Under the pieces are notes generated by a model that saw only the letters and a list, made by a program, of their open reading frames with translations, searched no databases and had not been told where the DNA came from. Position numbers and translations under genes: made by a program. Below are positions 1 to 64,000 of a stretch of DNA of 64,000 bases, piece after piece. The stretch covers positions 15,575,134 to 15,639,133 of the forward strand of contig JAFMSR010000003.1 in the NCBI GenBank assembly GCA_022818135.1, written 5' to 3'. The DNA is from Saxidomus purpurata. Lineage: Eukaryota > Mollusca > Bivalvia > Venerida > Veneridae. Positions within the stretch are counted from its first letter, which is position 1. Each line of letters opens with the position of its first letter.

Positions 1-2052
1 AAAGAACCTGCTTTGTCTGTTTTGTTCGGAGATAAACTCGGAAAAGTGTTTTTTGTTGATACTTCACACAGTGATAGAAGAGCATTTACCAAGAACCTTA
101 GCTGTCTTTGGTCCATATTCAACGATCCTCTTTTTGAAACATTTTACCCAAAAACCGTTCCTGTCAATCGTAAATAATGCACCTTTGCACAGAAGTTTAA
201 AACATTTTGATGCTGGTAATTTATTAGATATTGATTTGCATCATGAATTAACTTATTTTGAGTTTAATCCGCCTGATACAAAATGTAATTAATGAACTTT
301 ATTGCACAAAACATTTAGTTGCTGATAGGTATGTAACAAAAACCTCTAGACCATTTATGAATATGGAACTAAAACAAGCAATTTACAAGAAAAAAGTGCT
401 ATTTTATAAATTCAATGCCAATAAATAGATTCTACCCAGAAACTTTGAAAAATTAGAAAACAAAAAAATCTGGTTACTAACATGAAAGTCCTTGAGTAAA
501 TACTTTAGTGACAAATGCGTTGGGGTGCAAATTTTCAAACTTTTGGTCCACGATTAAACCGTTTTAAACTTACTGTATAAAAGATTGTGAAACTAAAGAA
601 AGGACACTACTTTATGTGAGAATGAAGAACAAGTCAGTACCAGGCTGAAGTATGTTCTAATTTCAAAAACTATTTTGCTAATGTAGCGAAAGATATACGC
701 AAGCAATCAATGCCAGTAAACACAGACCATACTTTCTTTAAAAGAATACAAACTTATAACACAAGTTTACTTATCCTGGGCTTTAAGTCCGTTACTGATG
801 AGTTTATTTCTAAAAATGGAACCGACAGACTTAGTACAAAAAAGGCTACTGCAGGGCTTGACAGCATTCAATCCATTACTCGAACTAGGTAAACAGTCTA
901 TAAAAAGTCAGACATTTAATTAGTCAACAAATCATTTTAATCCTCATTTTTCCTAACAGCTTAAAAGTTACCCAAGAGACGAATAGTATACTACTAAGTA
1001 GTAAAGCAAAATTATAGACATGCCAGTACACTGTCTGTTGTTTCTAATGTATTTGAAAGGACTATGGATTCTTGAATTTCTGATTGTTCTAATAATCTTT
1101 TAAATATATTTTTATCTGCTTTTATGCCTGGATATGGATGTCAAACTGGTAACTCAAAGTTATAGGGGACTGGAAGCAGACAGTAGATGAAATTAAGCAT
1201 GTGGCAGTAGTCACTTTTTAATAAGTTTCCGTTTTGTAAAACATTGTTACTTGTGTAACTATGCAGATGACAACACCTTGTTCAGTGCAAAGCATAGTAT
1301 TGATAATGTAAAATAAAACCTAGAATCAAACAGCTGAATGTTGATAGGCTGGTTTTCCAACAATGAAATGCAAGCCAACGCTGATAATTTTAGGGCTTAG
1401 GTCCAAGAACTAAAAATATGATTTCATTATTACTAAATCGATTTCTATACATTGTAATAATACGATTAAACTTTAAGGGATACCTTTTACTAGTAATTGT
1501 TAACTATGCCTAAAATGATTTAAGTAAGTTAATATAGAAAAGGAAAACACCTCTGTAAATTAGGCTAAACTGAACGAATATTTGTTACTATTTTGGTATG
1601 TCCAGCTTTAAATAGTGTCCCCTCACTTGGCATTTTTGTGGCGTGGTCAATAAAAGGAAAATTGAAATTATCCAGAAAAGATCACTTAAATTTACAATAG
1701 ATATGCATTGTATATAATGGTTATCAATCCTATTATGGGAAAATCGAAAAAATTCATGTTTGCTTTCTTTGAGAATTTGAAGAATTAGGACTGTGGCAAT
1801 AGAAAGTTTTAAACTTATACATTATGATTTACCGGTATATTTACATAAACTTTTGAACGTTAAAACTAGTTCTTACTCTTTTAGGTACAGAATCGTGGCA
1901 GATGGTAAGAACGAGCAAATATGGTACAAGCCGCAGCTACACTATGGAACAAACTCCTTCAACGCTTAGGTAAAGAAACGAACAACCATGATCACTTCCA
2001 GAGTATTGTGGAGGCCTGGAATGAGAATAGAGTCTGCTTTGAATATGGTTAG
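1..2052 (+). mobile_element. Decayed non-LTR retrotransposon (LINE, CR1/Jockey-like), 5' truncated
   Basis: Conceptual translation in shifting frames gives a colinear but broken LINE pol protein. The pre-RT linker is visible near 330-420 (RPFMNMELKQAIYKKK) and near 660-890 (NYFANVAKDI, then KKATAGLDSI, matching the usual KATGLDGI). The reverse transcriptase catalytic box YADD is at 1260-1271, followed by the WFSNNEMQAN stretch. The C-terminal region follows around 1780-2052 (ESFKLIHYDLPVYL, then ATLWNKLLQRLGKE, ending in TAG near 2052). Many stop codons and frameshifts show it is dead. The 5' part, including any endonuclease, is beyond the window edge. Family assignment rests on motif recognition only. 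Confidence 0.85.
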
Positions 2053-2844
2053 TTCTGGTTTTGCATGTTCTTGTTTCCATTGCTTTTATGAGTTATGCTT
2101 GTTTTTGTTTGTTTTGTGTTGTTTGTCTTTTAAAATTTTTGCTTATTTTAATTTTGCCTTGCTTGCTATTCTGGTTCCCATGTTTCCCTTGCTACAGAAT
2201 GAACGCGTAGCTACAAACATGACAAAGTAATACAAGCTCAAAGCAGAAAGGCAAGGGACCCTTACCCCCTTCCCCGTGCTTGACGTCATCGATATGTGAT
2301 TTTTTCTAAAACCTGGCTAATAGTCATGCCCATGAGTTAAAACATTTAAAAATAGGTCAACAGATGTAATACATGTCTTACCCATTATACATTTTTGAAT
2401 ATGCTTACAGCTAGCGGTAACCGAAATACATGAAGGATACTTTTGTTACAATTTTATTCACAATTCCCTTACTCACAGGGTCTTTAAATGTATCTTCAAA
2501 CTAATTTTATATAGACTTATATGTGCTGTGATAGAATGTTATACCCCTAACCATTATGGTCATAAAATGATAAGAAATTTAAAGAAAATCTGTTACACGG
2601 TTCCATCTTGCATTGAACATTCATTCTGTAAAATACAATTACTATTTTGGATACTGGATACACAGGGCTTCGCCTAGTTGTAAGCTTCGATAAAACACCA
2701 TGAAAACATGAGCGTATATTTACAGTTAGTAATTTATTCCTGTTTGTAGTCATGAGAATAATTACTTGTTTTATTTCATTTGTATAGAGATGGAAAAGGC
2801 TTCAACAAATCTAGTTTTAAATACATTATAAACATTATATGGAA
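2053..2844. other. Gene-free stretch after the LINE relic
   Basis: AT-rich sequence without a supported exon; the start presumably includes the 3' tail of the LINE relic. Short open frames here lack similarity to any family I recognise. Confidence 0.5.
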
Positions 2845-3082
2845 TATATACTGAAGCGAAAAAGAAACGCAGGGTAGCAAAATATGTAACCATATCAAAA
2901 CAGCTATGTGTAGAAGTAGTGATATTATGCACTTACTATTTGAACTGGTTTTGAGTGATTTTAGGTTGATGAGCACAGTGACCGAGATAATCATCTGACC
3001 GATTTTCATACTTCTACACATAACCGTTTTGATATTATTACATATTTTGTTGCCCTGCGTTTCTTTTTTGCTTCAGTATATA
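2845..3082. repeat. Fold-back element with 73-bp inverted arms
   Basis: Arms at 2845-2917 and 3010-3082 are reverse complements with about seven mismatches (roughly 90% identity), separated by a 92-bp spacer. The outer ends read TATATACTGAAGC and its complement; the inner ends read ATGTGTAGAAGT and its complement. This is a non-autonomous fold-back or MITE-like element. No coding potential is evident. Confidence 0.85.
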
Positions 3083-4582
3083 AAACCTTGATATTGGTAA
3101 TTGAAACTTTAGGCAAAACTGCCTGAAAACGTACATAAACGGTTTACTTTTAAAACCATTTTTTCGCAATTTTCAAGAGCTTGTTGGAACATTGTAATTG
3201 TAAGAAAGTAAACATAAAATTTCTTGAAAAACTTTTTAAAAACTTGACTGTTAATAATTACTGAACAAATCAGATTAATTTTCTAGGCATGGCAACATAT
3301 ATCTTGTAAATGCCTTTGTTTTAAATAAACCCTACCGTATTGTTTTGTTATAATATTCTCGATAGTGTAAAGGGAGACAATTATTCACAACTTTATATTT
3401 TGTACGCGTAAGAGTGTTGTTCATTACTTGCAAACCGGAAGGAGTTCTGACAGTCAATAAGAATGTGTCACTGATTACTACTTTCACGCGTCTTAAAGGA
3501 TCATTTAACGTGTCAAAAGCTGTATGTGGCGCTTGTGCCGTCAGTGTTTCAAGTTCCTAGTAAATGTCACAGTCTGTAAGGTCATAAGGTCGTATATTCA
3601 ACGGTACTACTTTTCGACACACAATTTTTCTCGAAAGTGAAGAAAGTAGTCTGCTGTTTGGCCAAAAAGACCACGTGATAAGGACTGATTCAGTTTGATA
3701 TAGGCCTACACGTGAGCGTTGACTCTGTTCTGCCCCGTGAGAGTCCTAAATAGAATGAATTATTCCCATCTGTCACGGACCTATATACACGGACACATTA
3801 TGTGTATATATAATAGGTCCGTACATCTGTCTAGTAGATAGTAGTCATTTTCTGGCCTTTATTCACCAGTGCCTTCTTTATAATGGTGCTTTTTTTCTAA
3901 TTCATGACTTTACTCAGAGTTTGATCACATCTAGCGCCTTCTGTAGCCATTTTTGTCCTCAATCATATTGCCAAGAACAACACAATAATTATGAGAGTAT
4001 CCACTGTATGGAAACTTTCCGATTGTTTCAATGAGTTGTTAAGTTCATCTGAAAAGTGAAAGTATTTAGACAATTCAATCGGGCCTGGTAGAAAATCTGT
4101 CCAATGACTACCTGACGAAAGTCCTCTTTTGAATATTCAGTATTTTCTAATGCTTAAAGTGAAATTACCGTTCAAAGTGACCATCAAAGTTTAAATAAAA
4201 CATTAATCAGTGATTTATACTCCTAGAATAATAAACATTGCTATAGTTATAACCTAAAAATAACTATCTTTATAACAGTTTCATTCACACTGAATATAGA
4301 GAAAATCTGTAAAAATCTTTTTTGACTCTCCTAGTCAAAAATAAAATCCATCCTTTCAGTAACGTATGTCTTAATTTGTATTTGTCAATAACAGAAATAA
4401 CTTGGTAAAAAAATATTTTTTTGTATGTTTTTAAAGCATCCATTGTGTTTTGAGCATCATTTCTAACTATGAACCAATGTCACCATTTTGAAGGGTAATA
4501 TAACTTTAATGTAGACTTTTACTACTGTTTGCAGTTGACACAGCGCTTGTCTGTTGGTGGGCTAATTTTCTCAGACTTACCA
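3083..4582. other. Gene-free stretch
   Basis: No supported exon. Low-complexity AT-rich sequence with short dispersed-repeat fragments. Confidence 0.4.
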
Positions 4583-4793
4583 GTTATGTGTAAATGCCAG
4601 CACCGACGTCCTGTGTGTTAAAAATTGTTTAACCATCCGTAGGTCCATGTCTCTTTTTGATAGTCTTCCAAAAGCATGACTTGTGTCGTGAGTCATGGCA
4701 TGCAGTTCTCCAGTGAATAGTCCTATTCCTTGGAAGAAAACTGTACACAATTCCCCCCAACGTGTCTACAGCACTGTAGCCAACAGAAACGTC
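4583..4793 (-). pseudogene. Possible decayed immunoglobulin-like domain exon
   Basis: The minus-strand translation reads DVSVGYSAV, then RTIHW, then a C-terminal piece TIFNTQDVGAGIYT that resembles the Ig-fold L-x-I-x-N-x-x-x-x-D-x-G-x-Y-x-C strand pattern. A stop codon interrupts it between GPTDG and TIFN, another follows IYT, and the expected cysteines are missing. No clear splice sites were found. This is a pattern-level resemblance; it could equally be a repeat-borne fragment. Confidence 0.3.
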
Positions 4794-5092
4794 ACAGCCT
4801 TTGCTGGTTAATACTGGTCAGTTACTGGTATTTTAATAATCATGCTTTCTCCAAAACTTTTAGAGCCGGATTCTATTGCTCCCCGACACTGTTCAACGAC
4901 CAAACTTGCTATATTCTGCCAAAGGTAACCCTTTTCGAAGGAGTGCTTGTCTATGTTATTATTTTCATTATAGAAATATACTATTTTAGAATATTGTCTA
5001 TATGTATTTTTGCCTCTGCCAAGTTCTGATTAATCCATCTTGCCTTGCATGATATTTTTTTCCGCAATGAATTAATCTACGTTCATGTATAA

Positions 5093-5308
5093 CCTTTGCA
5101 CACCGGAATTTTTTGTTACACACTCGACAGACATGCATGTGTTTTTGTAAACACTGTACATCACGTTATGGCTACTTTCGGTTTACTGCGCGTGTTGTAT
5201 ACGTCAGCAAATAGATTGAGTTGTAACATGAAAGTAAAATTTCCATTGGCCCACCTACAGAGGTCACGCGCAGGGGTCACCCTGTCTGCTAACCTGCGCA
5301 TGGACTTC
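5093..5308 (+). repeat. Dispersed repeat, about 216 bp (copy 1 of 2)
   Basis: Nearly identical in sequence to 48291-48506 but in the opposite orientation, running from CCTTTGCACACCGG to CATGGACTTC. The open frame across it is found in both copies only because the DNA is similar. It looks like a short non-autonomous element rather than a gene. Confidence 0.8.
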
Positions 5309-7390
5309 GGCGGCAAGCGAAAATATAATTTTAATATATGTTTTTGTTTTGAAGAAATTTTGGAGCGAGCGAAGAGCGAAAAAATATATATAGCCTTTTT
5401 GTTCACATTTAATAGCAAATTTAATTAATTAGAGCCAAATTTTAGGGAGAAATCATTTCTCCCTGAGCTGAAAATAGGGAGACGTTTGGAGTCTACCAGG
5501 AGAAGTGACGGATACTGATATATTTGTCTTAGTTTGTTTCAAAGTGAATTAGTTCTAATATTACTTAATCATAAATGGTTGTGTGATAAGTCAGGAGATC
5601 ACATTATTATGAGACTTCATCCAAATAAAGGAGTTTTTTTATAGACTGATTTTCATGCATTGTTATTGCTTGAACATTATATTTACAACATACATGTTAT
5701 TTGATAGTAATTATGCACAGTTACAGCCAAAAACCACTTTCCGCAACACAATAATTTCCATAGTTGGCCCTGTTTGTATTAAACAAACAATATGATAGGT
5801 GTTGTACAATCGGTAAGATGCCAACACAATATGTACCGGTAGTCAACACGGTATTAAAGGAAATAAAACAAAAGTAAATTCCATTTTATTGGCAAAATAT
5901 TTTGTGAAAACTAGCTGAAGGGTATTACAGTCCATTCTTCAACAAGTTAAACTGGAAAGTCTAAGGTATGAAGCGCATTTCTGTAAGCTAAAATTACAAC
6001 TGAAACAAAAAGTGAACCTATTTTTGGACATACGTTGATACGCCAATTTTCAAAGCATTAGCTCCAAACTTTTTTTAATCCTAGAGGTAAAGCCGCAGGT
6101 GTCACGAGATAAAAGAATGCCGCCGAAACTATCATGTTTGTTTGATCTTAGTGAAGCACGTGTCATTAAAAAGAGAGAGTTTGAAACATGTACACGAAGC
6201 TTTTGACTTCGGATTATAAATTTTTTACAATAGTTTGGAAAAGATAATGTTTTGAGTAAGTGTAAGATTCTTTTATTTTTGATGATAAAATATATTTGTT
6301 CCTATTAATAGATTGATTGTGTGTTGCTGTGTTGTTTATGTCGATCAGACAGCATGCTAAGTTGTTGATTGTGGAGTCTTTGAAGTCGGGAATTTTCGAA
6401 AATTTTCAACATATTTCTATCTTAGTATTGATAAATAAAAGTTAGTCAGTAAAAAGATATAACCAAAGGTCAAGTCACGACCCAAATGCGGACATAGCGA
6501 AACACCGTGTCCAGTCACAACAATTCACGGTGACAAAACGTCACCGTGACCGGACATCCCAAGTACGGGTGTTCCGAGGTATTCTTTGGACAACTATATT
6601 GTTTCCGGACGGAGTAATCTTACCATGAAATTGCGCGACTTTGCTCTTTGTCAATAGCGACCCCAAAAAATATAACCGATTATTTTCTTAATGTGCGGGT
6701 GGGAGCCAATAATAAAAAAATAATATTTTTTTGGTGTTTTAGAAAAAAAACGTGCGGCAATCCCGATGACCAACTTATTAATTTGGTGTGGCCTTATACG
6801 CTTCTAAATTATGAAGCGTTACAACCGCTTTCGAAAATCCTGTATGAACATAGAGTGCAGCGGTGCCGTAAAACCACCTTTTTCAACAGTTTTTTCAAAC
6901 TGCACTTGTGTTGTTGATTCTAGCTATGTCTTAAAATGCATATTTATTTTTTAGTATATCATTTTGGAGATTTTTTTCACCGGAAACTATAGAGAGCAGC
7001 GATAAAAAAAATGTAAAGACTTAACATCAAAAACATCAAAAAGTTATACCGTTCCTTTCAAATATCAACTGAACCAAAACCTAGCTACCTAAACATTAGT
7101 TTTGCTAATTCGGGACCGGTAAACTAGAAAATTACCCATTAAGTTACATTCCCTTTTGGCATGATGAAAACATTAATTTTATACTTAAGGATGCATGTTA
7201 AAGGCAAGATATATTTTGTTGTTTACGTAAAGACGTCGCGATAAAATAACGCATATTTTTATTACTGACAAAATACTGCACATGTTGAGCAACTGAAATA
7301 TTGTTATTTGTGAATGAAATTAATTTGAACATGATTTAAAATGTTGGAACATGTAAGAAAATATTGGGGAAACTATGTGTGTGTAACATA
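5309..7390. other. Gene-free stretch with a small perfect hairpin
   Basis: No supported exon. A perfect 10-bp inverted repeat occurs at 6525-6534 and 6540-6549 (TCACGGTGAC / GTCACCGTGA, 5-nt loop). The rest is AT-rich intergenic sequence. Confidence 0.45.
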
Positions 7391-7800
7391 TCAATAAAAG
7401 TGGAATTATGCGCATTTTTTTTCAAATAAAAATCCAGCTGAAATAGGTGTGTGTACAAAAGGATAGAGGAAACAATAGCTTTTAACCAAATACACCGAAC
7501 TCTCTCCGCTACCAGTATGAAAAAATAACTTTCCAAATTTTGACTGGGAGAGTCTTTTAAGAAATAAAAAATACAACTTCATGCAGGAGTTGCTTCCTTC
7601 CACTGCCGAACTCTCTACGAACAAGTACGACACAATCAACTATCATTTTATCAGTCCGATTTTCTTATTTCTAAAGCACCAACTTCAAAAACTGATGCGG
7701 CATTATCATTAGTTTAACACATTTCAATGCACAGCAACCAAAAATTGCTTTTATAAAACTGTCACCAAAATACACTATGTGCAGTAAGATGCGCATAATG
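7391..7800 (-). mobile_element. MITE-like dispersed element, about 410 bp (copy 1 of 2)
   Basis: Aligns along its length with 42726-43145 in the opposite orientation. Both ends carry ATGCGCAT-type termini (near 7407 and 7793). It has only decayed coding potential. The paired copies show it is a mobile non-autonomous element. Confidence 0.7.
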
Positions 7801-8431
7801 TCACTTTAAATTTATTAGCCTAGATAGGGTCGTGTCCGAAGTGAGTATTTTGGCGTTTCATATGTACTTACATTCAGGGTTTTGCGCTGTTTCGAATGTG
7901 TACAGGGTAGGTATATAGAAATAAACTATATAACATCTCAATCAAAATGGATTAATAAATGGTTTTTGTTTTTCGTTTTTTTGAAATGGAATGAGTCATT
8001 TCTGTTGTAAAAACTTGAATTCGAATGCATGTATATCCGAAAGTTTAGGTATAATTATGGTAAATATATTTCCATAGACTTGCATTGTAATGTCAACCAT
8101 GGTTGGGGTCAATTACTTTCAATTCTGATGCATTGAATTAGCATTAGCATTACCTATTATTTCAAAAGTAATGCATTAGCATTAGTGAGTTTTACATATT
8201 TACAGAATTACAATTGTAACAACTCATAAAAGGTACTTTTCAATGAATTCATCACCATGATTGTAACTTCTACAGTAATATTTAGCTTCTACTAATCACT
8301 CGCTTTATAACTTCGACCAGTTATTTATCAGTTATCATAACTCATTCAAGTCATTTTTGCTCAAATACTACAAAGATTTAAAATAATTTTTCCACAAGAA
8401 AACTAATTTTCTTTGGAGTTCATTTTTTTAC

Positions 8432-8900
8432 TGTCGAGCCCGCTTGCGGTGAGCTCGATATAGTTGTCACTTTTGGCGGTTCGGTGTATGTGCGTGCGTC
8501 CGTGCGTCCGTCCGTCCGATTTTGTCCGGACCATATCTTTTTCATGCATGGAGGGATTTTGATGTTACTTGGCACAAATGTTCACCATCATGAGACGGCG
8601 TGTCATGCGCAAGAACCAGGTCCCTAGGTCTAAGGTCAAGGTCACACTTGGAGGTTAAAGGTCAAATTCAAGAATGACTTTGTCCGGAGCATATCTTTTT
8701 CATGCATGGAGGGATTTTAATTTAACTTGGCACAAATGTTCACCATCATGAGACGGAGTGTCATGCGCAAGAACCAGGTCCCGAGGTGTAAGGTCAAGGT
8801 CACACTTAGAGGTTAAAGTTCAAAGTCAAGAATATCTTTGTCTGGAGCATTTGATGTTACTTTGTACAAATGTTCACCACCATGGGTTACACTTGTTTTA
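8432..8900. repeat. GGTCAAGGTCA-type tandem dispersed repeat with CCGTCCGTCC head
   Basis: Begins around GTCGAGCCCGCTTGCGG, runs through a CCGTGCGTCCGTCCGTCCG tract, then about two and a half units of roughly 170 bp. Each unit carries TTTTTCATGCATGGAGGG, CACCATCATGAGACGG and AAGGTCAAGGTCACACTT. Such families are abundant in bivalve DNA. Confidence 0.8.
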
Positions 8901-9152
8901 AGAATTACTTCCTTTTGTTGTTACTATAAAAAGCTTATATTGTAACTTTTTTATTACTGGCCGTAGAGAAAAATCGAGACCACTTTTCTGTGGTACAACA
9001 TAGATGTTACATCCAATATTTAGGTGTATTTTGACCCATCTCTACTTGGTAAGGAGTTAACCCTTTTGACATATGGCGGGCTCGCCATGTTGCACGTGGG
9101 CATCTACTTCTATTCTTCGATCAATGAACTTCATGATTATAAAATAAAATTT

Positions 9153-9652
9153 NNNNNNNNNNNNNNNNNNNNNNNNNNNNNNNNNNNNNNNNNNNNNNNN
9201 NNNNNNNNNNNNNNNNNNNNNNNNNNNNNNNNNNNNNNNNNNNNNNNNNNNNNNNNNNNNNNNNNNNNNNNNNNNNNNNNNNNNNNNNNNNNNNNNNNNN
9301 NNNNNNNNNNNNNNNNNNNNNNNNNNNNNNNNNNNNNNNNNNNNNNNNNNNNNNNNNNNNNNNNNNNNNNNNNNNNNNNNNNNNNNNNNNNNNNNNNNNN
9401 NNNNNNNNNNNNNNNNNNNNNNNNNNNNNNNNNNNNNNNNNNNNNNNNNNNNNNNNNNNNNNNNNNNNNNNNNNNNNNNNNNNNNNNNNNNNNNNNNNNN
9501 NNNNNNNNNNNNNNNNNNNNNNNNNNNNNNNNNNNNNNNNNNNNNNNNNNNNNNNNNNNNNNNNNNNNNNNNNNNNNNNNNNNNNNNNNNNNNNNNNNNN
9601 NNNNNNNNNNNNNNNNNNNNNNNNNNNNNNNNNNNNNNNNNNNNNNNNNNNN
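9153..9652. other. Assembly gap (500 N)
   Basis: Exactly 500 N, a conventional scaffolding gap size. It removes the region immediately upstream of the first Fj-like gene, whose first exon starts 84 bp after the gap. Apparent open frames spanning it are meaningless. Confidence 0.99.
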
Positions 9653-9735
9653 AATCAATGCTTAACAGTCTGTTAGGACGATACATTTTGTTTACGCACT
9701 TTAACTTTAAGACACTACCGGAAACACGCTAGAAT

Positions 9736-12700
9736 ATGGGTGTAAAATGGAATAAATACTTCGGTATTTTGAATTTATCAGTGCTGTTATATTTGGTAAT
9801 AAATTCTTACCAAAAAGTTCAAAAAAAATGTTTACAAAATTCTGCTTTCATAAAAGATGAATTTCTTAACGGATCAAAATTCATAAAAGATGGAATATTT
9901 TGGTCAGACCTTTCCGAATCGTTTGTACCAAAAGGTAAGACTACACTTTGTTACTGCAAATTTGTAAAGAAACCACAGTCAACATCAGGTAAATAAGACG
10001 ACCCAATGCGACACAACTTGAAATCAAGACTTTACCGTGTTACTTTAAGATAAGAATCTTGCATACTTGGTCATCCAATTACTTTGAATACCAAAGACCT
10101 TAACTAATGTTATTTCGTGCAGATTATTGAAAATACATGTACGATCAATATTTTGAAGAGATTTTAAACGGTTATATTTTTTCCGTTGCCATATCAACCA
10201 CCTGTTCACGAAGGCGAACGACGACGGAAAACAAGGCGATAAAAATCGAAGCAACAAATACCAAGGTCATAACAAAACTTGCGAACCGGTAACACGCAAA
10301 AACATGATTGCAAAATGGAATAAATGCTTCAGTAGTTTGAATTTGTCAATGCTGTTATTTTTAGCAATCGAATCCAATAGAATTCAGTATTCCAACAACG
10401 TATAATAACCTATAATGTTATAGATACTGAGAAAAATAACTTACTTCGAAGGGGTCGGAAATTATTAAGCCTAAAATATGAAAGATTAGCCTCAGCGATT
10501 TTCGATCAAAAAAATAGGAGTGTATGCCTAAACATTCCGTATGCATGTAAATCGATGTCCACTATTACATTAAGATTGTTTTTTTGTTTTCTGTGATACT
10601 GATGAGTCTTTGATCATGGTAAGTATCATATTCTCAAAAGAAAATCCAATTATTGTACAAGCTGACGCCGAGTGGAATATTGCCAGAGGATGAAAACTGA
10701 ATGAACGTCGCAAGTGAAATAACCATAATAAGGTGGCATAGATGTCGGTATGACACTTGCATGTATTTATTCATGTCGTGGCTTTTTAGAAATTATGTCG
10801 TGGGTACATTATAATAAAGACATGGTCAAAACTTAATTATCTCGTTCCCATGACATATATTTTGTTCCCGCGACATAATGACATATGCACAAGAATGACG
10901 ACATGAACAAGATACATACTATAATGATGACTTTGTAGAATAAACGTTTTGAAGAAGAGAGATGTCATAATTCTAATCAAGTCTCTGTATTACTTTGTCA
11001 CAACATTTGTATTTATATATGCTGACCGGCAAAAGATATGCAGCTTTACCTTTGATCTTGAAATTTATGTGATCGGTTAATCCGAGTTTGGTACTAAGAC
11101 ATAGACATTCCGGGACAAATTGAAAACAGTTTTGAAGAAATTAATTCATTGTAATTTTAATGCAACCTGATAGCGAACTTAACTTTCTGCAATAATTCAT
11201 GAAAACGTGTGTGCTGCTTTTTTCTAAAAACGATAACAAAATGCAAAACTGGCGTTTCTTTTGACTTTAAGTATAGATAAACATTTTGAAATTTGGTCAT
11301 AAGCGGTCAAAACAAGATAAACATCGCATATACCGGTATGATGTAGATCTATATATAATTGGGCCCGGCACTTTGATTTTAGAATTTGCTTTCGTTAGTG
11401 ACGTAGATTATGCTTTTCAGGTTTGTCTACTGACGAAAGTATGAAATTCGTGAAGAATATACGCAACTACGTTGTGAAGAGTCTACGACACGGCAACAGG
11501 ACTATGTGCGGCACTGAAGAAAATGCTATTGCGCGTTTAGAAGATGATACATTGATGTGTGTAAGATACAAAGAAAACCCATTTTATGTTTATGGTAATA
11601 AAATTGAGTAACTTATTTCTTTTCTAGTCTATTTCGTTGTGAAGAGTATACGATAACGCAACAAGACAATGCGCGGCATTGACAGATTTAGATGATACAT
11701 TGGTGTATGTAAAATATAAAGACAATCCATTTTATGTTCATGGTAACTTTTTTCCCTTCTATCTTTTTTTAGCTTTAAGGTCCATGCTACAATAGCGCTC
11801 CTGGTCATTTTGCCTACGTTCATTATGTAACTTGTAAGAAAACCCAATAAAAGCCATACTAAAAGCCAAACATATAAGAAATTATCACCGTAAGGCTAAT
11901 ATTTCTCTGTTTTAATTTTAGAAATGAACATTATCCCTTTAAAAACATGGACCATATTGGGTTTTGATGTTGTCTTTCCTCATATGATACATATAAAAAC
12001 TTACATAACCGTCTTCTTAAATCAGTGGTCAGCTTTGTAAACAAAACAAACACATTAGCTTCCAAATGTGGTCTAAAAAGATTGAAATTGTTTTCTTGTA
12101 TATTCCTAACCTCTAGCGGGAAATTCTTTTTGTCATAACTAGCTGAGGTATTGGTTTACTACTTGTCTCGGATGCTTCATATGGATAGCGTACCGGAAGT
12201 GGTTCTTGCAAGGACTAATTCGTCATCGGCACTGTGGAGAAATGTTGACATTGGCAAACTTTCATGGAATAATAATGAAGTCGTTGCAATGATAAGACTG
12301 ATACCGGATGTGACGTAAGTACTGATTAACCTTTGGAGCATATTTGTTTTGATGGATCGCCTTGAAGGAAAATATGGAAATATTGCATCTAATAATTGTA
12401 AACAAATGCGTAATTACGCAACCGAATTCTTAATTATAGGAAATAAACAAATTATTCATATTTGCTTTGAAGAAACTAACAATGTTTAAGAACCTGCGAA
12501 AGTCTACTGCATGTGTTAGAGTCGTCTTGAGAGACGTTGCAACTAATAAATGAAAAAAATGCGTAATTACACGAACGAATTTGTAATAGGCAATAATGCC
12601 CAAAACGGGAAGACTTGTATGGGCAAATAAACCTCCGTTAAGCTTTAATTATAACTCTAAATTTTATGATCTATTTTTTTTGTCATGACATCTTAAACTG

Positions 12701-14237
12701 CATTGCACGGACCATTTTTAGGGGTTGTGTTAACTTTCATCGAAAAAAATTTACTTAAAATTTTGTCTATGAAGTTAACTGGCAACTTGAAGCTGTTGGC
12801 ATAGGAACATAACACAATGCTTTTGTTGTTATGATTTGAAGTGAAACTGTTTTACTCTGCTGTTTTAGTAGCCATAATCATGCACCAAGGATTATTAGAG
12901 ACGCACACTCCGATAGACAGGTGATCACGGTTAATACAATTCGTAAATCCAGGCTAATGAATCAAACAGATATAGCAGATCTGATTCAATGGGGAACGTT
13001 GATAGTATTTGATAATTTGATTGGTCATTATGACAGGTACGTATTTTTGATTGGTCGTTATGACAGGTAAGTATATTTGGATCCGGACGACTGTATGACC
13101 TTAGTATGCAAACAGTGTCGCCTTGAATGCGGTAAACAGATACAAAAGACGCCATTAAACCAATAATTAATACTGGAATTGACACACAATGACTATGAGC
13201 AGTATTTCATCATGTTTTATATTTTATATAGTGTGATAAATTCTTCGTCATTACAGACACTGCCTCAAGTCCATCTCCTTGCTGTATTTTCCTGACTGGG
13301 TTTATACTGTGACGAATTTATACTATCATTATTGTTCAAGGTTTATAAGGTCTGAACCTTTTAACCCTGAAGGGGCGTCTACGGCCGACCCAAGCATTTC
13401 TCACATAATGCTGTTATGCTGTAAAACTTGAATTTATTGGCTAAAGGGAGATTTTTGGTAGGGGGTGCCAACTTCCTACTTGCCAAAGGATAATGTTTAC
13501 AAAAAAGGGAAAAAGTATCCGTTCTGTAAAGCCTGGAAATCCCCATTCTCCTCGTTCAAATATTTTGATAATCAAATCAAACCCTGGTTCGAGATATTAT
13601 TTATTAGAGAGATATTCAGTTACTTTTTGGCTACATGGTGTTTACTTGTTTCCATAGTACTATACAATATTTTGATATATACATTTTATGATGTTAATAT
13701 AGACTTTAAATATACATGTTTATGTTATTACATCATAACATTATCTTTTGAACATTTATCGACGAAAGTAATTGTTTCTATATGTGCCATCCACACAAGA
13801 GCTCAATTCAGTGTACAAACTTTCTTATTCTTGTCAGGTTAAACCTCTGGGAAAGACGAAATGAAGAAAATTTTGCTGGATCGCTACATAACAGTGTGAA
13901 ATCTTCTAAAGGCAAAATATGGCTAGTTGACCATGAAAAATGTCTTTTTTATCAATACAAACATCGTGATGCAATCTATAATTTTAGGCATTTGCTGGAT
14001 ATCCATGACAAAATGCTTAAAACGATATGTGTGTTTCAGTATTCGCTAGTCAAAAGATTGCAGGCACTTTCTGAACAATCCTCACCTTTTAATACTCTCT
14101 GGAACTATACACTGTCTCATGAACCTTTACTGAACACAATGCTGAAAGACAGCAGAGTTGAAATAATTGCGCAACTGTTTAACAAACGACTAGCGCAAAT
14201 ACTACAATGGATAACACTCTGTAAAGAAATACAGTAA
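9736..14237 (+). CDS. Four-jointed-box kinase-like protein, copy A (5 exons)
   Basis: Exons 9736-9934, 11421-11594, 12143-12314, 12869-13036 and 13838-14237, all with GT/AG borders; 1113 nt, 370 aa. The family (Drosophila four-jointed, vertebrate FJX1) comprises Golgi type II membrane kinases that phosphorylate Fat and Dachsous cadherin repeats. Seen here: lysines at 4 and 7 before a hydrophobic anchor at about 9-25; GIFWS..SFVPKG before residue 67; MCGTEENA with CVRY; AEVLVYYLSRML and VPEVVLA; DLIQWGTLIVFDNL; YDR at 236-238; WLVDHE with D269 and E271 at the DNE-type metal site; and a C-terminal CVF helix region. The start is fixed by an in-frame TAG two codons upstream. An alternative donor at 13066 would add 10 residues. 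Length is a little below FJX1. Family call is strong; substrate is unknown. Confidence 0.9.
10304..10405 (+). pseudogene. Decayed duplicate of Fj-like exon 1 in intron 1 of copy A
   Basis: Encodes MIAKWNKCFSSLNLSMLLFL, clearly related to the exon 1 start MGVKWNKYFGILNLSVLLYL, and then diverges and stops at TAA after 33 codons. The preceding ACCGGTAACACGCAA also matches the flank of the real exon 1 (ACCGGAAACACGC). It has no matching donor and is probably non-functional. Confidence 0.8.
10745..10925. repeat. Dispersed repeat with TTATGTCGTGGG / CCCGCGACATAA inverted motifs
   Basis: Contains ATTATGTCGTGGG and, about 80 bp later, CCCGCGACATAAT, with additional half-copies (CATGTCGTGG, CCCATGACATA). 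The same element lies at the equivalent place in intron 1 of copy B (about 21447-21610), so it was present before the gene duplication. Confidence 0.65.
11628..11742 (+). pseudogene. Decayed duplicate of exon 2 inside intron 2 of copy A
   Basis: Matches the last two thirds of exon 2 (CGTTGTGAAGAGT, GCGGCATTGA, GATGATACATTG, CCATTTTATGTTCATG then GT). It has an acceptor-like TTTTCTAG just before it and a GTAACT donor after it. A deletion of about 17 nt relative to exon 2 shifts the frame, so inclusion would break the protein. No equivalent exists in intron 2 of copy B (22986-23404). Confidence 0.85.
13031..13070 (+). promoter_or_regulatory. Tandem in-frame 5' splice sites at exon 4 (copy A)
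   Basis: Two donors share the context GACAG|GT: the first cuts after 13036 (CAG|GTACGT), the second after 13066 (CAG|GTAAGT, perfect consensus). They are 30 nt apart, so both keep frame with exon 5. The longer form adds YVFLIGRYDR, repeating the preceding LIGHYDR. Copy B keeps the same arrangement. Confidence 0.75.
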
Positions 14238-14565
14238 ACCCCCATCAACGCAACGTCCGAAGAACAACCGTTACCTTTGTAGACATTTCTTTTCATGAAA
14301 GTGAATTTGTAAATTAACTAACATATATGTGTTTATGCTGCTCGGGCTTTAACGCCAGTTTGTGTCATACTTCAGTTGTTTTACAGGCAAATATTTTCTA
14401 AACCATCGTTCCTGGGAAGGACCAGGATCTTACAAAGAAGGACCAGGATCTTACAAAGAGGGTCGGTAACAGAGTTCGGACCAATGACCCCTATCAATGA
14501 GATGTTATAGTGACCATGAAGACGGTTAAACACAGCGGTTCTATAACAAACGCTACAGAGCCGCA
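14238..14565. other. 3' flank of copy A
   Basis: Similar to the 3' flank of copy B up to about 14325, then enters the downstream block shared with 31.2 kb (GCTCGGGCTTTAACGCCAG near 14340). The AATAAA found after copy B is not preserved at the matching place here. Confidence 0.6.
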
Positions 14566-14569
14566 GTGG

Positions 14570-14790
14570 AGCCTCAGCAGCACAGTGGTTGTGCGTTCGC
14601 CTCAGGATTGGTGGGTCCCGGGTTCTAGCCCAAATTTTTAACTAGTCCCACGGCGGTTATGTCCTTACGCAAGACACATATATTTCCACATTGCTTCTCT
14701 CTGTTCAGATCTGAAATGAGTATCGAGAGTGATTAATCTGAGTTGTAAGAACTTGTTTCGCAATCAACAGATGTAAATTATACTATATAT
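14570..14790 (+). mobile_element. tRNA-derived SINE (copy 1)
   Basis: Carries a tRNA-like head with an A-box-like CACAGTGGTT (about 14581) and a B-box GGTTCTAGCCC (14621-14631). A body follows (GTCCTTACGCAAGACAC, CATTGCTTCTCTCTGTTC, GATTAATCTGAGTTGTAAG) that recurs at about 31380-31500 and, as a remnant, at about 56740-56820. The body resembles the conserved central domain of mollusc tRNA-SINEs. Confidence 0.7.
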
Positions 14791-15124
14791 TGCCCAATGA
14801 TTCAGGCGATAGAGATGTTGGACTGCTACATACTGAAAGCATAAATACTAACAACCGAGTTCTTGAGGTGAAAATCTCCCACAAAATGTTTATCGCGGAC
14901 CGCAGAAGAGGCGGACCGCTATACATTTTGTATTTAATACGGAGTGAGTAAAAGATGCACGGAAACTAAAGCACTAGATCGAATATATGCGTCTCTCTTC
15001 ACTGAATAATTGAGGTACTTCTGAGATGAAAACTGTAGACACAGTCTATTTTTCAAGAAACGCAAGAGTTGTCGTTCTTTATATAGATTCATCTCTCATT
15101 ATTAAGTAAATTTTTCGTACATAA
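14791..15124. other. Gene-free stretch with imperfect hairpin
   Basis: Holds an imperfect inverted repeat around 14881-14931 (ACAAAATGTTTATCGCGGAC versus its partner ending CTATACATTTTGT). No gene seen. Confidence 0.4.
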
Positions 15125-15190
15125 GTGTAGTTGGTTCCGGCGTTTGAGCTGTACTTCTACCAATGGGGTTCAAATCCCATCCGTATCCAT
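15125..15190 (+). repeat. tRNA-like relic with intact B-box
   Basis: TAGTTGGTTCCGGCG resembles an A-box, and GGTTCAAATCC at 15168-15178 is a perfect B-box. The outer stem does not pair well and an A-tract follows, so this is more likely a SINE head or tRNA pseudogene than a working tRNA. Confidence 0.5.
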
Positions 15191-17021
15191 TTAAAAAAAA
15201 AATTCTTCTGTTTTACTTATCTTTTTCAGCTTTTAAATCATTTTTAAATGTTGTACGGCAAATAATCATAAAAATCTTCATTCATGTGAAACTAATATGG
15301 ATAATGGCTGATTCTAGATCTGGTTATTTGAAAATCTAGACGGTATTTTTTTTTTTTTGCCATTATACAATATATTAAGAATAGTATAAAGACAAAAATT
15401 ATCAGAGTGGAATGGATGTCCCATTAATGAAATAATAAAAATTTGCATTTTCTTTGAGTTTAAACCCCTTTACCTTTTTATCATTTTTTAACTTTGTAAA
15501 CATATTTACATCACTATCATTTGGGCAGGTTCATAAGAGAATGAATTGTCACTGTATTTCTACAGTGTATATTGAATACTTTATTACGTAATTATGTTAA
15601 ATTGTTATATAATGGTTACTGAATATTGACAAATTATTCTTTCTGCTATACCGTTCAGTTAATTATTTACAAGATGAGGCTAGTGGTATAAAATTCCATA
15701 TATCTATTTAATTAGACAATAAATTTCGTTTAAAACAGAATATGAATCATTGAAAGGATATAGTTAATGAAAATAACAATTGAAAAAATTACCGTTATGG
15801 GCTGAATACGTTAAGTTTGCTTTTCAACATATAGTACTTGATATCAGATCTACTCCGGATAGGTATTTGCTTAAGGTATAAGTTAAGCGCGGTCTCCTTG
15901 AATTCTTTTAGGGCCATGCCTCAACATCAACCGTCACCAATTTCCAAACTATTTATATGCCAGTTTTGTTTGTGGACCTGCTGTGATACTTTGTATCACG
16001 GTTTTCTTGTTTATTATTGGCTTCACATACAATGTATCAAACTCCCAACAGCGATTTGATTATATGAGCTGCCTCTCTATAATGGTATACTGTAAGGGGA
16101 AGTAACCGCTGCAGGGAGTTTGACAACATATATGTATATTAACATTCGCAGCATGGTTAGAAATACTTAACATTGACGAAACAATAGTAAAGTTTTACTA
16201 TAATTATGTTATTATCCTGTTAAAACGATTCGTATTATTTAGACGTTGAGTAGTTTTCATATGATCTTGTGAATGCATGTTATGTCTTTTATGCAATGTT
16301 TTGTAAACATTTACGTACACATACATTTGCTAGTGACTGTTAAAATATCAGATTTTCGTACATGTACGATGAAATACGTATATAAAGAACTTCTTGGTAC
16401 CATTTAAATTTGTTTCTTACATCCGGAGTATATTAAATATATATCCATGTAGCGTTTTCAAATGAAATAGTAAAAGAATTCTGGGAGGCGGTTTCTCCTA
16501 ATATGTTCCGTACAACATGGGACAAGTGTTAGATTGGGTGGCGAGTCCATACCTCATGCATCTGTTTCCGGAGTTGGCTTAACTTCACCCCGCTTAATCT
16601 CTTAAGGCCTAAAAAAATGTTTGTTTCAGGTTTCATGCCCCCCCCCCCAAAAAAAGAGAAATTTGTTTTTTGAATTATTTTTATTCTCAAACAAACAGAA
16701 TTCAACATAGATTTTAATGAATTTATGCTTAAAATATTAACACGCAAAAATTGTTCGGGGGGGGGGGGGAATAGGGTAGGTCGGGAAACCTGAAACAAAC
16801 ATATTTGTTTACGCCTAAATGCATTTGTTAAATCTTTCAATTCGGACAACACCATTGATTGTTCGTAGGGATTATCAGTGAAAATACAGACAGAAAAAAC
16901 AAATAGTGCAGATTATGCCCTGAACAGCATGGACGTGCAACTTGGACGTGACCTGCACTGGTCGCACAGGTTGACTAACTTGCCGAAAGCAGCGAGTGAC
17001 GAATAGTTACAATAACGATTG
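15191..17021. other. Gene-free downstream block of unit A
   Basis: No supported exon. Segments near 16380-16440 and 16560-16910 have counterparts near 31800-31870 and 31980-32110, showing the duplication extends past the gene. Short poly-C and poly-G runs occur at 16638 and 16758. Confidence 0.55.

Positions 17022-17064
<43 letters not shown>
17022..17064. repeat. (ATA)n microsatellite
   Basis: About 14 uninterrupted ATA units. The polyleucine open frame on the minus strand across it is an artefact. Confidence 0.95.
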
Positions 17065-17066
<2 letters not shown>

Positions 17067-17518
17067 TCTTTATTTCAAGAAGGTAACATATTAAGGTTAT
17101 ACAAGAAGAAATAAAAGCATACACCTTATTTACAACATGGCCTTCTATAAACAAATTAAGAGACACACATTCACTTACATACACTGAAACTGTCCAGCTT
17201 CACACAGTCATTCACTTATTGACAGACATTCAAAATAAACTTATTATAAGTATTGTATAATTAAAGCGTATGATAAATGATTAATCTGTAATACATCAAA
17301 AGCAATAACAATAAATTGATTAAATAACAGGTAAACAGATATTGTTGACAGCAGAGTCAAAGGTAACATCGGCTTGTCTGATTAACAAGAATTAAATCAA
17401 AACAAACTAGTCACGGATCTAGAAAACAAATTGTTGTCTAGTAACTATTGCTTTTCGTAAAGACTTAAGTATTTACCCTATCTTAAATCTACATTTTTCT
17501 TCCTATACCGAGCAGAAG

Positions 17519-17569
17519 CCCGTATCTTCCATCTACCCGTATCTTCCATCTACCCGTATCTTCCATCTA
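17519..17569. repeat. 17-bp minisatellite, three units
   Basis: CCCGTATCTTCCATCTA repeated three times in a row without mismatch. Confidence 0.9.
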
Positions 17570-17639
17570 CAGTTTTCTTCCTATACCAAACTTAAGCCTT
17601 GATTAAAGTCCCAGTAGATACTCATAAAGAGATAATAAA

Positions 17640-18600
17640 CTTAACAAGAGCTGTCTCTCATAAGTGGCAAATGCCCACAAAGAGGCACATATCCAAAAGT
17701 ATGTGACCTTGACCTTCAAATAGTATATATACCCGGTACTTGCGCATAACACTTTACAGCTCCATGTGCTGGTCATTTTTTCCAATTCATTAAAAGCATT
17801 TCATTGTTTAACAGAGTTACAAGCTTGACATGTGCATATTTACAGGGTTCTAAATCCTGTAACTGGACTGGTATGACTTTGACCTTCAAGTTTAGGAGGT
17901 GGGACTTGCGTGTGATATGTCATCTTAATGTGCTCAGCAATTGTGCCATGTAATTTTAAAATCCTTCCATGCATGACATTGTCACTATTTATACTGTATT
18001 CTTAGACCTTTACACTCTTAAGTGTTACCTTGACCTTTGATGTAGGGTCGTTGTTCTTGAACCGACATACTGTATTGTTGTGCTGAACATTTGTGCCAAG
18101 TTATTTAAATCCTTCAATGCATGACAGAGTTACAGTCCGGATACGAATGTGTGCGTGTATACAGGATTCCATTACCTTTAAACTCTTAAGTGTGAACTTT
18201 ACCTTTGATGTAAGGATGTGTGTCTTGCACGCGACACATCATAATGTGCTGAAAATCTGTACCAAATTATTTTTTATACCTTCAATGCATGACAGAGGTA
18301 CGGTCCGGACAAAAATGTGTGCATAAATAGAGGATTCAATTTAAATTCTAAATGTGACATTGACCTTTGAGGTAGGGACGTGGGTCTTGCATGCGATACT
18401 TCGTCTTGATATGGTGAACATTTGTGCCGTATGATTTGAAAATCCCTTCATGCATGACAAAGTAACAGCCCGGACACGAAAACATGGAATGCCGGACACA
18501 CAGACGGAAGGACAGACGAACGAACAGACAGACAGACAGACAGACGGACGGACGATGCGATTTTAATATGCCCACCTTCTTGAGCATAAAAATAGACTAA
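17640..18600 (-). repeat. AAAGGTGGGCATATTAAAAT-type dispersed repeat (long copy)
   Basis: Several units of about 120-150 bp with GTGACCTTGACC, CTTGCACGCGACAC and CTTCAATGCATGACAG, ending in an ACAGACAGACAGACGGACGG tract and ATATGCCCACCTTCTTGAGC near 18590. Related copies are at 21865-22615 and, in opposite orientation, at 53636-54470. Confidence 0.8.
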
Positions 18601-20136
18601 TAGTAGAATTGTGTTCATTTAAGTCTAAATTAATGTTGATGTTCACATTCCTTCAGAAATGTCGCTTCTTCGTCAAAATATTGTACAAGAAATGTTGATA
18701 TGTAAAAAGACGAAGTATGATGGGACGGAACATGCTAACAAATACATTTTACTTTTCAGTGACTACATTTAAAAGTAAAATCACAGCAATTTTCTTTGCA
18801 TGATTCTCTGGATGAGAAAATGATTAAGATGTTGAATCGTCCTTGGCAGATTAGTATTCGGAGAAAAAAGTATAGACCGTCTTATGTATATGTCTACTTA
18901 GTAAAATATTCGATTTTTCAGAACTATATATGGCTAAGGTGAACTTTCATGTAACGTATTAAGGCTAGTTTACAGATGTCCGCCAGATCGCATCTCAAAG
19001 TTGTCCCTAGACAATTAAGTCACTTACGAATGTGATTCTGTTACCGCTTTGTTCTAATAAGAGCAGTACACATAAATCATGAAAATTCAACATGTGATCA
19101 AGGACCATTAAGTTAGACAGAAGAAAATTCAACTGATAATTCTACAAATAAATCTACTTATAACACGTTTCTTATCATAGAGTGTCTTTTTTCGCAGGGT
19201 TGTCTTAACTCCGACGTAGTTTAAAGCTGGTTTTATTGCACGTGCATAAAGCCACACATAATTTCTGATGACAAGGGTAAAGTGTTTACAGTCGCTCTGC
19301 CTCGGCCTTAGTCCATAGACAACTAAACCTTAAACAAATTTGTAATGGACAGTAGACGCTTCCTTAGAAAACGTCCACGGTGGGGATTCTTGTTGGAGCA
19401 CTGTGGAAAGTTAAGCCGATAAGCATGTTTTCCATCTTACATTGTTCTTTCTTAAACTACAGTATCTTATGTTCGAGGGCTAGAACAATACCCTTTTTCT
19501 TCATGATAACGTCTCGTCCCATGCTTCATCTAAATGGGCGTTATTAATCCATTTAGTTGGCTTTTAAGTGTCTCCAAGTATCCTGTCAGGTTCACCAACA
19601 CGGCAGCACGACTTAACGACATTAACATTTTCTGGTGTTCCCGACCCAACATTATATAGCAATAATACGACAAAAAGAAATAGGTCAAGATGTTGTATTG
19701 TCGCGTGGCAACCTTTCTCGGTTTCGTAAAACTTACGTAGAAATGGTAAGTAATTAAGACATAAAACATGGAGAACTCTGTAGAATATTTATTTTTGAAA
19801 TAACATATTGAATTTGATGTGAGTAGATCAATTACTTTCCTTAGCTAGACAAATTTCCATTATTCTTAATCAATTTTGAAGCAAATTCAGAGAGAAAAAA
19901 GAAGATTTTTGTCACCCATGTAGGACCCCAAATTGTGAAAATAGTCACAAAAGTAAAAACAAAATAAACCTGACCTTAACTCAAATGGGAAATAATTTTA
20001 CCCTATACATTTGTATGTAAAAACTTTCGAGAAATGTGAAAATTATGGTGATGTGAAACAAAGAGGTTATTTTTTTAATTTTTGATACATATATCGAACG
20101 CAAGTACACTGATAATAGTACAACTGTGTACCTCTC
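18601..20136. other. Spacer between Fj-like units
   Basis: No supported exon. Around 19264-19345 (TCGCTCTGCCTCGGCCTTAG) there is a block that recurs inverted at about 32428-32500. Confidence 0.5.
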
Positions 20137-20210
20137 CAATAGAATTCAGCATTCCGACAATATTTAATAACATATAATGTTATAGATGCCGGAAAAGAAA
20201 CTTACTGTTC
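20137..20210. repeat. Remnant of Fj-unit intron 1 sequence upstream of copy B
   Basis: TCCAATAGAATTCAGCATTC and TATAATGTTATAGATGCCGG match the sequence just after the decayed exon 1 duplicates (10376-10440 and 21028-21090). It lies upstream of the real exon 1 of copy B, indicating a further, older round of local duplication. Confidence 0.65.
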
Positions 20211-20409
20211 AACGGTATTTTGAATTGAGTTTTGAAGACATGAAAGTGACTTTAATTATTAAAACGTTTATTAACATTATGTGTTGAGGCTTCTAACAAG
20301 ATGAGCACAGGTTAAGCCCATGGCGAGTATAGAATCAATGCTTAACAGTCTGTTAGGACGATAAATTTTGTTTACCTATTTGAAGACACTACTGGAAACA
20401 CGCAATAAT

Positions 20410-23400
20410 ATGGGTGCAAAATGGAATAAATACTTCAGTATTTTAAATTTGTCAGTGCTGTTATATTTGATAATAAATTCTTACCAAAAATTTCAAGAAA
20501 AATGTCAACAAAATTCTGCTTTCACAAAAGATGAATTTCTTAACGGATCAAAATTTATAAAAGATGGAATATTTTGGTCAGACCTTTCCGAATCGTTTGT
20601 ACCAAAAGGTAAGACTACACTTTGTTAAGAAACCACAGTCAACATCGGGCATTTAAGACGACCCGATGCGACACAACTTGAAATCAAGATCGTGTTACTT
20701 TAAGATAAGAATCTGGCATACTTGGTCACCCAATTACTTTGAATAACAAAGACCTTAACTAATGATATTTCAGATTACTGGAAATACATACACACACACG
20801 ATCAATATTTTTGAAGAGATTTGAAAAGGTTATATTTTTATGCCATATCAAGCACCTGTTCACGAAGACGAACGACGACGGAAAACAAGGCGATAAAAAA
20901 TCGAAGCAACAAATACAAAGGTCATTACAAAAACTTTCGAACCGGAAACACGCAAGAACATGATTGCAAAATTAAATAAATGCTTCAGTAATTTGAATTT
21001 GGCAGTGCTATTATATTGAGCAATCGAATCCAATAGAATTAAGTATTCCAACAACGTATAATTACCTTTAATACTTAGATGCTGAGAAAATTAACTTACT
21101 TCGAAGGGGTCCGAAATTATTAAGCCTGAAATATGAAACAATAGCCTCAGTAAGCGATTTTCGACAAAAAATATATATTATATACATGTACTTATGTATA
21201 AGTATATTCCTTAAAATTCTGTATGCATGTAAATCGATGTCTACTATCACATTAAGATTGTTCTTTGTTTTCTGAGATACTGATGAGACTTTGATCATGG
21301 TGAGTATCATATTCTCAAAAGAAAATCCAATTATTGTACAAGCTGACGCCGAGTGGAATATTGCCAGAGGATGAAAACTGAATGAACGTCACAAGTGATA
21401 TAACCGTAATAAGGTGGCATTGATGTCGGTATGACACGTGCATGTATTTATTCATGTCGTGGTTTTTAGAAGTTATGTCGTGGGTACAATATAATAAAGT
21501 CATGGTCTAGACTTAATTTTCTCGTTCCAATGACATAAAATTTCGTTCCCGCGACATAATAATGACATGAATAATAATTATGAACAAGAATAACGACATA
21601 AACAAGATACAGACTTCAATAATGACTTTGTAGAATAAACGTTTTGAAGAAGAGAGATTTCATAATTTTAACCAAGTTTCTGTTTTACTTTGTAACAATA
21701 TTTGTATTTATAAATTCAGAGAAACATTTAGTAACTTGATCATTTGTGGTTAAAACTAACGATGATGATAAAATTAGGCCCGAAACTTCGACTTAGACAA
21801 ATACTTTCGCCAGAGACAAATGTGAAATTACTGGTTTCTTACTGTCTCACTGAGTGAAAAAAGTAGGTAGCAAGAGCTGTCCCTCATAAGTGCCGAATGC
21901 CCCTAAAGAGGTGTCTCAAAGTCTTTGTCCTTGTCCGGCAAGATGTAGAACCGGTACTTGCGCATGACACGTTATCTTTATGTGCTGAACATGTTCCAAT
22001 TCATTAAAATTGTTCAGTGTATAACATAGTTACACTCGGGCAATTGCAAAGAGCATTTGTATATCGCGTATACAAGATGCTTTACTGTCTGACCTCTAAG
22101 TGTGACCATGACCCTCAGGGTAAGGACGCGGGACTTAATCTCCATGTACTGAACAATTGTGCCATGTAATTTTAAAATCCTTACATGCATGACAGCTTTA
22201 CCATGTGAACAGGATTCCACTAACTTTACACTCGAAGTGTGACCAGGGTCGTGGGTCTTGCACGCGACACATTGTCTTGATGTACTGAACATAATTTTGT
22301 TAGTTATTTAAAAATCCATCATTGCATAGCGAAGTTACAATCCAGACACGAATGTGTGCATATATCAAGGAGTCCAATACCTTTTAAACTATAAGAGCGA
22401 CCGTGACCTTTGAGATAGGGCTGTGAGTTGCACGCGACACGTCGTCTTTATTTGCTGAACATTTGCACCATCTTTCAATGCATGACAAAGTTCCAGCCCC
22501 GACACGAAAAAGCGTAAGGACGGACGCATGGATAGGCAGGCAGACGGACGGACAGATTGTGCAATTTTAATATGCCCATCTTTTTTAGGGGGGGGGGGGG
22601 GGGGGCATAAAAGGTAACTATGATATTACTGCTTTTTTATGTCTGTTTGAACTTCGGGTAACAAGTTCTATTCCTGTGAAAATTACGTCTTTCTATTATA
22701 GTTCTAAGATTGATATAAGTAACACTGGTGCAGGCTACAGTAGGTGTTACATTACCATTTCGCGCACCCGTTGATGACGTAGAATTATGGCGCCTGATTA
22801 AACCTTTTCAGGTTTTTCGTCTGACGAAAGTATGAAATTCGTGAAGAAAATACGACAGTACGATGTGAAGAGTCTTCGACACGGCAACAGGAAAATGTGC
22901 GGCACTGAACAAAATGCAATTGCGCGTTTAAGAGATGATACAGTGGTGTGTGTAAGATACAAAGAAAACCCATTTTTTGTTTATGGTAATAAAATTAAGT
23001 AACATTTTGCCCTTCCATTCTATGTACTTTTAACTTTGAGATCCATTCTAAAACTGCGCCCCGTGCTCTTTTACCTTCGTACACTACGTAGCTTGTAAGA
23101 AACCCCAATAAAAACATACTAAAACATGGCGGAGTACTAAAATAAAACTTAATAATTATAAGAAATTATCACCGTTAGGCTAATAATTCTGTTAAATGTT
23201 TTGAAATGAACATTATCCCTTGAAAAACATGGACAATATTAGGTTTTCATGTCGTTTTTCCCCATACATCTATTTAAAGCAGTGGTCAGCAAACACATTA
23301 GCTTTTAAAATGCGGTCTAAAGAGGTTGAAACTCTTTTCTTGTACATTCCTCACATCTTCAGCGGGGAATTATCAATTGTTTGAATTTATTTTGTTATTA

Positions 23401-26400
23401 CTAGCTGAGGTGTTGGTTTTCTACTTGTCTCGCATGCTTCAAATGGATAGTGTACCGGAAGTGGTTCTTGCGAAGACTAATTCGTCATCAGCACTTTGGA
23501 GAAATGTTGATATTGGTGAACTTTCATGGCATAATAATGAAGTCGTTGCGATGATTAGACGGATACCGGATGTGACGTAAGTATTGACGATGAAAACATT
23601 GCGTCTTATAATTGAAAAAAAAAATGCGTAATTACGCAACCGAATTCGTATTCATATGAAGTAAATAGAGAATACTACTCATATTTGATTTGAAGAAGCT
23701 TAAATATTAAAGAACTGTAGTGGTCAGGGTTCAATTCCAGCTGGGGACTTAGGTATTAACTACTCTGGATTTACTTTACATGCGACGGGGATAGTTTGGA
23801 TGAGCAGGTAGAAGCTACTAGGGAGCGGTAGCGATTTAGAAATTGCAGGGAATGTACAGTTGATGTTTAGCTGCATATAAGAGAGGAGGAGTGTAATGGT
23901 TATAAGTCACTTCCAACAGCCTTGCTGTTGGGCTAACACTTTATATTTAGGTCGTCTTGAAAGATAATGCAACTAATAAATAAAACATTTATGAACATTT
24001 GAGAGTATTTTATGCGTGAGTTGTGTTAACTTTCATGGAAATATATTCAGTTCAATGTTTTGGCTAATACTTGACTGGCAACATTGAAGCTGACTTTCTT
24101 CAACCTGGTGCTGTTGGCCAAATTCAAGAACGGACAAGTACCAGAATGGCCCACTTTTTGTTTTTAAAAGGAAGGTTGTGATTACAGTCATGTTTATTCT
24201 AGGAAAAACTTAACCTTCTGAAGGACATGGTATAATTTTTTCTCAGCTATGAGATACATTTTCTGCACATTTACCGATGATAGATAAGCTTGTCCTTCAT
24301 CGCTTATCTCTCATCGCTGCCGGACTATCTTTACATTAATTATGAGCAGCCAGCACATCACATAAAAATCGAAAATTGACTGTATTTTTATTGGAAATAA
24401 ACATAGTCTTGGGTATTTATTTTCTTAGTTAGATAATTTTCTATCCATCTATAGCAGTTTTGAGGTAAAATTCGAGAAAAAGGTGGACTTTCATTTTTTC
24501 ACCCCCATCCCGTATTTACACTTATGTCTGCTTACTTTCGCGAAAAATGCGATTAAAACAGTGAGAAAATAAATCTACCATGTCCGTTGAGTTGTGGATA
24601 AGGAAATCCCACCCTCGGGTTGAGATAACTCGACAGAGCCTCTCATCCCTCGGGTGGGATTTCCTTATCCACAGCTCATTAACATGGTAGATTCACTTTA
24701 TCATTCACAGTACTAGCTTTATGACCGAACTATAAAACATGTCTGTGAAAACTTAAGTTAGAAAACGTGTACTTAATCTTCATTCTGATCAAATGTCTTG
24801 ATTTAGTTGCAACAAATAAAAGAACAAAACTGTTCAAAGTACTCAAGTATGCCCTTAAAACTCTGAACACTCAATATTAAAATTAGTTTAAGAATACATG
24901 TACTTAAAAGCGTATTTGCCAGATCCATTTGGATCAGTTTAATGTCCAGGTGCCCGGCTGCAAAACCCAATTTGGGGCTTCATTCATGACTTGAGTGAGG
25001 CCAAGTTGATTTTGCCATCATGGACATAAGTAAAGCTTTTGACGTAGTTCACCATAGTCGACTCCTACTAAAATTATCCCATTATGGCATCAGGGGCCCT
25101 ACATATTCATGGATCAAAGCTATTTTAGGTCACAGAACACAAAGAGTAGTGGTAGAGGGGCCAACATCAAGCTTTGCTCCTGTTAAATTAGACACCCTCC
25201 GGGGTCCGTACTGGGACCTCTTCTATTCCTGCTCTACATAAATTATCTACCTGCGTCTTCGTCTATTTGCAGTCCCAAACGTACTGATTTAAATTGGAAT
25301 TAATTTAAAATCAAGAAGACAATAAAGTAGGCTAACTCTATTCCATACAACTGTTTAAAATCATGTTGATGTCAATCCCAAACAATTCATAACATCATAC
25401 ACAAGACAATCGAGACATTACTATCATTCAGCATTTCAGATACCATTTATCACTGTTGACTCTTACAAAAACTCATTTGTATTCGGACTGTCCTGTGTAA
25501 CGCATTACTATATATCTCATATAATCAGTGCTGAAACAATCTCCGTATTTAAATCAACGCTGGCTGCATCCGTGTTTCATCCATAAATACTATACTTAAG
25601 GACAAAAGTTCTGTCCGGTTCAAAATTGTCTTATTAAATTTTAATTGTACGTTACTTTTAATTTTTTATTTGCAAATTTATGTTTTGAGACTACTTGCTA
25701 CATTACAAGGTGTAAAGAATTATATACAAAAGCATTCAATCAACCGTGACGGCATACACCACGAATTTCACATTTATCTAAATTTTATGTACATGAAGCT
25801 TATAATCACAAAAATTTTAAGTGATTTTTGTTACCAAAGGATAGTCCCATTGAAAGACGTAAAAATTTAGACAAATACTCAACATATGTTGCTATTACGA
25901 AGCTTTCAAGATAGAAAAATGCGCGCGTTTTATGTCGGCTGGAGGACCGTGAGCATACAACACATGTTGCACGTGCGTTGAACGCCCACGAACATTCTAT
26001 TCGACGTCACGAGCATTGAAAATGTTTTAATTGACTCGAAAACGATGATATTCTTATGCTTTTCTTATTATGAACAAAATATCCATTTTCAGTTTTTGTA
26101 TTTCTTTAATTATACCGGACAGAACTTTTGTCCTTAAGTATATATACGTGCTTTGATCCCGTTTTGAACCCTACTAATTTCCGTCTTACCGTACTACATG
26201 TACTGCATACACTCAGTGTGACTTCTTAATTTTAAATATTTTAACACCCCGTCCTTTCTCGTTTAAAAACAACCACTTAAAACGAGCGCAACTCAAAATC
26301 TAAAATGTTCGCCATATTGTACGTAAACAGATCTCAATTTTGGTACCAAATATATAGGCTTTCAGAAAAGTAGTCGATGAAAAATCACAGAAAACAAAGT

Positions 26401-29199
26401 GCACACTTTCTTTTGGAACTGAGTATATGACAACCTTTTTGCAGGGATTTTAATGTTTTTGTGTTTGCACCATTTTTTCAATAACTATCAGGAAGTACCA
26501 TGTGGATTGAGTAGCCTGGAAAACCTGACAGTCTTTTACTTTTTAGCCCCCTACGCATGTTCATACTATTCAGTTTTGAACGGTAGCCATTACAAAAAAG
26601 AAGAAGAATGAAGTGATAACTGTTTTACTCTGCTGTTTCAGCAGCCATAATCATGCACCAAGGATTATTAGAGACGCCTACTTCGATAGACAGGTGATCA
26701 CGGGTAATACAATTCGTAAATCCAGGCTAATGTATCATACAGATATAGCAGATCTCATTCAATGGGGAACATTGATAGTATTTGATAATTTGATTGGTCA
26801 TTATGACAGGTATGTATTTTTGATTGGTCGTTATGACAGGTAAGTATTTTTCTTATCCGGACGACTGTATGACCTTAGTATGCCAACAGTGTGGCAATGA
26901 ATGTGGTAGCAGCAACAATGGGATATGAAATAGAGTTAAGTAATCAAATCAAACACTGGTTTGAGATATTATCTATTGGAGTGATATTCAGTTACTTTTT
27001 GGATCGATTGATTTATTCAATCGGATCCAAAGTTAACAGAGTATAGCTTCCTTACGACCGAACTCTTTACATACAAACAAGTAGTTCCATATATTCCATT
27101 GTTACGAATTATAATGCCCTCTGTTTTAAAAATTATATAGTAACAGATCTAAATAATATCAAAACATTTCAGAATAGCATAATATTATAGTGTTGTTTTT
27201 CTTATAATTTGTAACTTAAATCAACGAGGTATCTGTTCTGTATAGAACTTTTTTCCTACGCGGTTTTATCGCCAGACCGGTGTGACATGAGAAATGTAAG
27301 ACCCGTGAAATACGTATCGCTACACCGGATACACTAAATTCAGTGTTTCCGCGAGAGCGCGTTTTCTGCGGTTTTGACGCACTCATTTTGTCAATGACGC
27401 AACAGAAAAAGCAAAGAGCGTCTTCTATGACGCAATTAAAATGTGTATGATCAAATTACTACAAAAACAACATTTCAAAACCTCTCAAAATGCTTCGAAA
27501 TGCAAGATAAATTGTTGATAAAATACGCTTCCGGTATGGGATATGTCTAATTTTGGCCCTATTCCGTCGTCGTTGTCGTCTGATTTCAGATCGACCCGCA
27601 TTTTGTACCATTGTGTTTTTGTGTGTGTTGATTCTTATGATACCGTCTTCATAGATCGTAGACGCATAACAAGAGATGGTCGACGAACCTTTATAGGGGA
27701 AACAAAGACGTCTTTCTGAGTGATTTTAATGATCATTTTGTAGTCATTTCGCACAGACTGTCACTATTGAAAGGGGTTTAAGTGGGCCAAATGATATCCA
27801 AGTTTAATGTCTATGGTTAAATGCACTTATGAAAAATTCGCTTTGTGGACAAATTTGACTTTTGAGATGCAGTGACAAAATGGAAAGCATCCAAAGAGGA
27901 ACACCAGTTGCCTTGCCAACCCTTTGATTACCCACCATTTTGTGATGTATCACATGCAGTTTTACAGAAGTAAACTGAATAAAAATTCTTTAACACATAG
28001 TCAGGCCTTTTATTTTTTTACAATAAAGGGTGTGGCCCTCGGACTTTCTAAATGACACCCAAATTCGGATACAGGGAATTGGCACCCAGGGTCTTCCTCC
28101 TCCATGAAAGCCGGAAGTTGCAATATGACCTTAGCTGTTGGGTGCGACGTTCAATCCGAATTAATTCGCACAATACAATCAAACTTATGGGCATATCCCG
28201 TAACTTTTTAATGACATTTAAAGTTGTTCAAACCATAAATTTTTAGTTCAGTTTTGTCAAAATCCATTTCTCAGTTACGATTCACAGCTTAATACTTCAT
28301 AGGGTAGTTGAACATAGTCACTGAATGACATAATGTAAGCACATGGGTTCCTATCTCAAAAGTAAAGTTTACACAAATGGTGAAAGGTCAAAATTTGTGG
28401 ACAGTTGTGTCTCCAGTTTATAACTTTACTCGTGCAAGGGTTGTCCTGATATTCACACATGTATGTGTACAGTCTATGTTGTCCTGATATTTACACATGT
28501 ATGTGTGCAGACTGTGTTGTTCAGAGACAATCGATCCTCCAGCACTTTCAGTCCTTTGATTGAGTAATTGGTGTTCACTGGTTTCCATTTTACTATACAA
28601 TACTTTGATATATACATATCATGATGTTTATATAGTTTGTATATACATGTTTATGTAATTACAGCATAACATTATCTTTTGAACATTTATCGACGAAAGT
28701 AATTATATTTGTTTAATTACATTTATACATATAAACCAAACGACAAGATGATGTTTCTCATAGCTCAATTCAGTGTACAAATTTTCTTTCTCTTGCCAGG
28801 TTAAACTACTGGGAAAGACATCACCAAGAAAATCTTGGGGGGAAACTACACAACAGTGTGAAATCTTCTAAAGGCAAAATATGGCTAGTTGACCATGAAA
28901 AATGTTTTTTTTATCAATACAAACATCGTGATGCAATCTATAATTTCAAGCATTTGCTGGATACCCATGACAAAATGCTTAAAGTGTTATGTGTATTTCA
29001 ATCTTCGCTAGTCGAAAGATTGCAGGCACTTTCTGAACACCCCTCACCCTTTAAAACTCTCTGGAATTATACACTTTCTCATGAACCTCTACTGAAAACA
29101 ATGCTGAAAGACAGCAGAGTGGATACAATTGCGAAACTGTTTAACAAACGACTTGTGCAAATACTACAATGGATAACACTCTGTAAAGAAATACCATAA
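20410..29199 (+). CDS. Four-jointed-box kinase-like protein, copy B (5 exons)
   Basis: Exons 20410-20608, 22812-22985, 23405-23576, 26642-26809 and 28800-29199; 370 aa, with exon lengths and phases identical to copy A. The protein keeps the N-terminal anchor (WNKYFSILNLSVLLYLIINS), MCGTEQNA, CVRYKENP, VPEVVLAKTNSSSALW, DLIQWGTLIVFDNL, YDR and WLVDHE (D269, E271). It therefore looks like a second working Golgi kinase of the Fj/FJX1 family. An in-frame upstream ATG at 20368 would add 14 residues, but copy A has a stop there, so 20410 is preferred. Introns 1, 3 and 4 are longer than in A because of mobile insertions. An AATAAA follows at 29282-29287. An alternative exon 4 donor at 26839 adds 10 residues. 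Confidence 0.9.
20960..21019 (+). pseudogene. Decayed duplicate of Fj-like exon 1 in intron 1 of copy B
   Basis: Starts MIAKLNKCFSNLNLAVLLY and hits TGA at codon 20. It matches the decayed exon at 10304-10405, so this extra exon 1 existed before the two gene units separated. Confidence 0.8.
21447..21610. repeat. Dispersed repeat with GTCGTGGG / CCCGCGAC motifs (copy B intron 1)
   Basis: Counterpart of the element at 10745-10925, at the equivalent intronic position. Confidence 0.6.
21865..22615 (-). repeat. GGTGGGCATATT-family dispersed repeat with 18-G tract
   Basis: Same family as 17640-18600 (CAAGAGCTGTCCCTCATAAG start, TGCATGACA and GCACGCGACAC units, GGACGGACAG end). It is inserted in intron 1 of copy B. 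A run of 18 G at 22588-22605 interrupts the terminus. Copy A has no equivalent here. Confidence 0.75.
23716..23950 (+). mobile_element. tRNA-derived SINE insertion specific to copy B intron 3
   Basis: Perfect B-box GGTTCAATTCC at 23728-23738 near the left end. The flanking AAGAACTG and GGTCGTCTTGA are nearly continuous in copy A around 12490-12535, which lacks the element. It therefore probably inserted after the gene duplication. Confidence 0.65.
24572..24693. repeat. Fold-back element with 42-bp arms
   Basis: Arms 24572-24614 and 24652-24693 are inverted repeats; both contain GTGGATAAGGAAATCCCACC on one strand or the other, and the ends read AATCTACCATGT and ACATGGTAGATT. The loop contains CTCGGGTTGAGATAACTCGA. 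Located in intron 3 of copy B, absent from copy A. Confidence 0.85.
24940..25290 (+). mobile_element. Reverse transcriptase fragment of a non-LTR retrotransposon
   Basis: Translation shows DFAIMDISKAFDVVHH, then LLLKLSHYGIRGPTYSWI and RTQRVVVEGPTSS, matching the LINE RT domain. After a frameshift near 25200 it continues GSVLGPLLFLLYINYLPA. Both ends are missing, so it is a dead fragment in intron 3 of copy B. Confidence 0.9.
25591..26142. mobile_element. MITE with 27-bp terminal inverted repeats and TA target duplication
   Basis: Perfect inverted ends: TACTTAAGGACAAAAGTTCT continuing to CCGGT at the left (25593-25619) and the exact complement at 26114-26140. Each end is flanked by TA, as for Tc1/mariner-type transposition. 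It encodes no recognisable transposase and lies in intron 3 of copy B only. Confidence 0.85.
26801..26845 (+). promoter_or_regulatory. Tandem in-frame 5' splice sites at exon 4 (copy B)
   Basis: Donors after 26809 (CAG|GTATGT) and after 26839 (CAG|GTAAGT) are 30 nt apart and in frame, as in copy A. The insert is again YVFLIGRYDR, so both the spacing and the peptide have been kept. Confidence 0.75.
28440..28515. repeat. 38-bp direct tandem duplication
   Basis: Two adjacent units starting GTTGTCCTGATATT, each containing ACACATGTATGTGT, with few differences. Intron 4 of copy B. Confidence 0.8.
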
Positions 29200-29281
29200 A
29201 CCCCCTCTCAACGTCCGAAGGACAACCGTCTACCTCTGTAGACATTTCTTTTTATAAAAGTGAAATTGTAAATAACTATGA

Positions 29282-29287
29282 AATAAA
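29282..29287 (+). terminator. Poly(A) signal AATAAA of copy B
   Basis: Canonical hexamer 83 nt after the stop codon. The aligned sequence in copy A (near 14316) reads AAATTAACTAAC and lacks it. Confidence 0.6.
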
Positions 29288-29289
29288 CT

Positions 29290-31219
29290 CACATAGTGTA
29301 GACTGCATGGCTATCCGAAATACACTGTCCGAAAGTTGTCAGTGATTTCAGCTTACCTTCATGTCTAGCGTACATAAGTCATTCTGTTGTTAAATTCCAT
29401 TTGTAATAATAAATTTGCTTAACACTGATGTTTTAAGTAGAGTTTATGTTCACAGAACTATTGTGCACCATTGTATTTTTGCATTTTAAGCATTTAGGAC
29501 ACTTGGGAGGCAGACTACGGTTTTCTTGACTTTTCACACAACACTCGACTCCGCAACTTTCAAAACCACAACCCAAACACTGTAATCACATACCTGAAAC
29601 AAATGTAGTACATTTTAGCATGATGATGTGTGACTCAATAAAAAATGCCAGTAATTTCTGTCCGAAACCAAAACCGTCATCAGCATTCTGTGTTTTCAAA
29701 TATCGCGAAATCTGACGACAAAATAACACATTTTGCTAATGTTTACACTACCACTGAAAATTCTTCTACACTGATGGAACCATGCTACACTGTTTCCGAC
29801 TCTTGAAACACTGTAAATCAAGAAAACAAGCTCCGTGCTACAAAGATTCAAAACCGTTTTATCAAAATTTCAGATCTCCAAGGGTCCCTGTCAAATTGAA
29901 ACTTGCATTCCCGGCTAATTCTAGACAGACATGCTTTCGTACTTGGCAGCCATTACGTCACTACTGCAAGGTCAATGTCACTGGTTTCACTTTCATCAAA
30001 TCACTAAATCTTAATACTTGACAATGAAAATGCATATATAGTATGTATCAATATTATCAACCAAGACCATGCATGCACTTGGATCTGCATTTTACCTCTA
30101 AATTGTAAATTTAATCTGGCCAATTCGTCACTAACAGCCTGAAACCGTATACTGCCTCCTTAACTGTCAAGTTGAAAATGTCCGCCATGTTTACTATTTA
30201 AGTTACGGCATACTAATCGAACGAAATTGCTGTTGTATCTATTTCATGTATTCTTATGCATAACAGATCTAGAGTTGTATTTTGACTGAATGGTTGTTTT
30301 AGGTATTGTGAAGTGAGTCATTTTATTAGATTACCATATTTTTAGATAGGAAAAGTATAAGTATTATTTTAGTCACTTGTGCGGGAGAAGCTGGCAAGTT
30401 TCTATGTCTGTTACAGTTTTAAATCATATTTAATGCTATTTTCAGCTAAAATGGAACCATTTTGTATTGTAATTGATTAACACGAAACAAATTTTTAATT
30501 CTTTAATTTTCTTAGAAGTCCATCATGTGCCCGAGTCCGCATTACTAATGTGCTGGATTGCTGGATGCTGCCAAATATTCTGATGGGCTATCAGCTATTT
30601 GCCAGCACCCACACCCTATGTTAGTGGCTCTGGTCCAGTAATGGCAGCAAGGAGTATCATTTAAGATAATAAGCTAATATATATGCTCTCATAGACAGAC
30701 CTTTGTAAAATTTGCTTCAAATCAAATTATGGCAGCAACTTTATAGGCATAATGGGAGACATGCCAGGGTCTCATCTGAAACATACTGAGTAAAAAATTT
30801 AGCTCTCAGTGACAGACCTTGAACAATCCTATTCAAATCAATTCAAATAATGGCAGCCAGTTGACAGTTTGAACTCGGGAGCGTCTGCAAAAGCTTGATT
30901 CCATCTTTGAAGAATACCGTGACTTCATCTTAAGACCAAGTTTGGTTATTTGCAACATATAAGAACTGCAGAACCCTTGTTTAGCATTAAACAACACTTT
31001 ATTTACAAACAAAAAGTGTTTATCAAAGTAGTCCCGTAGCAACTGGCGAATATTGCTGGACCTGTCGCGATTTTTAATCAATTTTTCGTGACTATGGGTT
31101 ACTCGTATATGATATATAATTATATATATGATTCATACCACAATCAATCAATAGATTATTGAATGAATAAATTGTGTTTGTCTTTTACTTTGAGTTTTCA
31201 ACCTATAAATCTAAATATA
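29290..31219. other. Gene-free stretch after copy B
   Basis: No supported exon. The part at about 30520-30890 is a dispersed repeat; its phrase CCTTTGTAAAATTTGCTTCA recurs near 54988. This insert separates copy B from the downstream block that directly follows copy A. Confidence 0.45.
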
Positions 31220-32520
31220 ATAGGCCAGGTCGCTTCTGCTCGGGCTCTTACGCCAGTCTCGATCGTATTTCACAGTCGGATATGTTCTTAACCAGGACCA
31301 GGATCGCACAAAGCGGGTCGGTTACAGGGTTTGTCTCAGGATCAGAGAGTCCCTGGGTCAAGCCCCACCAGTGCCATGATAGTTGTGTCCTTAGGAAAGA
31401 CATAGATATTTCAACATTGCCTCTCTCTATTCGAGATTGATTTCATCTGAAATGAGTCTCCAGAGCGATTAATCCGAGTTGTAAGAACTTAATTATTACG
31501 CAATCGAAATTAAATAAATTGATATAAATTAACAAACGCTACTATATATCGCCTCATTGATGCAGGCTCTGGAGAAGTTAGCCTGTTACATACTGAAAAC
31601 ATAAATACTCGCAACCTAATACTTGAGCTAATGTCTATAAATTAAAACATTGACTTCACATGTATTTTTATATTAACCTTCACAGTAAGACAACGAATAT
31701 TTAGAGTGACACAATAGAAAAATTAACTATAATGGAATAGTTTTAGGTTATATGATTCTTAGTTTCAAGCAAAGCCGGTGGGTTTTTTTTGTTCAAACAC
31801 AGTGAAATGCATATATAGAACGAACTCCTTGGTACCATTTATATGTTTTTCTTTTATCCGAAGTATGTTATATCTATGATATAAGATAATGAAGGAATAA
31901 AATTGGACCAAGAAAATATGTTCCTTATATCCAGAAATTCGCTATAGTTTAATATGTGCAAGACAAAAGAAGGCACAGAAGACATCCGCAGTTGGCTTAA
32001 CCTTCAACCCGCTCAACCTCTAAAATACAAGTTTTCAGTCTTTCAATTTGGACAGAACCAATAATTGTTCGTAGGGATGATCAGTGAAACTGGACAGACA
32101 GAAGAAAGAAATGATACAGATGATGTTCAGAACTGCATGGACATGTGACTTGGACGTGACTTGGACGTGACTTGGACATGATATGCACTGGTTGCAAAGG
32201 CTGGCTCACTTTCCGACATCACCGAGTGACGAATAATTGCAATGGCGATGGATAATATTGACAGCAGAGTCAAAGGTAGCATCCGCTATCTGATAACCAT
32301 GTTAAATGTATCTAATTTTCCGAAGAAGAATAAAATCATAACAAACTAGTCGAGAATCTAGAAAGCAAATTGATGTCTAGTAACTATCGATTTTCGTTAA
32401 GACTTAAGTATGTACCCGTACTTTAAAGTTAAGACTTGTCTATGGATTACTAAGGTCGAGGCAGAGCGACTTTACAATAGCTTTGTCATCAGAGATGCTG
32501 TGAAGACGTATTTAGTTAAG
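31220..32520. repeat. Downstream duplicated block of unit B (includes SINE copy 2)
   Basis: Starts with CTGCTCGGGCTCTTACGCCA, like 14338. It includes a SINE with degenerate B-box GGGTCAAGCCCC (31355-31366), then segments matching 16380-17010 and 17340-17480 in order. It ends with a piece (about 32428-32500) that matches 19264-19345 inverted. Unit A is longer because of the repeat at 17640-18600. Confidence 0.65.
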
Positions 32521-35050
32521 GTAGCGTACATTTTTAGTGGGTGGGGTGCATGTTTCATTATTTTTAATTTCTTCTTTTTACATCAAACTATTTTTTAACC
32601 AAGTTGGGATGACATAATGTTGAAGTATACTTACACTAGTTGTTTATGTAAAGACATTTTGAAATTAGTGACTTGTAATGAAGAACGGATACATTTTGAC
32701 ATATTATCTTGCTCGTTGACGAACAAAGACTGTGTGACATACACAATGGAAATAAAGGAACTTTAGCAGAGTTAACACCACTGTCAACAAACTCTTGTAG
32801 CATTTTTCTGTGAACAACGGTTAACCACTAAATAGAATATCTAAGATACATGTAATATTAAAAATATCATTATGTAGGTATCTGTTGGCAGTAGTGGGCA
32901 GTAACATGCACTTTTTTGTGTTCATATAAGTATTTGTTGACATAAAAATTAACGCGTTAATCAGATATTTATAATGATAATTAAGTGGCTAACTAGTTAT
33001 ATAATGTGATGATTAAGTGGTTATGTGGTGGCAGAAGTATGCCACCATACTTTCCACGTACGTTTATTCGATAATTAAAAGATTTTGTGTGTGAACAAAA
33101 TTCTATTTATAAATATTTTACGATATTTTAGTTTTTATAATTCATTGCTTAATTATATCGTTTTCCTTCAATTTCCTATAGCACTTTCCGTCACAATTTC
33201 ATGGCGGGGGCGGTTAACAAGTTTTTAATAAATTTTTCCAACAGATATATAGATTATTCATTTCTAAATAAATACAAACAGAAATAGGATTTGCTTACCT
33301 CCTAAGTCTTTATATTATCCATTTAAACTTGCATGGGTAGACTTTTCTTGCTAAAGTAATGTACACATTTTGCATGCCTGTGTACTGGACATTTTGCTAC
33401 GTGTATTTCGTGCAAAACGTTTAGACGTCGTGCTTAACAAAAAAGCAAAAAATAAAAATAAACATCAACATGTCCAGAACTGCATGGACACGTGACATGG
33501 ACGCACTTACCGACATCACCGAGTGACGAATAATTACATTGCCATGACGTCTTGGGATGGGGATTTTTAAGGGATCAACATGTTTTGAACAATCGTAGAA
33601 AAGGGTCATCACTGAATCCTAGCCTATGATATAAACAGATGGCCATTATGGTTCTACATCGCTCACTTGAGTTTCACTGCAGCCTCCACGCTAAGATAAT
33701 ATGTCATAAATTGGTACAGGCCGCCTGTATTGGCAATAGAAGAGTCATTCCGGAAATTAAAAAAAATGTTTCAAGATTTTTTTCAAGAGATTTGGTAGTC
33801 GATGACCGAATTTCCTTTGTCATGGCAGGAGCATAATATTCGTCCCAGGTTATGGCAAGTCTATAAAATGATTTAAAATGTGTTGTTTTTTTTCTAGCAT
33901 AAACATGTATACAATGACAAGGGTCTACGAATATTGCCAGCGCGTCACGTCGGTTTTTTAATGATGCTGGACCTACGTAATATGGTCAAACCTACACCAA
34001 CCTACACGTAAACCCCCAACACAATGTACACGAATAAGCCACACTAAATCTCTTGAAAACGTTGGTACCGGATATACAAATGTTAATAATGTGAAACAGA
34101 CCTATTTGCAAATCTTACGACTGGTTTAGAGATTCTGTGTACACCTGTATTGCTAATGAGCCACGGCAACATCTGTTGAATAGGTCACATAAGGATCCAT
34201 GTCATGGTAACATGATTTCATTATGGAATTCTTTGATCTGATCAAAATCATCAAAGGCACCTGCTTGCAAAGATTTATAAACTGAGTTTAGATGATATAT
34301 TGTTTAAAGCAACATGTTGATTGGACAGAGGAAGGGCATGGACCAATCAGAAACGCTCTCTTTCAGCGCTGGGTATTCTGGTGATAACTGCCACAGGAGC
34401 AAAAGAACTGCTTGTCCAATAACAAAACCAATTGTGATTGCTTTGAAGTAAAAGCTCAAAGCCATAGACAACAGGTTATATTTACAAAAGCCATTGTCTT
34501 GTGAGCATTTCTCCCTCAAGATTCATTGTAAAACAACATCTGTCTCAGCTGAAAATATTTTCTATCTGTGGGAGGGTATTTGTTCCTGGTCTATATATTT
34601 GAATATGCAGGAGCAATGTTAAACTGGCATCAGTCCATAGATGCATTCTTTCATGTCATATCTTGACATTTTACAAACTCTTCACAATTTCTTCCTACCT
34701 TGACTCTAAAGTTGAGCTTTGATTGTGAAATATTTTTGATAGAGATATTTTTCTGAGAGAAAAAGATAACTTTTATAAGTTTAGAGCAATGTCAATTGAT
34801 TTGAAACCCCAAATTTTCTTAATATAGCCCATAGTGCATTGCACAATTGAGTTAAAATTTTGAGTCAAGAACTAATTACTTAGTGTGGCTAGTATTGCAA
34901 TAAGAAACAACAAACAGCTTCGAGTCAAAGCACTTATTATATATTTTTGATTTCAACATCTGAGAGAGTCAAGTACAATTAAGTAACTTGGAAGAAAATA
35001 AACTCTGGAAGAAAAGAAAAGATACAATAAGTAGTCAATCAAGAGAGAAC
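32521..35050. other. Gene-free stretch
   Basis: No supported exon. A fragment at about 33465-33545 (CAGAACTGCATGGACACGTG, CCGAGTGACGAATAATTAC) repeats a motif of 16930-17010 and 32110-32235. A GGCCATTATGG-headed dispersed repeat begins near 33640. Confidence 0.45.
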
Positions 35051-37429
35051 AATTTATTTCATCAATTATACATTAACACTACAACTGTCGGGGAAGATAT
35101 GTACAACAGTCAGAATCAGCATATATCACATGTACACAGCACTACTTCCTACATAAAATGACTTTGATCATAAATAATTCATAGTAACAATGACTATTAT
35201 AATACTAAACAAGAACATTTTGTACAATTACACATTTCACATAATTACATTTTGTATTCATTTTAATATTTCTTTTACATAATTTTAATTACACAGCAGA
35301 AATTTATCAATAAAAACAATGTTTTTTAGTGCTTAAATAATTATATATATAATACACAAATAAAAGTATCTGGTGTTTGAAATGAATTTATTTTCAATGC
35401 AAGATGCTATATTGCTTATACATATATTTGAGACATTTAGACCAGTATTTACTGTTACAAAACTTTTTCTCTAAAACCAGTCTCTAATCTTTCACTTCTG
35501 ATTGGTTGATTTAGAAATAAGGTCTCATCTGGCCAACCAAAAGCAAGAAATTTCAGACTGGTCCAATATCTAACTAGCTGCCCAATCACACCTAATTCGA
35601 CCTTGAACTTGTATCAATATGGACATTGTGACAGAATGAAAAGCACATGCACATCCCCAAGTCACCACACATAAAATGAAAATTTACACATGTCCTATTC
35701 ATTGGTCATTCCACAGTAAACTAGTATTCAAAACAATCCGTTAAAATGGTGTTATTTATTTTAAAAATCCCTAAACCAATATAAAGAAGTCCAGTTAAAC
35801 ACCAGCTAAATTCTGGGGGGAGAAAAAGCACAGCGCCAACAGAGACTGGTCCTTGCCTACCAGGGCATATGAAAAAAATGGAAAGCTTCCAGTACTAAAT
35901 ACAAATAGACTATATTAAAGTTCACACATACAAAAGTTACACAATGTTTATTCTGTATACAAACATCACATAATATATATAATACTGGATCTTATCCCTT
36001 TTGACCGATTAGACTGCAGACAAGTGTTGAATTTAGTAGTTCAAATCCTTTTCCACTGGACCATTAAATGTTCCATATTTCCCTACAACAAGTATATATC
36101 AAACATCTACAAATCATGGTCTGCTCATCACACAAGATTACCTGATTACTAATTATTCTGTTTCTGATGCTGGAAATTTCAATCAGAGAAGCTGTTGCCA
36201 TGTATTGAAGGATTGCTGTTGCCATGTAAAGCCCCCATATGGCCTTGACCTCTGACCATAGAAACTTGTTGTTGGATTTGATATACTCTTATTATGCTGT
36301 TAGCAAAGTTTTGGACTGCTATCCTAACAGCATATTGCCTGGCCATATACACATATCTGACTGTGCAAAAATTTAAAAGGCCTCAGTAAATGACATACAG
36401 TTTGGACACAAAGATGAAAAAAAAGGTTTGCAGCCTTGACCTTTGACCTGGATTTTGCGAGCCATGAATAACCTAATCACAAAAAACCATAGATAACAAA
36501 ACTTCAGTGTGGTAAAGATCCAGACAGAGTGTCCTTGGCACAGACTGAATTGTTAAGCTATCTGCAAGTGGACTCGACAAAAACTGTTTTTTCAGTCACA
36601 CGGACAAAGATACACGTCTACCATAACATAAAATCATATAAAACTGATCAACAGCCAGTGTCTCAAAATTTTATAACTTATCCAAGTGAAGAAGCTTTCA
36701 GCAACAGTACAATATGACTAGATCACAGTGACTTGTACAATTATCCTCCACACTACTGATACGTCCTGACCAAGCCTCTTTATGAGAATTAAGAGCTACA
36801 TCTTGTCTTAAGCCGATGTCCGATGCCCACATTCGCTAATTGCACTTAGCTTCTTGATAGATCTTACATAGCAGAAGCGTAGACGTGGTCTTTTGCATGC
36901 AATGTAAAAATGGATAAAAAACCTATGTACACAACTTCTACAATGTTGCTATGGTAACTGAGACTGCATACTGAGCCTGGACTGTGCTAGGTGGGTGTAC
37001 AGACTAAAGCGGGATTCATACTTGTTTCAGAACCCCCACGGATGGCTTTCACACAAAGTGGCTTAATTTTATTAAAATGCCATTTTTTACTCCACCAGAA
37101 ACTTTCAAAAGTATTTGTATAGTTAAAAAGCTGTAACCTCATATATTTTGCTGTTAAATGAATGTTTTATTTCTACATTTTTAAAACAAATGTCTAAAGT
37201 TAGTAAAATGAGGCAAAAGCAACTGTTTGATTGTTAAATTATTTTGCATTATTTCTTTACTAAGCTACACTATTTCATTATTAAAGTAAACAAAATTTTC
37301 ATAAATAACAAAATCACAGATATGTAATTTTATGTAATAACCAAATACTAACCTATTATCTACTATCTAATGACCTAACAGTACAAAGTTAAATACTAGA
37401 GTATGAACTTTTAAGAAAACACTAAAAGA
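35051..37429. other. Gene-free AT-rich stretch
   Basis: No exon supported on either strand. A minus-strand AATAAA lies at 35053-35058, but there is no evidence that a transcript reaches it. Confidence 0.4.
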
Positions 37430-38890
37430 GGGCCATGATGGCCCTACGTCACTCACCCAAGCACTTATTGCTCTGAATGACAAGGTCAAGTTTTATGAAA
37501 ACGTAATCAAAAATGAAATATCATTCATAAGATTCATAACATCATGTTACATGCTGCCCCACATATACTATTGCTTGCTTTTTTTTTCTCCAGATGACAA
37601 TTGATCCAACCTTAAAACAATAGTCCTGATCTGTGGTGATGGCTACACTGGAATCTACCCAAGTATTAACCTGGCATTTATTAATTGATAACAAATATTT
37701 TTGAACATCGTGCTGCTATGGATGAAAATAATATTAGATACATGTAATTATAGTAATAACAAAGCCAAATTTCATAATTATACTTACAACTAGAACTGTC
37801 ACAAGAGTGACGAATTATACCCCCACAATACAGCTTTGTCACAGAAGTATGGCAACCATAAGAAAGGAATGGCCACTAGGACAGAGAGTTGAGTTATTAT
37901 AGAATAACTTGTGTAAATGTATTGTTTTAATAGCATACAAAATGTGTAAGGTTGACCTTGACCCTTGTGACCTTGACCCCCAATTTTTTTTTTGCTACTA
38001 TTTAATAACAAATTTTTTTAAAATATTTTTAGTAACAGTGAGCTTGACCATGACCCTAGTGACCTTGACCCCAAAAAAATTTTATTGCTTAAAACAACCT
38101 TAAATCAAAAATAAATAAAAATCTATCATTAGTAACAGTGACCTTGACCATAGTGACCTTGACCCCGAAAATATTTGTTGCTTAAAACGATCTAAAAACC
38201 AAAAATAAATAAAAATCTATTTTTAGTACCAGTGACCTTGACCCTAGTGACCTTGACCCTAGTGACCCAAAGCTTCCTCTCCACCCAAGCTACCTACACA
38301 CCAAGTTTCATTACAATTGGTCACTCCTAACTAAAGTTATTGAGCAAAAACCATTTTTCTATTTTTAGTAACAGTGCCCTTGACCTTGAACCTAGTGACC
38401 CCAAATGCAATCCCAAGCTTCCTCTCTACAATAGCTACCTACACACAGAGTTTGATTGCAATTAGTCACTCCTAACTTGAATTATTGAGCGGAAACCATT
38501 TTTCTATTTTTAGTAACAGTGACCTTGACCTTGACCCTAGTGACCCCAAATGCAATCCCAAGCTTCCTCTCCACACAAGCTACCTACACACCAAGTTTCA
38601 TTGTAATTGGTCACTCCTAACTTGAGTTATTGAGCGGAAACCATTTTTCTATTTTTAGTAACAGTGACCTTGACCTTGACCCTAGTGACCCCAAAGTGAA
38701 CTTGACCTATATTTCATGAAGTTGCACGTGTGTACCAAAAATTATTCAAAAGGGTAAAGTCGTTCATGAGTTATCATCCGGAAACCATGAAAACCAACAG
38801 ACCGACCGACCGACAAACAAAGAAACAAACCGACAAGCTCACTCCTATATACCCCCCCCCCCAAACTTCGTTTTGTGGGGGTATAATAAT
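37430..38890. repeat. GACCTTGACC tandem repeat block with palindromic head
   Basis: Opens with GAGGGCCATGATGGCCCTAC. At 38020-38720 there are several units with TTTTTAGTAACAGTGACC, CACCAAGTTTCATT and GGTCACTCCTAACT; the later ones are about 150 bp long. It ends with a GACCGACCGACC tract and AACTTCGTTTTGTGGGGGTA. The same family is at 62150-64000. Confidence 0.85.
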
Positions 38891-38986
38891 TATTACATTA
38901 CGATTTATACACTGGTGCTATAACTTGTTATCTAATGTTTGAAAAAAAGAGTATAACTAACTTTATTATAAATGGTATAATGATCC

Positions 38987-39014
38987 CTGAAGAAGACCTT
39001 GTGAAGGTCGAAAC
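38987..39014 (+). ncRNA. Hammerhead-ribozyme-like core motif (tentative)
   Basis: CTGAAGA, then a perfect GACCTT/AAGGTC stem with GTG loop, then GAAAC, closely resembling a hammerhead core (CUGANGA, stem II, GAAA). There is one extra A before stem II. TCCC before and GGGA after could form a closing stem. Such motifs occur in Penelope-like and other retroelements. Catalysis is not established. Confidence 0.3.
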
Positions 39015-39039
39015 ATGGGAATATTAAAACTAGAAATTA

Positions 39040-39735
39040 TCACCTAAGGTGATGAATACCCCGCCGAACACCCCACTGACACGTATATAAAATTCATGTA
39101 ATATTTGATGTTTTGATTTAATATTGGACCTACACAACTTGAGGCTTCTGTGAAATTATAATTAAATTCTGACCTGGGGTTTTGGAGATAATAAGTGCAC
39201 ATAATTTTACTATCTCAAGCCCCTGTGACCTTTGACCTAGTGACCTGAAACATGGACCATGCACAACTAGGCATGGTGCTTATCGCTTCTGTAAAGTATA
39301 ATTAAATTCTGACAAGGGGTTTTGGAAATTTAGCATCCACAGCATTTTACTATTTCGAGCCCCTGTGACCTTGACCTCTGACCTAGATACCCGAAACATG
39401 GACCATGCACAACTAGGCATTGTGTTTATCACTTGTGTGAAGTATCATTAAATTCTGACCACGGATTTTGGAGATTAAGCATCCACAACATTTTATAATC
39501 TCGAGCCCCTGTAACCTTGACCTTTGACCTAGAGACCCGAAACATGGACCATGCACAACTACAGTAGGCATTGTGTTTATCACTTGTGTGAAGTATCATT
39601 AAATTCTGACATGGGGTTTTTGAGAGTTAGTGTCTGCAAGATTCCGTCAACAGACTAACAGACAGGCGGACAGACAAGCTGAATCCAATATACCCCTCAC
39701 CCTTACACTTAGTGTTTGGGGGGTATAATTAGTAA
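39040..39735. repeat. Tandem dispersed repeat, about 140-bp units
   Basis: Four units with AATTAAATTCTGAC, GGGGTTTTGGA, GCCCCTGTGACCTTTGACCT and GAAACATGGACCATGCACAA, ending in ACAGACAGGCGGACAGACAA and a short TAGTGTTTGGGGGGTATAAT tail. Confidence 0.85.
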
Positions 39736-40202
39736 AATTCTACCTGTGTTGGTCATATGCTCCACTTTTTCTATTTTAATCTTCTGATATTATGAATAGT
39801 TAAACACTACTTTATAATGAGACAGCTAAGATTGGTCCTGTTTTGTTAATTTGAGTCAGCACAGAAATAACTGTTCAGGCTTTCACAAACAAATATTGCT
39901 GTTTTTCATAATTACCGGTAAAGAACTATATGTGACGGGATGACTAAATAACAGGTCACTTCCATAATTATAATAACCCTAATGCAGTTTAAACTGTGTC
40001 AAATGTTTCTATAAAAAAAAATTCTACCTAATTCTCATTTTAGTACAAGATGTACCTACCTTATTATTTCCTATCTAAATTATAACTTTGAGTACAAGAA
40101 ATTTCTGTCTTTACAGTCTAAGAAATATATGACTGGGTACATTCAGTTAAAAGCAAATATGTAGAAGTTGTAGAACTATAAAAAGTCCTCTCTTTAATCT
40201 TT

Positions 40203-40560
40203 CAAACTGATACCAAAAGTCAAGACAAACAAGTCATAAGCACAGCATCCAGAACATCTGCTCTCCTTATTTTTGGTTTCCATAGCAACCTAAATTACTG
40301 ACCTTAACTTTCAAAATGCTATCACAAGTAAAGAAAAGTCAAGACCAACAAGTCATCAATATTTATCACAGCATCCAGAATATCTGTTATCCTTATTTTT
40401 GGTTTCCATAACAACCTAAATTACTGACATGAACTTTCAAATTGCTATCAAAAGTCAAGACCAACAAGTCTCTAATAGTTATCACAGCATCCAGAATATC
40501 TATTTTATTTAATTTTTGGTTTCCATAGCGACATAAATAGCTGACTTCCGAATCAAAGCA
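40203..40560. repeat. Three tandem units of about 117 bp with X-box-like sites
   Basis: Units begin at GTCAAGAC at 40219, 40338 and 40454, and share CACAGCATCCAGAATATCT and TTTTGGTTTCCAT. Each contains GGTTTCCATAGCAACC or a close variant (40275-40290, 40401-40416, 40518-40533). The complement matches the RFX X-box pattern. Confidence 0.85.
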
Positions 40561-42725
40561 CTGTGCATTATCATTCAAGGACCTTTACCATTGTTTCGTA
40601 TTTCAAGGGTCTACATACAGTTCATGATATTGGCATAGAGCATTAGGGATAACTGTGGTAAAGTTCTTGCCCTCTAGAATCACCGGTACATGAAACTTAA
40701 TGAACAACTCTAAAATCAAGCAAGCATGCATTCTGATGCATTCTGTCTAAACACTAAGGTATAAAGAAGTCAAGTTGAGTGCACATGAAACATCTTCTTT
40801 CAATGTACAGTACAACCTGTCACCGTCAGCCTGCCTAGGGTTACAGTCAACACAGTAGGTGGAAGGTAACCACTTAATCCAGACGTAGGATACAACTTCC
40901 ATAGGACGTATCACAATGTAGCTGCTTTCATCATGTGACTGCCAAAAACAGGTTACAGTTTAGGTAGGCTGGACTGTGTTACATATAACAACAAAAATTT
41001 ATCATGGAACATCATACAAATCGAAAATATTCATCTCTTGAAAACACTGAGGCAGTTGCTTATTAAATCACCAAACAACTTTGGTTTAAGCATGATTCTG
41101 AGATAATATACATGATTGTATATACCAGTTTGCAACAATTTATATACATGAAGCTTAACTAACAACAGGTATAACATAATTTGGCACTCGGCAGTTACCA
41201 AGGTAATTACTGCCCTTGTACAAAAATATACGTGTATGTAGCACTTTTTATATGAACATGATTTTTGAGACATTGTTTCCCAATCAAGTGTTAAATCTAG
41301 TTTTCTTATACTTTTTCTGTCTATCTCTGACAGCTTTCAAAAAAGCCAAAAATATGAGCAAATATAACCTGTGTAAAAATCCACGACATGTGTTTAAGGA
41401 CAGTAATTTTTTTGAAGAACTGCAGTATCTATATAAAGCTTAAAGTATGAAATCAACATTTTGACCTTTGATCTAATTAACATGACGCCGCCTGTCAATT
41501 AAATCGTTAGACTGACCAATCAAAAATCAATATTTTTACACACCTTAACGTGTTCTCTTGTCCACAGATTACCTCCGACAAGTTGGCTCTTTGTCGGTGT
41601 AAAAGTGCTTGAATATATAATGTCATTTTCTTCCTGGATGAAAAGTAAAGTTTAATTAGTTACCAACAGCTTTCTATCCAGTTTAAACTGGTGTTTTGGA
41701 GAAATCCCTTATCATGAACTGGTGTTTTAGAGAAATCTCTTATCGCGATCCATGTTGAATGTGTTTATTACTTTTGTCATTTAATATTAACTCTTATAAT
41801 GATATGAACTGGCAGAATAATCAAAATCTTGTTTTTCATGGAAACTTTAAGCAGAAAGAAAGGATAATTTAGTTATGATCATAAACTTTGTCTATAGAGA
41901 CTAAAAATATGTTTCTTTGACATGTATAATAGGAAACTCCAATTTTTATGAATAAAAATAAAATTAGTAAATATTACATTTAAGTGATATTAGACATAGA
42001 TATCAAGAGGACAAATGTTGATAAGATTTTTAAAATGATTTGCAATTTGCTCCAACAGTACACATTACATATGTATATTCTCCAAACACATTTACTGCAC
42101 CTATTTTTTCAAAGATGGTGGTTCTTTTATGTCCTGGATCTATCTCAAAGAAGTGCCAATTTTAATAGCAAACGTGGTAACATGTTTTGTTTAAAGTTAG
42201 AAGATAAAACGTAACATACAGTGTGACATCTTGCCTTTGTTTCGATGTCATCGCAATATTTGTTTGATCTACATCTCAACACCACCATGCTTGAATGGTC
42301 AGATATGATCCATCTAATAAAGGTTACGTTAATTACAAAAACTTGAATGGTCCTCTTAAAACATCTTCCTCACCATTATATGATACTTGGATACAACTTG
42401 AGGGTAAAGTACCAAGATAACATGTATATACTGACCATGATGTGGCTATATAGAAACAAACATATTTTCCATTGTAGTGACAACACCGTGAAAATGTATT
42501 TGTAAATACAATATTTACATCACTACAACTTACATAATGTCTTTTTTATATTTCAATAATTTCCATTTCAAGATCCATTTGGCATTTTGCCATATTTGAG
42601 GGGTTAGTTTACAATGTATGCACATGATGTGTGGCATTTGTTCCACTTTTAAAAAGAAAACATAAAAATTTTAAAAAATAATTTAAAAGCCTTTCCATCC
42701 CAGTGAAAATGTGCAAGTTCAGCTC
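40561..42725. other. Gene-free stretch
   Basis: No supported exon; AT-rich sequence. Confidence 0.4.
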
Positions 42726-43145
42726 ATGCGCATCTTACTGCACATAGTGTTTTCTTGGTGACAGTTTAATAAAAGCAATTTTTGGTTGCTGTGCATTGAA
42801 ATTTGTTCAATTAATGATAATGCCGCATAAGCATTTGAAGTTGGTGCTTTAAAAATAAAAAATCGGACTGATAAATGATAGTTGATTGTGTCGTTGTTGT
42901 TGTTGGTAGAGATTTTGGCAATGGAAGGGAAGCAACTCCTGCATGCAGTTGTTGTTTTTTTTCTAAAAAGACTCTCTCAGTCAAAATAAGAAAATCAATA
43001 TTTGGAAAGTTATTATTTCATATTACTGGTAGCGGGAAGAGTTTGGTGTATTGGGTTAAAAGCTATTATTTCCTCTACCCTTTGTACACACACCTATTTC
43101 AGCTGGATTTTCACTTGAAAAAAATGTGCATAATTCAACTTTAAT
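42726..43145 (+). mobile_element. MITE-like dispersed element (copy 2, inverted relative to 7391-7800)
   Basis: Aligns with 7391-7800 over its whole length: CATGCGCATCTTACTGCACA at the left and AAAATGTGCATAATTCAACT at the right. The open frame inside contains GSGKS by chance or as a remnant; it is not treated as a gene. Confidence 0.7.
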
Positions 43146-45414
43146 ACTGCGTCAACAGACTCGACACTTAAGCTTGTCGGAGGTTCTGTAGTCTTGTGAT
43201 CATGTGACTGGTAGGCGGAGCAATCAATACTTTCGTGTCATGTTAATTATGAGCACAGATCAAATAGTAACTACAATTATCACTGAAGTTGATTCATACC
43301 CCTGTCATATATAATATACATGTATATAACAATACAGCTAAATATACATGCAACAAAATTACCATTTTCAAGAGAAAATCATTCACATGCATCTTTTCAC
43401 ATTGTACATGTATGTCAGTCAAAACTTACATCATGGGTATCATGTATACTGAAAACTACAATGAAGAACAACTTTTATAAATCTAACTGCTTATTCAGTG
43501 AAATAAGGACAAAGAATTTCCAGAGCATATTTAAAAGGCATTTTCATGCAATGGTAACTTCAAATTCTTTCATCAGTCCCAGCTCTGGCTTTTGATTGGT
43601 CAGTTTAAAATCTGAGTTACCTCTTAACCAATCAGATGCATCAGCTGTGTTAGACTGGTCCTAGAGCAAAAGACTAGACTGGAATATCAGCTGCTTTAAA
43701 TATACATGACCTTTACACAGAGGTAGTTTTTAACACATCATTACGGAGAACACTGAGCTATTAAACTATGTCTTGAACACTACTGTGTCATAAATTAAAC
43801 ACTTTAAATCTATCTAAGCACCAGTTTATACAAATTTAAAGCTTCTATACTTAAAAACAACAACATTTTATAACCATGAAATTAAAATTACTCGGACAAA
43901 ACAGCTTCACGTGAACAGAATTTCAAACTAGCGCTTTCATATATGTAATGAATCATCCCTGCGCCACCATTTAATAAGGTGAAAACAATTTATTGCTTGA
44001 GTATGTCTAAGGGACCATAACTCTGCCAGGTATGCACTGAGGCACCAACGTAATATGTTTAGTGCATGTATTCACCATGGTGATAATGTTTGGAAAGACT
44101 TACAGCAATTCTTAAAACACTGAGGGCATACATTGTGCAAAAATGTCTCATTTGCTCATAATTCCACTTTAAAAATTATGTTTTAATCAAAAGGAAAAAA
44201 CTCTGCAACTCACAGAAAATATTTTATACACATAATTATAAACTACATGGAAAGTCCCATGTACAAAAATTAATTGTAACAAATTTAAACCAATGCAAGT
44301 AAATCAGATGACATTTTTTGTTACACAGACCATACACTGTAAACCAATAAATTTGTGTGCCAATGAATCATTGGTATGCTCACTTTTTGCCCACCTTTGA
44401 CTGATTCCAAAATATTTAACTTCGTATTTTTAGAGAGAAAAAAGAAAAAAATTACAAAGTAGGGATAAGTTATTCATGTATTCTAAAGTTTCTGAATATA
44501 ATAAAAATACATTGCAAGCGAAAATTAGTTAGTTTACAGTAATGGCTCCTATATGCTTTCATATCCTTTTCAAACTTCATAGGCTGAAGTATGAAGAGCA
44601 TAAACATTTACATCATACATCATGAATGCTAATTTGAATTAGCTGCCACACCCATTCTGTAATTTCTAACATAGAAACAGCTTTTCCAAAGAGAATGCCA
44701 TCACCTTTCTGATCAATCTACCAAATTTCATGAGTTAGTCATTTTACAATAATGTGACAGCAACTGAAACTCTTTAAAACATTTTCATTTCAAAATAGAC
44801 ATTATGAAGAACACGGGACATTCACCATGTACAGGTACAATGCATATAATATACGAGAGTACAGCAAACTTCAACTGACACTACAGTTAGCAGTCTACCC
44901 CAGAATATATCCCACCCTTACTTCTTTTTTCTGAAACTTCACATACAATTGTATTCATATGTGATGAAGACCCACCCAAATTTATCCATCAAATTCAAGA
45001 TGTTATATATAAATGAAGTTGGCACTTGTCAATAATTTCATAGTAGCTCCAGCAAAAAAAAAATCTATCCTTATGCATTGAAAATAATGTACTTTTCTTA
45101 ACACAATTTTAAGTTATAAGAAGCACAACTTGATCATGATTCAGTCAATTCTGAAAATTCATCGCGTCTGACCCGATATGCCCAGGCCTTCAAATAGTAA
45201 GAATGGAGAGAAAAAATATCGACACCTTTAATGTTCTTCCGTCCTTCGCAGGTATATGAACTATGTATATTTTATGAAATTCCGCCCTTAACATGGCACT
45301 GCTAAGCTTAACAAATTATCACAGACTATGAGGGACATATTGAAAACTTCCCAGTGAAAACTGATTACTGATGTGTACTATAAACAACTACGATAAATTG
45401 TGTTTTAAGTTGCT
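43146..45414. other. Gene-free stretch
   Basis: No supported exon. Contains several short segments with GATTGGTC / GACCAATC inverted motifs (for example near 43594 and 43620). Confidence 0.4.
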
Positions 45415-45487
45415 ACATGTAAGACTTATGCACATGTTAGACTTATGTCCATGTGAGACTTATGTACATGTAAGACTTATGTACAGG
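45415..45487. repeat. 18-bp minisatellite, four units
   Basis: Units of the form ACATGTAAGACTTATGTAC with single-base differences. Confidence 0.85.
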
Positions 45488-46443
45488 TATATCTGACAGA
45501 TTCTATGTCTGTGTGACAAAAGTGATATATATATATAATATAACAATCTACACTATCAAAATAAGTTACAACGTCTATAATACTACTAAACAATTTTTTA
45601 AACTGGCACCTGCCATTTGTAATATGTGCCATACCAAAGACGCCTTGAAAAGACCTCTGTCAATTTTAGTAAAAACTGTGTGTTCTGTCTCAATGACTAG
45701 GTTGAGGGCAAGAGGGGGGTGGGGGTGGGGGTGGGGGGTGGAAATACATTTAAATATTGTTTTGACCTACTTATGTATTCAATAATTTTTATGCTTGCAT
45801 TTTTTTATTTATGGAAAGGGAACAAATAGAGGTTTTCAGAATATAAAACTAGCTTTCGTTTTTACATGCAAATTATGCAGGGCCATAAAAACTCTTAGGA
45901 CCTTTTTATGGAAATAAGGTATTCATTAGTTTCACGGGTATAAATATTCTGACCAAGCTTTCACACCCTGAAGAAAAGACAGTACCCTACTGCACCTACC
46001 CGACCACACGCACTTCCTACGTCACTTATAAACTACCAAGAACCTCACTGCATGCATTCTTGGCTAATATTTGTGTAACAATAAATCTCTCTATACATGT
46101 AATCCCAAAGAACTTGGGACCACCTGTATTAAAACGCAAAACATTTAAACTCAGCTATTCAAAACCACCCAATTTCTAAGGCACTTCTTACAAATGACTG
46201 CTGCTTATTGCCATGAGAATATCATTTTTGATTAAACAAAATACATAAGTGCAGCATATCATAGATGAAACATAAACAAAATCCAATTCTAAACATGCAA
46301 AAAATAAATGTCAATTTCTAACCAAAAAAAAAAAAATGCTGACCTGAACAAAAAGTTTCTGTTTCTTCAACACCTGAATTGGAACCCTGTTTGGTACGAC
46401 TTATTTAGCCCCACTGTGTGAAAACATTACATTTAGTGGTATA

Positions 46444-46449
46444 TTTATT
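46444..46449 (-). terminator. Candidate poly(A) signal for the minus-strand gene
   Basis: AATAAA on the minus strand, about 250 nt after the stop codon of the 46698-46874 exon. It is the nearest hexamer and the simplest choice. Confidence 0.4.
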
Positions 46450-46697
46450 GTAAGAAGAAGAGAGAAGAGTGTTTTTGTTGTAGAGCAAAGCTATAATCAC
46501 GGGAAGTATACTGATATCCTAGTCACCAATGATGGATAAGACAGCAGTATGGATCCAGGAGTCAGTAGTTCGAAACTTCAACTGACAATGAAGCTAACAG
46601 TCGATTAACTTTCTGTGAAATACTTTTATGGTTTGACATATCAAAACAATTTTTTGAATTCAAAGTAATGAGTATAAAAAAAGTATAAAATATTCCA

Positions 46698-46874
46698 CTA
46701 GTTCTGCCCATTAAGAAACGTATCAAAAGTGAGTCGTCGGTTAAAGTTTCCAACAACCGGGTCCAGATCAGATTGCACAGATGTTGGATTGCGCTGATGA
46801 GCATGCTGATCTGACACCATGGTCCGAACAGCAGGAAGTAAGTTTTCGCACAGCCTGGCTAAATAGTCTTTGAA
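46698..46874 (-). CDS. Last coding exon of an unrecognised gene
   Basis: The minus strand shows a good acceptor (CATTCTCTTTCTAG) followed by a phase-0 open frame of 58 codons ending in TAG. The peptide starts FKDYLARLCENLLPAVRTMV, has a charged and polar middle (SDQHAHQRNP), and ends RRLTFDTFLNGQN. The amphipathic helix-like start and non-repetitive composition look like real protein, unlike the surrounding repeats. I do not recognise the family. Upstream exons would lie above 46874 and probably across the gap at 47627-48126; none was found before the gap. It could still be an old pseudogene exon. Confidence 0.55.
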   Translation of the reverse strand, partial: FKDYLARLCENLLPAVRTMVSDQHAHQRNPTSVQSDLDPVVGNFNRRLTFDTFLNGQN

Positions 46875-47460
46875 CTAGAAAGAGAATGCTGATAAACGAA
46901 CATAAATTAAACATGGTACAATATGATGAACATATAGAAAACACATTTACATGATAGTACAGAACATTGAATTTCATTCTTTTTTTTGTCATTAAATTTT
47001 AAAGTGAAATGTAGCAGATTGAACTGTTAGGAAAACTGATCAATTAAAACTCTGATTTACTTTTGAAATCCATGTTGATAAATGAAAGGGACCTTGAAGA
47101 TTACTTTAGCATAGGCAACAAAAAGACAATCCTGTCTCCCTACAAATTAATCTTGATCCTTAAGAAATTAGATCAGGCTGAAACAAGGGCTCTGCATACT
47201 ATTTCAGTATGATAAATAGGTAATAGCTATTGTTCCCTGTTTTGTTGTCTACACACAAGTACGCAGTCTTGTATATCTTTAGGGTTTTCATGATTAATCA
47301 AAGTTGAGATTATACATGTAACAATTGCAAAAGTTACAACTCAAAAATAACTGGTGCAGCTATGCACAATGCAAAACGCAATGTTTGGTTTAACCCCAAC
47401 AGAGGTCAATTTTTCAAATGGGCCTGTTCATTCTAAAAACACAAGACTGTACCATTATAT

Positions 47461-47620
47461 ATTTAAGGGGGTACTCACTGAAAATTTATTGACCCAATAA
47501 CCAACAGTGGAGATCATGATCACATGACACAGAGATGCATCTTGATCATGACCTGCACTGGTCGTAAAAGCAGAATCATTTGCCGACAGCTGGGAAAAGA
47601 TTAAAGTATGATACTGAACA
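47461..47620 (-). repeat. Dispersed bivalve repeat (ACCAGTGCAGGTCATGATCA type)
   Basis: On the minus strand: CTGTCGGCAAATGATTCTGC, CGACCAGTGCAGGTCATGAT, then TGATCATGATCTCCACTGTT and AATAAATTTTCAGTGAGTAC. Related copies occur near 16930-17010, 32110-32240 and 33465-33545. It mimics an exon (acceptor, open frame, donor) but is repeated. Confidence 0.7.
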
Positions 47621-47626
47621 AACAGA

Positions 47627-48126
47627 NNNNNNNNNNNNNNNNNNNNNNNNNNNNNNNNNNNNNNNNNNNNNNNNNNNNNNNNNNNNNNNNNNNNNNNNNN
47701 NNNNNNNNNNNNNNNNNNNNNNNNNNNNNNNNNNNNNNNNNNNNNNNNNNNNNNNNNNNNNNNNNNNNNNNNNNNNNNNNNNNNNNNNNNNNNNNNNNNN
47801 NNNNNNNNNNNNNNNNNNNNNNNNNNNNNNNNNNNNNNNNNNNNNNNNNNNNNNNNNNNNNNNNNNNNNNNNNNNNNNNNNNNNNNNNNNNNNNNNNNNN
47901 NNNNNNNNNNNNNNNNNNNNNNNNNNNNNNNNNNNNNNNNNNNNNNNNNNNNNNNNNNNNNNNNNNNNNNNNNNNNNNNNNNNNNNNNNNNNNNNNNNNN
48001 NNNNNNNNNNNNNNNNNNNNNNNNNNNNNNNNNNNNNNNNNNNNNNNNNNNNNNNNNNNNNNNNNNNNNNNNNNNNNNNNNNNNNNNNNNNNNNNNNNNN
48101 NNNNNNNNNNNNNNNNNNNNNNNNNN
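47627..48126. other. Assembly gap (500 N)
   Basis: Exactly 500 N, the same size as the first gap. Contig order and orientation across it are unproven. Confidence 0.99.
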
Positions 48127-48264
48127 GTTCGCGTACAGGCCCCTGTGGGATAGTGTTTTGAGCGCGTGCAAATATTTTTTCACAGACGTAAAGCAGACAT
48201 ATCGTACTCAAACCTGGGTATATTGACATCTTATAAGAACGCTTGAAATTGACCTCTCGTTAGC

Positions 48265-48506
48265 AAAAAAAAAAAAAAAAAAAAAAAAAAGAAGTCCATG
48301 CGCAGGTTAGCAGACAGGGTGACCCCTGCGCGTGACCTCTGTAGGTGGGCGAATGGAAATTTTACTTTCATGTTACAGCTCAATCTATTTGCTGACGTAT
48401 ACAACACGCGCAGTAAACCGAAAGTAGCATAACGTGATGTACAGTGTTTACAAAAAACACATGCATGTCTGTCGAGTGAGTAACAAAATATGCCGGTGTG
48501 CAAAGG
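48265..48506 (-). repeat. Dispersed repeat (copy 2 of 5093-5308) next to a 26-A run
   Basis: 48291-48506 is the reverse complement of 5093-5308 with few differences. It is preceded on the plus strand by 26 A at 48265-48290, which is a poly(T) at the 3' end of the element on its own strand. Confidence 0.8.
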
Positions 48507-48509
48507 ATA

Positions 48510-49430
48510 TAGTCTTTATAGCTATCAAACAATCAGGTTACATAATTTCTGACTTAATTTATTATAAATTAGGACCCAACTTGACGCAAACTGAAGAGTG
48601 TACATGTACTTCGAAATCCCCTTGGTGGAAATCCCCTTGGTCCAAAAATGGCAAAGTAGTCATAATCCCCTCCCCAATGGATTTTACAAGTGGGAAAGCA
48701 TAAATTGAATAAAAAAATGACTTAATGTTTTATTTGTCTCTATTTTAACTATAGCGAATGATTGAAAAAAATTGAAATTGTTTAAATTGAAATGTAAAAT
48801 CCATTAAGGGGATTATGACAACTATGCCATTTTTTGGACCAAGGGGATTATGACCAAGGGGATTTTGAGTGTCTCCCAAACTGAATTTGGTTAAAGTTTT
48901 ATGTGCAAGTTACTATCAGGCATATATCTACCATTGCTGAAATTGATTTGAAACATCTTTAGAATCATCAGGGGTTTCCAACAATCAAGTTACATAACTC
49001 TTGACCAATTTAATTACATATTATGACCCTTGTTGGACTTTGAAATTTTGGTTAAAGTTTTGCATGCAAGGTATTATAATAACCACTTTTGGGATTTATT
49101 TGGAACTTCATTAATGTCTTAAGGGGTGTCAGAGTGTCAAGTTAGATAACTCCTGTATTAATTTAATACAAATTATGGCCCTTGTTTGACTTACAAAATG
49201 CTGTTAAAGTTTTGCATGCAAGGTACTATCATGCACATATCTCAGTAAACACTCATAGGATTGATTCAAAACCTCAATATAGTATTTAAAGATATCAAAC
49301 AATTAGGTTAGATGATATATTCTGACTGAATTCATTATTAATAATGGCCCTTGTTGAACATAGAATGTTTGCTTAAAGCTTTGCACATACTTTCAGTAAC
49401 CACTTAAAGGAATAACTTGAAACTTAGAAA
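48510..49430. repeat. Tandem dispersed repeat with TTAAAGTTTTGCATGCAAGG units
   Basis: Units include AGGTTACATAA, TTATGGCCCTTGTT, GTTAAAGTTTTGCATGCAAG and CACATATCTCAGTAAACACT-like phrases. A separate element (48596-48877) is inserted in the first unit. Confidence 0.75.
48596..48877. mobile_element. MITE with long inverted arms and 8-bp target duplication
   Basis: Inverted arms at 48611-48688 and 48793-48868 (AAATCCCCTTGGT, TTGGTCCAAAAATGGC, AATGGATTTTACA). The same 8-mer AAACTGAA flanks it at 48588-48595 and 48878-48885, and the host repeat reads continuously across it. An 8-bp duplication suggests a hAT-type mobiliser. Confidence 0.8.
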
Positions 49431-49920
49431 TAGTTTTTGATGACTACAGTTTTCTAGTTTTACGTAGAGTCAACAGAATTTTGTTGAGCTGTTTACTGAT
49501 AAAAGTTCTGTTTTATTGGCCAAGCATGCCGTTCATCTGGGTCAAAAACTAGGTCACGGGAAACCTTGTGCACGCAAATTATGTTTTTTTTTATTGGATC
49601 TGTATGAAACTTGGTCAGTATGATTGTCTTGATAAAATTTAGGTCAAGTTTGAATACGGATCATCTGAAGTCCAAAACTCTGTCCCCCTGTTTAAACCCT
49701 TGTATGTGCAATACAGGTGACATTAACATTTTCATGAAAATTGGTCAGAATGTGCGTGTGGGTCGCCTGGATTATAAACTAGGTCACCAGGTCAATTCCG
49801 AGGAAATCCTTGTTGGTACTCTAGAAGTCACATTTTATAGCAAATCAAAATGTAAATTGGCCAGACGTGACAAACAGAATGTTTGTGTTTATGATATTTA
49901 GTTTAAGGTTGGAAGTTTGG
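49431..49920. repeat. Dispersed repeat with GAAACTTGGTCAG and AACTAGGTCAC phrases
   Basis: Two divergent units (TGTATGAAACTTGGTCAGTA then CATGAAAATTGGTCAGAATG, both followed by AACTAGGTCAC-like text). A 96-codon open frame here is a by-product of the repeat. Confidence 0.7.
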
Positions 49921-50077
49921 CCACATAATTACGTTCATAGGTATATCTCAGGTGAACGATATAGGGTCACGTGACATGCTTTTTCGACGTAGTCGTATAC
50001 TTTTGATTTGAACTTCCGTTGGTATGGACGCGTTGTTAACCAACTTCGTTATGATGTGACCAATCAGAATCTGCAAA

Positions 50078-50364
50078 TTTTGGCTAGCGTTTCGGTACCG
50101 GAATAAGCAGTGTACTGCCCGGGAGCCTTCTGAAACACAAAATGTGTATATTTTTTTATATTATAGTTATTTATAATAAATCATGTTGCAAAAAAGAAAA
50201 ACAGAACACGTTATGTCAAGGTTTCTGGACAGTACGAAGATCAACTTTGGTATTCAACGAGGTGTTGTCCGGGGCCGGATATTAGCGTCTTGATTTTTGG
50301 CTAGCGTTTCGGTACCGGAATAAGCAGTGTACTGCCCGGGAGCCTTCTGAAACACAAAATGTGT
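50078..50364. repeat. Exact 70-bp direct repeat, 217 bp apart
   Basis: 50078-50147 and 50295-50364 are identical (TTTTGGCTAGCGTTTCGGTA to ACACAAAATGTGT). Around them, ATCAACGCTTTGTGAATTGA (near 50437) and AGCAACGCTTTGTGAATTGG (near 50802), and GTCACGTGACATGCTTTTT (49966 and 50764), also recur. The 49.96-50.87 kb stretch is thus a nest of local duplications. Confidence 0.85.
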
Positions 50365-50879
50365 TTATTACGTCACCTACGTTGACCATCTTTTTTTTTA
50401 AAGATATTACTTGTTTAATCTAAAGTTATGATTTTTTATCAACGCTTTGTGAATTGAAGCTACCGATGGGAAAAGACCAAAAATAAAATGGTGAGATTCT
50501 CTGTCACCTTCATCTTGCGATTAAGAGAAATTGTTTCATGTTAGCGATGTAGGGTCATCATAATATCTTGTTTATCAATGTAAATAATTTTTCCTTGATA
50601 CAGTCAGCCCAATATAGTATGTCTGGACAAATATTCACGTCAGATACTTTTTTCCATGCGTCAAAGGTTTCATAAACGGCGAACTGATTTCATCTCTCTC
50701 TGTATCTGTATTGTATTCTTTATGGGCAGATTACATCTATGTTTCTTTCAATGACGCACAAAAGTCACGTGACATGCTTTTTTAATCTGAAGGTATGAGT
50801 TTTAAGCAACGCTTTGTGAATTGGAGTTACCGATGTGGTTTTGTGACCTGCAATGATATAAGGCCGTCTTATACAACCT

Positions 50880-51600
50880 TAATAGGGGCTGATCTGTTTG
50901 AATAGAATAGAAAAAACTTAAACAAAACTGTAAAGGCCAATACGTTAGTTATACCATAGTACAGCAGTTTCAAAATAAGATCTGTTTCCGATGGATGGTC
51001 AGTACTGAGTATAACACCCATTTTAACGCTGATTAGACCACGTGATCTAATTCACTGTTAAATGTGGACGTAAAGAGAAAACTGAAAAAGTCGGGATGTT
51101 TTTTAAGATGCTTTAGTTTTGTTTTGTTTTGTTTTTTTGCTCACCTGAGCATGCATGCTTGGGATGAACTATTGTGACTGCTTAAAATCGCCGTTGTACT
51201 ACCGTCCATCATTTCTTCAAACAGCATCTCTTCTGAAACCACATTACCTTGTGCGTGGTCTACTATCAAAGTTGTGCGAAGAATTCCATTCTATGTAGAA
51301 TTCTGGAGATAGTTGTTGTGTAACATTGTCTGTACTAGTGGTCCTCTACAAAGTTTGTTTAAAACGAATGAATATTATTATGAATATAACTTCTTTCATT
51401 GGTGTTGCCAAAAATCTGAAACGCGGCCTGATGGAAACCTTTTTTCATGCACAAAGCAGCTACAAAAATATGAAAGAAATGTACTTTTGTCTAAATAAAT
51501 TTAACTCATACTAATTAGAAAAAAAACCCTCTCGATTACGAAAGAAGTTCTTTCAAATTATGTTATCGCTTTTGAAAATCACTCCAGATGAAATAAACAT
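50880..51600. other. Gene-free stretch
   Basis: No supported exon. Confidence 0.4.
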
Positions 51601-51698
51601 CAAAAAAAAAAAAAAAAAAACAATAGAAAAAACCAGGTCAAAAAAAAAAAAAACACAACAACTAGAAAAGAAGGGGAGAGACCAACAAACCCCCCCCC

Positions 51699-51736
<38 letters not shown>

Positions 51737-51817
51737 AAAAACAAAAAAAAAAATAAATTAATATAATTTATTTTTTTTTATTTTTATTTTTTAAAAACCC
51801 CCCCCCCCCCCACAAAA

Positions 51818-51849
<32 letters not shown>

Positions 51850-51903
51850 CCCCCCCCCCCAAAAAAAAAAAAACCAAACCCCCCCCCCCCCCCCCCCCCC
51901 CCC
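51601..51903. repeat. Poly-A / poly-C low-complexity tract
   Basis: Alternating long runs of A and C with a few T-rich blocks, including more than 20 C in a row. The poly-Lys, poly-Phe and poly-Gly frames across it are artefacts; sequencing error is likely. Confidence 0.95.
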
Positions 51904-51924
51904 AACTTTTTCACATATGACGTA

Positions 51925-52013
51925 TGACTGGTAGCAGGGTTCGAACCCATGGACTTCACTCTATGAAATTACGTTTCAAGACAGCGACTCCAACTACTCG
52001 GCCACGGAGGCAG
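51925..52013 (-). repeat. tRNA-derived relic or SINE head
   Basis: On the minus strand, TGGCCGAGTAGTTGG (A-box, 51990-52004) and GGGTTCGAACCC (B-box, 51937-51948) sit in tRNA order with a long variable region as in Ser/Leu tRNAs. The acceptor stem does not pair, so a working tRNA is unlikely. Confidence 0.55.
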
Positions 52014-53481
52014 CATAAAACGATGACGGGTCTTAAATGACACTGTGAGGGAAAGTTACCACAGGTCTTTATGCCAAGAGAATCTGATGCCGTACGTTTT
52101 GTACATACATTCTTATCAAAATTAATTTATTGTATTGGTACATGACAGGTAGACATGGTTTGCGTGTTTGCATCAGCTTTAATCTGCTGTTCAACAAGAA
52201 TGATAATTATATCTACATTACATACGATGTATTCAACCTTATGAATTATAAGCATAAGTTTATTTATAGGTCAAAGGTACAAGGATTTTACATATGCACT
52301 TAACTGAGCTAAACAACAAACATGCATGCCTGTGCGTTAAAGGCCTTTCATACAGAGAGGTTTGTTTCACGAGTCTTTGATCAAATCACCTTTTTTCGGA
52401 TGAATATCATTGTTTAACTGCTATCTGTCGACTAGATTGTTTCCGCACATTAACTGAAAAACCGTCCACCTTTCATTTTTCACCGGATGGTTGATTTGGA
52501 TACGTTTATGACCCCTATTGATTCTGGGGTCGCTCTCTCCCTTAAATATCATCGCCACAGTGACATGTACATTGATATTGTGACAATAACTTCAGAACAA
52601 TTCAGTATACAGTCTTTCAAATTTGACAGGATAGTGACCATGGCTCCTACTGATTAAGGGGACAATATGTAAAAAGACCACTGCTTAAAGGTCAATGCTT
52701 TTTTGGCAATAACCTCGGTCAATTCTCAATGTCATTTTGTCAAAGGTCAAGGTCACAGCAACCTTTGAAAATAGTTACAAACGACAATTCGACATCTGTT
52801 TGGCACTTATCCTGAAAACTTCTCATGGTGGTTGCTTGGAAGAGAATGACCCGAATTGATGTTAAGGTCACATGTGAAAGGTCAAGGTCACAGTAAACTT
52901 TTAATTTGTTCACAGTTTGGCTCAATGTACGTTACTAGTTTATCAAGGGATATGTGTGTTTTACAAACAGAGAGTTTTACATGTCTATATGAAAAAAATG
53001 TGGGGAAATCAGTTAAAACAGCATTTCTTGTTTAGTCAATAAATTGAAAACACTTAGATAAAAAATTTACTCAGGATAAGGTTACAATTAAAATGCATAC
53101 TGGTAAAATGTAGTTGATAAACATCTTTATTTGCGGAAGTAACGTTCAGTATGGAAGACACGAAAATAAACATTAAATAAGCTTGTTACATTAATGATAA
53201 AAAATAAAAGCCACAACATGCGTTTGTCATTGTCCTTTCGTCCAGTTTCTTGTCAAGTAGTAAATGACAATTATTACGTCTTTGATGGTTTTATATGACA
53301 ACAAACACTAAATATCAACACTTACCTTTAAAAGTAATCGGTAATTAAATAATTTGTCATCACTCAGTTCGCAAAACTCGGCGAATAAAAGTTGTAATAC
53401 ACCAAGTCAGTGTCTTAAATAATGTAGATTTCATTGTGAAATACTGTTTTTATCTGAATAAAAAAGGGAATTTAACGCGAC
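52014..53481. other. Intergenic region upstream of the SOD gene
   Basis: A GGTCAAGGTCACAG repeat occupies about 52500-52930. The last 500 bp before the SOD start are not repetitive to the eye. No TATA box could be called with confidence. Confidence 0.45.
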
Positions 53482-56400
53482 ATGAAACTGTTTGTTGTCG
53501 CCTCGTTGACTGGACTGCAGTTTTTGTCCTTAGTGGCTTACACCAGTTGCCAATGGGGATGGGAGCTTCCGCGAGAATACGCATGCGTAGAGCGTCCAGG
53601 TAGATATTTATTTTAACAAAAAACATTGAATTAAGCCCACAAAGGTGGGCATATTAAAATCGTACCGTCCGTCCGTGTGTCCGTAACATTGTTTCGTGTC
53701 CGGGATGATTCCCTTTGTCATGCATGAAGGCATTTTCATAGTAAATGACACAAATATTAAACACATGAGGACTACGTGTTCCGTGCAAAACCATCGTCCC
53801 CACCTCAAATGTCAAGGTCACACTTAAGGGTTTAAAGGTAAAAACATCATGTAATATATATGCACACATTTGTGTCCAGGCTGTTACTTTGTAATGCATG
53901 AAAGGATTTTTAAATCGTATAGCACAAATGTTCAATACACCAAGACGATGTGTCGCGTACAAGACCCACATCACCACCTCAAAAGTCTGGGTCATGCCTA
54001 GATTTTTAAAGTAATAGAATCCTGTAGACATGTGTTGACATTTGTGTGTCCGGATTGAAACTCATGCATTGGATGATTTTTAAAAAACACGGCACAAATG
54101 TTCAGCATATTAAGACGATGTGTTACGTGCAAGACACACGACCCTACCTCAAATGTCAAGGTCACACTTAAGAGTTTGAAAGTATTGAAACCCTGTCATG
54201 CAAGGAAGGATTTTAAAATTACATGGCACAATTGTAGAGCATACGGTGATAACGTGTAATGCGCATATTCTGTGTCTTTACCTCGAAGGTCAAGGCCACA
54301 CAAAGAGGTTCATGTCGGGAGTGTAAGTCTGTAATATTTGAATGATCTTAAAAAAGAATTGGTACAAATGTTCAGCACATGGAGATCAAGTGGCATATGC
54401 AAGTACAGTGTCTGCACATTGGAGGTCACTTACGGACATTCGTCACTAATAAGGGACAGCTTTTGTTTCCTCTGTTTATCTGCCTTAATTGAATCCGTTC
54501 GCAAATCTTGTTTGCATCACAAGACAAGTGACATCTTGAAACTTATATATACACGCATGTAAAATGATAGAAGCTTTGTCAAAATCTTTCAAGAATGATC
54601 GTTGAAGACTTTATGGGTCGTAGTAACAATAAAAGATTTGTGCAAACATAAGGAATACCGTCTACGTGTCTTCAACAGCAAAAATGATAGTGTAGCAGTA
54701 GGTAAAATACTTCCTTTATTGTTTCTAATGTGTAGTCACGAGTGGGGTGGGCGTAGTCACGAATGGGTGTGGGCGTAGTCACGTGTGGGGTAGTCAGGCA
54801 GTCATTCAATAGCTCCGAATGGGGTACTAAGTATGACTGATTTATTCGTGTTACATTAAGTTCTTTACTGACACATGACAACAGGTGGCATGTTTTGGCT
54901 AATATAAAAGCAACGTCCAAAAGGCAGATAGCTTAATGATGTCTCATCCGCAAATACAAGCTGATAAAATTGCTCTATGGACGGACCTTTATAAAATTTG
55001 CTTCAAATCAAATCATATCAGATAGCTTAATAACTTCAACAAAATGAGAGAAGAAGCGTGAACATTTATAAATCATTGAAGTAGGCTTGTTGAGTAATTA
55101 CTGTAGTTTTCAAGTTTATTCTGTGGTGAAAAAGAAAACATGTATTATATATGGTAAATATATGTAGTAGGATGAACTGCATCAAGTAGGAACGGTATAA
55201 TTTATTTGAAATGATTTTCAATACACAAAGAAAACAATAGACTAACGCGAGACCCCCATCCATCCACTTTTTAAAGACCGACATGATTGAACGCCTGCTA
55301 AATATGACAGTATCACCTGCATGTTGTATATTTGGAAAAGTTTTTGTTTTAATAAAACAGTTATAGGCATTCCATCACACCAGAAAGACTAATTCATAAC
55401 AGATAATAGCTAATTTACTGAGAGCAGTTTCCCATGATTGGTGCAGCATTATGCATTAAGTTGTTAAAAACGTATTTATCTATCCTAGTGTGTTGTATTA
55501 TTATTTTATGTGTCACATACAAAATACATGATATTCATATAAAGAATGCTATTATTGTTAAGAGTTGACGTAGAATGAAAAAAGAATGTATTAAAAAAGG
55601 AAAAAGTATGTGTTAGCATAAGTAACTTGCATCATCCGACAATTTGTGTTAACCGACATTTACACATGGTTCCGACCGATGTCGGTTAAGACAGGTTTCA
55701 CTGCATTTATATAAACAGAATAATATAGACCGTTGACCTTTGACAAATCTACTTAAAAACGGTCGTTTAACTGGCAAGTTCGTTTGAAATGTCTCTGCTC
55801 AGGCGCTTCAAATAAGGCTGTCGGTGTCAAAAATGAATGAAGCAATGGCCGCTAGGACAGGAACAGCAAGTTACTCTAACAACAAGTGCACAGCTATAGG
55901 TTGGCTCGGCATTGTTTTAGCTGTTAAATATCTAAAAACGAAGCAACTGCATTTAATCATGCTTTGTCTCTTATTATTTCAGTGCAAGCGGTGTGTAGAA
56001 TGGCTGCGAATCCAAATCTACCTCTATATCCGGAGATCTCGGGTGTCATCGTGTTTACACAAAGAATTGTAAGTTATTTGTTAACTCTACATTTTTTGAT
56101 ACATCCGCATTAAAAATAGTCCATTAACCGTACATTTACAGAATGAGAACATAATAATTATTATGCTCTAATTCTGTAAATGTACGGTTATGCAATACTG
56201 CCGTTGTCAATAGCCATTTATATTCTAAATAGTTTCGTATTGGTAACATGCAGTACATGTATAGTCATAATTGTCGCGTACGAGTCACGTTTGCTTCGTT
56301 TTAGAATGAGCTTCTATGATACGCCTTCATGAAATGAGTTATCAAAAAGCGGCATATATTATATACATACATATAAACATTACTTAGTTAAAGCAGGCAC

Positions 56401-59400
56401 TGATACTTGCATGAGGTCCACAATCTTGCCAGAGACAGCACAGTCTTGTAAGAAATTATACGCAAAAATACTATTTGTGCGAATCGAATAGCAACAATAA
56501 CATATTTATGTATTTCTATGAAACACAGAACATAATCACAGCCCAAGTGGTACCGCGTGATGCCGCTTTTTGATAATTCATTTCATGGAGGCGTATCATA
56601 GAAGCTCAAGTGTCCCGTCAATTTCTCATTGTTGTTGAAAGTACAATGGGTAAACGGCTCAGACAGCTTTCATCAGATTCCCAGATCGACCTTCCACCAT
56701 CAGTCGTATCATTACTATATACAATTAATATTCAGCGTTGGTTCCATCCGGAACAAGTTTAGAGAGCTATTAATATAAGTTGTATGAATTTGTTCCGCAA
56801 TCGATATTGACTAAATTACAAAATGTAGTATAAAATTGTAACATGTTCATTATCAGCATGGTCTGCTTGACCGTTTTTAGACCTGATTTTGTCCTTCACT
56901 TTCCGACAGCATTTTCTGCAGTATTAACATGGTATTATATCTGTCTGTGCGTATTGTTGGAACCTAATGTCGGTATTCCAAATTTTGCAGTGTCTGTCTT
57001 TTAGGTTCAGCCAATGTCAGTCATATGTTAAACCACCAGTTGGCACTGTGCTGTGTTATTCAGGGGCAATATTCATAAAGCAAATAAGATTTTCAACCTC
57101 AGTACTTATTTTACTCAATTAGGTGAAAAGGTTTTCCAGTGTACTGTTGATTACATAAATTCTTAGCCAGGGTTATTATTGGGTAAGTGACATAACAAAG
57201 TCTCGGGAATCATAAAAAAGAGCAAATGTTGATCACTGCAAACTCTTTAGAAATGAGCTCAATGACTGAATTTGAATTTAGTTACGCTAAAATAAACTTA
57301 ATAGATACGATCGCGAAGTTGCTGTTCATAAGTTTTTGTTTAATTAGCGGCATCATTATGTTTTTGTTTTATAATGAATCATCACATAAATTGCATATAT
57401 GCATTGGTATATATATTTATGTTTTGAGGTTAGAATATTACTGAAATAATTTCATTCACCGCGTTTTCATTCGTAACATTTGAATGGTCCAAAAATAGGT
57501 CAAACACCATGATATAAAGCTTACGCTGAAATGAGATTCATTCACATGATACATGAAACTATAGTCACGTGTTCTTGTTTTATTACAGTCGTGTTACGGC
57601 CATTACGCGTTACAATCGAAAATCAGCATTTCCGGTCTGCAGGCTGACGGGAACTGGACATACCATGGTCTACACGTGCATCAATCCGGGGACATGTCAA
57701 ATGGATGCGAATCTATGGGTCCACACTTTAATCCATACGGGACGGTCCATGGTTCTCAAAGAGATCCCTCAAGGTAAGCTAAAACTTTGATATTTATGTC
57801 TTAGATATATATCTTCTTCAGAAATTAAACTATTTTACACGGTCAGTAAACACTGGCTTGGCTTCTTATTGGAGTTGAGTTGAAAAAAGCGGCCATGATA
57901 CTTGCGGGATGGCGCTAACGACTAGAACAAGACAAAAAATGTACATGTATATAAATTCAGAGGGTGGGTTGATTTTATACGTTCTGTGACTAATTAAAAC
58001 AATGCAATTCTTGATGTCGTAGAAATGACCTAAAAGGTAAACTTGTTGCATTACTGTAGAGTACGTTCAATAGCATCTCCGCGACATTGGCGTCACCTCT
58101 CACCTTTTGAATGCCGGCCAGAATACCTGTAAGGTGTAAAACAAAATTGTCCATTTTTTTAACTAAAGCCCTTTATTTGTCATTAGTGCTTACTGGTTGT
58201 TACTCACTTTTAGACTCACTTCTGAAAATGGGTAGAATCAGTATTTCCAGGACTTGTTATACGTGTATTAGTGCTTCATTAGCATCATTTGGCACAAGTG
58301 CGTCCGTCCACATTTTGCTTCAAACGACATCTGTGAAACCACTGGGTCAGTGTTGATGATGAAACATGGCAGGGATGTTCCGTGCATGAAGCTCTATCAA
58401 ATTTGTTCAAAGAATTTGATTGCATGCAGAACTCATGATATGGCAACAAATAGGGAACACTTTAAAAATCTTCGTCTCTGAAAACACAAGCCCTAGAACT
58501 TGGATATTTAGCATACATCATTGCATAGTGGACCTCTACCAAGAATGTTTGGGTCAAAATTGACCCCCCCGGGAGTCACTTGATTTTACATAGATTTCTA
58601 TAGACAATTTTTACAAAATCTTTTCTTCAAAACCACAAGGCCTAGAGCTCAGATATTTTGCATGTACCAAGATTGTCAGAATTAATTGATTTCACATAGG
58701 CTTATATAAAAACTTCTTGTCTTAAATCACGTAGCCTATGACTTTGATATTTAGCATGTAGCATTGTCTAGTACACCTTTACGAATAGTTTCAAACCAGA
58801 ACTGACTCTAGGTCAAAACTGACCCTTTCAACACGATTGCTGATCTTGTATATTGTTATTATATGCCAATGGTAGGCAGGTGGGCGATAAAGGGCCATCT
58901 TGGCGCTCTTGTTTTGCGTCTTAAATGTATGAATCATTTATCGAAATCTTGCGACATTTGTGACGTTGTGACTGAGTGGCCTAGGACAAATAGAATATAT
59001 CTCGAAATCTTTCAGTCGACGTCACGTGGGTGACTTCGGTAACGTAGTGAAAGATCCCTACGGAAACATCCAGGGAGCAATATTTGATAATATAGCCAGT
59101 TTAGTAGGACGACTATCAATTCTTCGCCGTGGAGTAGTGGTGAGTTTTTCTCTTTGCTAGCTTGTTTGACTTATCTACCCTCGTATCTGGCCTAGACCGT
59201 ATGTCCGAGCACTTCTCATGCCTATGTTTTTATTTCGTCCACCTTTAATATGGTTCAAAAAATCAATAAAACATTGCATTGCATAAATTTTGATTAATGT
59301 TACCACCTGGCTATTTTCATGAGACCACAAACGTTATTAACAAAAAATGAAGAGTAAATCAAATTGTTATCGCCTTTATGACAGATATTAAAAGCAATTT

Positions 59401-61138
59401 CTTTTGATACATACATTGGGAACAATTAGCAATCAATCAAAACCCAAACGAAAAAACGAATATTATGTTTTATACTAAATCAAGGAAATGAAAGAAATAT
59501 GATATATTGAAATTATAACAATAGTTATGACAATTCGTTACCTACATGTATTTTGGTATAGTGAACTTTGTTTTTCGTGATAAATGTGATAAATGTATGA
59601 AATGCCGTATGTTATATTTCATGGTATCAAAATTAATTGAAAATAATTATGATATGAATGACAACATAAAAACAAAAATAATTATGTCTCTAATATTCAT
59701 TCATTGTAACGTGAACAGATATGCACAGATGTTATTGTACACTGTAAATTGCAGCTGTATTTATCGCTCTCTACACGTAATAAGCTACCGAGTGCATAAA
59801 AACACCGTTAACAATCAACAAAACTGTTGTAAAATAAAAGTTAACGTATGAAATGTGATTCAGATTTTGATTTTATTGCTATACAGTTACTGGCATTTCT
59901 TCAAAATCACGTAAAATAAATGGATAAGTAGGTTTATTTGAAACAATGGAGTATTAAAAATATGAGTTTTCATCAAAGAATACGCACACTCATTCCGCGC
60001 CCTGCAAAAAAGTTGTTATTTTGTTGTCTGCGTATGCAGACGCTCATTAATGTCATATTTGTGGCTTATTTATAAGTGATTATTCCGTAAGATAGTATTT
60101 TTTATAAATTGTTACAGTGGCTTCAAGCATCACACTGCATTTAATTGTTTGAATTGAATTGCATATAGCTTAGTCCCTGAACTAATATAAAATGATGCAG
60201 AAAGTATGGTGGCTGATTTCCAGAAAAGTAAATCGCGCAAATACGACAGCTGATATATTTGTCGTATAGGCGGGGATGCCAACACGCTAAATCAGTCGTT
60301 GTGGCGACATGTCAACATGCCAAATTCATACTTGTCCTCTTGGCGCCCGCGCCAAAATGACATTTTCTTTTTACGTATCCGTGTCCTTATTTATTGTTCT
60401 GGCGTGCTGGCGTCCCGGAAATACGAGAGAATGACAAAATAAGAGCGCGAGTACGACAGTTTCACACGCGCCAGAACGACAACACGATACTGAAATGAAT
60501 CGTTCTGTCGCCCCATAATTTGTTGTTCTCGCGTGTTCACAAGTGCTCAGTAGGAAAGTGAAATATTTGTCGTTCGGGGCGGGGGCCCCTACATGCCAAT
60601 TCAAATTTCTTTTGGTTTTGCTAATTGGTGTCTCGGTAAGGCACCAACACGCCAAATTCACACTTGCCGTTTTGGCGCCCAACTAGAACGACAAATAATT
60701 CATCATCGCGCTTATTTGTCGTTCAAGCGGCCGCGCCAAAACGACAAGTGTGAATTTGGCATGTCAGTAGGGCGTCAACTCGCCAGATCGACATATTCTT
60801 GATTTAGCCTGTTGGCGCCCTCGTCCAAACAAAAAATATGTCTTGTCGTATTGGCGCGATTTATTTGTTGTTTAAACATAAGACGGCTACGACGTTCCAT
60901 ACTAAACTGTACACACCTAAAGTTACATGTATTTGCTTTTGTTTACAGCGATGGTAACAATCACAATTAGCTTCTCATTTTTTCTGATTTTATACACAAT
61001 TAAAAAGTTGTACTGAAATTTCTTTTACTCTAGCTGCACGAGGAGCAGGATGACTTAGGGCGTGGGCTCAACGAGGAGAGTTTACGCACGGGAAATGCTG
61101 GCAGAAGATTGGCATGTTGTTTTATAGAACCTCTGTAG
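53482..61138 (+). CDS. Secreted Cu/Zn superoxide dismutase (5 exons)
   Basis: Exons 53482-53599, 55983-56068, 57589-57773, 59016-59139 and 61034-61138, all GT/AG; 618 nt, 205 aa. Converts superoxide to oxygen and peroxide outside the cell. A hydrophobic signal peptide covers about residues 1-22, followed by an extracellular N-terminal extension. All ligands are visible: H97 and H99 (HVH), H114 (GPHFNP), H122, H133 and D136 (HVGDFGN), and H173 before DDLG. The disulphide cysteines C108 and C199 and the active-site arginine R196 (GNAGRRLAC) are present. N90-W-T is a glycosylation sequon. Odd point: the usual I-x-G-R before the last copper histidine reads ILRR (R167 for glycine). It resembles bivalve extracellular SOD/dominin-type plasma proteins. 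A possible poly(A) signal, ATTAAA, is at 61458-61463. Introns are filled with repeats. Confidence 0.93.
53636..54470 (+). repeat. AAAGGTGGGCATATTAAAAT-family repeat in SOD intron 1
   Basis: Begins CCCACAAAGGTGGGCATATT, then CCGTCCGTCCGTGTGTCCG, then five units with TGCATGAAAGGATTTT, GGCACAAATGTTCA and AATGTCAAGGTCACACTTAA. Same family as 17640-18600 and 21865-22615. Confidence 0.85.
54725..54795. repeat. Short GTGGGCGTAGTCACGA minisatellite
   Basis: Two and a half units of about 24 bp (GTAGTCACGAGTGGGGTGGG and variants), in SOD intron 1. Confidence 0.8.
56128..56188. repeat. 61-bp near-perfect palindrome in SOD intron 2
   Basis: Arms AACCGTACATTTACAGAAT (56128-56146) and their exact complement (56170-56188); the centre (GAGAACATAATAATTATTAT) is itself nearly palindromic. 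It could extrude as a cruciform. Confidence 0.9.
56307..56608. mobile_element. MITE with 49-bp terminal inverted repeats in SOD intron 2
   Basis: Arms 56307-56355 and 56560-56608 are inverted copies with about two mismatches (TGAGCTTCTATGATACGCCT at the outer end, AAAAAGCGGCAT at the inner end). Total length 302 bp with no coding capacity. Confidence 0.85.
56740..56822 (+). mobile_element. SINE 3' remnant
   Basis: GAGCTATTAATATAAGTTGT and TTGTTCCGCAATCGATATTG match the tail of the SINEs at 14570-14790 and 31.3-31.5 kb. The head is missing. Confidence 0.55.
57774..59015. repeat. Repeat-filled SOD intron 3
   Basis: From about 58460 to 58900, three loose tandem units contain AAACCACAAGGCCTAGAGCT-like and GATATTTAGCATG phrases, ending in AGGGCCATCTTGGCGCTCTT. 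No additional exon is needed: phases on both sides fit. Confidence 0.6.
60240..60860. repeat. TTGGCGC / GCCAAATTCACACTTG palindromic repeat cluster in SOD intron 4
   Basis: Modules with GCCAAATTCACACTTG, CGTTTTGGCGC and ACGACAAATAA recur in both orientations (60316-60356, 60651-60698, and inverted at 60712-60760). The 60651-60760 part is a large hairpin with a 13-nt loop. GC content is visibly higher than its surroundings. Confidence 0.85.
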
Positions 61139-61980
61139 TTTCATGTTCGGCATATCCAAAGTTATGCTTAGAAAGCTCCTCTACAAGAAAACACATGAGC
61201 ATTTTACTGTAGTTTAAGTTCACCTGAGCATTTTATGTAACTACATGTTCAAAGTATTTATGTTAAAGCCAAGGAACGTGTGTTGCTTTTAATTCAATAC
61301 AATATGAAATATTTAAATCAGCGGGAAATATACAAATCTGATGATTCTTTTTTTTTCTTTTTCAAGGGCGTATCGCTCACAATTCCCAAGATCTGTAGCA
61401 TACATTGTGAATTAAGGTTACCGAGAAATTTAAACATTCTTTAATGACATTTAAATAATTAAATGCAGTAATATATGTGTAATATTATTATGCAATAATA
61501 GACTCATATGGAGGTCAATAATTAGTTTTGTGGACCTATTAAGAAGTTATATTGATAGAGGACAAAGTGCGAGGTCAATATCATTTTTCACAGGTCCGCA
61601 AAACTATATATTGACCGAAACTTTAGTCTAAAACTATTGTATCGTATATTAGTGAAAATATGCCCAAATATAACAGAAATGACGTCTACCGTGCAGGTCT
61701 TCTTTTACCCATAATTATATTCACGTTAAAGTATGGACAAGGACCGTGAATTGAACGTTGACAAACGGGTTAATTAAGAGCGCTTTAAAGGTATTGCTTG
61801 TGTGATGCCTTTTGGTATAGTTTGGGTCCAGGTTTCTTCTGCATCTTTTCAGGGACGGTAATTTACAGATTTGATTCTTGATAAAAGTTAAAGCAAATTG
61901 AATGACCTTGCTTGACTTGGTAATTAATAATGGCTTGCTCAGTCTTCCAAACCCCTTTACGAGACATTTCTTTAACTTTT
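61139..61980. other. SOD 3' flank, gene-free
   Basis: No exon. Possible poly(A) signal at 61458-61463. A stretch near 61500-61620 repeats GTCAATA and GGTCCGCAAAAC-type phrases. Confidence 0.4.
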
Positions 61981-64000
61981 TACTTTATGCCCCTTTGAAG
62001 AAGGGGTCACACGGCTGTCGGTCAGTCAATCGTCCGTCCGTCGGTATACGAACCAGTGTACGATCAATAACTTTTAGTTTTGTATGCAAATTAGGTAAGA
62101 TCTATACTTTTGTAAGTTTGGCTTCAAAAACAAAGAGGGGCAAATTCAAACAAGAAGGCCATGACGGCCCTACATAGCTCACCTGAGTGACAGTGCTCAT
62201 CAACAAAATATTCACTGATACTTGTACGAAATGATTGTCTAAGTTCAGGTCACTGTGACCTTGACCTTTGACCCAGTGACCCAAAAAACAGAGAGTATCA
62301 ACAGGTTGCATGCAACCTTCTACCCAAGTTTTGTAAGTCAAATGTAAATTGTGATGTGCAGTGTTATAAATGAAAATCTAACAAAGTTAACAGAGGCCAC
62401 TGTGACCTTTACACATTTAACCCATAGTAAGACCAATCATTCTATGAATTTTGAGTACTGTGGATGATGTGTAGGTTTTCAAAGTTCAGATTACTGTGAC
62501 CTTGACCTTTGACCCCAAAAAAGTAGGCATTATCTACTCAATATGATAAATCATCCTATAGAGTTTGAAGACTTGAGGATATTGAGCAGAAAAGATTTTT
62601 TTCAACGCTGTTTGCATCACTGTGACCTTTGAACCCCCCAAAACCATAGGGATCATTTAAAGGTTCCAGGCAACTTTCTGAGCAAGTCTGATGAAAGCTG
62701 AATGAACTTTGTAATTGTGACCTATAGAGCGTTATCAGGAAAAATCACACGGAGGCCACCTTGTAAAACAAAGGAATCATTTACAGGTTCCAGGCAACCT
62801 CCTGAGCAAGTTCGACAAAAGTTGAATGAAAATTGTCACCTTGTAGTGTTATCAAGGAAAGGCTATCGGAGGTCAGTGTGACTTTGACTTTTGATTCTAA
62901 AAACAAAAGGGATCATCTACAGGTTCCATGCACCCTTCTGTGCAAGTCTGATGAAAGTTGAATGAAAATTGGATCCTGTAGAGTGTTATCAAGGAAAAGT
63001 TTACAGACAAACTACATGTACTATGGAATAAGCTCTGCTGGACTTTGTCCATGGACTTTGTCCAGTATAGCTAACTAGATTGGTGTTCAGAGTTCACCAT
63101 CTTACGATTTGTCAGAATACCCAATAATTTTGTGGCAAAAATAAATACAAGAGCTGTTTGTAAAACACGTATGCCCCCCTTCATGCAAAGTAAAAGTCGC
63201 TGTGAATTCGTGAAAACGGCGTCTGTAGCAATTGTAGAATACAAAAACAAATCTACAAAGAAAATAAAACAGTCATCTCCATTGAACAATTTTAGAATTT
63301 AACATTGACTTTCACCCTAGTGATAAAAAGTCACCTCAACTGTTTCAGGTGTGTTCTTGGGTAAAAACACTTGCTTCAAATAATTCAAATACTAAAAACA
63401 AAAACTTGAAGAAAAAAAACTATTTTTTATAAGTGACCTTGACCTCTTAAACAGTTTTTTAAAGTAAAAGTCGCTGTGAAATTCGTGAAAACGGCGTCTG
63501 CAGAAATTGTAGAAAAAAAATTCTAAAAAGAAAATAAAACAGTCATCTCCATAGAACAATATTAGAATTTAACATCGATTTAACTGACCCTAGTGAAAAA
63601 AGTCACATTGACTTTTTCAGGTGTGTACTTGGGCAAAGACACTTGCTTCAAACAATTTTAAACTCAAATAAAAAAAGAAAAATAAACTAATTGTAGTAAC
63701 TGTGACCTTGATCCTCCTTATTTTTTTTATTTGCTTCAACAAATTTAAAACTAAAACAAACGAAAAAAATATTTTTAGTAACAGTGACCTTGACCTAAGA
63801 AATTTTGCTTAAAATAATTTTATAAAAAAAATCGAAAATGTTTTTTTTAGAAACAGTCTACTTGACCCTAACCCCACCCCCATTTCAAAAATCGCTTAAA
63901 ACAATATAGAAATGAATTCATTTTTTTAATATCTTCCTCTCCATGCCAGCTACATACACACCAAGTTTTATTGCAAATGGTCACTCCTAACAAATGTTAT
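61981..64000. repeat. GACCTTGACC repeat families up to window end
   Basis: A CCCTTTGAAGAAGGGGTCAC head with CGTCCGTCCGTCGG near 61990, then AAGGCCATGACGGCCCTACA at 62154. Units follow with CACTGTGACCTTGACCTTTG and GATCATTTAAAGGTTCCAGG. From 63170 there are two near-copies of AGTAAAAGTCGCTGTGAA plus GTGAAAACGGCGTCTG, ending in TAGTAACAGTGACCTTGACC and CACCAAGTTTTATTGCAAAT, as in 37430-38890. Confidence 0.8.

What the first reader, a model, noticed from the sequence alone, without database searches (positions are those of the whole stretch)
13020..13075. Conserved in-frame tandem splice donors encode a duplicated LIG(H/R)YDR peptide
At the exon 4 end of both genes, two donors 30 nt apart share GACAG|GT. 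The downstream one is perfect consensus (GTAAGT) in both copies, while the upstream one is weaker (GTACGT in A, GTATGT in B). Using the second adds YVFLIGRYDR, a repeat of the preceding LIGHYDR beside the conserved YDR kinase element. The segment looks like a tandem duplication of exon end plus donor, retained since before the gene duplication (26801-26845 in copy B).
Basis: seen in the sequence. Interest (0 to 1): 0.75.

Follow-up and report, generated by a model that had tools for sequence, protein, structure and literature searches.

The report
Duplicated splice donor in clam kinases
In two neighbouring kinase genes of what looks like a clam, a 30-letter duplication across an exon end leaves two usable splice points, so the cell could make the enzyme with or without ten extra amino acids right beside its active site; which point is used can only be told from RNA.

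Summary
Two tandem paralogous genes (A, 9736-14237; B, 20410-29199) encode four-jointed/FJX1-like kinases. In both, a 30-nt tandem duplication spans the exon 4/intron 4 border, giving two donors 30 nt apart: CAG|GTACGT (A) or CAG|GTATGT (B), then CAG|GTAAGT. Either donor keeps the frame (370 or 380 aa). The optional peptide YVFLIGRYDR follows the YDR whose Asp most likely is the catalytic base. The +4 base that weakens the upstream donor in both copies also turns TAA into Tyr and opens the insert. 'Conserved' is shown only between the two copies: 0 of 9 relatives spanning the site (protein models, 38-53% identical for the clams) carry the insert. A-B identity of the insert is not unusual (233 of 1649 intronic windows do as well). 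Best reading: a microduplication made competing in-frame donors, both probably used, with U1 pairing favouring the downstream one. This is a new member of a known kind (tandem alternative 5' splice sites). No RNA evidence was available.

The parts
9736..14237 (+). Gene A, four-jointed/FJX1-like kinase; coding exons 9736-9934, 11421-11594, 12143-12314, 12869-13036 (or -13066), 13838-14237; 370 or 380 aa
   Evidence: Borders set by me from GT-AG sites and similarity; one intact ORF either way; relatives named four-jointed box protein 1-like
20410..29199 (+). Gene B, tandem paralogue; coding exons 20410-20608, 22812-22985, 23405-23576, 26642-26809 (or -26839), 28800-29199; 370 or 380 aa
   Evidence: Same exon lengths and phases as A; 1014 of 1110 coding bases identical, NG86 dN 0.070, dS 0.184
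13037..13042 (+). Gene A upstream donor CAG|GTACGT; +4 C makes the in-frame codon TAC (Tyr) instead of TAA (stop)
   Evidence: Sequence; codon reading; U1 duplex -8.1 kcal/mol
13037..13066 (+). Gene A 30-nt optional exon extension, YVFLIGRYDR
13067..13072 (+). Gene A downstream donor CAG|GTAAGT (perfect consensus)
   Evidence: U1 duplex -12.3 kcal/mol
26810..26815 (+). Gene B upstream donor CAG|GTATGT; +4 T makes TAT (Tyr)
   Evidence: U1 duplex -8.5 kcal/mol
26810..26839 (+). Gene B 30-nt optional exon extension, YVFLIGRYDR; 29 of 30 nt identical to A, the one change (TAC/TAT) synonymous
26840..26845 (+). Gene B downstream donor CAG|GTAAGT (perfect consensus)
   Evidence: U1 duplex -12.3 kcal/mol
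13015..13079 (+). Period-30 tandem repeat (2.2 copies) spanning the exon 4 / intron 4 border of gene A
   Evidence: self-match at shift 30
26789..26851 (+). Same period-30 repeat in gene B
   Evidence: Self-match at shift 30
13838..13843 (+). Shared acceptor of intron 4, gene A
   Evidence: tcttgtcag|GTTAAA
28800..28805 (+). Shared acceptor of intron 4, gene B
   Evidence: tcttgccag|GTTAAA

Best explanation
A 30-nt tandem microduplication, probably by slippage between two short T runs, copied the last 17 nt of exon 4 with the first 13 nt of intron 4. This left two competent, in-frame 5' splice sites competing for one acceptor. At birth, if the two sites were identical, the upstream one would probably have been used and the change silent. 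The sites then diverged at +4, so that the upstream donor is now the weaker and the stretch between them contains no stop. Both donors are now probably used, the downstream one in a large share, giving a 370-aa and a 380-aa kinase. The ten extra residues YVFLIGRYDR lie right after the likely catalytic Asp-Arg and would change the substrate-facing loop. Shown: the anatomy, the frame and the paired effect of the +4 base. Supported: the place in a Fam20-like kinase fold. Inferred: the slippage, the use of both donors, the direction of the +4 change, and any effect on activity.
Against: No RNA data. A-B identity of the insert is ordinary. With near-equal donor strength the upstream site was preferred in 60% of human events, and in exon-definition minigenes with 365-nt flanking introns only the upstream of two identical sites was used; the introns flanking exon 4 here are longer than that (A 554 and 801 nt, B 3065 and 1990 nt). 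Predicted accessibility does not favour one donor in both copies: mean unpaired probability A up 0.27, down 0.38; B up 0.48, down 0.29. In-frame tandem sites of 3, 6 or 9 nt are selected against in ordered protein regions (abstract of PMC2279118). 0 of 9 relatives have the insert.
Confidence: 0.45

Rival explanations
1. Only the upstream donor is used. The second unit is a silent intronic fossil of the duplication, and its downstream donor is a decoy or gives rare noise.
For: 0 of 9 relatives have the insert. The first unit keeps LIGHYDR as in both Mercenaria proteins, while the second reads LIGRYDR. Identical donors in exon-definition minigenes use the upstream one. Identity of the insert is no better than in many intronic stretches (233 of 1649 windows).
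Against: The downstream site is the perfect consensus in both copies and pairs better with U1 by about 4 kcal/mol. The frame through the insert is open in both copies although a consensus upstream donor would close it.
Confidence: 0.28
2. The downstream donor has taken over in both genes: a one-sided intron slide by microduplication. All protein is 380 aa with a constitutive duplicated catalytic-loop peptide.
For: Downstream donor strength. The upstream +4 base is off consensus in both copies and the insert is open. Shifts of intron position ascribed to sliding (9 of 31 cases) or to tandem exon duplication (5 of 31, Table 1) are described in Drosophila (PMC2891723: abstract and section 8 read).
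Against: The upstream donor still matches the consensus everywhere but +4 and pairs better than two of the three other donors of these genes. The ten residues are absent from all 9 relatives that span the site.
Confidence: 0.24
3. The 30-nt GT...AG stretch acts as a tiny intron, or the second CAG|GT serves first as acceptor and then as donor (stepwise removal).
For: The stretch begins GT and ends AG, and duplication of an AGGT-containing segment is the widely cited route of intron gain by tandem duplication (abstract of PMC4974935).
Against: 30 nt is shorter than usual animal introns (recalled). The final mRNA would equal that of the upstream donor, so nothing in the sequence asks for it.
Confidence: 0.02

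Closest known systems
Tandem alternative 5' splice sites (tandem donors)
   Same: Two nearby donors compete for one acceptor, with a short in-frame difference
   Different: The TassDB2 catalogue deals with sites 2-12 nt apart (start of abstract of PMC2878309 in a search listing). Here they are 30 nt apart, made by duplication, both good U1 matches, in two paralogues, at a likely active site
Novel intron positions by sliding or tandem duplication in Drosophila (PMC2891723)
   Same: Small shifts of an intron position, some through duplicated sequence with a proto-splice site, two of them at 30 nt (Table 1)
   Different: Here the duplicated piece straddles an existing donor, and both the old and the new donor are still present
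[quoted passage not shown]
   Same: Duplication crossing an intron-exon border
   Different: There it crosses the first intron/second exon border and yields a new intron. Here it crosses the donor side and yields an optional exon extension
Four-jointed / FJX1 kinases of the Fam20-like secretory group
   Same: Sequence relatives by that name, Fam20 folds nearest to a relative's model, FDxLxxxxDR and D-x-E motifs
   Different: Optional second LIGRYDR beside the catalytic loop

Membership tests
Four-jointed box 1 (FJX1)-like proteins | Full-length sequence similarity to proteins of that name | tested here: met
   9 hits, 7 of them with the name four-jointed box protein 1-like (6 clam, 1 horseshoe crab) and 2 unnamed; 10 hits with the profile
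Four-jointed box 1 (FJX1)-like proteins | Catalytic-loop Asp (FDxLxxxxDR) and metal-binding D-x-E | tested here: met
   D237 invariant, and D269/E271 (370-aa numbering; 279/281 in the 380-aa row) nearly invariant; same columns D254, D286, E288 of P0002. In alignment A3 the second YDR (D247) was put in that column instead, so which of the two copies aligns depends on the alignment
Fam20C (Pfam PF06702) | Score above the curated Pfam cut-off | tested here: not met
   16.2 bits (370 aa) and 16.3 bits (380 aa) against a cut-off of 26.8
Fam20-like kinase fold | Closest solved structures are Fam20 kinases over most of the domain | tested here: met
Four-jointed function | Golgi phosphorylation of cadherin domains | not testable with these tools
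   Needs an enzyme assay
Tandem alternative donors | Two GT donors sharing one acceptor, both matching the consensus | tested here: met
Tandem alternative donors | Both junctions present in RNA | not testable with these tools
   No RNA reads available

The most novel reading that the evidence does not exclude
A silent duplication of a donor was unlocked by a single base: the change at +4 of the upstream donor both weakened it and converted a built-in TAA stop to Tyr. A second catalytic-loop peptide thereby entered the protein as a splice-controlled option in two paralogous secretory kinases, switching substrate choice or activity.
Probability: 0.2. Interest if true: 0.6.

Novelty: new member of a known kind. 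Interest (0 to 1): 0.36.

Why it matters
It is a compact example of how a microduplication across a donor can create an alternative exon end that is neutral at first and usable later. It also shows how intron phase gates this: in phase 2 a GTAAGT or GTGAGT donor carries its own in-frame stop, so an upstream donor with A at +4 would block translation of the extension. The site of change is the likely active-site loop of a secretory kinase, so an effect would be easy to assay.

Tried and rejected
Selection on the insert: A and B differ at 1 of 30 bases (synonymous), but 233 of 1649 intronic and 261 of 968 coding 30-column windows (overlapping windows) have at most 1 difference, so I make no claim of constraint. 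Coding bases differ at 96 of 1110, close to 188 of 1901 aligned intronic bases (alignable BLAST blocks only, which flatters the introns). Constraint on the genes since the split is therefore at most modest (NG86 dN 0.070, dS 0.184), which weakens any claim that either isoform matters.

Haplotypic duplicates: judged unlikely, because coding dS is 0.18 (NG86) or 0.22 (YN00) and the introns differ greatly in length.

Local RNA structure hiding one donor: no consistent trend between copies.

More relatives: a 105-aa query across the site found no candidate sharing three words, and the profile search added one barnacle protein. No relative's DNA was available, so the ancestral donor could not be read.

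Own genome: the genome search did not complete, so further paralogues outside the window are unknown.

Structure of the 380-aa form: not run. The structure tools gave ranges, not residue pairs, so the place of the catalytic Asp rests on the motif and a weak alignment.

Literature: 8 searches were answered; their listings, capped at 10-15 rows, showed no report of this donor pair. This is an absence in those listings only. Seen as passages only: PMC4254928 (notes a four-jointed transcript in clam oocytes), PMC9436412 (one irrelevant passage), PMC2423196, PMC5865150, PMC3488318. Seen as outline with abstract: PMC2279118, PMC4974935. PMC2878309 only in a listing.

Full report

The donors. In both genes a 30-nt unit is repeated across the end of exon 4: 17 exonic plus 13 intronic bases. 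The probe for it hits 4 places (mean 0.00 in 100 shuffles). Donors are CAG|GTACGT then CAG|GTAAGT in A, and CAG|GTATGT then CAG|GTAAGT in B. Use of the second adds YVFLIGRYDR in both. The units share the same breakpoints, a T run at the join, and the same CAT/CGT difference in the second unit. So the duplication predates the split of A and B, or one copy took it from the other by gene conversion. Both Mercenaria relatives have LIGHYDR, as in the first unit, so the second unit is probably the changed one.

The stop-codon point. The intron is phase 2 (GAC AG|G). Reading on through a GTAAGT or GTGAGT donor gives Arg-stop; GTACGT and GTATGT give Arg-Tyr-Val. Hence the base that makes the upstream donor weaker is the base that lets the insert be translated, and it is off consensus in both copies. 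The direction cannot be told. From an ancestral GTAAGT, the upstream site was weakened and the stop removed. From an ancestral GTAYGT, the downstream site was strengthened to consensus. Both suit use of the downstream donor, but each rests on one or two substitutions and is only suggestive.

Which donor. Pairing energies with the U1 5' end are -8.1 and -8.5 upstream and -12.3 downstream, against -9.5, -5.1 and -5.4 for the donors of exons 1, 2 and 3. Both sites in each gene are thus good enough. Human data (PMC9225289): the stronger site is major in 86% of competing pairs; about 60% of all events favour the downstream site; near-equal sites go upstream in 60%; two identical strong sites in exon-definition minigenes (flanking introns 365 nt) went upstream only. 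The flanking introns here are 554 and 801 nt (A) and 3065 and 1990 nt (B). Strength pulls downstream and exon definition pulls upstream, so I judge mixed use the most likely state, but no call shows it, and rules for human genes may not hold in this animal.

The protein. In the 370-aa form, FDNLIGHYDR resembles FDFLIGNADR of a hydra Fam20 chain (the profile match is not significant, E 0.71, and the single protein found no solved structure). Passages of PMC5865150 name Asp299 of Fam20B as the catalytic base and His301, two residues on, as touching the sugar; that these are the D and the first H of NADRHH is my count. If so, the ten residues would enter directly beside the substrate. Just downstream, the relative's model is uncertain (block mean 56) and relatives differ in length, so an insert might be tolerated there. 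With the insert, the first YDR keeps the invariant FD-x-L ahead of it while the second is preceded by YVF, so the first is the likelier working loop (inference). An alignment of 9 rows placed the second YDR in the family column instead, so this is not settled.

Conservation. Of 10 relatives, 9 span the site and 0 carry the insert; P0008 stops at ...LIEHND, which matches the same split codon and suggests the intron lies there too (inference). The clam relatives are 38-53% identical to A and may be paralogues. They are protein models, so an unused downstream donor in their introns would not be seen. 'Lineage-specific' is thus likely, not shown. Between A and B the insert is 29 of 30 identical, which 233 of 1649 intronic windows equal or better. 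Conservation is no argument either way, and coding divergence between A and B (96 of 1110) is close to that of alignable intron (188 of 1901).

Verdict. The sequence observation is right. The alternative-splicing reading is plausible and unproven, and it is of a known kind. The new element is the coupling of donor weakening with stop removal, beside a likely kinase active site, in two paralogues.

Noticed in passing
12863-12871 and 26636-26644: Exon 4 also starts at a tandem acceptor in both copies (TTTTAG|TAG|CC in A, TTTCAG|CAG|CC in B; sequence), which by my reading would keep or drop one Ser in frame.
   Followed up: partly
11633-11765: Partial extra copy of exon 2 inside intron 2 of gene A, apparently a remnant (two tblastn pieces, 53% and 56%).
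   Followed up: no
10304-10375 and 20960-21175: Exon-1-like remnants in intron 1 of A (62.5% over 24 aa, E 0.001) and, not significant, of B (34%, E 0.12).
   Followed up: no
9153-9652 and 47627-48126: Two assembly gaps of exactly 500 N; the first ends 83 bases before the start codon of gene A.
   Followed up: no
9961-11017 and 20621-21712: Intron 1 of A and B is 92.1% identical over a 1109-column block, the longest of the 12 intronic blocks and second highest in identity (the highest has 30 columns); gene conversion is possible but not tested.
   Followed up: no
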